A DNA stretch of 64,000 nucleotides, taken from the NCBI GenBank assembly GCA_014904985.1, contig MU128988.1, positions 155,804 to 219,803 of the forward strand, given 5' to 3'. Of the stretch, positions 1 through 64,000 are shown one piece after another; position 1 is the stretch's first letter, and each line of letters opens with the position of its first letter. A model generated the notes under the pieces. It searched no databases and was not told the origin of the DNA. It worked only from the letters and a program-made list of their open reading frames with translations. Origin of the DNA: Hydnum rufescens UP504. Its lineage: Eukaryota > Basidiomycota > Agaricomycetes > Cantharellales > Hydnaceae. The position numbers were made by a program, and so were the translations under genes.

Positions 1-560
1 CCAGGGTTCTTATATCCACTATATCCGTCACTGTCCATTCAAAATATTGAATTGGGAATGAAGTACATCCAAAAATTTTTTTGCCCATCCAGCAGAATCA
101 CTGGGCCCGGCAGTGAGGACTTGATGCAGGCTAGTTAGTACTGTACTTAGGACCCCACACACCAATAGGTGGGCTGTCGGGACTGCCCATTCAGTCTCGG
201 GCGACATCAACCACTCAAATTTTCTCTATAAGTCCTGCTGCATATGATCTCCACCAAAAATTTCTTCTAAGTCCATCCATAACGTCCAGGGGGCTTTCTT
301 AGTTCTGTTTCAAATCAAACTATGAATGATATTTTTCATGATGAGGGACAAGTGGGATTTCTAAGTACAGCAGTAGGGTTGTAGGTAAGGAATATGAGGC
401 AAAAAGATCACTAAGGATAGTGAATGAAATCATAACGCCACAGGACATAAGGGGGGGAATCCAACTGTTGCACTCTCTACCGCGCTCAATTGTGGCAAGC
501 TGACAAAACTTCGCAAGGCATATTCTGCCCTAAACACTTAAAACATCGGCTGCGGAAACC
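1..560. other. Non-coding stretch with dispersed-repeat fragment
   Basis: No reading frame here looks like a real gene. Positions about 57-93 (GAAGTACATCCAAA, then CATCCAG) match a segment at about 20444-20480, which marks both as fragments of one dispersed repeat. The rest has no recognisable structure. Confidence 0.4.
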
Positions 561-632
561 CCAAGGAGATCAGCAGAAGCACGGATTAAGCAGAGAATGT
601 AGGTCGTCACTCATGTTACCTACTGGTATGTT

Positions 633-790
633 CTGCAAATAGAGGTGACGCGCTGAGGACTGTTTCCGCAAATAGATGTGATGCGCTGAAGACTGTTTCC
701 ATGAGTAGATGTGATGCACCAAGGACTGTTTCCGCAAATAGATGTGATGGGTGAGGACCATTTCTGCAGATAGATGCAATGGCCTGAGGG
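633..790. repeat. Tandem repeat, period about 33-34 bp, about 5 copies
   Basis: Units containing GCAAATAGATGTGATG followed by GAGGACTGTTTC start near 633, 667, 701, 733 and 766. Copies differ by point changes. Frames that stay open here only reflect a period that is often a multiple of three. Confidence 0.75.
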
Positions 791-848
791 GGAGGGCAAA
801 GGATCAGCGAAAATCCGACATAGTAATCTACATACTTGCACATATTAA

Positions 849-1060
849 TACCAATCTGGGTCATACGAGACCAAGCCCCATGTACTATCAATCCGGGTCA
901 TACGGACCAAGCCCCATGTAGTACCATCTGGGTCATATGGGACCATGCCCCATGTAATACCAATCGGGTCATATGGGGCCAAGCTGCATGTAATACCGAT
1001 CTGGGTCATACAGGTCCAAGTCTCATGTAGTACCAATCTGGGTCATATGGGACTGAACTG
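849..1060. repeat. Tandem repeat, period about 37 bp, about 6 copies
   Basis: The core CCAATCTGGGTCATA followed by CCAAGCCCCATGTA recurs at about 851, 889, 924, 961, 998 and 1033 with substitutions and one- or two-base indels. It directly follows the 33-bp array. No coding role is apparent. Confidence 0.8.
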
Positions 1061-2800
1061 TTGCATGAGCCAGTGTCGATCTGCAGCATCATATTCTGGG
1101 ACCATCCCAAGCAGGGTACATACACATCGATGAAAGTGTCACTTGATGGATTTAGAGGCATTGACTGAACACCGAGGATGGGCCTCTCTCGAGGCATCGT
1201 CACTTGGTTGATCGGCTGCTGAGTGTTCAATATGTTATCAGAGTTGCTGACTAGGCTTTCGAGAATGGGGTTTCATATGGTGTGGAGGGGCTCCTGTTGT
1301 GTCGCAGCTGCCGAGTTCCGCAGATGAGACAAGTCCTAAGCCGTCAAAGGGGTGTCATAGTCAAAAGTTGTTTGGAAAAGCAAAAGAAAAAGATGTATGA
1401 TTTTTCAAGCATGTTGACATGTAGCTAGGGAAAAACAATTCTGGGCTGCTGATATCACTGAGCAAGGTAGGAGCCAAGTATTCGTGGACTGCAAGACTGC
1501 CATGGGACTATCTCCCTTTCAGCATGAACAAAAACGAATGAATGAGAGCGGTGGACTTGCGTGGATGGTGTTGCGGAAGTCGCTGAATATTCAACATCAT
1601 TCTGATATTCGACATGAAGCTACAGTATCTACTTGCTTGTACATATGTACAAAAAGAAAAGAAAAGAATAGGGCATACAGAAAAACCAAGAATTCATGGC
1701 TTGAGCAAACATCCATTAAGCACCCATGTCATATCTGTGATTGCAGCATGCCAGGCATCAGAGGCAGGACTATCATTGCTTGAGGTGAGCTTGTGTCCCC
1801 ACCACCCCAATGACATAACAAAGGAAATTATGCCCATTGATTCTCCACTGACTTTGAGAACTGACCAAGATCCAGATCCTCCCATAATGAGGCATCCGTC
1901 TTCATCATGTTTGTGCAAATCGGCTGTTGATGAATGAGTCATTTGGCAAGGCACTGAAGTGGTTTGTTGAGAAATCATGACTCTTGGAAATAGAGCCCGA
2001 CATGAACCCAAAATGGGATTGGGATGTGGATGAGGAGGATACCCCTAGCATAGAGGCAGCAGCACCTGCCACTGAGGATGTAGTTGCAGACTCTACAATG
2101 AAAGATAGAGGTGATTAGTATACCATACATGTCTGAGACACATGGCCTCGCTTACTGTATTTAGCTTCCAAGAACTTCATATATGATGGCAAGACTGTCC
2201 CAGTACATGCTGGGTACTGATGGGCCAGATAATCCATCGATACCTCTCCCTTGTTAGCAGTTCCCACATGGATCCTATGATAGAGAGATTGAGTACCAAG
2301 TTAGTATTGGGAAACATTATCTGACAAGAAAACAGCATACTGAGATATGAAGAGATCCTGAGTAAACGGATTAGGGCCGCCAACGAAAAGTGAAGCCAAT
2401 ACTCCCATTTCTTCACAGAATTTGGTTATCGTGGCTTTGAGCCTCAGAAACATGGTCTTGAAAACTCTGCGAAGTTATGGGCTGATGTTACTTGAGGATC
2501 AAAGCACCTTGGACCACCGTATATCAGGACCTTCTTAGGTACCAAATCCCAGGCACTTTTTGGTACCTAGGGAGGCCCTCCCGCCATGGGGCCCAATTGG
2601 GCCAAATACCCCATATTGGCCAGACCAAGTTGGGCCCCAATGGGGCCCCAGTTTCTGAACTTCATGCCTGCAACATGCACCAACCTATACATATACTTAT
2701 GGCAAGGGTAGACTTATAGCATTAAGAAGTTACTATAGGCAAGTTAGTGAGAAACATGAGACTAAGTTAAAGGTGCATAAGGGCATCAACCCGAGAGGAG
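1061..2800. other. Intergenic region without a supported gene
   Basis: Short frames on both strands have no family resemblance. The only structure noticed is an 11-bp inverted repeat (TAGGTACCAAA at 2536-2546, its complement at 2559-2569) in a segment rich in GGGGCCC-type runs at about 2570-2660. The region lies downstream of gene B-L on the minus strand. Confidence 0.35.
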
Positions 2801-2812
2801 CATGACACTAAG

Positions 2813-5324
2813 TCAACACTGTTGAAATGATGTAGATAATCCAAGGCTGTCAAGTCCCCAGGTAACATCCATAGAATTACATGCAACCCCATTCTCATAG
2901 TTGAGACCATCTGACATGGTACTGGGACCTCCAAAATCATGCATGCCAATCTCCACATGTCCTTGTTGGTGCCCCATTGAAAACCCAAATAGGTCATCAG
3001 GTTGTGCAGTTCCAGGATAATCACTGTGTTGTAGGGTAGAAGTCTGATGGAGCGGAATCATGTCAGCATTGCGGTCCATGGTTCCATTCACGGATCCAGG
3101 ATATGCATTGAAGGTATTATCAAACAAGGCAGGATCGAAATATGATAAGTCCACTCCTCTCCAGTCTGTCCTTGGGAGGTCAATCAGTGGAGGTGGAGGG
3201 GCTGAGGTGACACCAGAGACAGAGGGAGAGGCTTGTGAGTTGGAAAAACGAGGCCGGGGCTTTGGTTGTGGTTGCAGTTCATTTCCAAGATGTACCTTGG
3301 AGGGCCCAGAGGGGTCACTCTCTACAGCATTGTCACTTTCACTGTTGATATAGGCACTAGAGAGCAGTGTCGACTTCTGCTTTCCTTTGGCCCTCTTGGT
3401 CCCCTTCCTTAGATCTGATGACAACTCTCGTATCTTCTTTGTCACCCCACTGTCAACGAGACTATCACTGGCATTCCTTCACTTAGCACCACCACCTGAG
3501 CTCCCTCCAGCAACCTTCTTGGAGGCAGCATCCCTGGCCCCCTTCAGCGATAGTATCACGTCCCCATTGTGATCAACAATCAATGGGATATCTGATGCAT
3601 CCCCCTCTGGCCAATCATCAAGGCTGCTGAGTGTAACCTTCCTCTCAGGATTGGTATCCTGAAGTGCGAAGTATAAGGCCTTCCAATGTGACGTTCCATA
3701 GTGATCACTATACTCAGAACCGAAGTTTGGAAACTGGGCATTGGGCAAAAAATTCCTGAGTACAAGCTTGTGCTCGATTAGAATCTTTGCCAAGTTCGTC
3801 CATGGGAAGACCGAAAATTCCACGTATGGCTTGAATAGGGCAGCAAGCATGCCCTTGACGGCTGTCTGGGTCTTGTAGATGTCTGGGACTCCTCAGCTGT
3901 AAACTCGCGCAATGCCTCGTGCTGAGAACGTTTCGAAAGAATGAAATGATATATATCAGAAATCTTGGCAGCCATCAAGAATTTGGCATTAAACCATTTG
4001 GACATCTCGATAGATCCCAGGTGGCATTCATTTTGTGCATGAGCAGCAGGGGATGCAGTGTTACCGCTAACCATAATAAATATCGCATGCACATCCATGG
4101 TGCAAGCCATTGCATATCATGTGTCCATTTTTCCTTCTGAGCAGACATAATCCGAGTGATATCCCCTCCTGACTGTGCAATCTGTTTCGCAGCAGCAGCC
4201 TTCACACCATCATGTTCCACGATGAGCCTTGTGGCTTCTGCTGCCCAAGTATCAGAGTCCTCACCTCCAAAAGACTTGATGAGCTTAAGGTATGCCAGCC
4301 GAACCACATTACTTGTGTATTCAGAGGCAGAGACTGTGTATAAGATTGTCAGCACAAGAACGGCCATGTAAATGTGGGTAGGCATACCTGAAGAATCGAG
4401 GTTTGGATTTGACTGGCAATACGAAGACTGGAAGGCATTCCACGCATTTCCATTTTGCTGGAATTTCGATGGGGCTGCCACCAAGGCAATGCGCCTAACG
4501 GATTCAGGACTTCGTTTCCACTCTTTTGCCTTTGCATCCAAGTCCACAAGGAACTCAATACATTGGTTTTGAGCCCAGGCTACCTGTTCAGCACTGAACC
4601 GCCCACCAAGGTGCATGCCCTCATTATCATCAACATGATCGGGATCCATGTTACAAGTATTGTCGAGAGTAGTCTGAGTGGTCAAATGTGGCGATGAGAA
4701 TGAGGGTGGAGGGGGCGACTGAGGAAGCAAAACAGGAGGGGAAGGTGATGTACGAGAGGACGAGGGTGGAGGTGAAAAGCCATGCGCTTGTGTGCTCTGG
4801 GACTCGGCCCGATGCTGGAGGGACAGAGACATACTCAACTGATGAGGAGTACCTTGCTGCCCCACAGATACATGTGAGTTCGGATTCGAAGGATGAGTCG
4901 ACCACGAATCAATTTCGATGACAAGATGCAATGGTCGCTGAGTTGCATCATCATCAGCTCCATCACGAGATTGGGTATCACTCCTGGCACCCTGAGAGAC
5001 ACTGGATTCCCCCTGAGGCACCGTGGGCCCAGCTCCAATCCTGGCGCGAGACTTGGGATCTTTCAATGTAGTAGGTGGGTCTGCATCTTCTTCGTCAGAC
5101 TTGGAAGAGGTCTCAGGGGGATCAATAGAGCGTGTTTTTTGAGGGACTCTAGACTTGGGGCCAATCTTGGGTGGAGCTTTGGTGCGAGATTTAGAAGCCA
5201 AGGCCTTGGTACTTCTGGTATTAGAATGATGAGAGTGAAGGGTGGAGAGCTTCGGGGAGACTTCAAGTTCTGGTGACTGGGTAATGAGCATAGGGTTTGA
5301 GCGAGTCCGCTGGCCATTCATCAT
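2813..5324 (-). pseudogene. Gene B-L: decayed copy of the B-family protein
   Basis: This gene reads leftward from the ATG at 5322-5324. Its product starts with a basic Ser/Pro/Thr-rich region, then a segment with GGRFSAEQVAWAQNQ and, after about 60 residues, NAWNAFQ. The same two motifs occur in the same order in gene B-R at 40.9-43.7 kb. A 54-nt intron (4387-4334, GTATGC...ACAG) follows NAWNAFQ at the same place as an intron in B-R. Downstream similarity (FPWTNL...NFGSE...HWKAL against MPWSSI...TFGSD...HWRLL in B-R) moves through three frames, so there are at least two frameshifts, near 4110 and near 3890. An in-frame TGA at about 3481-3479 separates the lysine-rich C-terminal part. No described domain is recognised; GRFS...NAWNxFQ may be a helical DNA-binding region, which is inference. 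Undetected introns could explain one frame change, but the TGA and the alignment favour a pseudogene. Confidence 0.6.
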
Positions 5325-5830
5325 GATTAAGCAGTAGCTGTGAGTATGAACAGCAACTGTAATAAATTGTGAGGGAGCTTAAAAAGCCTGAATCACAGCT
5401 ATGCAAAGATATTGTGACTCGGGGAGAAGTCCTACAGGCTGAATACAAGTATGCAAGGTAGATGTACAGTCACCAGTCAAACAAAAGCTGCCAGTTATGG
5501 AGACGAGAGAGCGAGATGAGAGAGCGGGAGACAAGAGAATGGCGAGATGAGAGAGACATGAGAGAACGAGACAAGAGAACGAGATGATAATCACTTTACT
5601 GGGCCCACAAATACGCACAGTAACGGATCAAGCACATAGCCTAAAAAGCACTCCAATGCAAGGCTGAGTACTTCTTCAACTACGCGGGCGGTGTAAGTGT
5701 TCGACGACTCGACACTGGCAGATGCCGAATAGCATTGCAACTGTATAGGAATAAACTTTACACCGTATATGGTATTAACTTTACTTTATTATGAATACAC
5801 AAAGGAAAAGAATGTGGAGAAGGACGAAAA
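5325..5830. other. A-L/B-L intergenic spacer with purine-rich tract
   Basis: This 506-bp spacer separates the end of A-L from the start of B-L on the minus strand and would hold the B-L promoter. Positions about 5500-5590 repeat GAGA-type words (GAGATGAGAGAG, GACAAGAGAACGAG), so the B-L sense strand is pyrimidine-rich here. No TATA element can be assigned with confidence. Confidence 0.4.
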
Positions 5831-7214
5831 TTACGAGGCTGAGGACTCAGCAGGTTTGGAGTATTCGGGGTGCTCAAGGTTCAAATCCAATTTGATATGC
5901 CAAACAGGAGGAGACTTCGCAAATCCAAAGGATTCATCTGGAAGTAGATTGGGTGCCCAAGTGGTGCTGTGACCCTCATTTACCAACCGACAGATCCGAC
6001 GAATAATGGCATCAACAGGTCCTGAGGTAGGCCACATCATTGTCACGAACCCAACACTCATCACACGATTGCTATGGGCATGGATCATCATCTCCATTCG
6101 ATGAAGATGAAGATCAACAGTTTGGATGGGCAATTGGGTGAGCCGGGCAACCAACCATGCAGTGTCAAATTCGACGACTTGGAGGCGACGTAAGCGCTGG
6201 TCCCTAGGTATTAATGGACCAACGATTGGCGGATACTGGTCATAGTTGAGGAAGTACTCCCCGTATCGAGACCTAGAATCTTTGTCCTTAATCAAAGGAG
6301 GTGCTATCACCAAAAGATTGTCCAGTTCCTGCTGGCTGCGAGCATGAGCATATACCTGATCGATATATTCTAAATCCCTCAACCCAGTGTAACGCTCAGA
6401 TGGCGCATGCGAAGCATCGATCGTGACAGTCGTGACCTCGGCCGCACGAGTTGCAGCCCATCCCTCCAAAGTCACCTTCAGCTCATCGCGTGGGCGGCTC
6501 CATTTGAACAGAAGCTGAATCGAAACCTTGCCCTTCTTGCATTCCGTGCGAGCTGCAATCACCTGTGGGTACAGAGCCAGCCATACGTCAGGTGTTTGGA
6601 AGCCTTCTGGAACAGGGCCCAGAGAGATGATGACCAATGGCCCACTGGGATGGGGGAGTAAAGCATCCCCGACACCGCTGCCTGTGGCTGAGGCATCAGA
6701 ACATTAGGGCGGGTCCACTAAGTGCATTGAGCAAACGACCAATTATAACGGGGTCGTATGGTGTCGCCTGGGCTGCCACCTGTTGCTGAGGCACCAAGAC
6801 ATTAGCGGCGGACCCACTAACTGCACTGGCCCAAGATCCGTGACCCTGGCCAGCAGGATGCACAGGCATAGGACCACCACGACCTTGAAGACCCCGATCC
6901 CCAAAAGGACCACCTTGCCGCTGATAATTCCCCTGCCCTTGAGAACTTCCCTGCCCCTCACTATGATGGGCAGAAAGTTCTGGCACCAATGCGCCTCTCC
7001 CTCTCTGTACAATGGGCATCGAATGCCCATAATGCCTCACGGAAGTTGAAGCTGGCTGGGGGTGTGGTGCAGGCCAATATGATGTGCTTGATGGACCCCT
7101 AGGATGTGGAAGGGATTGGGGACCCCCTGTACAGTTCCTGTACCTGTGATCACGAGGATCACACATATGGGACCGAGGGGATTGAGTTTGAGTCCGATTT
7201 TGAGGGAAATGGAG

Positions 7215-7560
7215 ACGAGACGGGGAGTGTGGGTGAGAGCGGGGATCAGAATGAGGCCGAGAGCAAGATTGAGATCAAGAGCGAGAGCGATATTGCGGGG
7301 AGTGGGTGCGATATTGAGGGGAGTGGGTGTGATATTGCGGGGAGCAGGTGTGATTTCGTGGGGAGCGGGTGTGATATTGCGGAGAATGGGTGCAAGGATG
7401 AGAATGGGTGCAAGGACAAGAGTGGGAGCAAGGATGAGAACGGGAGTGAGGACAAGAGTGGGAGCGAGGATGAGAATGGGAGCAAGGATGAGAACAGGAG
7501 TGAGGATGAGAATGGGAATGAGAAGAGTGAGAAGAGTGAGAGTGAGGGTGATCGTCTGAC
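7215..7560. repeat. Purine-rich minisatellite inside gene A-L
   Basis: Two sub-arrays occur: units like GTGATATTGCGGGGAGCGGG at about 7285-7390, and units like GGATGAGAATGGGAGCAA (about 18 bp) at about 7390-7545. All three minus-strand frames are nearly free of stops because of the composition. One of them is a Ser/His-rich repeat, which may be the real reading in A-L. This is the low-complexity middle of the A protein. Confidence 0.7.
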
Positions 7561-7689
7561 CTAGAGTTGCCTGGAGACCCCAAGCATGAATGATAAGCAC
7601 TTTGTCCTGGTACCACAGAACACTCGAGACAAAAGGATAGTACTCACTATCTACCCTCTTATGAGCCCTCTGCTCCTCATCATGGTCCA

Positions 7690-8080
7690 GACATTGAGGG
7701 GGGGTCAGCATGTGAGGACTTGGTTTGCAGGGTGGGGGCATCAACTCGTGAGGTGGAGAAGTCAATCACGAGGGGGGGGTCAACCACAAGGCAGGGGGTC
7801 AACTCACGAGGCGGGGGGTCAACTCATGAGTGTAGGGAGTCAATTCACGAGGTGGGGGAGGGGTCAACTCGCAAAGGGGGGGGGTGTCACCTCACGAGGC
7901 GGGGAGTCAATTTGCGAGGGGGGGGCATCAACTCATGAGGCGGGGAGTCAATTCGCGAGGTGGGAGGGGGTCAACTCACAAGGGGGGGAGTCAACTTGCG
8001 AGGCGGGGGGGTCAACTCGCAAAGGGGGGGAGTCAACTCGTGAGGTGGGGGGTCAACTTGCAAGGTGCGAGTGTCGATTT
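7690..8080. repeat. G-rich minisatellite (GGGGGGTCAACTC type) inside gene A-L
   Basis: Repeats of about 20-30 bp follow the pattern GGGTCAACTCACGAGGCGGG with runs of 5-9 G. On the A-L sense strand this would give Pro/Leu/Thr-rich peptides. The G-run blocks could form four-stranded DNA. Variable run lengths make sequencing or assembly errors likely, so frame calls here are unsafe. Confidence 0.75.
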
Positions 8081-10399
8081 CTGAGGAGGTGTTGGTTCCC
8101 AAGGAGGCGTCGGTTCCCAAGGAGGGGATGTCGGCATGCGAGGGGGCATAGGCACGTGGGGACATGGTGTTGGTATGCGAGGAGGGGTGTAGACTCACAA
8201 TGGGGCGTAGGAACGCGAGGTGGTGTCGGTGCACGAGGTGGAGGTGGAGGTGTGCTAGGAGGGGGTATCAGGACACGAAGGGGAGATCTTGAAGGGGGAT
8301 GATGGGACAAGGCAGCCTGATGAGTGCTTGGATGTGCACTTGCCAAGCCTGAGCTAGTGCTAGCTCCAAGAGTCTCATCAACATCCCAACCATAATGCCT
8401 TGCTCGTGCCTGAAGCTTCTTCTCCTTCCGAATCACATTCGCTTGCACATTGCAAGGATCCCTCCATTCTATAATGAGGCATGCATCAAAAGGGCTGAGA
8501 GATTTTGCCTTTTTGCCCTGGGCAGCTGCCCGCCGACGCTTTATATCGAGTAGAGCCTCCTCGTCACCATTATGGGCTCGCTTCATCAACTGGTGAGCGC
8601 CTCTTGCATCTTATTGGCAGCCTCCTTCGCTTTCCTCTTCTTTGCAGTTGCAATGACAACCTGTTGATCGTACTCTGCATCTGTCTCGCCTCTTATAGGC
8701 TGAACATGTACGGGCGAATCGGAACCTGAACTTTCATCCTCAGGATCCGAATCCGTGAGCTTTCCGAGAATATCTCCGTCCCTGTCACAGAATGATCCCC
8801 GGAAGCACGAACTGGAGTAAAAGGACTGTAGCCGAAGGTACTCTTCAGGCGATACATCATAGATGGATTAGGAGTTAGAGAACCAGTCCCAAGAATCGGA
8901 GAATCATTCCCGATAACGTAGTGCAGGACTATATCTTCCATGGGTTCATCAGGAAGGACTCCAGGATAACGACGAGGGGCAATGATCCAAGGATCAGGAC
9001 AGTTGTGCTCCATGAGGAGCCGGACATAAACGTTGTGAGCGACCATCTTCCTTTTGGCTTCATCTGGGATGCCACTGGACTGATTGCCATCAGGAGAATT
9101 GCGACGAAGGCCATGCATAAGCTTAACATCTATGCCACGCTGTCCGAGCCAGATACCCCACACAGGGACTCCATGATGGAGGAGGTCTTGGAGCCAAGGA
9201 CCTTCCGTTGAATGGACATACACGGCACCCATTAGATCGTCATCCACACCAAAATAAGCACGGGGTCTGAATTTTCAGAGACCATGCGATCAATACACCA
9301 GTGCATCATCATATGTGCAAAGGTGCCATATTCGTATGCAACCCGAATGTAATCCATAACGAGCCCACGCAACGCGTCGAAATCCTTGTAAGTGTATGAT
9401 AGCAAATGAACGTCGAAAAAAGAGGCATTGCGGATGATTTCCGGTCGAATGGGAAGGATCACATTACTCAGAGCGCCCTGGAGTCCTACAGCTTGACCAG
9501 CCGAACACCACTTTCTAAAGCGATCATATCGAGCGGAGACAAAGATCTCTAAGTGTCACCGATACTGGTTAACTAGCTTGACACCAACATTGGGAACCCG
9601 TACAATATCTGCTTCAGCTGGGGGGAGGGGTCGGAAGGTTGACGTGAGATGTAAGCGAGATACGGCATCTGGGTTGAATACAACATCGGCGACCTGCGTA
9701 AAATCGAAGATGGGGGCCATACACGCGTCCTTGTGGGTAGATATGTAATGGCGAGAATAAAAAGCCTGTTCCCTGCCGTAAAGTTCAGGGGTGAAGTCGA
9801 GTGGGCACTGTAATGAGAGCTGGAAGGGTCGTGGCTATTTGTGAACATGACCGCCCACTCCACCCGTGTGATGGCGGAATGTAAAGAATCATGATCGTGC
9901 CCATCATCATGTGGAACGCCCTGCACAGAGCCAAAATCTGTTTGTAAGTCAGAAAATTTCGTCGTCGAGCATAACATGTTCTACCCAAACTCACTGTTCT
10001 TTGAACGGTCGGACCATGCCATATAATCCGGAGTATCCATGTGCGCATTAGAGAACTCCGGCGCATCTCCCAAATTCCCTAGGGAGTCGATCCACGTTAC
10101 AGGCTTGAGCTTGGCGGGGCCCTCACCCGCCACTGCACCGGAGGTGGCAGCAAGTGAGGATGCACTGGCCAGAAACGTCGGATCGCCAGCAAAAACACCC
10201 CTTGCCGTGCGACCAATGGAAACAGGTGCGCTGTGGGATGAAGAGGCAGCCACAGGGGACATGACATATGACTTGAGATATTTGGATCCGCAGAATCTCC
10301 GCCCTCTCTCATCGAAGTATGTACATCTCACATGGATCTCCTGCTCTCACTTCACATTTGACTCACTTTATCTTTGCACTTTGGCTGTTTCTCCCCATT

Positions 10400-12400
10400 G
10401 ATGAAGGAGGTTTAGGGCTCCTGGTACGTCCTTGCACGCTTATTACTGAGATTAAAAATGCCACTGACACGGATAACAGCTATCCCAAATAGCAGCTATC
10501 ATCAGCCGTCGGGTTTTTGACCTCAACCCCCAGTCATTCAATGGTCCCAGTCAGTTAATGTTCGATCCTTCAAGTCAGTCTTTTGGCTCTGGTGGAACTG
10601 TGACTTTCGACTCTCATCCTCCCCTCGACAATCGTCATGCGGACGAGAGGCCCCGCAATAATTTCCACCTGCAACAGCACCTCCATTACCCATCTCCATG
10701 CTGCCTGCGTCTCGTGTTTTTTCACCCCTTCACAACGCCCGCTCACGCACACGATCCCCTCGGTGCTGCAGCAGCCTTTCACGCAACAGCAGTGGCCACA
10801 ATCTTGCCATCAACCACTACCACCAATGATCACCCCATCTCCCTGTCAAATCCCCGCGTCCCGACGTCGTTCATATGATCAAATGATTGACCCGATCCCG
10901 TATCTATGCTCACTGCCCTACCCCAGCTCTCAGCAGCAGTTCCACCACATCCGATTCTTCCGCTTCTCCCTCGCCCACAAGATCGTCTTTTTCTCCCGAT
11001 GTTCCCTTTGCCTACTCCCAGCCATCTCCAGAAAGCACTGACAAGCCTACCATGTCCTCTGTCGATATTTCGGGCCAGTCTTCTCTCAGCCAGCACACCC
11101 CTCCCAATGCCTCCTCCAACGGCGCAACAGATCACGACATCCTCCGAACCTGACAGTGGCCTCGCCCGTTCTACCCGACCAGCATCCCTCTATCGAACCC
11201 TGGGACCCAAAAACTACCCCACTCAACCAAGTCGCGCCCATCAAGTTCTTCCTCTGAAGCTAGGTTGACCCCAGCATTCGAAAACAAGGCATGTAATGCC
11301 TTCGATAAATCACACTGGTTCGACCAACTCTAGCCTGCTTTTTCTGTCAACAATGCAAGATTGCCTGTCCTCTGCCCCTGACACAGAAGACCTTTCTTGT
11401 GAGTAAGTACTCTTCCTCTACTGGCCACTAGTATCAATCCATTAATTTTGCAACTCTTTGTAGACAATGCGTGAGTCGCAATCAATCGTGCGTGTATCTT
11501 ACGCACACTCATTGTGATCTTCCAAAAGACAAACCTGTGAAGAAATTTATGGACAGAGGACATCTGTAACATGGGCCAAGGACCCTCACCGCCTTTTATA
11601 AGTTTTCGTGACACATGCCCAGTTCACAGTACAATGGTTTCACAAGCTGCTCTAGAGAAACTGACTACTGGGCTCATTGTTATACATGTCATAATTGTAC
11701 ACAATTTCAGGAAATACATACACCATTCATCATTTATGCCTTGACTTCTATCCTCTTTAAATGTATGAAAAGCAGAAAAATGGCCAAACTGGGGGCAATG
11801 CTTGAAATAATTTAGACAATCCCCATATATCACCCCACTGTCCCAACTGCATGAGTCGGGATTGGTGCTTGTCACTGCTACCGATTACATAATCGAGACC
11901 TGCGATGATGAAAAGAATGATGAAACAATACCAGAGGTGTGTCCTTGTACCACGTCTTCAGCACTTTGACAAGTTCTTTTAGTTTATCAGACATGGGAGT
12001 TCCTTATCAATTTTACAAAGTGATGTGGATCAGTGGCAATGGTCAAAGTCATTCTTGTAAGGTCTCATGTGGCAAGTCTGGTGATCACTGAATTAAAGTA
12101 CCATGGTGGCATTTTTGGCGACAAACTATATGAGCTCTGACCCCACGTCAACTAAACATGGGCATGGTCAGCCCCATAAATATGACTCTCTGGATCTCAA
12201 AAGAGAGGCCAAGAATGCCCAAAGAAGAGCATGATATGCACTATCACGAAGGTCTTTACTCAAATTATTATACTATTTAACTACATGGGTTAATTAAAGT
12301 ACTAGCACAGCCCTGGCCATAAGATGATATGCTAAAAACCCACGAAGCTCGTGTAATAATTGATGCTACTGCATGAGCTTCCTGCGATAGCATATTATTA
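10400..12400. other. Region with only weak coding signals
   Basis: The plus strand at about 10887-11153 reads as a Ser/Pro/Thr-rich peptide, and 11335-11500 shows a cysteine cluster (CQQCKIAC, then QCVSRNQSC) either side of an intron-like segment (GTGAGT at 11399, TTGTAG ending at 11463). This recalls a fungal Zn2Cys6-like pattern, but spacing and phase do not fit. Beyond 11650 no gene, RNA or repeat is seen. It may be the eroded end of a mobile-element gene. Confidence 0.25.
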
Positions 12401-12415
12401 CTAATATTCATTAAA

Positions 12416-12446
<31 letters not shown>

Positions 12447-13163
12447 TATTATCTATATTGCTACATACATCCAGTGAGCCAAATGGCTCACCCACAGTAG
12501 CACAGAAAGAGCGGCTCTCGACACTCCTTCTGTGCTACTAGAACAAAACGAAATCTTACACTATCACACCCACTGCAGCGGGTGTGGTTCTCACATGGTA
12601 CTCATCCGCTGGCATTCCATTTGTTGGGTCATCGTTCACTGCGGTTTTGTTTGCCAGGTTTGGGGATTGAGGTCGTACAGGCATGGGTGCAGGTTGTAGC
12701 CTAGGATAAACAATATGTTAGCTACAACTTAAAGCAGCGCAAAAAGAGCAGCCTTTGCTGCTCTTTTTGCGCTACTGTAACACAGAAGTCCAAAAATAAA
12801 ATAACATACCTCACCTGCCAAAACAGGTGTGGTTCATATGCCCATTGTTGGCTGGGGTTCCACATGGGGGGACCCCATTTCACGGTTTCATTTGTGGGGT
12901 TTAGCTTCGCGGGCTTCGTTTGCCAGGTTTGGGTCGCGGGGCTTCATTTGCTGGTTTGGGGTCGCGGGGCTTCATTCTCCAGGTTTGGGGTCATGGGTTT
13001 CACTCGGCGGGTTTCAGGTGGCAGGTTTGGTGTTGGGGGTCCAAGATCTAGAAAAGTAAACACGTTAGTTAAACATTAAAGCATTGCAAGAAGAGCAGCA
13101 TATGCTGCTCTTCTTGTGCCACAAAAATGAAAATAAAAAATAAAAAAAATCTCATCTTAGAGT

Positions 13164-13193
13164 ACCACACACCCGCTGCAGCGGGTGTGTGGT
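13164..13193. repeat. H1 hairpin, perfect 30-nt palindrome
   Basis: Arms ACCACACACCCGC and GCGGGTGTGTGGT flank TGCA, so the entire 30 nt is self-complementary. It is the best-preserved H1 in the left half of P1. The same 30-mer is at 15390-15419. Other H1 copies in P1 are near 12565, 12811, 13521-13548, 13881-13908, 14582-14612, 14833-14864, 15111-15138, 15717-15748 and 15985-16009. Confidence 0.95.
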
Positions 13194-13804
13194 TCCTGGG
13201 CCACTTGTTGGCCCTGGGTCGTTTCGTGTCTTCGTCTGGTGGGTGGTCCTTCTTCACCTGCATGGTATTCGTTTGGCGGGTGGCCTTGGGTGTGTGTTCA
13301 TGTGGTGGTGTTGTTTTGGGGGCTCAGGTTCGTTTGGCGGTTCTTCATTTGGCTGTCTGTTCTGTTCATTCTTTCCTTCATTTCATTGGCTGCAGGCCAG
13401 GCGATAACCTAGAAAAATAGATACATTAGTTAGAAATTGAAACCAGCACAAAAAGAGCAGCTTTCGCTGCTCTTTTTGTGTGGCTGTATCTACTTGGGTG
13501 GGGACTCACCTTATATAGTGCCACACACCCACCGCAGCGGGTGTGTGGTTCCTTGGGCCACTCATTGGGCGCATTGTCATCCATTGCGCCGTCGTCTGTT
13601 GCGTTGTCATCCATCGCACCGTCGTCTGTCACGTTGTTGTTTGGTGCGTTGCCATCTGTCGTGTTGGGTGTGTCATCATCTGTCGTGTTGCTGGTTGGGC
13701 CCCTGCCGTTTGGGGCCTCATCGTTTGGTGAGTGGTCGCCATGTGGGACCAGGCCATGATCTGAAATAATAAAAGATGTGTTAGTAAAAAAAATCCAAAG
13801 CAGT

Positions 13805-13836
13805 GCAAAAAGAGCAGCTTGTGCTGCTCTTTTTGC
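13805..13836. repeat. H2 hairpin in an outward-facing (minus) intron
   Basis: Arms GCAAAAAGAGCAGC (13805-13818) and GCTGCTCTTTTTGC (13823-13836) with a 4-nt loop TTGT. On the minus strand it lies inside an intron-like segment that starts GTGAGT just after H1 at 13908-13881 and ends TTTCAG near 13760. Other H2 copies in P1 are near 12733, 13081, 13443, 14655, 14896, 15174, 15455 and 16047. Confidence 0.95.
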
Positions 13837-14186
13837 GCTGTTGTATCTACTACGATTAAAAAAACACTCACCTTATATGACCACACACCCGCCGATGCGG
13901 GTGTGTGGTCGCCTGGTTGCCTTTCTAGGCGGTTGTTGCCTGTGGGTCAGTGGTTGCTTCAGTGGGTGGTGGTTGTGTAGTTGCGAAGGAAGATGCAACT
14001 CAATGCCGGCAATTGCCAGAACCCAAAAAGTGCCCAAGTGCTGGCACTACAAGCACCATATACATTAATAGCAATTATCTAGAAGTGTAACAAGGACTAT
14101 ATAATAAATATTTGTTCAAAATTATAAAAAAGACCATGATAATAAGTCAGAAATCAATACAGCACCATATGCCTGCATTGCACAGC

Positions 14187-14324
14187 AGATTAGGCCACTT
14201 CTATTGGTTAGAATTAGCCCAAATTTAAATATATTGGTGGTGTATATGTATCCTACATGGGTGACTAGTTATATTGGACGATCACTCCATTTTTGGATTT
14301 TTCACACCTTCAATTCCCTATTCC
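14187..14324. other. Central loop of P1
   Basis: The arms of the inverted repeat end at 14186 (CTGCATTGCACAGC) and restart at 14325 (GCTGTGCAATGCAG). The 138-nt loop resembles one half of the full central palindrome of P2 (for example AATATATTG, CTACATGGG and TTCACACC), ending CAATTCCCTATT, where P2 has its symmetry centre. P1 has therefore lost the matching half on the right. If the arrays are transcribed, this centre is where two outward promoters should lie. Confidence 0.75.
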
Positions 14325-14619
14325 GCTGTGCAATGCAGGCATATGGTGCCATATTGATTTCTGACTTATTATCATGGTCTTTTTTATAATTTTGAACAAA
14401 TATTTATTATATAGTCCTTGTTACACTTCTAGATAATTGCTATTAATGTATATGGTGCTTGTAGTGCCAGCATTTGGGTGCTTTTTGGGTTCCGGCAATT
14501 GCCAGCATTGAGTTTTCGTGACCCGCCGAAGCAGCAACCACTGAACTGGCACCCGACAACCGCCTAGGAAGGCAACCAGGCGACCACACACCTGCCGATG
14601 TGGGTGTGTGGTCAACAAG

Positions 14620-14726
14620 GTGAGTTTTTTTTATTGTAGTAAATACATCAGTGCAAAAAGAGCAGCGGAAGCTGCTCTTTTTGCGCTGCTTTGAATTTCT
14701 TTACTAATGTATCATTATTATTTTAG
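14620..14726 (+). other. Intron-like segment with H2, P1 right half, unit 1
   Basis: GTGAGT donor, H2 hairpin in the middle, CTAATG near the 3' part and TTTTAG acceptor; 107 nt. It follows H1 (14582-14612) by 7 nt and precedes the exon-like block 14727-14873. No transcript evidence is available. Confidence 0.6.
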
Positions 14727-14873
14727 ATCATGGCCTGGTGCAAAATACCAGGCCCAAATAGCAATATGCCAGACAAAAACACAATGAACGAGACCACGGC
14801 AGCCAGGGACCCGCCCAACAAGTGACCCCATGAACCACACACCCACTGCGGCAGGTGTGTGGTTCTATGTAAG

Positions 14874-14973
14874 GTATGTCACTCAGTGTACCCAACAGCG
14901 CAAAAAGAGCAGCATATGCTGCTCTTTTTGCGCTGGTTTTGATTTCTAACTAATGAGTTATTTATTTTTCTAG
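14874..14973 (+). other. Intron-like segment with 40-nt perfect H2 palindrome, unit 2
   Basis: Donor GTATGT, acceptor TTTCTAG, CTAAC branch-point word and 100 nt in total. Its H2 (14896-14935) is a perfect 40-nt palindrome with 20-bp arms, the longest in P1. The next exon-like block is 14974-15149. Confidence 0.65.
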
Positions 14974-15149
14974 GTTATCGCCTAACCCACAACACACAAA
15001 ATGAAGAACCACCCAACAAGAATGAACGAAACAAATGCCTGCCAAGGACACCCGCCAAACGAACCCTGGGCCCCTCAAAATGATACGGAGCCAACGAGTG
15101 GCCCCAGGAACCACACACCCGCTATGGCGGGTGTGTGGTACTATATAAG

Positions 15150-15251
15150 GTAAGTCTTCCCCAGTAGATACCGCTGCACAAAAGGAGCAGCTTAGGCTGC
15201 TCTTTTTGCGCTGCTTCCAATGTCTAACTAATGTATATTTTAATATTCTAG
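15150..15251 (+). other. Intron-like segment with H2, unit 3
   Basis: Donor GTAAGT, H2 with an 11-bp core, CTAACTAAT branch-point word, acceptor ATTCTAG; 102 nt. The exon-like block 15252-15429 follows and ends with the perfect H1 at 15390-15419. Confidence 0.65.
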
Positions 15252-15429
15252 GTCATGAATCTGAACCAACACCCGCACGAGCCCAGCTGAAACCCCGACA
15301 ACAAACAAAAATACAACCAACGAGGTAAACGGACACCAGCCAAACAAAGACCCACCCGACGAAACCCGCCGAACAAAGAACCCACGCCAACCACACACCC
15401 GCTGCAGCGGGTGTGTGGTAATATATAAG

Positions 15430-15530
15430 GTAAGTACATTCAGTGTATGCAACTGTGCAAAAAGAGCAGCAAATGCTGCTCTTTTTGCACTGGTTATGAT
15501 TTTTAACTAACATATTATTGATTTTTCTAG
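15430..15530 (+). other. Intron-like segment with H2, unit 4
   Basis: Donor GTAAGT, H2 (TGCAAAAAGAGCAGC arms), AACTAAC branch-point word, acceptor TTTCTAG; 101 nt. The following exon-like block (15531-15755) carries repeated CCAAATG/CCGAATG words and ends in H1. Confidence 0.65.
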
Positions 15531-15755
15531 GATATCACCTGAACCAGAACCCGCCAAATGAACACACACCAAATGAGCCCCCCTCCCCCCTCCCAAATGA
15601 CAATCTACCAAATGGACAACTGCCGAATGAATGCCCGCTGAACAAGCACCCGCTGAACAAGCACCCACCAAACAATAACACGCTGAACAGGCACCAACCT
15701 GGTGAGAGACCACCCCAACCACACACCCGCTGCGGCAGGTGTGTGGTAATTTAAG

Positions 15756-15798
15756 GTGAATTTGTTTTCAACATCTAACTAACACTTGATTTTTTTAG
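15756..15798 (+). other. Short intron-like segment lacking H2, unit 5
   Basis: Only 43 nt: GTGAAT donor, CTAACTAAC, TTTTTAG acceptor. Compared with unit 4 it lacks a block of about 58 nt that contains the whole H2 hairpin, while both intron ends are kept. So H2 behaves as a module separable from the splice signals. Confidence 0.6.
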
Positions 15799-16020
15799 GT
15801 TATTGCCTGAACCTCCACCAACAAAACAAAGGGTCACCGAATGAGAATGAACGGCCAAACGGAGACTGCCAAACCCGCAAACAATGACCCCCCAAAACCC
15901 CATGCCGAACAAGACCCACACAGATAACGAAAACCACCACCCAATGAAGACACGAAATGATGCAACACCGGGAACCCACATGAGCCACACCCACTTCGGC
16001 AGGTGTGGTGATTTTTTACG

Positions 16021-16117
16021 GTAAGTACTCAGGCTATATGTAAGATTGTGCAAAAGGAGCAGCACAGGCTGCTCCTTTTGCATGGCTTTTCTTTTTTCCA
16101 CTAACATACTATTCTAG
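16021..16117 (+). other. Intron-like segment with H2, unit 6 (last)
   Basis: Donor GTAAGT, H2 variant GCAAAAGGAGCAGC with matching compensatory change in the other arm (GCTGCTCCTTTTGC), CTAAC, acceptor ATTCTAG; 97 nt. The compensated pair suggests that the hairpin, not just the primary sequence, is maintained or copied as a unit. Confidence 0.65.
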
Positions 16118-16285
16118 GTATTCTTCTGACCCCACTGCCTGCACCTACCCCAACTAATCCTGCGACCCTGCCAAATATAAACCCGCGACCCTGCCAAATG
16201 TAAACATGCAACCCCAGGAGGGAGGGGGATAAGCTGTATGGTACATGTATAATAGTATAATAATAATAAATGAATAATTATGTGT

Positions 16286-16590
16286 TATGATCTGGGGAGG
16301 CACAGGGATTAATCTGAGAATGAGAACAAATAGTAATAAATAAACAATCCCAATTGCTGATAAGCCTGTATAGCCTGCTGACCCATTCAGGGGCATTCCC
16401 AGGCTTGCCAGGACCTATCCCGATACCCCCCAACCAATATAACCATGTGCTTCTGCTCACAGTGTTATTGATCCCGCTCTGGTTGATCCCCCCCGTGACT
16501 GATCCTCCCATGATTTACTGCTATACTTGTGGTCTTCCTGGATAATGCTATCCCACGAAGCTCCTGGCCTTAGCATCAATTTCTACATGA
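16286..16590. other. Spacer between P1 and the gypsy fragment
   Basis: No gene, repeat or RNA is recognised between the AT-rich end of P1 and the first integrase codons. Confidence 0.35.
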
Positions 16591-16615
16591 ACTTCGTGGA
16601 GAAATCTTACAGCCA

Positions 16616-17740
16616 GTGTTGGCTGATCGACCCTGGAACTCGATCGCAATGGACTTCATCACCAGACTCCCACCCTCCTCATTCGACTCCATCCGCGTTA
16701 TCATCAACCGATTCATGAAGATGGGTCTCTTCATCCCCACAGTCGCAACACTTCCTGCAGAAGGACTCGCTGACCTAGTCATCAATTGGGTCATATCCAA
16801 ACATGGTACACCCGCTGACATCATCTCAGATTGAGGCTCACTTTTCATTTCCAACTTCTGGAAATCGCTTGTGAAGAGACTCGGCATCAAACTCAACCTC
16901 TCAACTGTGTATCACCCTGAGACTGATGGCCAAACTGAGCATCTGAACCAAATCCTTGAGCAGTACTTGCGAATTTACGTCGACTACCTGCAAGACAACT
17001 GGGCACTACTTCTCCCCCTCACAGAGTTCGCATACAACAACGCCGAGCACTCCACGACAAACGTGACACCCTTCTTCATGAACAAAGGCTTTCACCCCAA
17101 CCTCAAGATCAACATCGAAGCAGTACCTTTGACCAAGGCCAACCAAGCCATGCTCAACCTTCATGATGTACACAAGTACATTTGCGACCAACTTGCGATC
17201 ACATGACAACAAAACAAACAGCAAGTAGCTGGATCACAACCTCCTTTCCCCACTCTCAACATTGGTGACCAGGTATGGCTCAACATGTGCAATATGAAAA
17301 CAAAGCGACCATCGAAGAAACTTGACCACAAAAAACTCAGTCCCTTCCCAGTCACCGAGAAAGTTTCAACACACGCATATTGCCTTGGTCTCCCTCACGC
17401 CATGAATCAAATCCACAATGTCTTCCATGTGTGACTACTCGAGCCCACTCACCCCAATCCCTTCCCCAATCGCACCCAACCACCTCCCCCACCTGTCGAA
17501 ATTGACGGTGAACTTGAATACGAAATCACTGAAATCATCAACAGCAAGATCAATCGTCGCCATTGCGGTAACAGCTTAATCTATCACATACGATGGTCCA
17601 GCTACAAGCACACCACCGACGAGTTTAGCTGGCTCCCAGCAGCAGAACTCACCAATGCTCACGAAGCAGTAATGGACTTCCATCGCACACACCCCAAAAA
17701 CCAGGATGAGAAGTACTCGACCTGGCAGTATAAATCGTGA
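16616..17740 (+). pseudogene. Gypsy integrase core and chromodomain, with stops
   Basis: The frame begins in the catalytic core (SIAMDFITRLP, first Asp). It shows HGTPADIISD with the second Asp followed by a TGA where Arg is usual, and YHPETDGQTEHLNQ with the catalytic Glu and typical context. A further in-frame TGA follows ICDQLAIT near 17203, and another follows HNVFHV near 17431. The C-terminal part has the chromodomain-like pattern YEITEIINSKI...YHIRWSSYKHTTDEFSWLP. These enzymes insert LTR-element cDNA and use the chromodomain for targeting to chromatin. The N-terminal zinc-binding part is missing with the rest of pol. Confidence 0.85.
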
Positions 17741-18078
17741 CAAACGCAACACTGCGCTTTCGCGACCATACCTCTCCTTCTCTCTCCACATCTCTCTACC
17801 CTTCTTCCTCTCCACATTTCTCTCTCTCTCTCTTTCTCTCACGCTGTCACTCTCCTCATATGTCTCTCGCCTTCAGCATTTTTCTTCCTTCCCTTCCTTT
17901 TCCTTGTTCTTTTCCTCCTTTTCCCTTTTCTTCCTTCTTAACCTCCGAATTTCAGTTTACTCTCAGACATCAGAAAATAAAAAACGAAAATTTTATTGTT
18001 CTACTCATTGTCCCTCAAATCGCGCTGCTCCCTCGCAATCTCCCACCCCACCTTGGCATAAGCCGCAACATCCCCCCA

Positions 18079-19118
18079 TCACTGTTGCACACCATGCATG
18101 ACACTTGCCCATGACCTTGCCACAGCCAACCCCCGCTCCAACTCCCGCACCCTCACCTCCTCCATCTCCACCACTGCAGACGCCTCAGCAGCTGCCCACC
18201 ACGCGAGAACCACACATTGTGCCAACTCGGGTGTTGGGTCATCACCCCACGTCTCCTCCGTATGCTTCAGGAGTGCCTCAATCCACTGGATCAAGTCGCC
18301 CGCAGACAACCCAGGCACAACCCCAGGCGCCCCAGGTGCCCCCCAGGCACCTCCTCCTCAGCCTCACCCCCATCCGCACAAGAGGGCAAACCCTTCGACT
18401 CAGGCAATGCAACATGTCATCGCCTGGAGGACTGCAATGGCTCCTCATCGCCCTCAGTGCCCTGCTTCAAGTGCCGATGGTTCACCGGCACAAGGGAACA
18501 CTTTTTGTTCTGCTTGGCACATGCTTGACAGCGGAACCGAGGACCAGACATGCACAAAGGCTCCTCCCCCTTCTTGCCACCCGCCACCACCAAGCGTACA
18601 CAGACATGCACCAATCGCACTAAAAAACCCATGTCAGCAACATCATGACTTCAAATTTTTTACTCACCAGCGACAACCCCTCATCCTTGCTTGAAACCAA
18701 AGGCACATCTTTCAAGGCACCCCGTGGCACCTCTGTCACAGCTGCACACCAAGCAGCGGCCTCAGCATCACGCTGCGCCTCAGCATCAAGACGACACGCC
18801 TCCTCTAACGTGCGCACCGCCACCTCCTCCTGGGCACATCAAATGCCCACATCGTTCTTGATCTGCTTGACGCGCAGACACCAAGCCACAAGGGCCAACC
18901 CCATCTCAGGCACGAGAGGCGACACCTTGGGCATCTGACCCTGCAGATGCACCTGCCGCTTTACCACAAATCAATGCAACTCACATAAAACAGAAAAGGT
19001 TTTCACTTACCTCCCACTTCACCAACTCGACCTTCGCGGTCGCAACCGCCTCCTCGGTCTGGAGGATTTCCATCGCCACCTTCGTCTTGATCAAAGAGAG
19101 AATAGCCTCGTCAGCCAT
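18079..19118 (-). pseudogene. Antisense multi-exon ORF in G3 with Cys motif
   Basis: Read leftward from ATG at 19118: exon 1 (19118-19011, 36 codons, starts MADEAILSLIK), an intron with donor GTAAGT at 19010 and acceptor at about 18959 or 18953 (both keep frame), and exon 2, rich in Ala/Glu (coiled-coil-like), containing a TGA where Arg is expected. A second intron (GTGAGT near 18671, branch-point word GCTGACAT, TTTTTTAG near 18624) precedes exon 3 with RFRCQACAKQNKKCS (CX2CX6C, like half of a fungal zinc cluster). After another TGA the frame resumes with GLSAGDLIQWIEALLKH and a helical C-terminus, ending at 18079. It lies between integrase and the 3' LTR on the opposite strand. Function unknown; a DNA- or RNA-binding accessory protein is possible. 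Confidence 0.45.
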
Positions 19119-19271
19119 ATTGATGATGATGGTACAGAATCAGAAGCGAACACGACAAACCCGCCCTTTATAGTAACCACCACAGCAACTGCTGAAACCA
19201 CCAAAAAAAAACACCCACCTCGTAAAACTCGAGTACGTGCTTTGAGGGCTTCACGCTCAAAGGGGGGGTAC

Positions 19272-19764
19272 TGTTACAAGTCGTACTTGTAACCTCACTT
19301 ACGTATGAATAACCAAGCCAATCGCGCCATCATGTGACCTTCACCCTTGCCGCCATTGTGCCTTCCTCTTTCAGCAATTCCTATTATATACATCCTTCCT
19401 TTATTCAACACCCCTTTATCCATAAAACCCTTTTGATCTCTAATAGTATAAGTAGTTACTTGATGTACACTCTCTCTTTAGAAGATTGAGAATATATTGT
19501 CAACTGATTGAATTCCACTCTCACGATCTCAGTTATCGCTCGCGACTCTCATCTTAAAACCTTCACCTATTAAGTCTCAAGAAGCCGGTCTTCCTCATAC
19601 ATACTCGTCTCTCATGACTTACATAATCCCCGCTTTGTGACTCCCTCGTCAATTGCCTTAAGGGCATTTCCTTGTATTCGTCTTGATTACGTCATTGTAA
19701 CTTTTGCCTCAAGTACAACCCTTAACACCCAGGAGGGTTTGTTCACTGGCTGGAGAGTGTTACA
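19272..19764 (+). repeat. 3' LTR of G3
   Basis: Starts TGTTAC directly after a purine-rich tract and ends GTTACA, 493 bp. The first 21 nt contain a 9-bp inverted repeat (GTTACAAGT / ACTTGTAAC). No second LTR is in the window, so no target duplication can be tested. Confidence 0.65.
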
Positions 19765-19989
19765 GGTCTAATTTAGGCATGTCTAATAAGATATTTTCTG
19801 GAGCCTTAGAGGTGTCTATCATCCTTACTGTGTGTCTACTGGTGTCTAAATCAACATTTTGAGCCCAAGACCTCTGGTGGCAGTACTAATAGGTGTCTAA
19901 TGTTGTCTAGATCCAATAATAATCCAATAATAATGGTGCTATTGTGGATGCATGTCTACTAGTGTCTAAATTAGAACAAAGGCATCTGC

Positions 19990-20345
19990 TCAGGGGGAGA
20001 TCATTAGACATGTCTAGAGATGTCTAGAGATGTCTAGGTGTGTCTAGACATATCTAGACACATCTAGTCATGTCTATAGTCATGTCTAGACATGTCTAGT
20101 CATGTCTAGACATGTCTAGTCATGTCTAGACATGTCTAGTCATGTCTAGACATGTCAAGACATGTCTAGTCATGTCTAGACATGTCTAGTCATGTCTAGA
20201 CATGTCAAGACATGTCTAGTCATGTCTATAGTCATGTCTAGACATGTCTAGTCATGTCTAGTCATGTCTAGACATGTCTAGACATGTCTAGACATGTCAA
20301 GACATGTCTAGGCATGTCTAGTCATGTCTAGACATGTCTAGACAA
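19990..20345. repeat. Minisatellite of TCTAGACATG / TAGTCATG words
   Basis: About 350 bp composed almost wholly of CATGTCTAGACATG (a 14-bp palindrome) and CATGTCTAGT. Higher-order units of 18-20 bp are visible at 20085-20160, with occasional CATGTCAAGA variants. Flanking DNA (19780-19990) has scattered GTGTCTA words that look like degenerate edges of the array. Confidence 0.9.
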
Positions 20346-20436
20346 GGAAAAGGTGCATTAGGTAATATCCCATAATACTTTGGATATCCAGTTACATAAT
20401 AAAGTGTTTCTTATTTTAAAAAAAGCCTAAATGCGG

Positions 20437-20960
20437 AAATTGGATGAAGTACATCCAAATAATATTTAGCCATCCAGCCCAATGGAGGCCCAGGACCAGG
20501 GGGAGGTGCCTGGGATGGGTGGAGGGACCCCTAAGGACCCTGGCTGAGTGAAGAAACCAGGCCCAGAGCAAGTGGCTAGTGCCTGGAGAGATGGGGGCAG
20601 TAAAATGAATACCAGAAATTGCGGAACTTGCCAGATCTGAACCGCTTGGCGGTTCGTTCTGAAATTTGGCACATGATTGGGGACTATTAGGGTGAAAAAC
20701 ATATTAAAATGTCAGCCAATTCCAATCAGTAGGTATTGAGATATGAGGAAAACAAGTTTGGACACTGAAAATTAATTTCCTCCCCTTACAGAATACCTGG
20801 GAACTTGAAAATTTGCACAGAGTATTATAATATTATTTACTAATTATGTGCCAAAAATTACCCCAATCCACCCACTTTAAGGTAGGGAACTGGACAATGG
20901 ATACCAGAGGCAGTGAAAATTGCCAAAAAATACCCAATGAGCAGACTATTCTGAAACTTG
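20437..20960. repeat. Diverged direct-repeat copy next to the large palindrome
   Basis: A segment at about 20690-20880 (CAGTAGGTATTGAGATATGAGG, split here as CAGTAGGTATTGAG then ATATGAGG) is a diverged copy of about 20990-21150 inside the palindrome arm (CAGTAGGTACAGAGATATGAGG). Both continue with ACTTGAAAATT/ACTTGAAATTT and ATGTGCCAA. So the arm unit was tandemly duplicated before or after the inversion. Confidence 0.6.
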
Positions 20961-20989
20961 GCATGTGATTAGACACTGCTCAGGTGAAG

Positions 20990-22942
20990 AACATATTCAA
21001 TTTTCAGCCCAATCCATGCAGTAGGTACAGAGATATGAGGCAAATAGGTTTCAACCTTGAAAATTGATTTACTCCCCCTACAGACAAGATATGGACTTGA
21101 AATTTTACATGGAGTATAACCATGTAATCAAATAAATATGTGCCAAGAATCAGCTTATTTTGTTGACTTCTAGGCATTGAACTCCCTTTTCAGGCAAAAA
21201 GGGAACAAAAGCCTACCATAAATGTAGAACACTCCACATTAGGACCAAACTAAGTGGAATAGGCTTAGAATATTATAACACTGACTATATCCAAAAATGA
21301 AATACATTGGATGTGTGGAAGTGGTTGAAATTCAGGGGGAGGGGGAGGAAGATCAAAAGTCAATTATATAAGATGTAGAGCAGAGGTTGCTCTAATATAA
21401 TGCCAATAGTTTCATACATATATGGGGAGTATACATACCAAATATCAGCCTGATTGGACTCCATCTAGGCACTATTCCACAGCACTCCCCCCTAAATAAT
21501 AATTTCCTCCCCAGAGCCTTCCATCCATGCAATGGCCCTGAAAATTCACCCTTAGGTCAGCCAAATACATTCATAACATTCCCCAAAATTTCAGATTCAT
21601 GACTCCAGTGTGAGAGTTTCCATAATATTTTCAAGTTTCACTGACATACCCCCTCCAATTGGGGCACTTCCAGAGCTCCAATCACTCCCATTTTTTGTAG
21701 GCCACACCTGGCCACCATTTGAGGCTCAGGCCCAAAATTTCAGCCCATTCTAAGCACTTTTGACATTGGTCACATGATCAAGATCCCCCCCTCCCCCTGC
21801 TTCACTCAGTGATCCAATCTGTATGAAAGCTGTTGCCATCTGTAGTAGTAGTATGTAACAGTGTATGATTCAAATTTCAGAACATTCCATGCAATATTGA
21901 TTGAGTTATTCAAGAAATATTCTAGATCTATTCAATTTGGGGGTAGAGGTATGGTATGTAGTGAAATTTCACTACATACCATACCTCTACCCCCAAATTG
22001 AATAGATCTAGAATATTTCTTGAATAACTCAATCAATATTGCATGGAATGTTCTGAAATTTGAATCATACACTGTTACATACTACTACTACAGATGGCAA
22101 CAGCTTTCATACAGATTGGATCACTGAGTGAAGCAGGGGGAGGGGGGATCTTGATCATGTGACCAATGTCAAAAGTGCTTAGAATGGGCTGAAATTTTGG
22201 CCTGAGCCTCAAATGGTGGCCGGCTGTGGCCTACAAAAAATGGGAGTGATTGGAGCTCTGGAAGTGCCCCAATTGGAGGGGGTATGTCAGTGAAACTTGA
22301 AAATATTATGGAAACTCTCACACTGGAGTCATGAATCTGAAATTTTGGGGAATGTTATGAATGTATTTGGCTGACCTAAGGTGAATTTTCAGGGCCATTG
22401 CATGGATGGAAGGCTCTGGGGAGGAAATTATTATTTAGGGGGGAGTGCTGTGGAATAGTGCCTAGATGGAGTCCAATCAGGCTGATATTTAGTATGTATA
22501 CTCCCCATATATGTATGAAACTATTGGCATTATATTAGAGCAACCTCTGCTCTACATCTTATATAATTGACTTTTGATCTTCCTCCCCCTCCCCCTGAAT
22601 TTCAACCACTTCCACACATCCAATGTATTTCATTTTTGGATATAGTCAGTGTTATAATATTCTAAGCCTATTCCACTTAGTTTGGTCCTAATGTGGAGTG
22701 TTCTACATTTATGGTAGGCTTTTGTCCCTTTTGCGCTGAAAAGGAGTTCAATGCCTAGAAGTCAACAAATAAGCTGATTCTTGCACATATTTATTGATTA
22801 CATGTATATACTCATGTAAAATTTCAAGTCCATATCTTGCTGTAGGGGATAAATCAATTTCAAGGTTGAAACCTTATTGCTCATATCTCTGTACCATACT
22901 GCATGATTGGGCTGAAAATTAAATTTCGTCATCTCTCTTCTT
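20990..22942. repeat. Large inverted duplication, arms about 975 bp, no spacer
   Basis: The symmetry centre lies between 21966 and 21967 (GTAGTGAAA|TTTCACTAC). The left arm can be followed back to about 20990 and the right arm to the gap at 22943. The arms are nearly identical but carry scattered differences (for example CACACCTGGCC at 21705 against the complement of GGCCGGCTGTG at 22221). No coding frame of note. It could be a genuine palindrome or an assembly fold-back. Confidence 0.85.
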
Positions 22943-23591
22943 NNNNNNNNNNNNNNNNNNNNNNNNNNNNNNNNNNNNNNNNNNNNNNNNNNNNNNNNNN
23001 NNNNNNNNNNNNNNNNNNNNNNNNNNNNNNNNNNNNNNNNNNNNNNNNNNNNNNNNNNNNNNNNNNNNNNNNNNNNNNNNNNNNNNNNNNNNNNNNNNNN
23101 NNNNNNNNNNNNNNNNNNNNNNNNNNNNNNNNNNNNNNNNNNNNNNNNNNNNNNNNNNNNNNNNNNNNNNNNNNNNNNNNNNNNNNNNNNNNNNNNNNNN
23201 NNNNNNNNNNNNNNNNNNNNNNNNNNNNNNNNNNNNNNNNNNNNNNNNNNNNNNNNNNNNNNNNNNNNNNNNNNNNNNNNNNNNNNNNNNNNNNNNNNNN
23301 NNNNNNNNNNNNNNNNNNNNNNNNNNNNNNNNNNNNNNNNNNNNNNNNNNNNNNNNNNNNNNNNNNNNNNNNNNNNNNNNNNNNNNNNNNNNNNNNNNNN
23401 NNNNNNNNNNNNNNNNNNNNNNNNNNNNNNNNNNNNNNNNNNNNNNNNNNNNNNNNNNNNNNNNNNNNNNNNNNNNNNNNNNNNNNNNNNNNNNNNNNNN
23501 NNNNNNNNNNNNNNNNNNNNNNNNNNNNNNNNNNNNNNNNNNNNNNNNNNNNNNNNNNNNNNNNNNNNNNNNNNNNNNNNNNNNNNNNNNN
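22943..23591. other. Assembly gap (649 N)
   Basis: Undetermined bases. The gap joins the end of a palindrome arm to the start of a 21-bp tandem array, both hard to assemble, so its true length is uncertain. Confidence 1.
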
Positions 23592-23639
23592 CAGACTTGA
23601 AGGGTGTTTGTAGTCACCCTGTTATATGTTCTATAGATC

Positions 23640-24004
23640 ATAGTAAGTGTTTGATTCCTCACAGCAAGGGTTCTCTACATCCTAGCAAGTGTTGTACAGG
23701 TCATAGCAAGTGTGGTACAGGTCATAGCAAGTGTGGTACAGGTCATAGCAAGTGTGGTACAGGTCATAGCAAGTGTGGTACAGGTCATAGCAAGTGTGGT
23801 ACAGGTCATAGCAAGTGTTCTATAGGTCATAGCAAGTGTTCTATAGGTCATAGCAAGTATTCTATAGGTCATAGCAGGTGTTCTATGGGTCATAGCAAGA
23901 TGTCTACTGGTGGTAGCAAGTGTCTTATAGGTCATAGCAAGTGTTCTACTGGTGGTAGCAAGTGTTCCATAGGTTGTAGCAAGTGTTCTATGGGTCATAG
24001 CAAG
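23640..24004. repeat. 21-bp tandem array, left part
   Basis: About 17 units of the type GTCATAGCAAGTGTGGTACAG or variants (TTCTATAG, TTGATAG). It stops at GCAAG where the G1 LTR begins and resumes after G1 at 37139. Because the period is 21, frames on both strands stay open (GHSKC-type repeats); I do not treat these as genes. Confidence 0.9.
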
Positions 24005-24580
24005 TGTAATATAGGGCCATTCTACATAGAGTATGTACAAGTCCTGTCCTCTCTAGTACCTTATGTAATAGCGTGGCCACAAGGATTCTAAGTCCCGGTT
24101 GCACCGGAATCAAATCACTCTTTTGCCCAGACTTCATAGCCTCTGCTCGAACTGTGAAACTAACGTAGCCACACAACGACTATGCGCCCAAGTCATGCAA
24201 TGAAGCAACCACATCAAGACCTGTGATCCGTTGCCACAGAGCACAGGGCAGAGACGGATAAGGGAGTCATGTACGAGCACAACTCAGTTAGGTAAGTACG
24301 CTACTCTAGTGTACTCGCTAACTACCCTCTCCCATAGATAGTAGCTGAGCCCTTTGGCCAGCTACTACCATCTCCCCATTCCCATTCCCTCCTCTCCTCT
24401 TGCTTCTCCCCCGTCTGAAGCAAAGCCAGTGCTTAGCTTCGTTTGTGGCCCTCCCGCTCGAAGCCAGTGCTTAGAGCGGTTGGACTACTTTCCTCCTTCT
24501 GTTCACAGGTCCATCGAATCCGCCTCGCCTAACGATGACAAATACCATGGTCCCTTGAAGTCAAGGACCACGTTATTACA
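24005..24580 (+). repeat. 5' LTR of G1
   Basis: 576 bp, TGTAATATAGGGCC...CGTTATTACA. It differs from the 3' LTR by scattered, mostly transition, changes, so the insertion is not very recent. Sequence around 24350-24480 also contains a short near-direct repeat (AAGCCAGTGCTTAG). Confidence 0.95.
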
Positions 24581-24595
24581 TTGGTTCCCTCTAGC
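24581..24595 (+). other. Primer-binding site candidate of G1
   Basis: TTGGTTCCCTCTAGC starts immediately after the LTR and is identical in G2 (just left of 56841 on the minus strand). The complement ends in GGAACCA, compatible with a tRNA 3' terminus. Which tRNA cannot be told from here. Confidence 0.55.
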
Positions 24596-24674
24596 CGACA
24601 AGGCAGTCGAACCAACCAACCCCCTGCCATCGCCAGACTCCCTGTCCCACTTGCTCCAATCCATGCCACACAAT

Positions 24675-27600
24675 ATGAGTAAATGGGGTTGACCTTCGAA
24701 ACCCAATGCTAATGATGCAATCCCGCATCACATCCCATTGTCTCAACACGATGACGTTCTGTATCACCCTGCAACGCATGAATGCATTGCCATTCCCCCT
24801 CATCTCCATTCTCTGGAACGCTATCTCGAAATCACATGTAGATTAGATGAGCTGGTAGGCGACTATATGGACCCTTTCTCTGCGGCCCCCATCACCACAT
24901 ACCAATTCTTGACGGTGTGGACGAAATTCGTGCCAGCACAGTACCACACTGCCTACTTCCTGTTGGACGAAGGGCAGCAGAGATGGTTCGTGGACAGGGA
25001 GCTCATTATCACTATCCAGACAGCCTTGGAGAGGCTGCAGCACATCATTACAGATGTCATAGGGATAGTGGGGGAGGAACCACATCGTTTTGTAATAGAT
25101 CATGACTCCAAATTAACAGAGCAATTGTGGATGTCCGATCAACTCAAAGAGCTCATGATGGCTGATAGGCTGTTAAAACTATGAGTCGACTTAATGTTTG
25201 AGAGACTCGCCAAGCTCAGAAAGCTGCACCAGGGGGAAACCTTATCAACTCCTATGGCTACAGAGGACTCCCTTCCCCCTACGCCTGAATTGAAGGACCG
25301 TCTGCATAAAGCATGGCTTGATCCACACCTCCCTACCAAGAACGTGGCCCATTGGGCCCTCACTGTGGGATGGGAAGTGATTGAAGCTGATCTCAATGGC
25401 ACTCACCCTATCAACCAGGCCTCCAGGTATCCCTTCTCAGGCAGTCAAGCCCTGAAGTACACGTACTACAATGTTAAGCTGGAAGATGCCCTCGGAGTCC
25501 AACCCCTCCCCCACATAAACACAGATCCCCACGGCTTGGGGCTATTTCTCCCCCCGGACGAATTCCAGGAGCCCAGCGGAGACGTGAATCATGACTTCTC
25601 ACGAAGTCCAAGAGCAGGCACTGGCTCGATAATAGACTTGCCCGCCTGGCCTGGACAGTCATCCAGACAGGGCTTGCGAGGAAGCTCCTCCACACTCCGG
25701 GCTTCGTCTATCGATTTGGAAGCATCGCCAGCCATTTGGCAAGATGTCCCTCTTGAGGATCCACAACCCCAAGAGAGCGTCCCCATTACCCCAAATCCCA
25801 AGAATCACTTCGAGGTCCTTTCCCAGAAAATCTCCACTCTAGGGGAAGGGTTAAAGAATACCCTCTGGACCCCATCAAAGCCGCAACCTCTGGGATCGAG
25901 TAGGGAGCCTGCAGGAGCATGGGAAATGGGAACAGTATTAGGCCAGACAGCCCAAAAATCATCAAGCCAGATCGCCCCAGCCTTAGGACCGACCCAACAA
26001 GTGCAGGGTTGTTCGCCACACGCCAGCTACCTCATAGCACGATCGAATGTGGTGGAGAACACGAGGCTACCTCCCAGCCAGGCATGGAACCTCATCACTG
26101 ACATGCCTGCCCTACCTGCCCCCAGAGCCACCAGAGCCCATGACTATTATTCAGGCCTAAGTGGCCCCAATGCCTCAGCTCAGCTCGCTCTTCGCAAGTA
26201 ACCCAACACAAGCCCCACTATCCAAACTAGGGCAAGCCCCTGTCATTTCCCAAGCATCAAATGGGAATACACCTCCCCCGGGTCCTTCAAGGTGTGTGAG
26301 CCCCAAATCTCTCATGGGAGACCTACAAGTCAAGGATCCACCGCCCTCTCAACCCCACAGTTCGAAGGGTAGTGGGGGTGGCCAGCTGGAAGGGGGCAAC
26401 GGCGAAGGCCCTAGTGGAGGTGGAGGTGGAGGTCCAAGCGGTGGAAATGGAGGCCCCAGTGGCAGAGGAGGCCCAGGACAAGGAAGCCAAGGGCCAGGAT
26501 CCCCTCCTAGTGGAGGTCCCTCAGGCCCCCCCGTTCCCATGGGTCCTCCTGGCCCTCCTGGCCCCCTGTTCCCATGGGTCCTCCTGGCCCTCCTGGCCCA
26601 CCAGGCCCACCAGGTCCTCCCGGGCCCGAAGGACCACTCTCCAATGCCCGGCCCTCTGGCATTGTGTGGGACAATAAGCTTAAATGGTCTACCATACCTG
26701 AATGGGATGGAGTGCATGAGACAGCAATCGACTGGCTGTATGAATGTAATGATCTCGCCAGTCTAGGCCCTATGTTGGAGGGCCAGTTGCCCATGATAGC
26801 GACACGCCGTTTCAAAGGAGCAGTAGCAACTGCTTGGTGGGTGCACTCCATGCCCGTCAAACACTCAATTCTCCAGTTGTGGGACAACCTGCGTGAGTGG
26901 GTCTTACATTGCTATCTAGGAGAGGTCTGGTACACGGCACAGCACCTCCAATACAATGAAGAGGTTTTCTGCAGCGCCGAGTACCCCGACGAATTACCTG
27001 CAGAGTACATACAATGGCGAATCCTCCTCTCGCGCATTTTCTTGCGATTCACCCCCAATAGCCCCAAGGAAACAGCTTCGGTCATGAACAATGCACCAAC
27101 TGAGTGGGATGTCATCCTGCACTGGAGTGACTGACCCCTGATAGAATCGGTCCTGATGTTGGCCAAACAATTTGAAGCCGCATTGATCACCCAGTGGAGA
27201 TCTTTGCAGTACTACTGACGTCGTCTAGGAGCAAGGAGCTCCAAGAGAGCCAATTTAGCCACGCAGGGCAACAATGAAGAAAGGGAGGAGGAGGATTCCT
27301 TGCACTCCCCCTTCGAGGATGATTCCGAGGGAGCCTTCTACTACTCCAGTGAGGAAGCAGAAGGAAATAGGGCTTCCTCAACAGCGTTTAATGTGGGAAA
27401 GCACCCGGCAGGCCGATCCTATTGCCCTCAGCATTGCATACCCCTCTCGAGCAAGATGGCAGATAATGTCGAAAAGACATACCTGTACCCTCGAGATGAC
27501 TCTGTGGTCAGCCATAACAAGCCCAGCCAGAAGTGTTTCACCTGTGGGAGCGAGAAGCACTGGGTCTGGGAATGTAAACACTACGGAGCATATTCCAATT

Positions 27601-27700
27601 GTCTCGAGAGGAGAATGCTCAAAAAGGAACACCGGCATTATGAGATGCCTAATTACAAAGCAGCATATTCAGCTGCCGTAGATTCCAGCCAGGATTTTTA
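24675..27700 (+). pseudogene. Gag region of G1 with collagen-like linker and zinc knuckle
   Basis: The frame starts at ATG 24675 and matches G2 over its length. An N-terminal domain of about 500 codons (DPFSAAPITTYQFLTVWTKF, then ITIQTALERLQHII) has no relative that I recognise. A Gly/Pro-rich linker follows (about 26380-26640) with consecutive Gly-Pro-Pro triplets. A capsid-like domain comes next (ETAIDWLYECNDLA, then NSPKETASVMNNAPTEWDV). Last is a CCHC knuckle CFTCGSEKHWVWECKHYG (CX2CX4HX4C, near 27540) that would bind the RNA genome. TGA interrupts at about 24690, 25182 and 27132; the first part and the linker lie in different frames (shifts near 26180 and 26580). In G2 the 25182 position reads as Arg, so these are decay, not programmed stops. 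Confidence 0.85.
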
Positions 27701-27784
27701 ATTACGGGACGGACAAACACAGGTCTGCTGTCTAGTTCCCCTGTAACCTATCGGAAGCCCACATATATAGAGACTCAAGAACAC

Positions 27785-28524
27785 TTGTTGCATAATGTAA
27801 ACGTAGCAACAAGTAATATACAGCTTCCCCCTCCCGTGAAATCCTTCCTGGATTCCCCAAGAAAACCTCCTGATAGACAGTGCCCCTGCAATCTGGGAGA
27901 AATGAGTCAGCGATTCATAGCAGTGGCTGTGGCATCGAAGCCAGTTGAGAACGAGCCGCCGGAATCACCAAAGGCTCTGAATGACCTTCCAGTGAAGGTT
28001 ATTCATTGCCTCAAGGCTAGAACCACACCCCCCAGGAAATCAGCTCTGGGCATTATGGTGCTTAGCATATACGGTGGCTACCTGGGGTTGCTCTCGAGTC
28101 CAGAAGTACAGCTACAACTAGATTCAGGCGCTGACATCATGCTGATATCAGAGGAATGCTATAAAGCCTTGGAACATCACCCGAAATTACAAAAGGGGAT
28201 GAAGCTTAGCCTTTTTGAGCTCACCAACCAAGCAAAAATCCTAGGCTACGTGAACCTTCGAGTCTTCATGCCTACAACGGACGGTTGAATCCTAGAATTC
28301 CTTGAGGAAGCCTACGTGATGCCAGGAATGAACATTCCCATGTTGCTAGGGGAGGACTTCCAGGTTAACTACAAGGTCTCCATGCTGAGAACGGCACAAG
28401 AGACGTGCCTCTCGATCAGTCAGCCAGAGGAGTGATTCGACATTTGTGCTCATTTGACCCCCATTGTGGCAAGAAATGACCAAGTCCGGCTACGCCATCC
28501 CAAAGGGATCTGGAATTGCGCTGC
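27785..28524 (+). pseudogene. Aspartic protease of G1
   Basis: The frame contains VQLQLDSGADIMLIS, with the retropepsin catalytic DSGA signature, and downstream ILGYVNLRVF. The matching G2 frame (53615-52944) has LHLDSGADITLIS. A TGA at about 28286 replaces the Arg of G2, and the 3' end is separated from RT by an insertion at 28525. The enzyme would cleave the Gag-Pol polyprotein. Confidence 0.85.
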
Positions 28525-29883
28525 TGTTGGAGGGATAAAATCCCATTACATACATACCTCATCTGGGTGCAATTACCTCCTCAAATGAATCCATATTCTT
28601 ACATTTCTCTCGTATCCACACTTGTTATTCCTCTGGCCGTCAAATAGCATGGATTCACATCCCAGGATCCATGGTCCTTTTTACTTTCCCTCCACCCTAT
28701 ATATGAGACAATTATTTGTCCATCCTTGGCACTTCAACAGGCCATCCAATTTGTACTTATTTCCAAGCCAGTTCAACCAGGCTATAGCAATTCAACTTGC
28801 TTACTTTCGTCCATCTATTGTATCACCATCGGCATATCCAATTGCCTCAAGGGTGGTATTTGACCTTGGATTATGTAACACGACTCCCACTTTGACTCAC
28901 GGACTTGTCACATGTTGAATAGGGGCTATTCCAATACTCTCAAGGAGTATTTCGCGAATATCTCCACCAATTTTGATCGGATCGACTCGGCAAGACAGCG
29001 CCTAGAAAGCTACGATTAATACCTGTCTAACGGTACCACACACGCGTTTATCAGATGGGAACTGCATCCTCCAGATCGATTTTATATCATGTTCCACACT
29101 ATTCTTCAGTATTTCGCGAATAACTCCATCAGTTTTGATCCGATTCGTTCGAAACGACCACCCCTGGAAAGACGCTAAAAATACGCATCGAACAGTACCA
29201 AGGGCAAAACGAGCAGATAAGAACTCGGCGTTCTGTAATTTAGTCTCCCCATGGCTCATTTCACTTTTTACCTCCGCTTTTCTGATTACTAAAGGCAATT
29301 ATGGTTCCGGCACCCTATGTCCGATGGAGGGTACATCTAGGGCGACCAGTTACACCTTTCCCCAAGGGATTTTGTTCAGTAGGAGAGGAGGAATACCTTG
29401 GTTAAGCCATATTCCCCTATTCTGAGTTGTTAATTGAATATCTCCTTCAGTTTTGAAGCTTTTGACTTGATTTCTTTTTCATCATTTTCGCCTTAATCCC
29501 ACCTTTCCGCCGGTTACCATAGCATTTTTCTGTGATGTATATTAAGTGCAGAAGATGCGAATTTCTATCATCTTTCCCCCCATCCCCAGTTGAAAAGCTA
29601 GTTGAACTGCTGCTGGTGTCAGGGTAAATTCCAAAACTCAACCCCTACTAATCACACTTTTGATAGGCTCTCAAGAGGAGGACCTAGAGTGTGATTCCCT
29701 GATTTAACAACCCCTTCATTTATTGTCTGGATAGGCTCTGTCTATACAGGACAATTCTACCCGTCCAAAGACCCTTCCTTCCCTTGGACCCTAACATTCG
29801 GATTGGTCCCATGATCCCCCTTCTTTGTCCTCATTTCCATTTCGCGGACTGTAGCTGGATTCATCTTCCATTTCCTGCTTACA
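28525..29883. mobile_element. 1.36-kb insertion inside G1, LTR-like ends
   Basis: This block is absent from G2 at the corresponding place (between HPPEIRN and ATYLAAS). It begins TGTTGGAGGGATAAAATCCC and ends TTACA, as a solo LTR or small non-autonomous LTR element would. It has no coding frame. Internally, a segment at about 28943-29010 (TATTTCGCGAATATCTCCA) recurs diverged at about 29110-29180. A clean target duplication is not visible: CGCTG before and CACTG after are close but not identical. It inserted after G1 did, or into its parent. Confidence 0.6.
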
Positions 29884-31345
29884 CTGTGTACCTAGCCGCT
29901 TCCAGGAACCCCGACAGGTGCCAAGAATATTGCCACATGCCATGCCTGTTGTGAGTGGCAAAGGATGTGAGGATCTGTCCTGGATGGGCCGCCAGGGTTC
30001 CAGTGGAAGGTCTAGTAGCAGGGCACAAGGAATGGTTCATGGAGAGGGTTATGCTTCCCACAAGCAATGGGTGCTTCCTAGCAGCTCCATCAGCACTGCT
30101 TAAGTCAGAGGAGCTCATAGTGCAGGTAGCCAATACGTCCCCCACCACAGAATGGATTTGCAAGGGCGATGTACTGGGCATCCTACATGACCCAGAGCAG
30201 TACTTCGATAGGGCCAGGGATGATGGATGAACGCAGTGCTTGAAAGCCTATGCCCAGGTAGTGCAGAAGATCGCCCGAGGATCATTGGGGGACAAAGATC
30301 TATCAGATCAAGCATCAGCGAAGTCACGAGCACTGGAGATCCCCCCAGGACCTGATGGTCCTGATGAGCTTTGGGGCCCTAAAACATCAGAGCCTGTGGA
30401 CCTGACTATGTGCGACTCAAAGAAACTCGAAGAACTCATAGATATCACTCCAGACACCCCTCCAGACATAAAAGCAAAGACTCTGGCTCTGATCAAAAAG
30501 CATATCCAGGCGTTCAGGTTCGACAATTGCCTGGGGATGTTGGAAACGATCGCCAAGATCTGCATGAAGGAGGCCCACCCCGTGTCCATGCCTATGTACG
30601 GGGCTTCTCCAGCAAAAAGACAAGTGATTGACAAGCAGATGGACAAGTGGATCCGTCAGGAGGTGGTGGAACCTTCGAAAAGTCCCTGGGCTGCCCCTGT
30701 AGTTATAGCATATCGAAATGGGAAACTGAGATTCTGTGTAGACTACAGGAAACTCAACACCATGACTATACCCGATGAATTCCCGATCCCTCAACAAATG
30801 GAGATCCTGCAAGCCCTGTCAGGATCGCAGGTCTTGTCCGCCCTTGACGCGCTGGCAGGATTCCATCAGATGATGATAGATGAGGAGGATAAAGAGAAAA
30901 CAGCCTTCCGTTCTCACTGAGGGCTCTGGCAATTCAAACAAATGCCCTTCAGCCTTAGGAATGGCCCCTCAATCTTTCAGAGGATGATGCAATCCATCCT
31001 TGCCCCATTTCTATGGATTTTCTCACTGGTGTACATAGACAACATTGTAGTATATTCAAAATCATATGAGGAGCACCTGGAGCACCTCGACCAAGTCCTA
31101 CAGGCATGTGCTGAAGCCAAACTAACCTTGGCTCCCAAGAAGTGCCACTTCATGTACACCTCTATCCTACTACTGGGGCAAAAGGTCTCCCAACTTGGGT
31201 TGTCAACCCACAAGGAAAATATCAAGGCCATTATGGACCTAGTCTGCCCCCATAATAGAGCAACACTGCAAACATTCCTGGGGATGGCCATTTACTTCTC
31301 GGACTTTATGCTGCACTACTCAGAGCGAGCAGCACCATTATTCAA
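29884..31345 (+). pseudogene. Reverse transcriptase of G1 with YIDN box
   Basis: A linker region (WAARVPVEGLVAGH...) leads to typical gypsy RT blocks: ILHDPEQYF, WIRQEVVEPSKSPWAAPVV, LRFCVDYRKLN, DEFPIPQQME, MPFSLRNGPSIFQRMM, and LVYIDNIVVYSKSYEEHL near 31030. The usual YxDD here reads YIDN. The frame is broken by TGA near 30229 and at about 30918, where G2 has HRGLW. RT would copy the element RNA to DNA in the particle. Confidence 0.9.
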
Positions 31346-31990
31346 ACTACTATGAAAAGGCACAAGCTGGACTTGGGGGCAGAGCAAGAACGAGCCTTCG
31401 AAGATGTCAAAGAAGGGCTGGTCTCAGCCCCCATGCTCGGTCACTTGATTCCAGCTAGGCTGTACCGTATATATTCTGATGCATTGGACGTAGCCATAGG
31501 GGCCAGTCTACAACAAATCCAGCCAATAGCTATGAGAAATCTGAAGGGTACGAAAATATATGATAAGATCCTGGCTGCTCATGCAAAAGGCGAGCCTGTC
31601 CCAAAAATAGCTCGTCAAGCCTCAAAGAATACAAACGACATGCCCGACCCCAGCCCCTGGGCCAAGAATATGGAAGACACGATAGTGCATGTAGAATGAG
31701 TAATCACCTACTAGAGTAGGTCCCTCAAGTCTGCCAAATGAAACTATTCGGCAATGGAGAGAGAAGCCCTAGGGGTTAAGGAAGCGCTAGTGCGTTTCCA
31801 ACCCTTCATCGAAGGTGAGAAAAACATTGTGATTACAGATCACGCAGCCCTACAATGGGCCAGGACATACGAAAACGCCAACAGACATCTTGCGGCGTGG
31901 GGGGCAGTATTTGCAGCATATCCAGGCCTGGATATAGTACACAGAGCAGGCATTGTTCACTCCAACATTGACCCCCTCTCAAGGCTATGA
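31346..31990 (+). pseudogene. RNase H of G1
   Basis: Shows RIYSDALDVAIGASLQQ, then after stops EREALGVKEALVRFQPFI and ITDHAALQWARTYEN, the usual Asp-Glu-Asp bearing segments of gypsy RNase H, ending near HRAGIVHSNIDPLSRL. Three stops (TGA, TAG, TGA) lie between 31697 and 31741, where G2 reads through. The first frame also shifts at 31350 relative to RT. Confidence 0.85.
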
Positions 31991-32359
31991 CAGGTTCCGC
32001 CGCATCAATCGCCTGTGGAAGATATCTCCCCCTCCCTGCCAACTCAGCTCCCAATGCAACCAATGTACGCATGGGAAGACGTAGTAGAGAGGAAGCCCGC
32101 TGAGCGAGCGGCATTCCTTTCCACCCAAGTGCAGAGCAAGAAGCAAGGTCTCCAAGAGGAAGGGAAGGCTACCGCCAGCACAACAGACGAGATAGAGTTG
32201 GCTGTGCAGCGAAGAGCCAGAACAACGAACCCCCCAGGCCAAGAACATGCACCATGAACACTGGACATCGAGATCAGCCCCCAAAGAATAGAAGCCTTCG
32301 TTCAAGGATACCAAGTGGACCCCAGCTTCCGGCAACCATGGAGCGAAGTGGCAGAAGAC

Positions 32360-33808
32360 GAATCAGAGCTCTTGGCAGCTCAGAGATTTTATTAGTCCAG
32401 AGAAGGACTTCTGATCTTCCAAGATGCAGACTGGGTAGCCCAACTATGCATGCCGAAGTCAGAAATACGCAGGATACTCAAGGAATCACATGAGTCACCC
32501 TGGGAAACTGCCCATGCAGGATCCTCAAGGCTATTTCACAAGCTTGCCGCATGATTCTATTGGCCCAAGATGTGGGTGCATGTAGTCAACTACACTAAGA
32601 CATGCAACGTCTGCCAGAAGATTAAATCGGACAAACAAGGACCGATGGGAAAGCTATGTCCCCACGCCATCCCACTACTCCCATTCGAAGTGGTGACCCT
32701 AGACCTCATTACGGGCCTCCCGAAGTTGGAGGGGCATGACACAGTGCTAGTGATAGTGGACAAGCTCACCAAATTCGTCCAATACGTCCCCACCTCCTTG
32801 AGCTTAAAGCAGGAGGGCTTCGCCAGGATGTTCATCCAGCATGTCATCCTGAAATATGGTCTCCCAAGGCAGATGATCGCAGACCGGGACACCAGGTGGT
32901 CCCGATCCTTTTGGGCGTCAGTTGCCAAACACCTCGAGCTGGATCTACTCCTCTCGACATCCCATCACCCACAGACGGATGGACAAACGGAAAAGGCCAA
33001 CGACATGCTCGAAGTGGCGCTACACACTTACATGGCTGGGAATCACAGTTCCTGGGCCCAGTGGCTAGGAACACTCACGATGGCCCACAACTCAATGCCT
33101 CATTCCTCCACCGGTTATTCACCCTTCTTCCTTTTACACGGGTACTCCCCCAAGACTAAGGCGACTGCTATGGACCCAATAGGAAGGGGCATCGAACGGA
33201 CAGAGCTGGACAATGCAGCCACCTCTTCATTCGTAGGTGAGATGGAAGCCCATTGTTCACTAGCCTGGGATGCCCTAGCAAGAGCCCAAGCCAGGCAAGC
33301 AAAAGCCTATAATTTGCGAAGGCGCGACGAAGAATTTGAGGAAGGGGATGAGGTTCTAGTGAACCCCCACTCCCTCGAGCTGGTCGACGTGCAAGGCACA
33401 GGGAGGAAGCTAGTCCAACGACGCATTGGGCCATTTCAGATCTCGGAAAAGATAAATCCCGTAGTCTACTGTGTGAATATACCCCCCGAATATAAGATGC
33501 ACCCGATCATAAATATACAGCATCTGGTAAAATACCACCATGACAAGCAAGATGACAAACAAGCCAGGCTCCCCGAGCTAAGGGAACTGGCAAAGGAAGA
33601 AGAATACAAAGTAGAGAAAATCGTAGGACACTGCTACAATCGGTCGAGGAGAAGGAGGGAGTACCTAGTGAGGTGGAAAGGGTACGGGCCTGAGCACAAC
33701 ACATTCGAGCCCGAGCTGGGGCTACGGAACACCTTTTCTTGCCTCAGGGAGTACCACAGGACCCTGGAAGAACGTGGCAGCGAAAATGAGGACTCCATGA
33801 GGCCATAG
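32360..33808 (+). pseudogene. Integrase with C-terminal chromodomain, G1
   Basis: The N-terminal zinc-binding pattern is recognisable across two stops (H...H in ESHESPWETAHAG, then CNVCQKIKSDKQGP). From 32570 there is an uninterrupted 412-residue frame: VTLDLITGLPK (first Asp), ADRDTRWSRSFW (second Asp), HPQTDGQTEKAND (Glu). A GPY-like segment RRIGPFQISEKINPV follows, then a chromodomain (KVEKIVGHCYNRSRRRREY, LVRWKGYGPEHNTFEPE). The catalytic triad looks intact. Chromodomain integrases tend to target methylated-histone chromatin, fitting a TE-dense site. Confidence 0.92.
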
Positions 33809-33990
33809 TAGAGTCCCCCCACTTATACATTCCTCCCAGCACTCGTAGATTCCCTCTTTTCCCTCTTTTCTCTCTCTCTTCCCCTTCTTCTCTCCTCAAC
33901 CTCAGTCTCAACCTCCACTTCGATCTCAACCCTGATGCAGCAACCGGGAGCTCGCAGACATAGGGTATCAGACATGGGTGCTGCTATGTG

Positions 33991-36543
33991 ATGCCTGGAG
34001 ATAATACGGATCCTATGGACCTCCACTATGCCCAGTACGGAGACGAGGAGGACAACCCCGAACGTCGTCCCACCGAATATCTCTCGACCCAATGGTGTGC
34101 CCACTTCTTCATATACCGTCTCACTGCCTTGAACCTCACCAGGCCCTACCCTTGCGTTCAGGGATTGCCCCCATTTGCGAGTGACCCTTATGGCTACCGA
34201 TGGGGGCATCTAGATGAGTGGGGACAACTAGGGAAGTTTGAATGGACATATCGAACTCAGCTGCTTCCTAAAGTCTATGCCTTCCCCCTGCATCGGGCCT
34301 TTATCCCCCTCGACGTCCCACAGTTCAACTTCAATCTGTGTATCCATCTCCTACAGTCACGAGGACCGAACCCAACCTGCGTTCCCTCTCACTAAAATTC
34401 CTCAAAGAGGTTCAGGCGGCCAGAGAGACGATGCTGCAGTGCATAAGACAGATAGACCAAGTGATGGCCCGCTTCTACATCATCCTGCCATCCAGCTACG
34501 ACCAGGACTGGCACTTCAGGCCATCCTGGCAGTACCTCCTCCAGCAAGGAACGACCCCAGCCCCCACGTGGAAAGCAGCCCATGTTGCACAGGAGCTCAG
34601 GAGGTGTGTACTCGACGCTACCAGATTTGTGACTCTCGCCTTCCGGGTCATTCTCTACCTACTCTGCTTCAGGGAACAATTCCGACCCCCATGCTTCAGG
34701 ACTACAACGTGCCTTACAGGCCTGATCATCTCCACCCACAACTGTCGTTCCATCCTCATCAGAAGGGGACTCGCAGAATTGGGGGCCCCCGTGTGGTCAA
34801 TGGCTATAGAAAATGAAACCCCTAACCTTGAACTTTACCCCTGTGGCACTACGCAGTACTCGCCCCTATGGACTGACACAGAGAAGGAAATCAAGACCAG
34901 GCATCCCCATCGGGACTTACAGGATGCCTACGTGCAAAAATTGATCTGTGAGTCCTTTGAGAAATGTCTGACGGACTTGGGATGCCAATGACTCATGAAT
35001 CCGCCGGAGGAAATATGGGTGATGGAGAAGGGGCACCCATGGGACATGAAGATGACCGGCCCTTACTACCGTCATCATCCTTCCTATTTCTGCGTGCCTC
35101 AAGGTCCCCCCAAGGAGAACTATCTGGAGGGCCTTGTGCGCTGGCTATCGCATGCCCACGAAGGAGGCTACTTGCCCATTCTGAATGAGCTGCAAGAATG
35201 TCTGGGCCCGGAGACATTGTCACTGACCAAATGGGCCGAACACAAAGATGCTATCCCTCCCCCTTCACTGCTATCCCAAAACTACCTGATATGTCAGGAA
35301 TGGGCGGAACATAGAGGATTTGAATGGCACCAGCCTGAATCGCTCCCCAAACTGCAGCTGCAATACAAGCTAGTGGCACAGTTAATCAATCCGGCCCTAC
35401 AGTCCTATGGTGCCCCCCCCCACACTACTCCCTTGCATCGAAGACTATGATCCGTACGTCGCAGCAGCCACAGGGTCCCTACGATGACCATGCCCTGAAT
35501 CACCACCAGAGCGATGCGTTAGGCCCCATGCGAACGTCATTGTCTATCCGGAAGAGGAACTGGCACCCTATGAGGACGACGAACAGTCCTCCGCCCCTGA
35601 CTTCACCTTGCCTGAGGATGCCAATCTCCCAACATGGGACTCTTCAGGGACGGCGACCGAACCCACCAAAGAAGAGGACCCAGATGACATCTGGGGACCA
35701 CTGGATATGCAAATGGACCAATTCCCAGTGGAATTCTACCCATTTGTGTACCTGAAGTCTGAAGGATGCTTAGAGGAGGAACTACTCAAACGATATGGCT
35801 CAGGGGTTAAGCAATGGCTCTACAAGGAGCCCCATCTCACTCTTGTCTTCACGGAAAGAGATCGCATGCATAGAGCATTGGAAAGTCAAAAATTAGCCAC
35901 CAAGTTCTATCCCTCCGAGCCCTCAGCGCAAGCGTGGCGATACAATGAAAGCCTCTACTGCCCCTGGAGCCCTGAAGTCTCGGAATGAGTACTCGAGGTA
36001 CTATCTGCAAGGATCTGCGAGAGACTGGAGCTCTGCCCACCCCCTCAACCTATCCTGGTAAAAGGCAGCCCTTCATGACCCCCGGGTGCAAACTTCAAAT
36101 CTGCCGATCTACTTAAGCTTTTCCACCCCAATGGCCCCCCACAGGTTCAAGGGCTATCTCAGAGTTTAATGTCCAGGTACCTTCTCACCCCGAAGGAGAT
36201 CCTGACGCTCTTCGCCAGATGAATCGAGTATCTATGCCTACTCATGGCTTTCAACACCAAGGAAATACTCAAGGCCACGCAAAAATTGGATTTGCTACTC
36301 AGGAGGCACCTATCCTACCAGGACCCCATTAAGTTCAATGTCCAGATACCTTTCGGGGGCCACCACTGGACCACACTTGAATGGCTCACCCGAGCTACCC
36401 CTGAAGTCGATCCCACTTCTCTTACTGCTCGCGGCACTTATGCAGGCGAGCAATTCCAGTGGAATGGATGGTTCGAGCGTTACGAGATCATGCTGGAGGA
36501 TCTAGATCTCAAGGACATGGGTGTCCTCCCAATAGAATCCTGA
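33991..36543 (+). pseudogene. Extra 3' ORF of G1, unknown protein (about 850 codons)
   Basis: It starts 180 bp after the integrase stop at an ATG giving MPGDNTDPMDLHYAQYGDEE and ends at TGA just before the purine tract and LTR. Successive frames (33991-34395, 34338-34991, 34995-35450, 35608-35988, 36010-36543) join into one protein when compared with G2 (48973-46416), where the same blocks occur in the same order. Shared blocks: WHFRPSWQYLLQQGTTPAPT, AHVAQELRR, GPYYRHHPSYF, WHQPESLP, TPEVDPTS. No transmembrane segment, zinc finger or enzyme motif stands out. Position corresponds to where some LTR elements carry an env-like gene, but nothing supports an envelope. Frameshifts and TGA codons make this copy defective. 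Confidence 0.8.
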
Positions 36544-36547
36544 TGCT

Positions 36548-36561
36548 GTGCTGGGGGGCAC
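36548..36561 (+). other. Polypurine-like tract of G1
   Basis: TGCTGGGGGGCAC immediately precedes the 3' LTR. The same G-run and spacing is next to the G2 3' LTR (46397-46410, minus strand). This would prime plus-strand DNA synthesis. Confidence 0.65.
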
Positions 36562-37138
36562 TGTAATATAGGGCCATTCTACATAGAGTATGTACAAGTC
36601 CTGTCCCCTCTAGTACCTTATGTAATAGTGTGGCCGCGAGGATTCTAAGTCCCGGTCATGCTGGAATCAAATCACTCTTTTGCCTGGACTTTGTAGCCTC
36701 CACTCGAACCGTGAAACTAACGTAGCCATGCAATGACTACATGCCCAAGTCGCACGACAAAGCAACCACATCAAGACCTGTGATCCGTTGCCACAGAGCA
36801 CAGGGCAGAGACGGATAAGGGAGTCGCGTACGAGCACGACTCAGTTAGGTAAGTACACTACTCTAGTGTACTCGCTAACTACCCCTCTCCCATAGATAGT
36901 AGCTGAGCCCTTTGGCCAGCTACTACCATCTCCCCATTCCCATTCCCTCCTCTCCTCTCACTTCTCCCCCATCTGAAGCGAAGCCAGTGCTTAGCTTCAT
37001 TCGCGGCCCTCCCGCTTGAAGCCAGTGCTTAGAGCAGTTGGACTACTTTCCTCCTTCTGTTCACAGGTCCATCGAATCCACCTCGCCTAACAATGACAAA
37101 TACCATGGTCCCTCGAAGTCGAGGACCGCATTATTACA
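36562..37138 (+). repeat. 3' LTR of G1
   Basis: 577 bp, begins TGTAATATAGGG and ends GCATTATTACA. It is followed by GCAAG, the right copy of the target duplication, and then by the continued 21-bp array. Confidence 0.95.
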
Positions 37139-37566
37139 GCAAGTGTTTGATAGATCATAGCAAGTGTTCTACTGGTGGTAGCAAGTGTTCTATAGGTCAT
37201 AGCAAGTGTTCTATGGGTCATAGCAAGTGTTTGATACATCATAGCAAGTGTTCTATGGGTCATAGCAAGTGTTCTATGGGTCATAGCAAGTGTTTGATAG
37301 GTCATAGAAAGTGTTTGATACATCATAGCAAGTGTTCTATGGGTCATAGCAAGTGTTTGATAGGTCATAGCAAGTGTTTGATAGGTCATAGCAAGTGTTT
37401 GATAGGTCATAGCAAGTGTTTGATACATCATAGCAAGTGTTTGATAGGTCATAGCAAGTGTTTGATGCATCATAGCAAGTGTTTGATAGGTCGTAGCAAG
37501 TGTTTGATAGGTCATAGCAAGTGTTTGATTCATCATAGCAAGTGCTCTAGGACTAGTAGCAAGTGA
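37139..37566. repeat. 21-bp tandem array, right part
   Basis: About 20 units of GTGTTTGATAGGTCATAGCAA type. Unit variants differ in proportion from the left part (TTGATAG dominates here, GGTACAG on the left). It continues the array that G1 split. Confidence 0.9.
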
Positions 37567-38520
37567 TATGACCTACCATAGTAGGTACTGGCCTGCTATG
37601 AGGAAACCCTTCAAGGGTATGTTTGAAAACCTTAAAAACAGGCCTTCAAGGGTCAAAAGTAGTTGCCCTAAGCTGCAGAGATCCTGCAGAAATACTTAGC
37701 AGACCTTGCTGCACTCAAGATGTGTTCATTCGACCTTGAGGCATGGACTTTCATTGGGTCTAAGGATACTGTTTGTCAGGTCTTCCGTTGTTGGTTCTTT
37801 TCTGACTATGATTCCCTAGTCTCCACAGCAGACAGGAACTGTGGATTGTGGTGTTTTTTTAATTGCAAACATCCACAACTGTGCTGGGATTCAGCCTTGG
37901 AAGGTTCTTTGCCCAACTGAGGTGCCTTCAGTGAGGCTTCAGTTTATGGTCAATGTGGTTTGGGGAGTTATCAATTATCCCTGGGGATATGACCATGCAT
38001 TACAGTCAATTTTCCCGTTGCACAGCCCTCCAGCTTTCATCCTCCCCGATGAACCCAATTATGTCCATGTCCCCTGTCCCACTCTCCTCTGTCCCATCCC
38101 CAAGATCATGCCTGCTCCCATGCCTGCTGTCACCACTGTTACCCTTCTGGATGTAATGAACAACCATCCCCCCAACAGCGTTCATGGGGTGATATCACAG
38201 AGAACGAAGGGTGTGATTTAATTCGGAATGCTGCCATGGGTGATGTTGCATCATACCAGAGGATCATGGTTGTCCTTGATCACCATGTAAGGGTGAAGAA
38301 CAAAGATGCAACACCTTTAGCTCGGTATCTCAGGGCACATTGGAGGGGTAAAGCACAAGGTGTCTATTATGGGATTTTGATTGGCAAGAGCATTCCTGTA
38401 TGTGGACGATTTCCTGTTCTCAACCTGGGGACAATCATTCATTGCATTGTGGTGAGGGTGGTTCTCATCGCAACATTCGGGATCATTCTTGCTCCCCCCC
38501 TATAGGGTCCTTGCGAGATG
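37567..38520. other. Weakly coding region upstream of A-R
   Basis: Plus-strand frames at 37841-38221 (IHNCAGIQPWKVLCPTEVPS) and 38236-38400 (LARYLRAHWRGKAQGVYYG) look more protein-like than random, with a possible frame change near 38190. They could be 5' exons of A-R or another decayed gene. I recognise no family. Confidence 0.25.
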
Positions 38521-40018
38521 CTGGATTACTTCCCAGTGATCGGAGTGAGTCTGTTCATGCCAAGTCATCCTCACATCATGGGAGACTTCTGGTGGATGCC
38601 GAAGAGCAATCCACAATGGAGATGAACTTCGCTGCCATCTCTGTTGATGATGTGGCCATGGCAACTGCTTCTGCACCTCCCATGATTGCCCCTCCTGTCA
38701 TTGCCTCCCCTGTTGTTCCTCCCACTGTTGTCCCTCCCATTGCCCCTGCTGCCACTGTCATCCCTCGTGTTGCTGTCGCTCCTCCCGTCGTCGCCCCCGC
38801 TGCTGCTGTCGTCCCCTCTCCCATCATTGTCGACCCCCCCATCGCCATTGCCCCACCTCTCGCTGTTGCCTCCCCTTCTGCCATTGTGTCGCCTGTCGTC
38901 GCCTCTCCTGCATGTCGCCTCGCCTGCCATCGCCCTTCCTGCTGTGGTCCCTCCCACCATCACCCCTCCTGCAGTCACCCCTGCTGCTACCCCTTCTCTC
39001 GCTGTTGTCTCCCTTCTGCCATTGTCCCTCCTGCCATTGCCTCTCCTGCCGTCGCCCTTCCTGCTGTTGACCCTCCTGTCATCAGCCCTCCCGCCGTCAC
39101 CCCTGCGCTGCTGCTGCCATTGTCCCTCCTCCCCCCATTGTTCCCCCCCTCGCCCTTGCCTCTCCTTCTACCATTACCCCTTCTCCTGTCGCTGGCCCTC
39201 CTGCCGCAGCTGCTATCCCTGTCTTAGGGACTTGGTATGCTGTTACCATCAACAAATTTCAGGTTGATGGATCTGAGGGCCAGAATGCTCTCCCCTACGA
39301 GCAAGAGACCTTGGAAGAATTTCGTTCAATGGGCGCATTGGCAACGAGTCGCTCTCGTGTTAACAAAAAGCGGTCGAAGAAACAAGGACGAATTGTGTAC
39401 AGGATGTCCATCTATTTTAAGGACTACATGCTGGCACAAGAAGTCTTGGAGAGCACTCGGGCAAGAGCCAAGGCCCAGAATTATTTGGGTGTTGAGTTGA
39501 TAACGCTCCCCAGCGTTGATTATACTCAAATTGGGTGTCAGGCCATGGACTTGTATTATGCCTCTGTGGTGTATGATCGAGCGCGATCATCGGAAGAACG
39601 AGATGCCTTACTTGCAGTTGCGCCCCATATTCACATCAATTCAGCACAGATGGGTCCCCAATTCCTTGAACACGACCTCTACCCCATCCCTCCCCAACTG
39701 GTGTCTCATAGTCCACACAAAATGGCAGCATGTTCATTCACCACGCAGGATTTTGAGCTTCGCGTTGCCCTCCAAGAACAGAGTGAAGGTAGCCACTCTG
39801 TCAGTCTCACGCTTCGACGGTTTACGATGTTGCTTCACGCCTTCTGGGAAAGAAAGCCTGGGACATTTGTGAGCAGACTCTCTCCCTCACATGTGACTCT
39901 TCGCAATGAGCTGGTACGAGTTCTTGGCTGGTTTGGATACACTGAAGAGTTCGGAGTGTGGGAGACTTTCGGGATTAGATCCAACATGAAATGGCATCTG
40001 GTGCTCGAAATCCCCTAA
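38521..40018 (+). CDS. Gene A-R: second A-family gene (start uncertain)
   Basis: The 3' end is clear (TAA at 40016-40018). The C-terminal 250 residues include MSIYFKDYMLAQEVLE, DLYYASVVYDRARSSEERD and EHDLYPIPPQ, aligned with the C-terminus of A-L (DQVYAHARSQQELDNLL, NYDQYPP). Upstream lies a long Ala/Pro/Val-rich repeat region (38670-39220) with at least one apparent frame change near 38905, then an in-frame stretch WYAVTINKFQVDGSEGQ. The N-terminal part seen in A-L (YFDERGRRFCGSKYL) was not found here, so this copy may be shortened. Function unknown. It precedes B-R on the same strand, as A-L precedes B-L. Confidence 0.45.
38670..39225 (+). repeat. Pyrimidine-rich coding repeat of A-R (Ala/Pro/Val)
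   Basis: Imperfect 9-15 bp units such as GTCGCCCCTCCTGCC, giving Pro-Ala-Val-rich peptides. Three frames are open for composition reasons. It corresponds in position to the low-complexity middle of A-L. Confidence 0.65.
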
Positions 40019-40114
40019 CATTATGTATTTTTATCCCGTTATAATTGCATTGTTTGTTTGGTCGCATCGGCAGAATCCGAGGTGTTTGAACTAGACAGCT
40101 TTGTCGTTTTTGGG

Positions 40115-40650
40115 GTCTCTCCAGTCCATCTTAATCAACTTCGAGCTAGACGTCGGGCTGCACTTCGTGTTGCGGCTTTCCGTCGGCAGGAGTTGTTATT
40201 CGGTCTCGTCCTATCGCTCACCAGGTCACGGTTTTTCCATCGCTTTTCACGCGTGGTCTCTCCAATCCATCTTAATCAACTTCAGGCTAGACGTCGGGCT
40301 ACACTTCGTGTCGTGGCTTTCCGTCAGCAGGAGTTGCTATTTGATCTCACCCTATCGCTCGTCAGGTCCACAAATTCTCCATCATTTTTTTTACGCGTTT
40401 TCGTGATCTCCCCAATCCATCTCAGTCAACTTCGAGCTATACGTCGGGCTACACTCTGTGTCATGGCTTTCCGTTAGCAGGAGTTTTTATTCGATCTCGC
40501 TCCATCGCTCGTGAAGTCGTGCAGTTTTCCATTGGTTTTCACGCGTTTTTGCGGTCTCTCCAGTCCGTCTCAATCAACTTCGAGCTACACTTCGTGTCGT
40601 GGCTTTCTGTCGCAGGAGTTCTCGCTCGTAACAATAGCATTATTCTCCGT
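40115..40650. repeat. Four tandem copies of about 145 bp upstream of B-R
   Basis: Copies start at about 40115, 40256, 40406 and 40554 with GTCTCTCCAGTCCATCTTAATC-type sequence (read as GTCTCTCCAGTC then CATCTTAATC). Each contains CTAGACGTCGGGCT-like and TTTCACGCG words, except that the fourth lacks part. The array fills most of the spacer between A-R and B-R. Three copies are open in one plus frame, so a coding origin cannot be excluded, but the position suggests promoter or 5' UTR. Confidence 0.75.
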
Positions 40651-40913
40651 TCGTGCATCTATTTTCATTGTCTGTGGAGTAAAGCTGACAGGATATGCTC
40701 TGCTAGATCCTCCCGTCAATATCTTGTGCATCATATGGCTCGTGTGCAACAAGGATCAGAGCAACCTATGGCGCCATGCCTTTCTGGTTCACATCGTCTT
40801 GTGCCTGAGGTGGTCATTCGCCTCGGCCGTCGTCCCACACCCCGTCGTCCCACACCCGTCCTCCCACACCCCGTCCTCCTACACCCCGTCCTCCCACACT
40901 CCCTCCTGTGTCT

Positions 40914-43657
40914 ATGCCTATGCCAACTCGGTCTTCTCGTAATACCCCATCCGATCAGTCACTGCAGTCGAACCTTCCAAGGGCGGACTCTCAGGTTTCG
41001 AAACGCCTGACGTCCAAACTAAAGTCCGCAACGGCTCGTACCAAAGTGAGGTCCAAGGCTGGGGAGAAAGATCCAACAGCCTCAAAGTTTGCAGTGCGTG
41101 GAGTGACTTCCGGGAGGGATAAGGTTGGATATTCTCGAAATGAGTCTCCAAGTCTTTCCTCGACCAGCCATGACATTCATTCCTCCCTTCCCATTCTGAG
41201 TCTCCACCCATCTAAACCCGTCATGGACTCGGCTTCTAACCCCCTCCAACCTCCTCTCACTGAATCTAAAAATGCCGCGACGTCGATCTCAGCTCGAAAT
41301 TCTAGCAATCAATCGACTTCAATATCACGGTCAACCTCGAAATCTGCCCTGCCTTCCCTGGAACATACCAAGGATTGTGGGGTTGATGTCGAGGACTCGC
41401 AGACGTTCTGGGGTGACGATTATATCATGGCAAATGCAATGTTAGGCATTGAGAGCTCAGGATCTGATGCTGATGCTGATTGGGACCCCACGATATCTAC
41501 TGGTGGCAAGGACCTAAGCGACGGAGAACACTTCAGTGATGCCAATAGTGCTGAAGATGTTCATGTGCGATCTACGGGCAAAGAGCCCAGCCCTGTGTGC
41601 TCAGTTGCCAAGAAGGCCTCTCCTGGGCCTCGTGGACATGGAGGTAGATTCTCGCAAGCTCAGTTGGACGAGGTTGAAAAGCACGCTGAACTGTTCCGGG
41701 GTGCGATGGCTAGCTTGGCCAAGTCGTGGGGCTGTCATATTTCAACGCTATATCGAGTGGCTAAAGTGGCGGGAGCTCTGAAGAAGCATCGACGACCAAA
41801 TGCTTGGAATTCGTTTCAACACCAACAAAAGAAGTTGAAGAAGACCCCCTCTGGTCTCGGTGTGTAGGTTTAATATTCGTCGCTCTACTCATTTTCTGAT
41901 GCCTTATATAGGAAAAGGAGGTGCAATCGTACGTCAACACCTTCAGCTGACATATGTCAAGCTGCGTGATGAGCTTGGGGGGCCCAGTTCTGAGGCCTGG
42001 CATGAGCATCGCAATATCCTTATAGACAATCTCAGTACAGAGAAAGCATCCGATACAGCTCGTATTGCCATGTCTGGAGGTGATGTGGCCCATCAGATGG
42101 CCTTATCCCGATCAAAAATCGATAGTGAGGTATGTACTATTCTACATATTTATTCATTCTGCGCTACATGGGCTAACATGCTGATGTCTAGGGACAGGCG
42201 CTTCGTCAGATTGGGGTTCATCTTGTGTACCTGATGGTGTCGGACCTCGCCTCCTCAACAGCAGCACATGGCCAGAACTCGATTAACTTCAACAGCGAGG
42301 AACTAAGGGCATGGGTGGACCATGAATGGAATTCTCGTGACACTCCTGAAATGAAGAAACCCCTTGCCTCGCTGTATACATATATTCTAGAGCGAAAGGG
42401 GGCGGCTGAAGACCTTGTTAAATTCTGCAAGGATCAGGATGAGGCTACTCATGCTAAGGAGACGAAGGATCAGTACACCTTATGGAAGGCCATCTCAGCA
42501 GATTTACTAAGGATGCTTCGTATGTATCCTTTGAAAGATCCACTGTTGAGATTTCTCATGAACCTACCTCGTGTCTCAGGATCACTGCAATTGGACTACA
42601 AGACTATGCCCTGGTCATCGATTGTTCAGAAAATGAGGTCATCGCGAATCTGCTGCGTCTGTTGGCCAGACATTGAGGGTATGCCTTTGCTTGGCACATT
42701 TGGTTCGGATGACCTCAAGACACATCATTGGCGACTGCTTTATGATGCGATACGCTCTATGGATGTGTTCACAACTCTCTGTTTTGAACGAATTGGTGAC
42801 TATGGTATGTCCTACCATTATAGTATTCTTGGATTTGATTACTGAATGGTTTTTTGGTAGACCTGGGTGATGATGATATCCTAGTCACCGGGATGAACAA
42901 TGTGCCATTGCTCACTGTGCGGCAGGCAGAAGGCCTCCGAAAGGGGAAGAAGCGTAAGATAGTGGAGGCCGAGGTTACCGATGAGTGTGCCGACGAAGGG
43001 TCTGGGTCAAAGGTTCTGCGAGTGGTTCCGCCTTCTGTTTCCGGCGGGCCGAAGCCAGCAAAGAGGAAAGGGAAAGGGAGACTAACCCCGAAGTCCCTCC
43101 CTTATATTGATGATGCCTCTGATGTGCCAGGTGACACTGCAATTTCAGTCCATGAACCTGAACCATCTCTATCAAACTCGTCTTTGCCTGAGACAATGCC
43201 AATTCCTACAGCCTTGCCAACTCCTCTGACAGACACAGGAGTTAATCCTTTCAGCTCAAAACCTGGCTCAACACCATCATATTTTCCATCATCTCTTCTT
43301 CCACCTTCGTCCACTCTTCCGCCTTCAACCAGTCTTCCACCTTCAACCACTCCTCCACCCTTGTCGCTCTGCCTCTGTCATCTACACTCCTCCCATCATC
43401 TACTTTTCCACCATTCGTCTACTTTTCCACCATCTACTTTTCCACCATTGTCCACTTTTCCACCATTGTCCACTTTTCCCCTGTCATCTACTTTTCTGCC
43501 ATCATCCACTTTTCTGTCGTTATCAACTGTTCCATCATCATCATCAACTTTTCCTCCACCCTCGATGCTTGCTCTGGGTGAAACTCAACTATTTGACTGG
43601 GATGATGTCATTCAGACTATACGCGCTCAATCTTCATACCAGGGTTCAGTCAGTTAG
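40914..43657 (+). CDS. Gene B-R: B-family protein, four exons
   Basis: First ATG at 40914. Exon 1 encodes a basic Ser/Thr-rich N-terminus, an acidic part, then GHGGRFSQAQLDEVEKH and PNAWNSFQHQQKKLKK. Proposed introns: about 41857 to 41911 (weak donor GTCTCG, acceptor TATATAG), 42130-42191 (GTATGT...GTCTAG) and 42805-42860 (GTATGT...TTGGTAG). Exon 2 carries YVKLRDELGGPSSEAWHEH and exon 3 QALRQIGVHLVYLMVSDLA, MPWSSIVQKM and FGSDDLKTHHWRLLYDAI, all with matches in B-L. The C-terminal exon has a lysine-rich patch (RKGKKRKIVE, possible nuclear signal) and a Ser/Pro/Thr-rich repeat tail ending at TAG 43655-43657. With these introns the frame is open throughout, so this may be a working gene. A chromatin or DNA-related role is a guess from the basic, nuclear-like composition. 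Confidence 0.65.
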
Positions 43658-44390
43658 CCACTACAACTGCTACCTTGGGATGACCTGGTCTTGATTGACT
43701 GCATGATAAACTTAATAAATAGATCCTCTTATAATCTGGTTTGTATATAATGATAGCAATCCCTATATATATGCTTAGGCCAAAGTCTCCATTGGGGCCC
43801 CTTGAGAAGTAGGCCTACTTAGATTCAAAGGGCAATGGACCAAAGAATGGTTTGAAAGAGTGGTGTTAAGCCTATATATGGCTTTATATCCATCAAGGTG
43901 CTGAAATACAAAGGTCACTGAAAACACCCCTTGGGGCCCCAATGATCCAAAGCCTGCTTAGGCCCAAATAGTGCCATGTTTTTGGGCCTAACTAGGGCTG
44001 ATTTTGTGGCTGACCGAGGTGCAAGGAGTATGTGGAAGTAGTTCCATGAATGATGGGATGGTGCTACATGAGGGATACAAAGAAACATGGAAGGATGCAG
44101 GAGCTGCACCATGCATTACAAGGAGCTCCACAGATTAAAATTGGGCCTCTCTACAAAGATTCAAAGTACTCATCATAGTGCAAATAGTAGCTGTTACATG
44201 GGAATATGGAGCAACAGGCAAGAATATCCCAGCTGCTCCAAGGATTACAAGGACCTACATGGGACCAGGGAGCTGCTGCAAGGGAATATGGAGAAACACA
44301 TGGGGACATAGGACCTCCTCCATTGATCATAAGAGCTACATCAATTTGAGAGCCTGTTGAAACACAGCAAGGGGCTCTGTGGGTAGTTGG
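43658..44390. other. Intergenic DNA downstream of B-R
   Basis: AT-moderate sequence with no gene. Words related to the following satellite (GGAGCTACA, ATGGAGCAGCA) begin to appear from about 44090, so the array edge is gradual. Confidence 0.4.
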
Positions 44391-44399
44391 GTGATGATT

Positions 44400-45260
44400 A
44401 TTTCATGGATAGTAGCTACTGCAAAAGGATATGGAGCAGCAGATGGAGATGTATCAGCTCCTCCAAATATTGCAAGGAGCTGCAGAGATCCACATAGCCT
44501 TTAAAGACCCTGACAGTAGCTCCATAGATTATTAAAAGCTGATTCTTATGAAGATAGTGGCTACTGCATGGAGATATGAAGCAGCATTGATGAGTACACT
44601 AGCCCCTGGTAAGCTTCTATGGGAATATGGAGCTGCAGATGAAATGTGTCAGCTCCTCCAAGGATTATAAGGAGCTACAAAGATTCAAGTAGCCTTTGAA
44701 GATGTTGAAAGTAGCTCCATAATGGATTAGATGCTGATCATTGCATAAATAATAGCTGCTGCATGAGGATATGGAGCAGAAGATGACACTATATTAGCTC
44801 CTCCAAGGATGTGAAGGAGCTACACAGATTCAAGCAGCCTCTCAAGACATCACAAGTAGCCCCATAAGTGATTAGATGCTTATTTAGCTTCAATAGTAGC
44901 TGCTGCACAGAGATATGGAGCAGCAGACGACACTATATCAGCTTCTCCAGGAATTACAAGGAGCTACACAGATCCAAATGAGCCTCTGAAGACATCACAC
45001 ATAGCTCCATAAGTGATTAGATGCTTATTTGGCTTCAATAGTAGCTGCTGCACAAGGATATGGAGCAGCAGATGACACTATATGAGCTCTTCCAAGGATG
45101 TGAAGGAGCTACACAGATTCAAGCAGCCTCTGAGGACATCACAAGTAGCTCCATAAATGATTAGATGCTTCGTTGGCTCAATAGTTAGCTACTGCATAAG
45201 GATATGGAGCAGCAGGATTGAATGTGCTGGCTTCTAATAGGCTCTGAAAAGCTACATGGG
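44400..45260. repeat. Satellite-like tandem repeat, period about 145 bp
   Basis: The landmark TAGCTGCTGCACAAGGATATGG recurs (as GTAGCTGCTGCA then GGATATGGAGCAGCAG) at about 44409, 44556, 44752, 44896, 45041 and 45185. Spacings are 144-147 except one of 196. Each unit also has CAGCTCCTCCAAGGAT, AAGGAGCTACA and GTAGCTCCATAA. Copies are diverged. No coding frame or RNA gene is seen. Confidence 0.8.
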
Positions 45261-45798
45261 CCCAAGGAGCCTTTACAGACCATAAAAGTAGCTCTACCAG
45301 TGGTTATATGTTTGTGACCACTTCTGCAGCAGCTGCAGGCACAAGGAGATGAAGCTGTATTTGCACATATTAGCTACTGCAGCCAATGCAGGAAGTCACA
45401 GGAGGCATAGTAGCCTTCTAAATATTCAAAGTAGGTGCACATGGGGTGGCAGAAGCTAACATGCTGGGTGCTATAAAGAATGAAAGGAGCTGCATGGAAC
45501 AAAGTAGCTTTTAAAAACTATTTACATTTTTTGAGTAGCTCCACTCTTGACTGTGGAGCTGATCATTCCTCCTTCATGCTGCTACAAACATGGAAGTTGG
45601 GAAGGCTGAGGCTGAATGATATTTCATTTGGAGCTCCATCACATCACAAAAGTGCTGCTGTGATCTATGTCAAACTAGCTCCTATTATTGACTTAGCAGT
45701 TGGGGACCTCTAAGGTCCCTTTTGGCATAGCAAAAGCCAACCTAAGAGGTCAAAAGTAGTGTCCCTATAGTGCAAAGGACAGTAAAAAGTACAAGAAG
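45261..45798. other. Flank of G2, possibly copia remnant at its end
   Basis: Contains scattered AGCTCC/AGCTGC words like the satellite. The last 13 codons before the G2 LTR (…AKDSKKYK) read in frame into the copia zinc-knuckle segment beyond G2 (KCTNCKW), which suggests that the left part of the copia element ends here. A stop lies just upstream (about 45757), so only a short piece is supported. Confidence 0.35.
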
Positions 45799-46396
45799 TG
45801 TAATATCACGCTATCCGACTTTGAATATACATGAGAGTTGTTGTTGGATGAGACAGAGTCGATTTTCCTGTGAACTGAAAGGGAAAGGAAATCCTGCTGT
45901 TCTAAGCACTCACTTCAAACAGGGAGACTGTGTGTGAGGCTAGGCACTGGCTTCACCTCAAGCACAAGAGAAGTGAGTGAAGGGGACAAGGGAATGGGAG
46001 GATGGAGTGGCAGCCATTGGCCAAGGGGCACAACAGCTGTCTAGAAGGTAGGAAGGGAGTGTTAGCAATTAGAGGCTAGGGGGATGGACTTACTGTGTGA
46101 GTCATGCTCATACCCCAGATCCTTCATATACAGCAGGCTTGTGGAGCGGCCGTGGTTGTACCTGTTCATATGTTAGTATTGTGGCTGCATCGCTGAGATG
46201 TGGGGCTAGACTGATATAGAGAGAGTCACAGTTTCACATGTCATGTAGAAGTCTGGGCAAAAGATGATTCTATTTATGGCTAGGCCCACAGCTACAATCC
46301 TCGCAACTATGCTAATTACATCAGCGACTAGATTAGGAAGGAGGTTAAGGGCGCTTCATGGGAGCATGCACAATAGCATTTGATCACTATATTACA
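45799..46396 (-). repeat. 3' LTR of G2
   Basis: 598 bp. It is preceded on its sense side by the G-run tract (46397-46410). It differs from the other LTR by many transitions and a 10-bp length difference, mostly one small indel near 57150 (TATGCGACTCG present only in the 5' LTR). Confidence 0.93.
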
Positions 46397-46415
46397 GTGC
46401 CCCCCAGCATAGATG

Positions 46416-48973
46416 CTAGGATTTGTAGTTGTGAGTTTCGGAATCATCTGAGTCAAGATTGAGGTCATTGAGAGTGACCTCGAAGCACTCATATGTGTTG
46501 TTCCAATGGAATTGCTCACCTGTGTAAGTACCTCAGGCCCCCATGGAGGTGGGATCAACCTCAGGGGTCTCATAGGCTAGCCAGACTAAGGTGTCGTGAT
46601 GATGGCCAACAAATGGAATGGGGAGGTTGAATTGTACCGGTTCCTCATAGGACAAATGTCTCTCTAGGATAGCTAGTAGACTCTTCATGGCTTCCAGTAA
46701 CTGAGAGGCTAGGGGAATGTTCATCTCTCGGAGAAGGTTGATTCTATGTTCTAGGAGACCCATAAATGCCACTGGCTGGACAAGATAGTGCAACATGAGA
46801 GATTGGCTCATCCCATAGGTTCTAGGAAGGCCTTGAGGGTAGAAGAGTTCAACAAGGTGTGCTGACTTGAAGACCATCTCAGGAGGATGAGTCATGCTTC
46901 CTCAGACTCGAATTGGCTCGGGGATGGGGTACTTTTCAAGGCAGCCTAGGTACCTCAGCTCCACTGCTTCCTTGCACTGCACTATGGAACCTGAGCTCCA
47001 GGGGCTGCACTGGTTTTCGATGTAAGGGAGTGCTCGGGCTGATGGCTTGGAAGGATAGAATCTTGCAGCCTGCCACTGACTTTCCAAAGCACAATGGGCT
47101 CAGTCCTGGTCTATGAATATGAGGATGAGATGTGGTTCCATGTATAACCATTCCACCATGCCTGAGGCATAGCAATCAACCAGTTCATCCTTGAGTTTCT
47201 CCCAGGAGCTAAGGTAAACAAAGGGGGCCAGTTCCACTGGGAACCTGGCCAACTGTGCTCCTGGGGAATCCCATACCTTGTTCAGGTCTTGTGAGGTAGG
47301 GATGATCGGTGGTCCCATGGCTGCCGGGTCTGCTAGTGGGACTTCAGGGTCTTCAGGCAGCATGAAGTCTGCTGACATGGGGTTGTAATCCTCATAAGGG
47401 GCCAGCTCCTCCTCTGGGAATGTAGGAGCATTCTGGTGTGCTTGGACCTGTCTTTCCTCAGGCGATTCAGATCTCAACCTTCTAGCAGAACATGGGACTG
47501 AGGGATAAAGGGGGTCAGGATTGCTCAGCCAGTCTAGTAGTGCAGGCGGGGCCCATAGGTGCATAGTAATGGGTCCACTAAGTGCACAGACAGTTCTTCC
47601 TGTACTGCTAGCTGTGGGAAGGACTCAGGCTCGTGCCATTCGATTCCCCGATTCCTCATCCATTCGTGACACTGGGGGTAATTCTGATGGAGGAATGCTG
47701 GGAGAGGAGGGGATTGTTCCTGAGGCTCTAGCTTCATGAGCGGAAGGGTGGCTTCTCCCAGACAGGCTTGTATCTCTGCCAGTATCATCATGTAATTCCT
47801 GTCGTTTACTTGGGTAAGCCATTGTGTGAGACCTTCGAGGTAAATCTCGCCTGGAGGACCTTTGGGTTTATGAAAGTAAGCGGGATGATGGACATAGTAT
47901 GGTCCCATCTGCCTAGTTTCATGAGGGTGATCCTCTTTCATTATCCAAATGGTCTCTGGGGGGCCAACAAGATGCTGGTGTTGTTGAGTCTTGAGCTTCT
48001 GCTCAAATAGCTCTTGTATGGCTCATAGGGAGATCACGTCCCTCAAATTCCAATGGGGGTGCCAGTCCTTAATCGTTTGCTTCACTTCTTCCCATAGAGG
48101 TGAATTCTGAGTGGTGCCTCGAGGGTATAACTTGAGTGGTGGAGTCTCATCATCTACTCTGGTGGACCATACAGAGACTCCCAGTTGTGCTAGCCCCTCT
48201 CTGATTAGTCAAGAGTGCTTGTCTCTCTTGAGAACAATGAGACCAGTGAGTTGGACCATCATCCTAAATTGGGGAGGGTGCAGCCTCTCTTTGAAGCATA
48301 AGAGATGGAGGAGGACACAGAAAGCCATGGAGACATATCCTGTCATGTTGAGGACCCGCCTCCTAAGCTCCTGTGCAACATGGACAGCTTTCCAAGCAGG
48401 GGCTGGAGTGGTTCCCTGCTGGAGGAGGAACATCCAGGACTGTCTGAAGTGCCAATATGGATCATAATTGGAGGGGAGCATAAGGTTGTAGCTCTTGGTC
48501 AGATGCTCAATCCCTCTGATATATTGCAACATTGACTGCCCTGCCTCATGGACAGCTTGCAGGTAGGTATTCAAGAGGGATCTGAGGCTGGGATTGGGAC
48601 CTCTGGCCTGTAGGAGATGCTGGCAGGGGTCAAAATCGAATTGCTTCACATCAAATGGGATGAAGGCTCAGTGTAAAGGGAATGGGCAATTCATAGGGAG
48701 TAGCTGTGTGTGGTAAGTCCACTCAAACTTCCTGAGCCATCCCCATTCATCCAGATCCTCCCAATGGTAGCCATAAGGGTCCTTGTAGAATGGAGGAAAT
48801 CCTTGAACTCGCAGGAAAGCACTGGCTAGATTCAACATGGTTAGCATATATACATAGAAGTATGCCGATCTCTCCAGGGAGAAGTATTCTGCAGGGTGTC
48901 ATTCTGGATTGTCCTCCTCATCACCATATTCAGCATAGTACAGGTCAAGAGGATCAGTGTCATTGCCAGGCAT
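46416..48973 (-). pseudogene. Extra 3' ORF of G2, counterpart of G1 33991-36543
   Basis: Starts MPGNDTDPLDLYYAEYGDEE at 48973. Conserved blocks: GRGPNPSL-like (ARGPNPSLRSLL), WHFRQSWMFLLQQGTTPAPA, HVAQELRRRVLN, MGPYYVHHPAYFHKPKGPP, EWHEPESFPQ, VDPTSMG. In-frame stops occur near 48900, 48668, 48208 and 48017. Conservation of protein blocks between two diverged copies implies that the ORF was under selection while the family was active. Biochemical role unknown. Confidence 0.8.
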
Positions 48974-49149
48974 CACGTAGCGCTGGCTGTGGCACACTCC
49001 CTTGTGTCTTTGAGGGCCAGGATGCTGCATCGGAACCGGGTCTGAGTTGAGGGAGGTCATAAAAACAAGGGGAACTTGATACTGGGAGGATAGGTGTAGA
49101 AGCGGCTGGGAATCTCCACAGTAGCCTTGCAGACCCCATGGGTTACAAG

Positions 49150-50543
49150 CATGTCACTCCAGGGTCTTTTGGTATTCCCTGAGCTGCATGAAGGCATTCC
49201 ATAATGTGGGTTCTGGCTCAAACATGTCATGCTCCAGTCCGTATCCCTTCCAACATACTAGATATTCCCTCCTCCTTGTCTGTGGGTTATATCAGTGGCC
49301 TACCAGCTTCTCTACTTCATACTCCTCTTCGATGGATAGCTCTCTTAGCTCAGGGAGCTTATCCCTTCCCTCTTCTTGTACCTCCCAGTAGTACTTGGTT
49401 AGGTGCTGAATATTCATTACAGGATGCATTTTATACTCAGGTGGGAGATGCAAGCAATAGACTATGGGATTTATCTTCTCTGATATAGTGAAAGGTCCAA
49501 TATGCCTTTGGACTAATTTCCTTCCTGTTCCTTGTACATGGGTTCACTAGAACCTCATCTCCTTCCTCAAATTCATCATCACGCCTCTTCTTATCATAGG
49601 CTCTGGCCTGCCTGGCTTGGGCCTTTACTAGAGCATCTCATGCTTGAGAGTGATGCACTTCCAGCTCATCCATGAAGGTCAATGCAGATGCACTATTGAG
49701 CTTGAACCCCTCAATTCCTCTGGATACTGGGTCTATCACTACAGCTTGCATTAGAGGAGAGTATCTGTGCAATAGGAAGAAGGGAGAGTATCCTGTAGAT
49801 GAGTGAGGCATGGCATTGTGGGCCATTGCTAGCGTTCCAAGCCACTGGGCCCAAGAACTGCGATTCCCAGCCATGTAGGCATGTAGGGCTACTTCTAGCA
49901 AGTCATTCACTTTCTCCATCTGCCCATTGGTTTGGGGGTGATGCAAGGTGGACAGCATCAAATATAAATCCAAGTGCTTGGCTACTGAAGCCCGGAAGGA
50001 TTTGGCCCACCTAGCATCCTGATTTGCAATCATCTGGTGAGGAATGCCATATTTTAAAACAATGGTTTGCATGAACAACTTGGCAAATCCATCTTGCTTC
50101 AGGTGCGATGTGGTTGGGACATACTGAACAAACTTGGTGAGTTTATCCATGATTACCAGGACTGTGTCATGTCCCTCTGACTTTGGGAGACCTGTGATCA
50201 GGTCTAGGGTCACTACTTCAAATGGAAGGAGGGGGATTGCATGTGGACATAACTTCCCTATTGGACCATGCTTATCGGATTTGGTCTTCTGGCAAACATC
50301 ACAGGTTTTTGTGAACTCCACAACATCTGCCCACATCTTCAGCCAGTAGAACCTAGCCACCAGCTTGTGGAACAGCCTTAAGGATCCTGCATGTGCAGAC
50401 TCCCATGGTGACTCATGGGATTCCAGGAGGATTCTACATACTTCTGGTTTCAGCACACAGAGTCTGGTGACCCAGTCTGCATCATGAAATATCAGGAGGC
50501 CTTCATCCGATTTATAGAATTGTTGAGCTGCTGAGAGCTCCAA
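49150..50543 (-). pseudogene. Integrase with chromodomain, G2
   Basis: A 301-residue open frame (50543-49638) holds the zinc-binding part (HESPWESAHAG...CDVCQKTKSDKHGP), VTLDLITGLPK, ANQDARWAKSFRA (second Asp retained as QDARW) and HPQTNGQMEKVND (Glu). After a TGA near 49637 the remainder continues with the GPF-like region and a chromodomain (EVEKLVGH, REYLVCWKGYGLEHDMFEPE) to about 49150, with an extra base and stops. Several sites look like decayed CpG codons. Confidence 0.88.
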
Positions 50544-50786
50544 TTCATCAGCGACAGCCTCTTTCCAAGGCTGTTTGAAGCTGGGGTCACTTTGGTATCC
50601 TTTGACAAAGGCTTCTATTCAGGAGGGACTTGCTGAGATGTTGAGCATCTGTGGCATTCATTCCTGGCTGGGTGGGTTTTCTGTCCTGTTTCTCTGTGGT
50701 ACGGCTTCTGTTGTTCTTCCAGCTGCTGTTGGGGTGGTCCCTGCCATCTGCTTCTTCATCTGCACTCATGTCAATAGGAATGCGGC

Positions 50787-51635
50787 TCACTCTGCAGGCT
50801 TTCTCTTGACTGCATCTTCCCAGGCAAATATTGGTTGGGCGGGGAGCTGGCTGGGCAAGAGTGGGGATTTATCTTCTACAGGTGATTGATGCAGTGGTAT
50901 CTGTCGCAGCCTTGAGAGGGGGTCTACATTCAAGTGCACTATCCCTGCTTGATGTACTATATCCAAACCTGGATACACTGTGAACACTGCCCCCCATGCC
51001 GTGAGATGCCTGTTGGCATTTTCATATGTCCTTGCCCACTGTAGTGCTGCATGATCCATGATCACAATGTTTTTCTCACCTTTGATGAAGGGCTGGAAGT
51101 GCACTAGTGCTTCCTTCACTCCTAGGGCTTCCCTTTCTGTTGCCAAGTGGTTTTGTTCTGCAGATTTCAAGGACCTGCTCCAGTAGGCAATCACTCGTTC
51201 AACATGCACTGTAGTATCTTCCACATCTGGGGCCCAGGAATCAGAGTTGGGCACATCATCTGTATTCTTTGAAGCTTGATGCACCAGCTTTGGTATGGGT
51301 TTGTCTTTGGCATGCACGTCCAAAATCCTGTCGTGTAGCTTCGTACCCTTTAGATCTTTTACCATTATGGGTTGTACCTGCTGGAGGCTAGCTCCCAATG
51401 CTACATCTGAAGCATCAGAGTAAATGTGATACAGTCTTGAGGGCATGGGATGACCGAGCACTGGGGCAGAAACCAGGCCTTCCTTGACATCTTTGAAAGC
51501 CTGTTCCTGGTCTGCCCCCCAGTTCCATTTTACATCCTTGTGCAGAAGCTTGAATAGGGGTGCTGCTCTCTCTGAGTAGTGTAGTATGAAGTGTGAGAAG
51601 TACACTGCCATTCCCAAGAACATTTGAAGTGTCAC
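50787..51635 (-). pseudogene. RNase H of G2
   Basis: 282-residue open frame: RLYHIYSDASDVALGASLQQ (catalytic Asp), ATEREALGVKEALVHFQPF (Glu), IVIMDHAALQWARTYEN (Asp), and IVHLNVDPLSRL. Nearly uninterrupted, unlike in G1. It adjoins RT with one stop between them (51636). Confidence 0.88.
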
Positions 51636-52370
51636 TCAATTATGAGGACGGGCTATGTCTATGATGGCTCTGATCTTCTCCTTGTGTGTAGAAAGTCCCA
51701 GCCTGGAGACTTTTTGGCCCAGGAGGAGAATTGATGTGTACATGAAGTGGCACTTCTTCGGTGCTAGCATCAATCCTGCTTTGACACATGCTTGTAGAAC
51801 CTTATCGAGATGCCCTAGGTGCTCCTCATAGGATTTCGAGTATACTACGATATTGTCTATGTACACCAATGAGAAAATCCACAGAAAGGGGGCAAGGATG
51901 GATTGCATCATCCTTTGAAAGGTCAAGGGGCTGTTTCTTAGACTGAAGGGCATCCATTTGAACTGCCAAAGCCCTCTATGAGAATGGAAGGCTGTCTTTT
52001 CTTTATCCTTGTCCTCCATTTCCATCTGGTGGAACCCAGCCAGTGTGTCGAGGGTGGATAAGACTTGCAATCCAGATAAGGCTTGCAGGATTTCTGTTTG
52101 CTGTGGAATTGGGAACTCATCTGGTATGGTCATAGCATTGAGTTTCCTGTAATTGATGCAAAATCTGGGCTTCCTGTTTCAGTACACTATGACCACGGGG
52201 GTGGCCCAGGGGCTTTTTGAAGGTTCTATGACTTCTTGCTGGATCCATTTATCCATTTGCTTGTCAATCACTTGTCTCTTCACTGGTGAAGCTCTGTACA
52301 TAGGCATCAAGACTGGGTGAGCTTCCTCTTTCATACGAATCTTGGCGATCATTTCCAACATTCTGAGTCA
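51636..52370 (-). pseudogene. Reverse transcriptase of G2 with YIDN box
   Basis: Contains WIQQEVIEPSKSPWATPVV, TGA in place of Arg, RFCINYRKLN, then DEFPIPQQTEILQALS, GLWQFKWMPFSLRNSPLTF, LVYIDNIVVYSKSYEEHLGH. As in G1, the fourth residue of the YxDD box is Asn. Both copies therefore share the change. Confidence 0.9.
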
Positions 52371-52943
52371 GTCATCAAATCTGAATGCTCTAATGTGCTT
52401 TTTGATCAATTCCAGGGTCTTCCTTTTTATTTCTGGAGGGGCATCTGGTGCGATGTCCATCAGCTTGTCCAGTTTCTTGGAATCATAAGTCATTGGGTCC
52501 CCAGGTTCTGATGTTTTCGGACCCCAAAGCTTGTCAGGGCCATCTGGCTCTGGAGGGATCTCTACTGCTCACAACTTTGCTAGCATCTGATCCAACAGAT
52601 CTCAGTCCCCTAGTGATCTGTGGGTGATTTTCTGTACCACATGGGCATAGGCTTTCAACCATTCAGACTCCTCATCATTCCTGCCACTGTCTAGGTAGCA
52701 TTCCAGGTCATGCAGAATGCCTAGTACATCACCCTTCCTGATCCATTCTGTGGAAGGGGACATGTTGGCTATGGCTACTGTGGGCTTCTCAGATTTAATC
52801 AGTGTCAATGGAGCTGCTAGGAAGCAACCATTGTTTGTGGGGAGTGTGACTCACTCCATGAACCACTCATCCTGACCTGTAGTTGGGCATTCTACAGGAA
52901 CCCTGGTGACCCACCCCACACGAATCTTCACATCTGCTGCTGC

Positions 52944-53615
52944 TCACAGTAAGCATGTCATGGGAGTCCTGCTTTTCTGTGTGTAGCTGGGGTTTCTGGA
53001 AGCGGCCAAGTACGTGGCATGATTTCTTATCTCTGGGGGGTGACAGGGTCGAACTTGGAAATCCTCAGTTGAGGGGGAAGTCAAGTGGGCTGGAACATCA
53101 AACCTTTCCCCTGGCTGGTTGATCGACAGGTGCATTCCTTGTGCCAATCTCAGTACAGATATTTTGTAGTTGACCTGGAAGTCCTCCCCTAACAGCACTG
53201 GGATGTTCATTCCTGGGATCACATAAGCTTCTTCAATGAATTCCAGCACTCTATCATCTGCCATGGGCATGAAGATTTGAAGGTTTATAAATCCTAAGAT
53301 CTTCACCTGATTGGTGAGTTCGAAGAGGCAAAGCTTCATACCCATTTGCAGTTTTGGCCAACGCTCTAGGGCATTGTAGCAGTCTTCTGAGATTAAGGTG
53401 ATGTCTGCCCCTGAGTCCAGGTGTAACTGTATGGGGGAACTCAAGAGTGTCCCTAAATGGCCATTGTGTACACTTAGTGCTGTAATCCCCAGTGCTGACT
53501 TTCCAGCAGGTGTGGTTCTGGATTTATGACAGCAAATAACCCTCACTGGAGGGGTATCCTGCATTGTCTCAGGGTGGTATGAAGCCTCTACTATGGGCAA
53601 CAACTTCATGGCCAC
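52944..53615 (-). pseudogene. Aspartic protease of G2
   Basis: 224-residue open frame with IQLHLDSGADITLISEDCYN (retropepsin DSGA) and FINLQIFMPMADD. It continues through HPPEIRNHATYLAASRNPS, the stretch that is split by an insertion in G1. Ends at a stop, then continues with GWVTRVPVE-like sequence toward RT. Confidence 0.88.
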
Positions 53616-53879
53616 AGCAGTGAGTTTTCACACTTCTTCCTGCTGTTTGTCTTCAGCTAACTCATCAGGCAGTTTCCTAGGTCGCTCCCAGGGAGTTTTT
53701 ACAGGGGGAGGAGGCTGCATGTTATTTGTCATTACATTTACATTATGCAAAAGTTCGTTATGTGCCTCTATGTACAAGGGCTTCTGCTGAGGTACACAGA
53801 AGCTAGGCAGGGAAGCTAATTTTGCCTGTCCCGGCTCTGAAAATTCGGCATAGTGTCGATCGTTGCTGAGTATGCAGCT

Positions 53880-56737
53880 TTATAGTTGGGAATCTTGTAT
53901 CATCTATTCTCTTTCTTCAATGTTTTCCTTTCCAATCGATTAGAATATGCTCCAAAGTATTTACAGTCCCTGACCCAATGTTTCTCACTTCCACATGTGA
54001 AACACTTCTGGCCAGGTTTGTGATGACTAGCTATGGTGTCATCATGAGGGTACAGATATGTTTTCTTGACACTGTCTGTGGCTTTGCTTTTGGGCTGAAA
54101 GCATGTCCGCAAACAATAGGATGGGTGGCTTGAGTGTTTATTCACATTAAAGGCATTTGATGAGGCCTGGCCTCCTTCCTTTTCATCGCTCGAGTATTGG
54201 AATGCTCCTTCGGAGTCATCTTCAAAGGGGAAGTGTACAGATTCTTTGTCTCTTCTCTCTTCTTCATTGTCCTGGGAGGCAAAGTTGGCCCTTTTAGGGT
54301 TTTTTGATTCAAGGCGACAATGATAGTGCTGCAAGGATTTCCACTGCATTACTAATGTTGGCTCGAACTGTTTGGCATACATGAGGACTGACTCAATTGG
54401 GGGTCTGTCACTCCATCAAAGAACGACATCCCATTCTGTGGGGGCATTGTTCATTACTGAAGCAGTCTCCTCAGGGCTATTGGGCATGAATCTGAGGAAG
54501 ATGCGGGAGAGGAGGATATGCTGCTGTATATATTCAGTGGGTGACTCATCCGGGTGATCTACACTATGGAAGACCTCCTTGTTGTATTTAATATGCTGGG
54601 CCATATACCATGCTTGTCCCAGATAATGGTGCAGGACCCATTCACATATGTTGTCCCAGGATTGGAGGATAGTGTGCCTTACTGGGTACAAATGGGCTCA
54701 CCAAGCCATGGTGACAGTGCCTTTGAACTGGGTTGTGGCAACTTTGGGCATTTGGCTCTCCAGCTTGGGGCTTAGGCCTGTGAGGTCATTACACTCATAG
54801 AGCCAATCGATCACTGTGTCAGGGTCACCATCCCACTCAGGCACTGCCAACCACTTGATGCAGTTGTCCCATGTGATTCCCTGGGAGGGGGCTCTGCCTA
54901 TGGCTCCTTGAAATCCTGGTGGTACAGGTGGTCCTGGTGGGCCAGGGGGACCTGGAGGACCAGAGGGACCATTGGGTCCCGGAAACCCTCCACTAGGAGG
55001 GTCTCTTGTGCCTGAGCCTCCTTGTGGGGGGTTGCCTCCTCCTCTGCCTCCTGGTTCTCCCCCATTGCCTCCTCCTCCAGGAGGTCCATTGCCACCCCCC
55101 TCCAGACTGTTGGGGCATGAAGGTGGTGGGGGAGGGCCCTTACCCTTGGAGCTCCCAGTGGACTGTGAGCTCCCTTGTTCAGCAAGCCAGGTCAGTGTGA
55201 CATTCAGGCCTTGTGAAGGGGTAGGGTTGCTAGATGGGCCTGGGGAGGCAAGAGTCATGGGCACGCAAGTAGCTAGCACACCAGAGAGGGAGAACAGGAT
55301 GGCCTTGACCATGCTTGTGTAGTAGTCATGCACCCTAGATACGCCAGGGGCTGGAAAAGCTGGTGTGTCCATGAATGCATCCCAAGTAGGCCCCTGATAT
55401 TCTATTCCTCCTTCAGCCATGTTCACTCACCCTATGAGGTAGTTTGTGAGGGGTGAGCACATGAGAGGGAGGTCAGTAGATCATAGCCCATGAATTTCCC
55501 CACTAGGGTCTCTCCTGGCTATCAGGTTCCATTTCAAGGGGGTCCACAGCACATCCCGCAAATCCCCTCCCAGAGTTGAGACCCTCTGTGAGAACATGGC
55601 AAAGCAATTGCGCAGGTTCGGTGTTGGGGTGGTGGATTCATGGGGCATGGAGTCATAGAGGGGGATCTCCTGCCACTTAGTGGGTGATGCTTCCAGATCT
55701 ATGGATGCAGCTCAGTAGGTGAGCGAGCTCCCAGATCATGTAAGGTCCAAAGGAGGCATGGGCCATGCTGGTAGGTTGAAGACTGATCCAAGACCTGCTC
55801 TAGGGCTGCAAGTGGATTCACAGCTTGCACTTGCTTTGGACCCCTTGAGATTTGTGGCTGGCATGAATATCCCTAAGCTGTAGGGCTCTGCATCTACACG
55901 GGGGAGGGGCTGCACATCCAGCACTTCCTCAAGCTGGATGTTGTAATCAGCATACTTCATAGCTTGGTTCCCTGAAAAGGGATGCCTCGTTGAGTGGGTG
56001 ATAGGTTTAGTTCTGTCGATATCAGCCTCAATAGCCTCCCATCCTGCTGCGAGAGCTCAACAGGCAACCCTTCTGGTGGGAAGGTGCTTGTCATGCCAGG
56101 CTTTATGTAGATGCTCTCTGAGTTCTGGCGTAGGGGGAAGGGAATCCTCAGAGCCCATAGGAGTGGACAGGCCTTCTCCCATGTGCAGCATCTTCAGCTT
56201 ATATAGTTGAACAAAGGCCAGCTTGACCCTCAGCTTTAGCAGCTTATTGGCCATCATCAGCTCCTTGAGCTCCCACAAAGTCCATAGCTGCTCCATTAAT
56301 TTGCCTTCACAATCTATTACAAATCGGTGTTCCTCCTCCCCTACTATAGCTATAACGTCTGAGATGATGTTCTGCAACCTCTCTAATGCTGTCTGTATTG
56401 TGATGAGCAGCTCTTTACCTATGAACCACTCCTGTCTATCCTCCTCAAATAGAAAGTATGATGTACTGTACTGTGCTGGGGCAAATTTGGTCCATACCAT
56501 GAGAAATTGGTATGTCATTACAGGTGCTTCAGAGAAGGGGTCCATGTACTCACCTACTGGCTCATTGAGTCTTCAAGTGATCTCACAGTAGCATCCTATG
56601 GAACAAAGACAGGGGGGAATCGCTAAGCATTCACACATAGCTGTGTGATAGAGTACATCCTCATGATATGAGGATGGGATACTGTGGGGTATTTCATTGT
56701 GCAGGTTGGGTCTGGGTGATTTCCCATGTCTGCTCAT
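53880..56737 (-). pseudogene. Gag region of G2
   Basis: Starts MSRHGKSPRPN at 56737. N-terminal domain (DPFSEAPVMTYQFLMVWTKF, ITIQTALERLQNII) as in G1; a Gly-rich linker with SGPPGPPGPPGPPVPPG (about 54930-54990); capsid-like domain (DTVIDWLYECNDL, PEETASVMNNAPTEWDVV); CCHC knuckle CFTCGSEKHWVRDCKYFG (about 54005). Interrupted by several stops and frame changes. Confidence 0.85.
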
Positions 56738-56840
56738 CTTGGAGGAGGGCTGGGGGCTGTAGGAATATGCAGCAGGTAAAGAGGTAGTGGATTGAGGTGG
56801 CATAAGGGGTTTGACTGTCTCATCAGCTAGAGGGAACCAA

Positions 56841-57448
56841 TGTAATATTGTGCTATCCAACTTTGAATATATGTGAGAGTTGTCGTTGGACAAGATGGAG
56901 TCGACTTGCCTGTGAACTGAAAGGGAAAGGAAATCCCACCATTCTAAGCACTCACTTCGAATGGGGAGACCACGTGTGAGGCTAGGCACTGGCTTCACCT
57001 CGAGCATGGGAGAAGCGAGGGAAGGGACAAGGGAATGGGAGGATGGAGTGGCAGCCATTGGCCAAGGGGTGCAACAGCTGTCTAGAAGGTAGGAAGGGAG
57101 TGTTAGCAATTAGAGGCTAGGGGGATGGACTTACTGTGTGAGTCATGCTCATATGCGACTCGTACCCCAGATCCTTCATATACAGCAGGCTCATGGAGCA
57201 GCCATGGTTGTACCTGTTCATACATTAGTATCATGGCTGCATGGCTGAGACCCGGGGCTAGACTGATAGAGAGAGAGTCATGGTTTCACATGTCATGTAG
57301 AAGTCCAGGAAAAAGATGATTCTATTTATGGCTAGGCCCACGGCTACAATCCTCATGACTACACTAATTACATCAGCGACTAGATTAGGAAGGAGGTTAA
57401 GGGTGCTTCGCAGGAGCGTGTGCAATAGCATTTGATCACTATATTACA
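56841..57448 (-). repeat. 5' LTR of G2
   Basis: 608 bp. The primer-binding candidate TTGGTTCCCTCTAGC lies at 56840-56826 on the minus strand, directly next to it, as in G1. Confidence 0.93.
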
Positions 57449-60200
57449 AGAAGTGCACAAACTGCAAATGGCTTGGACATACCATTGAGAGATGTTACTC
57501 AAAAGGTGGTGGAATGGAGGGACAGGGTCCTCCGAAATGAGACAATAAATGCAACAACAAAGCCAAAGTAGCCAAGACATCCAACCAATCAAATACAACC
57601 AACTTGAAACCAATCACACTGTTTATGGCGAGTGTGGATGATGATGACAACGAAAGTGAAAGCAACAATGAACATGTTGAACTACATGTTGCTAATTGAC
57701 TCATAAAGCCTAAGTATCATCAAGGGTGGATTGTGGATTCTGGTGCATCAATGCACATGTCTTCTCACTGTGACTGGTTTACAACCTACCAGAAAATCCA
57801 TCCACCATGCTGCGTCTGGCTAGGTGACCACTGCTATATAGAAGCAGTGGGCAAAGGTTGTATTATGGTGGAGATGGCTGTTGGTAATGGGAGAACCATT
57901 CCCAGAGTGTTCCAATCTGTCTTACACATCCCTGACCTAAATGGGAATTTACTCTTTGTGCAGCAACTTGGCCACTCTGGGTGCTTGACCCAATTCACTG
58001 CGAATGAGTGCATCATCTGAAACTCAAAGAATGAGGTTGTAGGGCTTGCCCCTATTGACGGAAACCTATATACACTGCAAGTCTCAGTCCATGCTGAGGA
58101 AAGAGTGTGTATCAATACTGTCAACACCGCAAGTCAGTACAGACTTGCTATAGGATCTCTATTGTCATGCACATCCATTGAAATCTGGCATCATCAACTT
58201 GGACACATCCATTATGACTCTATCCACCTCATGGTCAATAAGGACTTAGTCAAAGGAATGGAGATTCCCTCTGATTCAAAGGAACCTTCAGCCATCTGTA
58301 GCCCTTGTGTTGAGGGTAAACATGCTTGGACCCCTATTCCACAGGAAACATCCATGCATGCTGACACAGTACTCGGCTGTGTATTTTCGGACATCTGGGG
58401 ACCAGCCCCAATACTCACACCATTGAATGAACAATATTATGTGCTATTCATCAATGACAAGTCTCACTGAATTAGTGTTTCACTTATTAAGCACAAGAGT
58501 GACACATTTGTGGAATATAAATTGTTTGTTGTGCATGCTGAAAATGAAACCAGACAACATGTTATAGCCCTATGCATTGATGGTGGGGGGGAGTATAGTT
58601 CAAAAGAGTTTCAAGCTTATCTCAAAGAGAAGGGACAAAAGCATGAACTCACAAATCCCAATACCCCTCCCGAGAATGGTGTTGCTGAATGCACAAATGG
58701 ATATATCATGGGACACACTCAGTCCCTACTCCAAGATGCTGGACTCCTGAAGGCCTTTTGGGGCCATGCAGTCCAACATGCAGTACATATTCATAATATA
58801 ACACCATCATGAGCTTTTCCTGGTAGTATCACCCCTCATGAGGCCTATTTTGGCCAGAAACTGACACTATCACTACTTCATGTATTTGGGTGCAAAGCCC
58901 ATGTCCAAATTCCTGCAAAACATCATGACAAATTAGGTGCACATAGTATGGAATGCATTTACTTGGGGTATTTGGAATCCAAGAAAGCCTACTGAGTTTA
59001 CCACTGCCAATCTAAATGCTTCTTTGAATCTCATGATGTGATATTTGATGAGGGAATGGAGTAACAGAACATGTTGAAATCGAAGTTGGATCTTCAGTTG
59101 AAGGGGGGGAGAATAATGTGCATGAGGATAATGATCAGAAGACAAATCCTGTTGATAAAGTCACTGACTCACCAGCACTCAAATCCTCAACTGCTGCTCC
59201 ACCATCCCAACCGTCCACACACTCATTACCTAACAAAGAACCAGTACTCCATTGATCAGGACACACGGTAATCAAACCTATGCATGATGACAAAAACCCG
59301 AAACTTGCCCTTACCTTGTATAGTTGTTCCAATTCAATGCTGAAGAGCTCAAATCCTATGGATGCTGTTTCAGTGGGTGATGAACATGCTAAATTGGCCA
59401 TACCGCATGAACCTTCAAGTTACAAGCAGGCCATGGCATCATCCAAAGCAGACCATTGGATGGAAGCATGCATCTATGAAATGGATGCCCTGGCCAAGAG
59501 TAAAACTTTTGAGTGGGTAGAGAAACCCACAGACTGACGAATTGTTGGCAGTTGGTGGGTATTCAAAATTAAATGAGACTCCAGTGGTGACATCACTGGC
59601 TATCAAGCTCGTGTAGTAGCAAAGGGCTATACTGAAGTTCCCAGAGTAGACTTCTTCAAGACATATGCCCTGACAATCTGGAAACAGTCCTTCCTAGTAA
59701 TCCTTGCACTTGCAGCCAAACATGACCTTGAACTTGTTCATTTTGATGCAAAATCAGCCTTTCTCAACCCCATACTTAAAGAACTCATCTACATGGAAGC
59801 TCCCAATGGCTTCATTCCACCAAAGCCCGGCATGGTTTGGCAGTTACTGCGTAGCCTCTATGGACTTAAACAAGCCACACACAAATGGTACCTAGAGATG
59901 AGAAACGAATTTGGAAAAGTCGGGTGGAAAAGGACAGAATCTGATTATGCTGTCTTCACTCAGTGTGATAAGAATGGACTCACAATACTCAAAGCCCATG
60001 TCAATGATATCATGCTTGCCATCCCAAGACCCTCACTTCCTACACACAAAGATGACCTCCTTGGGACCTTTGACATGCACTATATGGGAGACCTGCATTG
60101 GTACACTGGTATCAAGATTGTACATGATTGAACAGTTCAGTCAGCCACTTTTCCCCATCAACTTAGATATTATGAGCCTTGCTTTTATTATATCTAAGTA
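57449..60200 (+). mobile_element. Ty1/copia element remnant, split by G2
   Basis: Encodes in order the end of Gag, protease, integrase and RT, the copia order (integrase before RT). It is open-ended on both sides: the 5' part is cut by G2 and the RNase H and 3' LTR are missing after about 60200. No LTR was recognised. Confidence 0.85.
57452..60185 (+). pseudogene. Copia Gag-Pol remnant with many stops
   Basis: Zinc knuckle CTNCKWLGHTIERCY (CX2CX4HX4C); protease WIVDSGASMHMS; pre-integrase IEIWHHQLGHIHYDS with CSPCVEGK; integrase VFSDIWGPAP, CIDGGGEYSSKEFQ and PENGVAECTNG; RT QARVVAKGYTEVP, HFDAKSAFLNP, LRSLYGLKQATHKWY and KAHVNDIMLAIPR. Stops at about 58018, 58468, 58810, 58993, 59535, 59572 and 60129 are mostly TGA where Arg or Trp is expected. 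The catalytic YVDD box reads HVND and the integrase DNGG reads DGGG, so the remnant is certainly inactive. Confidence 0.9.
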
Positions 60201-60410
60201 GTGATTTCACCAGGGGGCCCCCAGGGGCCAGATAAGGTCATTTCAGATTGAGACATGGGGGGCCCCAGGGGCCCCTGCCCCAGAACTTAGACTGGTCAGA
60301 AAACTTCAATATATCGGGTTGGGGGTATTGGGTTAGGCACCTCTGTCAGTCACCTAATCTCAGACTTGCTGGCCAGTGGGCTACACAGGCTTATCAGGGA
60401 TGATGTATTT
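60201..60410. other. Spacer with GGGGCCCC-type palindromic runs
   Basis: Holds AGGGGGCCCCCAGGGGCC and GGGGGGCCCCAGGGGCCCC. Similar GGGGCCCCTGGGGGGCACC lies at 63939-63957 beyond P2, so P2 may sit between two copies of a flanking motif. No gene. Confidence 0.4.
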
Positions 60411-62025
60411 TATTCATAATTAATTATTTATTTATTTTTACTATATTATACACTACACCCAAGGCAGCAGTCTCATGTTTATTTATTTATTTAAAAATTC
60501 AAAAAAAAGACTATGAAGTAGCACCACACCCACTAGGGCAGGTGTGTGGTGCCCCCCCCCATTGCTTCATCGGGGGTTCAGCCAGTTTTCAAAGGGGGGG
60601 TTATCACTGGGGCAGCAGGTAGTATCTGTTGCACAATAACCTAGAATCAATAAAAAAAGAAGTTAGCTTTGAAGCAAAGTGGTGCAGAAAGTGCTGCTCG
60701 TGCTGCTCTTTCTATGCCACTTGCTAAACCAAAACAAAAAATACATATACCTTCTGTACCACACACCCCCCCTCAGTGGGTGTGGGGCACCAGGGGCATG
60801 TCCTGGTGGTTCACTGTTGGGTGGGTCATTTGGACAGGTTGCAGGTGGCTGTTGGGGTGGGTTGTTGTTTCGGGAGCTCCGGTCTGGGTCCTACAATAAT
60901 ACCATACATTAGTAAATAAAAATTCAAAGGGATGTAAAAGGAGCAGCTTGTGCTGCTCCTTTCACATCCCTGTATGTATAGAAATTTTTTTTAAAATACC
61001 TTGTAGTACCACACACCCACTTCGGGTGGGTGTGTGGTACTTGGTTGTGCCATGGCCACACATTTGGTTTTGCTTATGGGGGCTGGTTGTCATTTAGGCG
61101 GGTGGTCCAGTTTGTGGGTTTCTGTTCTCATGGGTGGGTTGCTGTTCTCACATGTTTGTCCAGTGGGGTCATGGGTACTGATTGGGGGGCTGTGGGTTCA
61201 GATGAAACCTAGGATAATAAATAATATGTTAGTAAAAAAGAAAAAGAAAAGGTATGCCAAAGGAGCAGTGTATGCTGCTCCTTTGGCACAATTGTATTTA
61301 TACAAGGAAGATACTTACCTTAATAAAATTACCACACACCTGCTTCAGCAGGTGTGTGGTTTGTCTGGGGGTTCCATGCCTTTGCGTTGTCTGTTCCCGT
61401 TCCTGGGTTTTGTCTGGTGGGTGTTCCTTGGTCAGTCATCATTGGCAGATTTCATTTGGTATTTGCTGTTTTGGTGGGTTGTGTTTGTGGCATTCATTTG
61501 GCAGGTGCATTGTCATTTTGGGAGGCAGGGGCTTCATTCAGTGGGTCTTCAATTTGGTGTTTGTGCTTCAGGTGATCACCTAGAGTAATAAATGCATTAG
61601 CTAAAAATTAAAACCAGTGCAAAAAGAGCAGCATTTGCTGCTCTTTTTGTGCCATTGGGGGTGCACTTACCTTATAGAACCACACACCTGCCACAGTGGG
61701 TGTGTGGTTCATGTGGCCACTTGGTCAGCACATGGCCACCTCTCATGTTCATGTTGTGTTGCATTTTCACTGGGTGTGGTTTTGTTTGGCACCATTTCAT
61801 TTGGTGTGGCCTCATTTGGGGGTGTTTTCAGTTCCTGTGTTGCTGTTTGGCCCCTGCCAGGCCGAGTCTTGTTGTTTGGTGGGATTATGTTTGGTGCCTG
61901 GGACCTGGCCATGACATAGAGAAATTAAAGTGGTCAGTAAAGAAATTCAAAGCAGCAAAAAGAGCAGCAAAAGCTGCTCTTTTTGCGCTGTTGTATCTAC
62001 TATGATAAAAAAACTCACCTTGTGA

Positions 62026-62840
62026 CCACACACCTGCCACTGCAGGTGTGTGGTCATTGCTTGCCTTTCTAGGTGGTACATGGGCAGTTGTAAGAAAGAA
62101 AGAATGTAACTCAACACTGGCAAATGCCAGCACTTCAAAAGCACCCAAGTCCCAGTGCCATGAGCATAATACAAATTAATAGGAAGGATCTAGACATGCA
62201 ATCAATATTATATAATAAATATTTGTCCAAAAAATGTGAAGAAGACAACAATAATCAGGCAGAGCTCAATAAGCCACGATATGCCTAATTGCAAAGAGGA
62301 TTAGGCCATTTCTATGGGTCAGAATTGGCCCAAATTTGAATATATTGATGGTACATATGCACCCTACATGGGCGACTAAATACATTAGATGTTTCCACCA
62401 TTTTTCAAGTTTTCACACCCTCAATTCCCTATTTAGGGAATTGAGGGCATGAAAACTTGAAAATGATGGAAATGTCTAATGTACTTAGTCGCCCATGTAG
62501 GGTGCATATATACCATCAATATATTCAAATTTGGGCCAATTCTGACCCATAGAAATGGCCTAATCTTCTTTGCAATTAGGCATATCATGGCTTATTGAGC
62601 TCTGCCTGATTATCATCATCTTCTTCACATTTTTTGGACAAATATTTATTATATAATATTGATTGCATGTCTAGATCCTTCCTATTAATTTGTATTATGC
62701 TCATGGCGCTGGGACTTGGGTGCTTTTGAAGTGCCAGCATTTGCTGGTGTTGAGTTACATTCTTTCTTTCTTACAACTGCCCATGTACCACCTAGAAAGG
62801 CAAGCAATGACCACACACCCACAGTGGTGGGTGTGTGGTC
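62026..62840. repeat. Near-perfect central palindrome of P2, arms about 405 bp
   Basis: Centre CAATTCCCTA TT TAGGGAATTG (62422-62443). Arms hold, outward from the centre: an imperfect TTTTCAAGTTTTC region, CTACATGGGCGACTAA, AATATTTGTCCAAAAAATGTG, CTAGACATGCAATC, the GCCAGCA motifs and the first H1. Only scattered mismatches are present. It is the likely shared start region of both arrays. Confidence 0.9.
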
Positions 62841-62940
62841 ACAAGGTGAGTGTTTTTTATCATAGTAGATACAACAGTGCAAAAAGAGCAGCATAAGCTG
62901 CTCTTTTTGCACTGCTTGACTAACATATTAATTTTTTTAG
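62836..62940 (+). other. Intron-like segment with H2, P2 right half, unit 1
   Basis: GTGAGT donor, H2 (GTGCAAAAAGAGCAGC arms), CTAACAT branch-point word, TTTTTAG acceptor; 105 nt. The corresponding P1 segment is 14620-14726 (107 nt), with the same order and spacing. Confidence 0.6.
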
Positions 62941-63122
62941 ATCCTGAACATGAGCCCAAACCAACTGGCGAATCCACGAGTACACCGCCAATGAGACCCC
63001 ATGCACGATTATGGGCCAATGCAGTAACAAACGAATGACGATGCATGCATGAAGCCATGGACCAGAAGAGCAGGAGAATCAGGAGCCACACACCTGCTGT
63101 GGTGGGTGTGTGGTGATATAAA

Positions 63123-63222
63123 GTATGTATTTTTTTCAATAGCTACAAACACACAAAATGAGCAGTCCCTGCTCTTTTTGCATGAGTATTACTTTTACCT
63201 AACACTTTATTCGTTATTCTAG
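63123..63222 (+). other. Intron-like segment with decayed H2, P2 unit 2
   Basis: GTATGT donor, CCTAACAC branch-point word, ATTCTAG acceptor; 100 nt. The hairpin is weakened (AAAATGAGCAGTCCCTGCTCTTTTTG). Exon-like blocks on either side are 182 and 113 nt. Confidence 0.55.
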
Positions 63223-63335
63223 GTTAAGATATCCCAAACAGCAATGCACCAAATGAGGACATGACACACTGCTACACACCAAATGAGGGCCCCAGGAACC
63301 ACACACCCATGGGTGTGTGGTCCTTCCTATGCAAG

Positions 63336-63441
63336 GTGAGTTCCCCCCCATAGATACAGCAGCCCAAAAAGAGCAGCAAAAGCTGCTCATTTTGCACTGC
63401 CTTTACTTCTTAACTGACTGACTCCTTTTTTTTTCTATTAG
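63336..63441 (+). other. Intron-like segment with H2, P2 unit 3
   Basis: GTGAGT donor, H2 GAGCAGCAAAAGCTGCTC, TAACTGAC branch-point word, CTATTAG acceptor; 106 nt. The preceding H1 is shortened to CCACACACCCATGGGTGTGTGG (62-type core, 22 nt; read as CCACACACCC and its complement). Confidence 0.55.
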
Positions 63442-63571
63442 GTCTCCACCTTTCAGACAAACAAATGCCAATGCGAGAACCCCTGCAACCTCCTGTATTG
63501 AAACCTGGCTGGTAATACACAAGGAAATAAAGTACCACACACCTGCAGCAGCAGGTGTGTGGTACTATAAG

Positions 63572-63642
63572 GTGAGTTTTTTTAAATTAATTTTGTGGCT
63601 TCTTAGATGCTTTCTTGTTTACCTAATGTATTGTTTTTCTAG
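63572..63642 (+). other. Intron-like segment without H2, P2 unit 4
   Basis: 71 nt, GTGAGT donor, ACCTAAT, TTTCTAG acceptor and no H2. Together with 15756-15798 in P1 it is a second case of a hairpin-free intron in the outer part of an array. Confidence 0.55.
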
Positions 63643-63930
63643 CTCTTGGACTCAAATCTGCAGGAATCCTTCAACCCCACACCTGCTGAGCCAAACCTGG
63701 CAACCCCAAACCCACCAAATGAAGACCCTGAGAACTCAAACCTGGCAAATGAAGACCTGGTGAGCCAAGCCAAGCCAACCCCCTAATGTAAAGGTAAGTA
63801 TTGTTGTTTCTTTGGCTACAATTGTACAAGAAGAGCAGCCTCTGGCTGTTCTTCTTGGGTGCATGGGTGAGCCCATGGATGTATATAATAATATTATAAT
63901 AATAATAATAAATTAATGATAATGAATAAT

Positions 63931-64000
63931 ATGGCTAGGGGCCCCTGGGGGGCACCTGGTGTGAACATCTAGTTAGATGTGATAAATGCAATGCAGATTA
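63931..64000. other. Right edge of window
   Basis: GGGGCCCCTGGGGGGCACC then unassigned sequence; nothing more can be said. Confidence 0.4.

Follow-up and report, generated by a model that had tools for sequence, protein, structure and literature searches.

P1, an element in the genome of Hydnum rufescens, is most probably (at roughly 60%) one copy of a large, TIR-bounded, non-autonomous mobile family, whose arms would be divergent spliced non-coding units with hairpins kept for an effect exerted as RNA. It lies within the analysed stretch of 64,000 nucleotides (the window). The earlier note on this DNA offered a choice between a multi-intron non-coding RNA and a mobile array in which hairpins and introns spread together. 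Both parts are joined here: the exons are non-coding, the splice signals have one orientation, the units point outward, and the flanks differ between copies. Spread as free units was not borne out. Spread by the whole element, with duplication of units within its arms, appears more likely, since the sites examined lie in arrays within a larger TIR-bounded element; these include two lone-looking H2 sites that were checked (L071 and L072).

Layout and ends of the element

P1 exceeds the extent of 12410..16285 given previously. Each of its units combines an exonic hairpin (H1) ahead of a splice donor with, as a rule, a second hairpin (H2) in the intron. The features, in window coordinates and with their basis in brackets, are as follows; right unit 1 and the left donors were placed by eye and sequence reading rather than by regular expression.

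12308..16621, no strand: whole element P1, TIR-bounded imperfect palindrome, ~4.3 kb (copy alignments, end matches, TIRs)
12308..12325, plus: left TIR CAGCCCTGGCCATAAGAT (A end), 18 bp (end matches, TIR comparison)
12340..12393, minus: left sub-terminal hairpin-like stretch H3 (copy alignment)
12494..12586, minus: left unit 5, outermost, degenerate, without clear acceptor (profile)
12701..12809, minus: left intron 4, GTATGT..CTAAC..TAG, 109 nt, H2 at 12740-12769
~12812-12831, minus: left unit 4, short H1 (by eye)
13048..13155, minus: left intron 3, 108 nt, AAG/ATGAGA at the donor, branch site and acceptor intact, H2 at 13087-13116
13165..13192, minus: left unit 3, H1 (profile)
13409..13509, minus: left intron 2, 101 nt, H2 at 13449-13478 (H2 and splice patterns)
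13521..13548, minus: left unit 2, H1 (profile)
13761..13871, minus: left intron 1, GTGAGT..CTAAC..CAG, 111 nt, H2 at 13806-13835 (H2 and splice patterns)
13881..13908, minus: left unit 1, H1 (profile)
13997..14514, no strand: central palindrome, arms 13997-14194 and 14317-14514, 95% complementary (computed)
14584..14611, plus: right unit 1, H1 (profile)
14620..14726, plus: right intron 1, 107 nt, H2 at 14654-14683 (H2 pattern and sequence reading)
14835..14862, plus: right unit 2, H1 (pattern)
14874..14973, plus: right intron 2, 100 nt, H2 at 14901-14930 (H2 and splice patterns)
15111..15138, plus: right unit 3, H1 (pattern)
15150..15251, plus: right intron 3, 102 nt, H2 at 15179-15208 (H2 and splice patterns)
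15391..15418, plus: right unit 4, H1 (pattern)
15430..15530, plus: right intron 4, 101 nt, H2 at 15458-15487 (H2 and splice patterns)
15719..15746, plus: right unit 5, H1 (pattern)
15756..15798, plus: right intron 5, 43 nt, without H2 (splice pattern)
15985..16008, plus: right unit 6, short H1 (splice pattern)
16021..16117, plus: right intron 6, 97 nt, H2 at 16051-16080 (H2 and splice patterns)
16545..16599, plus: right sub-terminal hairpin-like stretch H3 (copy alignment)
16604..16621, minus: right TIR CAACACTGGCTGTAAGAT (B end), 18 bp (TIR comparison)
60320..64000, no strand: P2, second copy with the same plan as P1, running past the window end (profile; left limit and centre by eye)

The alignment of five copies breaks off at 12308, and 35 of 44 genome matches to the left end begin exactly at its end base. 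The B end stands beside other flanks in four loci (L069, L070, L075, and L076). In total, the A end was found with 14 different flanks and the B end with 5, counts that omit two internal look-alikes and include a few A ends from a second element with this end in common. P1 thus has the inverted terminal repeats and sharp boundaries of a TIR DNA transposon. Judged by sequence comparison, the sharp ends and differing flanks show that P1-type elements are mobile. The flanks of P1 itself (TACTAGCA and GCTGATCG) do not match and no TSD was found; the two-ended copies compared are secondary duplicates with one set of flanks. No transposase partner was detected by Pfam among 12 distinct proteins (7 window ORFs and 5 relatives), of which a Gypsy integrase/chromo protein alone gave a match at E ≤ 0.001. 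An alternative right end at 16428, where seven genome matches stop, was rejected: the four ends that were readable (C177, C34, C415, and C26) join the same outside sequence. As read in these four of the seven, this boundary is a secondary duplicated truncation.

Around the centre, a wider palindrome (13741-14746) holds at 80%. AT-rich, TATA-like stretches seen by eye make the central palindrome a candidate bidirectional promoter. CCAAT boxes at the P1 centre were dismissed as a promoter sign; they are absent from P2 and from locus L040. In P2, minus-strand units start at 60787-62053, the centre lies at ~62430, and plus-strand units follow from 62811.

Units, splice signals and genome-wide occurrence

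The unit profile placed five minus-strand units left of the P1 centre (H1 starts: 12586, 12831, 13192, 13548, and 13908) and six plus-strand units right of it (14584, 14835, 15111, 15391, 15719, and 15986). All of these point outward, in agreement with the at least five units per side recognized earlier. Profile matches on the opposite strand of P1 were partial and confined to the palindromic H1 or H2. At up to three mismatches, H2 occurred at 13 sites in the window versus 0 in each of 100 shuffles.

The order of splice-like signals reported previously, on the minus strand in the left half and on the plus strand in the right, was confirmed: CTAAC...YAG follows the donors and closes the introns, and the same pattern recurs genome-wide. 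The claim that H1 precedes a GTRAGT donor holds for most units (AAG/GTRAGT); GTATGT, GTGAAT, and ACG/GTAAGT also occur, and left unit 3 reads ATGAGA. In this unit the GT donor is missing from all five aligned arms, yet the unit persists. The H2-bearing introns are near-constant in length, as had been stated, with the range of 97-107 nt now corrected to 97-111 nt (right: 107, 100, 102, 101, and 97; left: 111, 101, 108, and 109) and a length of 43 nt for the intron devoid of H2. The exon lengths of 147, 176, 178, 225, and 222 given before proved exact on sequence reading. A single H2 is present in nine of the ten P1 introns with clear ends; as placed by eye, it starts ~27-36 nt past the donor and stops at least ~16 nt short of the branch site. 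The array units have shared ancestry.

The H. rufescens genome contains 4,527 H2 and 4,387 H1 sites, with 0 matches to reversed-pattern controls. The earlier note had made its reading depend on the hairpins keeping donor/acceptor context. In the loci examined, 133 of 143 H2 sites have a donor on one side and a branch site/acceptor on the other in exactly one orientation, compared with 539 of 4000 random positions in the same loci taken in either orientation. The dependence is looser for H1, with a strict-pattern donor at 88 of 122 sites and none at the other 34. Among the neighbouring units listed, 22 pairs within 2.5 kb were divergent and 1 convergent; within 4 kb, these numbers were 30 and 8, a rise in convergent pairs as adjacent elements would give.

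Hairpins, exons and competing readings

In a set of 148 units, GNRA loops cap H2 in 43 of 135 cases on the sense strand versus 2 of 135 on the antisense strand, and UNCG loops cap H1 in 34 versus 5 of 131. Genome-wide, on the outward strand, GNRA exceeds its complement by 375 to 28 (1808 H2 loops) and UNCG by 87 to 18 (460 H1 loops). Letter permutation within loops predicted 15.8 (H2 GNRA) and 4.5 (H1 UNCG). Pooling the units by flanking sequence gave 13 versus 1 of 31 for GNRA and 24 versus 5 of 60 for UNCG. Since the arms lie on opposite strands, sense loops in both of them do not result from selection on one DNA strand. In 13 inner H2 pairs, G-U cells outnumber A-C cells on the sense strand (39 vs 7); wobble asymmetry in the H1 stem, used as a strand test, gave no signal (67 vs 61). 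Compensatory, both-sided changes were found in 10 of 25 consensus pairs.

Identity between distant arms is 99.5% in the H2 stem, 97.5% at the branch site, 92.1% in the H1 stem, and 75.2% in exons, in a comparison that amounts to about one lineage pair, the arms used (L040, L006, and L007) being close relatives with shared flanks. The 9-nt donor window is only 77% identical; in unit 3 GT is missing and the window used was offset inward by 3 nt, and unit 4 has a different donor sequence.

The palindromes by themselves would suit a DNA-level foldback, with units that are tandem sub-repeats homogenised by recombination and splice-like signals that are the relic of an ancestral intron, devoid of a present role. 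All six elements examined, which were picked for matches on both strands, are long inverted repeats of tandem sub-repeats, and L048 is a 99.6% palindrome. Of the 28 complement-class matches, 20 are the flipped H2 loop TTTC, as palindrome inversion would give; one or more of these is a GAAA unit read from its opposite strand. We nevertheless consider this reading improbable: the GNRA and UNCG loops are biased to the sense strand, the branch site and H2 stem are much better kept than their surroundings, and T-poor exons (10.4% T) alternate with a T-rich intron part (37.9%).

Conservation of a lone H2 in nearly every intron could also point to intron-encoded RNA: the spliced RNA would be no more than a carrier, and each intron would release its H2 hairpin as the actual product, perhaps as a source of small RNAs. 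The contrast between H2 stem and exon identity, the sense-strand GNRA cap and the compensatory stem changes agree with such a product, which leaves unexplained why the exonic H1 is kept and capped as well. One P1 intron (15756-15798) has no H2. A Rfam search of the window yielded no family at gathering score, and no C/D or H/ACA RNA, so H2 belongs to no known snoRNA class. Nor is H2 a classical mirtron, the hairpin ends of which coincide with splice sites; it lies mid-intron. Taken together, this explanation is rather unlikely.

The earlier conclusion that the exons do not encode protein was upheld, and by three sequence tests the array exons are non-coding. Exon indels between distant arms are multiples of three in only 1 of 9, 3 of 21, and 2 of 24 cases. 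Among 94 exons, no frame is depleted of stops, the length classes modulo 3 are even (30/33/31), and open exons per frame (20, 14, and 21) fall below those in shuffles (24.5, 25.1, and 25.3); the arrays hold no conserved reading frame. A degenerate protein-coding family, whose repetitive exons are rich in PNE and carry hypothetical-protein annotations, is therefore highly improbable, although one frame is open in part of the exons and H. rufescens has two public gene models. Public gene model P0001 (contig C106) has one intron exactly at a predicted junction. Its preceding intron is placed at a GT within H1, off the predicted donor, which suggests that the model may be ab initio. Exon bodies are no less folded than their own shuffles (mean z 0.13), so their low structure is an effect of composition.

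Proposed role and related systems

Under the favoured reading of P1 as a mobile element with spliced non-coding arms, a promoter-like central palindrome would serve two outward arms, each a multi-intron non-coding transcription unit. In nearly all predicted introns a long H2, in many cases with a GNRA cap, separates the donor from the branch site; the putative exons end in H1, often UNCG-capped and mostly 7-11 nt ahead of the donor, and have T-poor bodies. Transcription would begin near the centre in both directions, with H1 and H2 folding during RNA synthesis. By looping out ~30-45 nt, H2 may let a 100-nt intron act as a short one, and H1 together with the U-poor exon may keep the donor open. 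RNAi can be triggered by stalled spliceosomes. Repeated efficient splicing would be expected to increase RNA accumulation in a basidiomycete, and would keep the RNA from RNAi set off in this way. The element would move by means of a transposase supplied elsewhere.

Exon-junction complexes bind ~24 nt before junctions. In a bolder and distinctly unlikely version, P1 would be a selfish element for which splicing as such is the cargo: its idealised, hairpin-guarded introns would mimic a model host transcript, thereby evading both stalled-spliceosome RNAi and nonsense-mediated decay, the latter because H1 covers the stretch where these complexes bind.

Provided that the arms do yield spliced transcripts, this would be a mobile element selected for intron quality and RNA hairpin shape, not for protein. 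The ~4,500 natural H2 copies would then form a library for hairpin effects on splicing in vivo and would make it possible to test directly if intron evolution in transposons serves to evade RNAi coupled to the spliceosome.

No description of such elements was found in the titles and abstract openings of the literature surveyed, chiefly outside subscription journals. Host genes of snoRNAs (GAS5/UHG) are non-coding and spliced, with weakly conserved exons and one structured RNA in each intron. P1 shares this plan, its spliced host being predicted, but differs in having no Rfam match, an additional exonic hairpin, mobility, and a palindromic structure. Introners reside in host genes, whereas the sites listed here, which come from the first contigs, cluster in arrays. 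The likeness to introner-like elements of fungi (PMC4457414) is that a single fungus carries numerous spliceosomal introns resembling one another; those of P1 form arrays among non-coding exons, enclosed by a TIR-bounded element. With hAT-like non-autonomous TIR transposons P1 has in common the CARC..CTGG inverted ends, precise boundaries, and different flanks; it is unlike them in its cargo of two intron arrays and in the TSD and transposase searches reported above. Foldback transposons of the FB/TU type have long inverted repeats of tandem sub-repeats and occur in many copies. The P1 family resembles them in both respects and in that no coding sequence was found, but its sub-repeats resemble introns, bearing splice signals as well as RNA tetraloops specific to one strand, and its TIR is short (18 bp).

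Anatomy and outward orientation of the arrays

The genome around the window comprises 63.2 Mb in 539 contigs. The following features were recognized in the window, the limits of element P1 being set by alignment and by its inverted ends.

Features of the window
12308-16621: P1, whole element (alignment limits and inverted ends)
32555-33808: Gypsy-type integrase/chromodomain (Pfam)
40812-41867: hypothetical protein, no Pfam domain
49638-51635: pol fragments (by eye)
about 59.4-60.1 kb: Copia-like fragment, left of the second copy, P2 (by eye)

Six of the 11 database matches of the hypothetical protein were from H. rufescens (at most 93% identical); the rest were from JGI and other sources (at most 98%).

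The left (A) end of P1 is CAGCCCTGG..., where the alignment of five copies breaks off, and the right end, CAACACTGG..., is its inverted partner. Among 44 left-end matches in the genome, 35 begin exactly at the end base; the remaining nine are P1 itself, four whose start is shifted by 3-4 bases, and four that lie internally. The right end recurs with other flanks in loci L069, L070, L075, and L076. The innermost arms of P1 are 95% complementary.

Each unit contains a hairpin at the exon end (H1), a donor, an intron hairpin (H2), a branch, and an acceptor. The profile of these parts identified five minus-strand units left of the centre of P1 and six plus-strand units right of it; opposite-strand matches in P1 were limited to the palindromic hairpins. 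The same layout recurs in P2 at the window's right end. Genome-wide, 4,527 H2 sites (at most one mismatch) and 4,387 H1 sites (at most two) were found, with no match to either reversed pattern. Neighbour orientation was scored for 192 oriented units of the first contigs, among the matches listed (H2 with CTAAC, H1 with donor); eight H2 rows were omitted, six being wrongly oriented (CTAAC on the A-rich side) and two being repeat matches on one H2. Divergent (-+) neighbours within 1.5, 2.5, and 4 kb numbered 14, 22, and 30 among the matches listed, and convergent (+-) ones 1, 1, and 8. The outward orientation described in the earlier note is thus borne out.

Splice context, conservation, and coding potential

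Hairpins lying outside a donor/acceptor context would, by the earlier note, speak against its reading. In the sampled loci (deduplicated), a donor, a branch, and an acceptor accompanied H2 in one orientation only at 133 of 143 sites, and at no site in both. For H1, the strict donor pattern was found at 88 of 122 sites (one of these in both orientations) and 34 lacked it, including near-donors such as AATGTGAGT and TGGTGAGT. Of 4000 random control positions in the same loci, taken in either orientation, 539 passed the H2 test and 443 the H1 test.

Distant pairs among five homologous arms, a comparison approximating one pair of lineages because the three distant arms have common flanks, were 75.2% identical in exons, 99.5% in H2 stems (four stems), 97.5% at the branch, 92.1% in H1 stems (three stems), and 91.7% at the acceptor, and only 62-73% in hairpin loops. 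The donor window reached 77%, a low value because unit 4 is divergent and the A-arm unit 3 (13048-13155, minus strand; its window placed 3 nt too far in) reads AAG|ATGAG in all five aligned arms, with branch and acceptor intact. Likewise, AAGATGAGT is read in 8 of 100 H1-plus-donor matches genome-wide, among the matches listed. Folding of 17 window units recovered both H1 and H2; 10 of the 25 pairs had changed on both sides.

The exons are non-coding, as claimed previously. A protein-coding reading was rejected: indels in multiples of three made up 1/9, 3/21, and 2/24 of the exon indels, no frame of the 94 exons had fewer stops than shuffles, and exon lengths were spread evenly over the three mod-3 classes. 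On the outward strand, T content is 10.4% in exons and 37.9% in the intron part. Predicted folding energy of exon bodies per nt was -0.165 sense and -0.299 antisense (60 of 94 exons); these bodies fold no weaker than same-letter shuffles (mean z 0.13), and composition therefore accounts for the folding energy.

RNA-stable tetraloops on the outward strand

The stems of H1 and H2 are near-perfect palindromes and barely separate the strands, so strand was read from the 4-nt loops. GNRA and UNCG are extra-stable RNA tetraloops, and they are kept on the outward strand. In 148 non-redundant units, omitting any with a different loop size in the best hairpin, H2 loops were GNRA in 43/135 sense versus 2/135 antisense readings (GAAA, GTAA, GCAA, GGAA, GAGA), and H1 loops were UNCG in 34/131 versus 5/131 (TGCG, TTCG, TACG). 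Permuting letters within each loop gave expectations of 15.8 and 4.5, respectively. After grouping by flanking sequence, which lessens the effect of shared ancestry, the counts were 13 versus 1 for H2 (31 groups) and 24 versus 5 for H1 (60 groups). Genome-wide, 1,808 matches of H2 followed by CTAAC (an H2 with two CTAAC scoring twice) included 375 GNRA loops and 28 of the complementary class; 460 H1 matches with perfect stem and donor included 87 UNCG and 18 complementary loops. Were a single DNA strand the target of selection, opposite loops would be favoured in the left and right arms, because these occupy opposite strands; the bias observed is what selection on an outward RNA would predict. 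In 13 inner H2 pairs, G-U cells exceeded A-C cells (39 versus 7), as RNA pairing would tolerate, with a small bias from the hairpin finder, which itself admits G-U pairs. No G-U excess was found in H1 stems (67 versus 61).

The 28 complementary H2 loops comprise eight TCAC, apparently the other strand of GTGA units, and 20 TTTC, the exact inversion of GAAA. At least one TTTC match (C9:456502) is a GAAA match read from the opposite strand; TTTC loops in otherwise ordinary units (e.g., C6:6495, C41:304399) thus account for at most 19 of the 28. They may have arisen when a hairpin was inverted or when opposite arms underwent conversion. A second H2 sub-class, whose stem reads ...CTTTTGG and whose loops include ACCA and CCCC, occurs in divergent arrays at C2:642375-645404, C1:89110-92734, and C5:84534-87801.

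Proposed mechanism, class, and mobility

We propose that a central bidirectional promoter would drive outward transcription of the arms, which would then be spliced. The array protein query returned two annotated proteins in Hydnum rufescens UP504. A public gene model on contig C106 has an exon join exactly at the predicted second intron (ALYK|VIAW); it supports the predicted junctions weakly because its preceding intron is set at a GT inside H1. The main rival reading is snoRNA-host-like, with H2 as the product. With outward splicing of the arms, an element RNA well spliced at every step would profit from greater accumulation and from feeding RNAi less. Stalled splicing feeds RNAi in Cryptococcus neoformans. 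In this species, the effect of introns in raising RNA accumulation is cumulative (PMC3744415).

The element that carries the arrays is foldback-like, non-autonomous, and bounded by TIRs. Of the novel mobile array suggested earlier, mobility stands and novelty does not extend to this carrier, which belongs to a known class; the hairpin-intron unit repeated in it, with its strand-specific tetraloops, is of no kind that we recognized, and a literature search found no description matching it. P1 and a copy on contig C262 are 92% identical with differing flanks, and their differences are mostly transitions (57 versus 4 in exons), a pattern to be expected from methylation or RIP-like decay. Several further copies with one common set of flanks are secondary, and independent insertions are therefore fewer than copies; some A ends counted with differing flanks come from a second element sharing that end. 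All six elements examined, chosen for matches on both strands, are palindromic about their own centres.

An element in L047 and L049 has the CAGCCCTGG end and the hairpin in common with P1 and a different interior with repeats like GGGCAGATCCATATCGGG. In L049 it sits inserted within an H2 hairpin, and its sequence seems to extend into the window start (1-200). Locus L048 contains a 99.6% palindrome (1-1796; G000:C148:25500-27300), centred in non-element sequence with element ends on both sides, which is either a recent inverted duplication or an assembly artefact.
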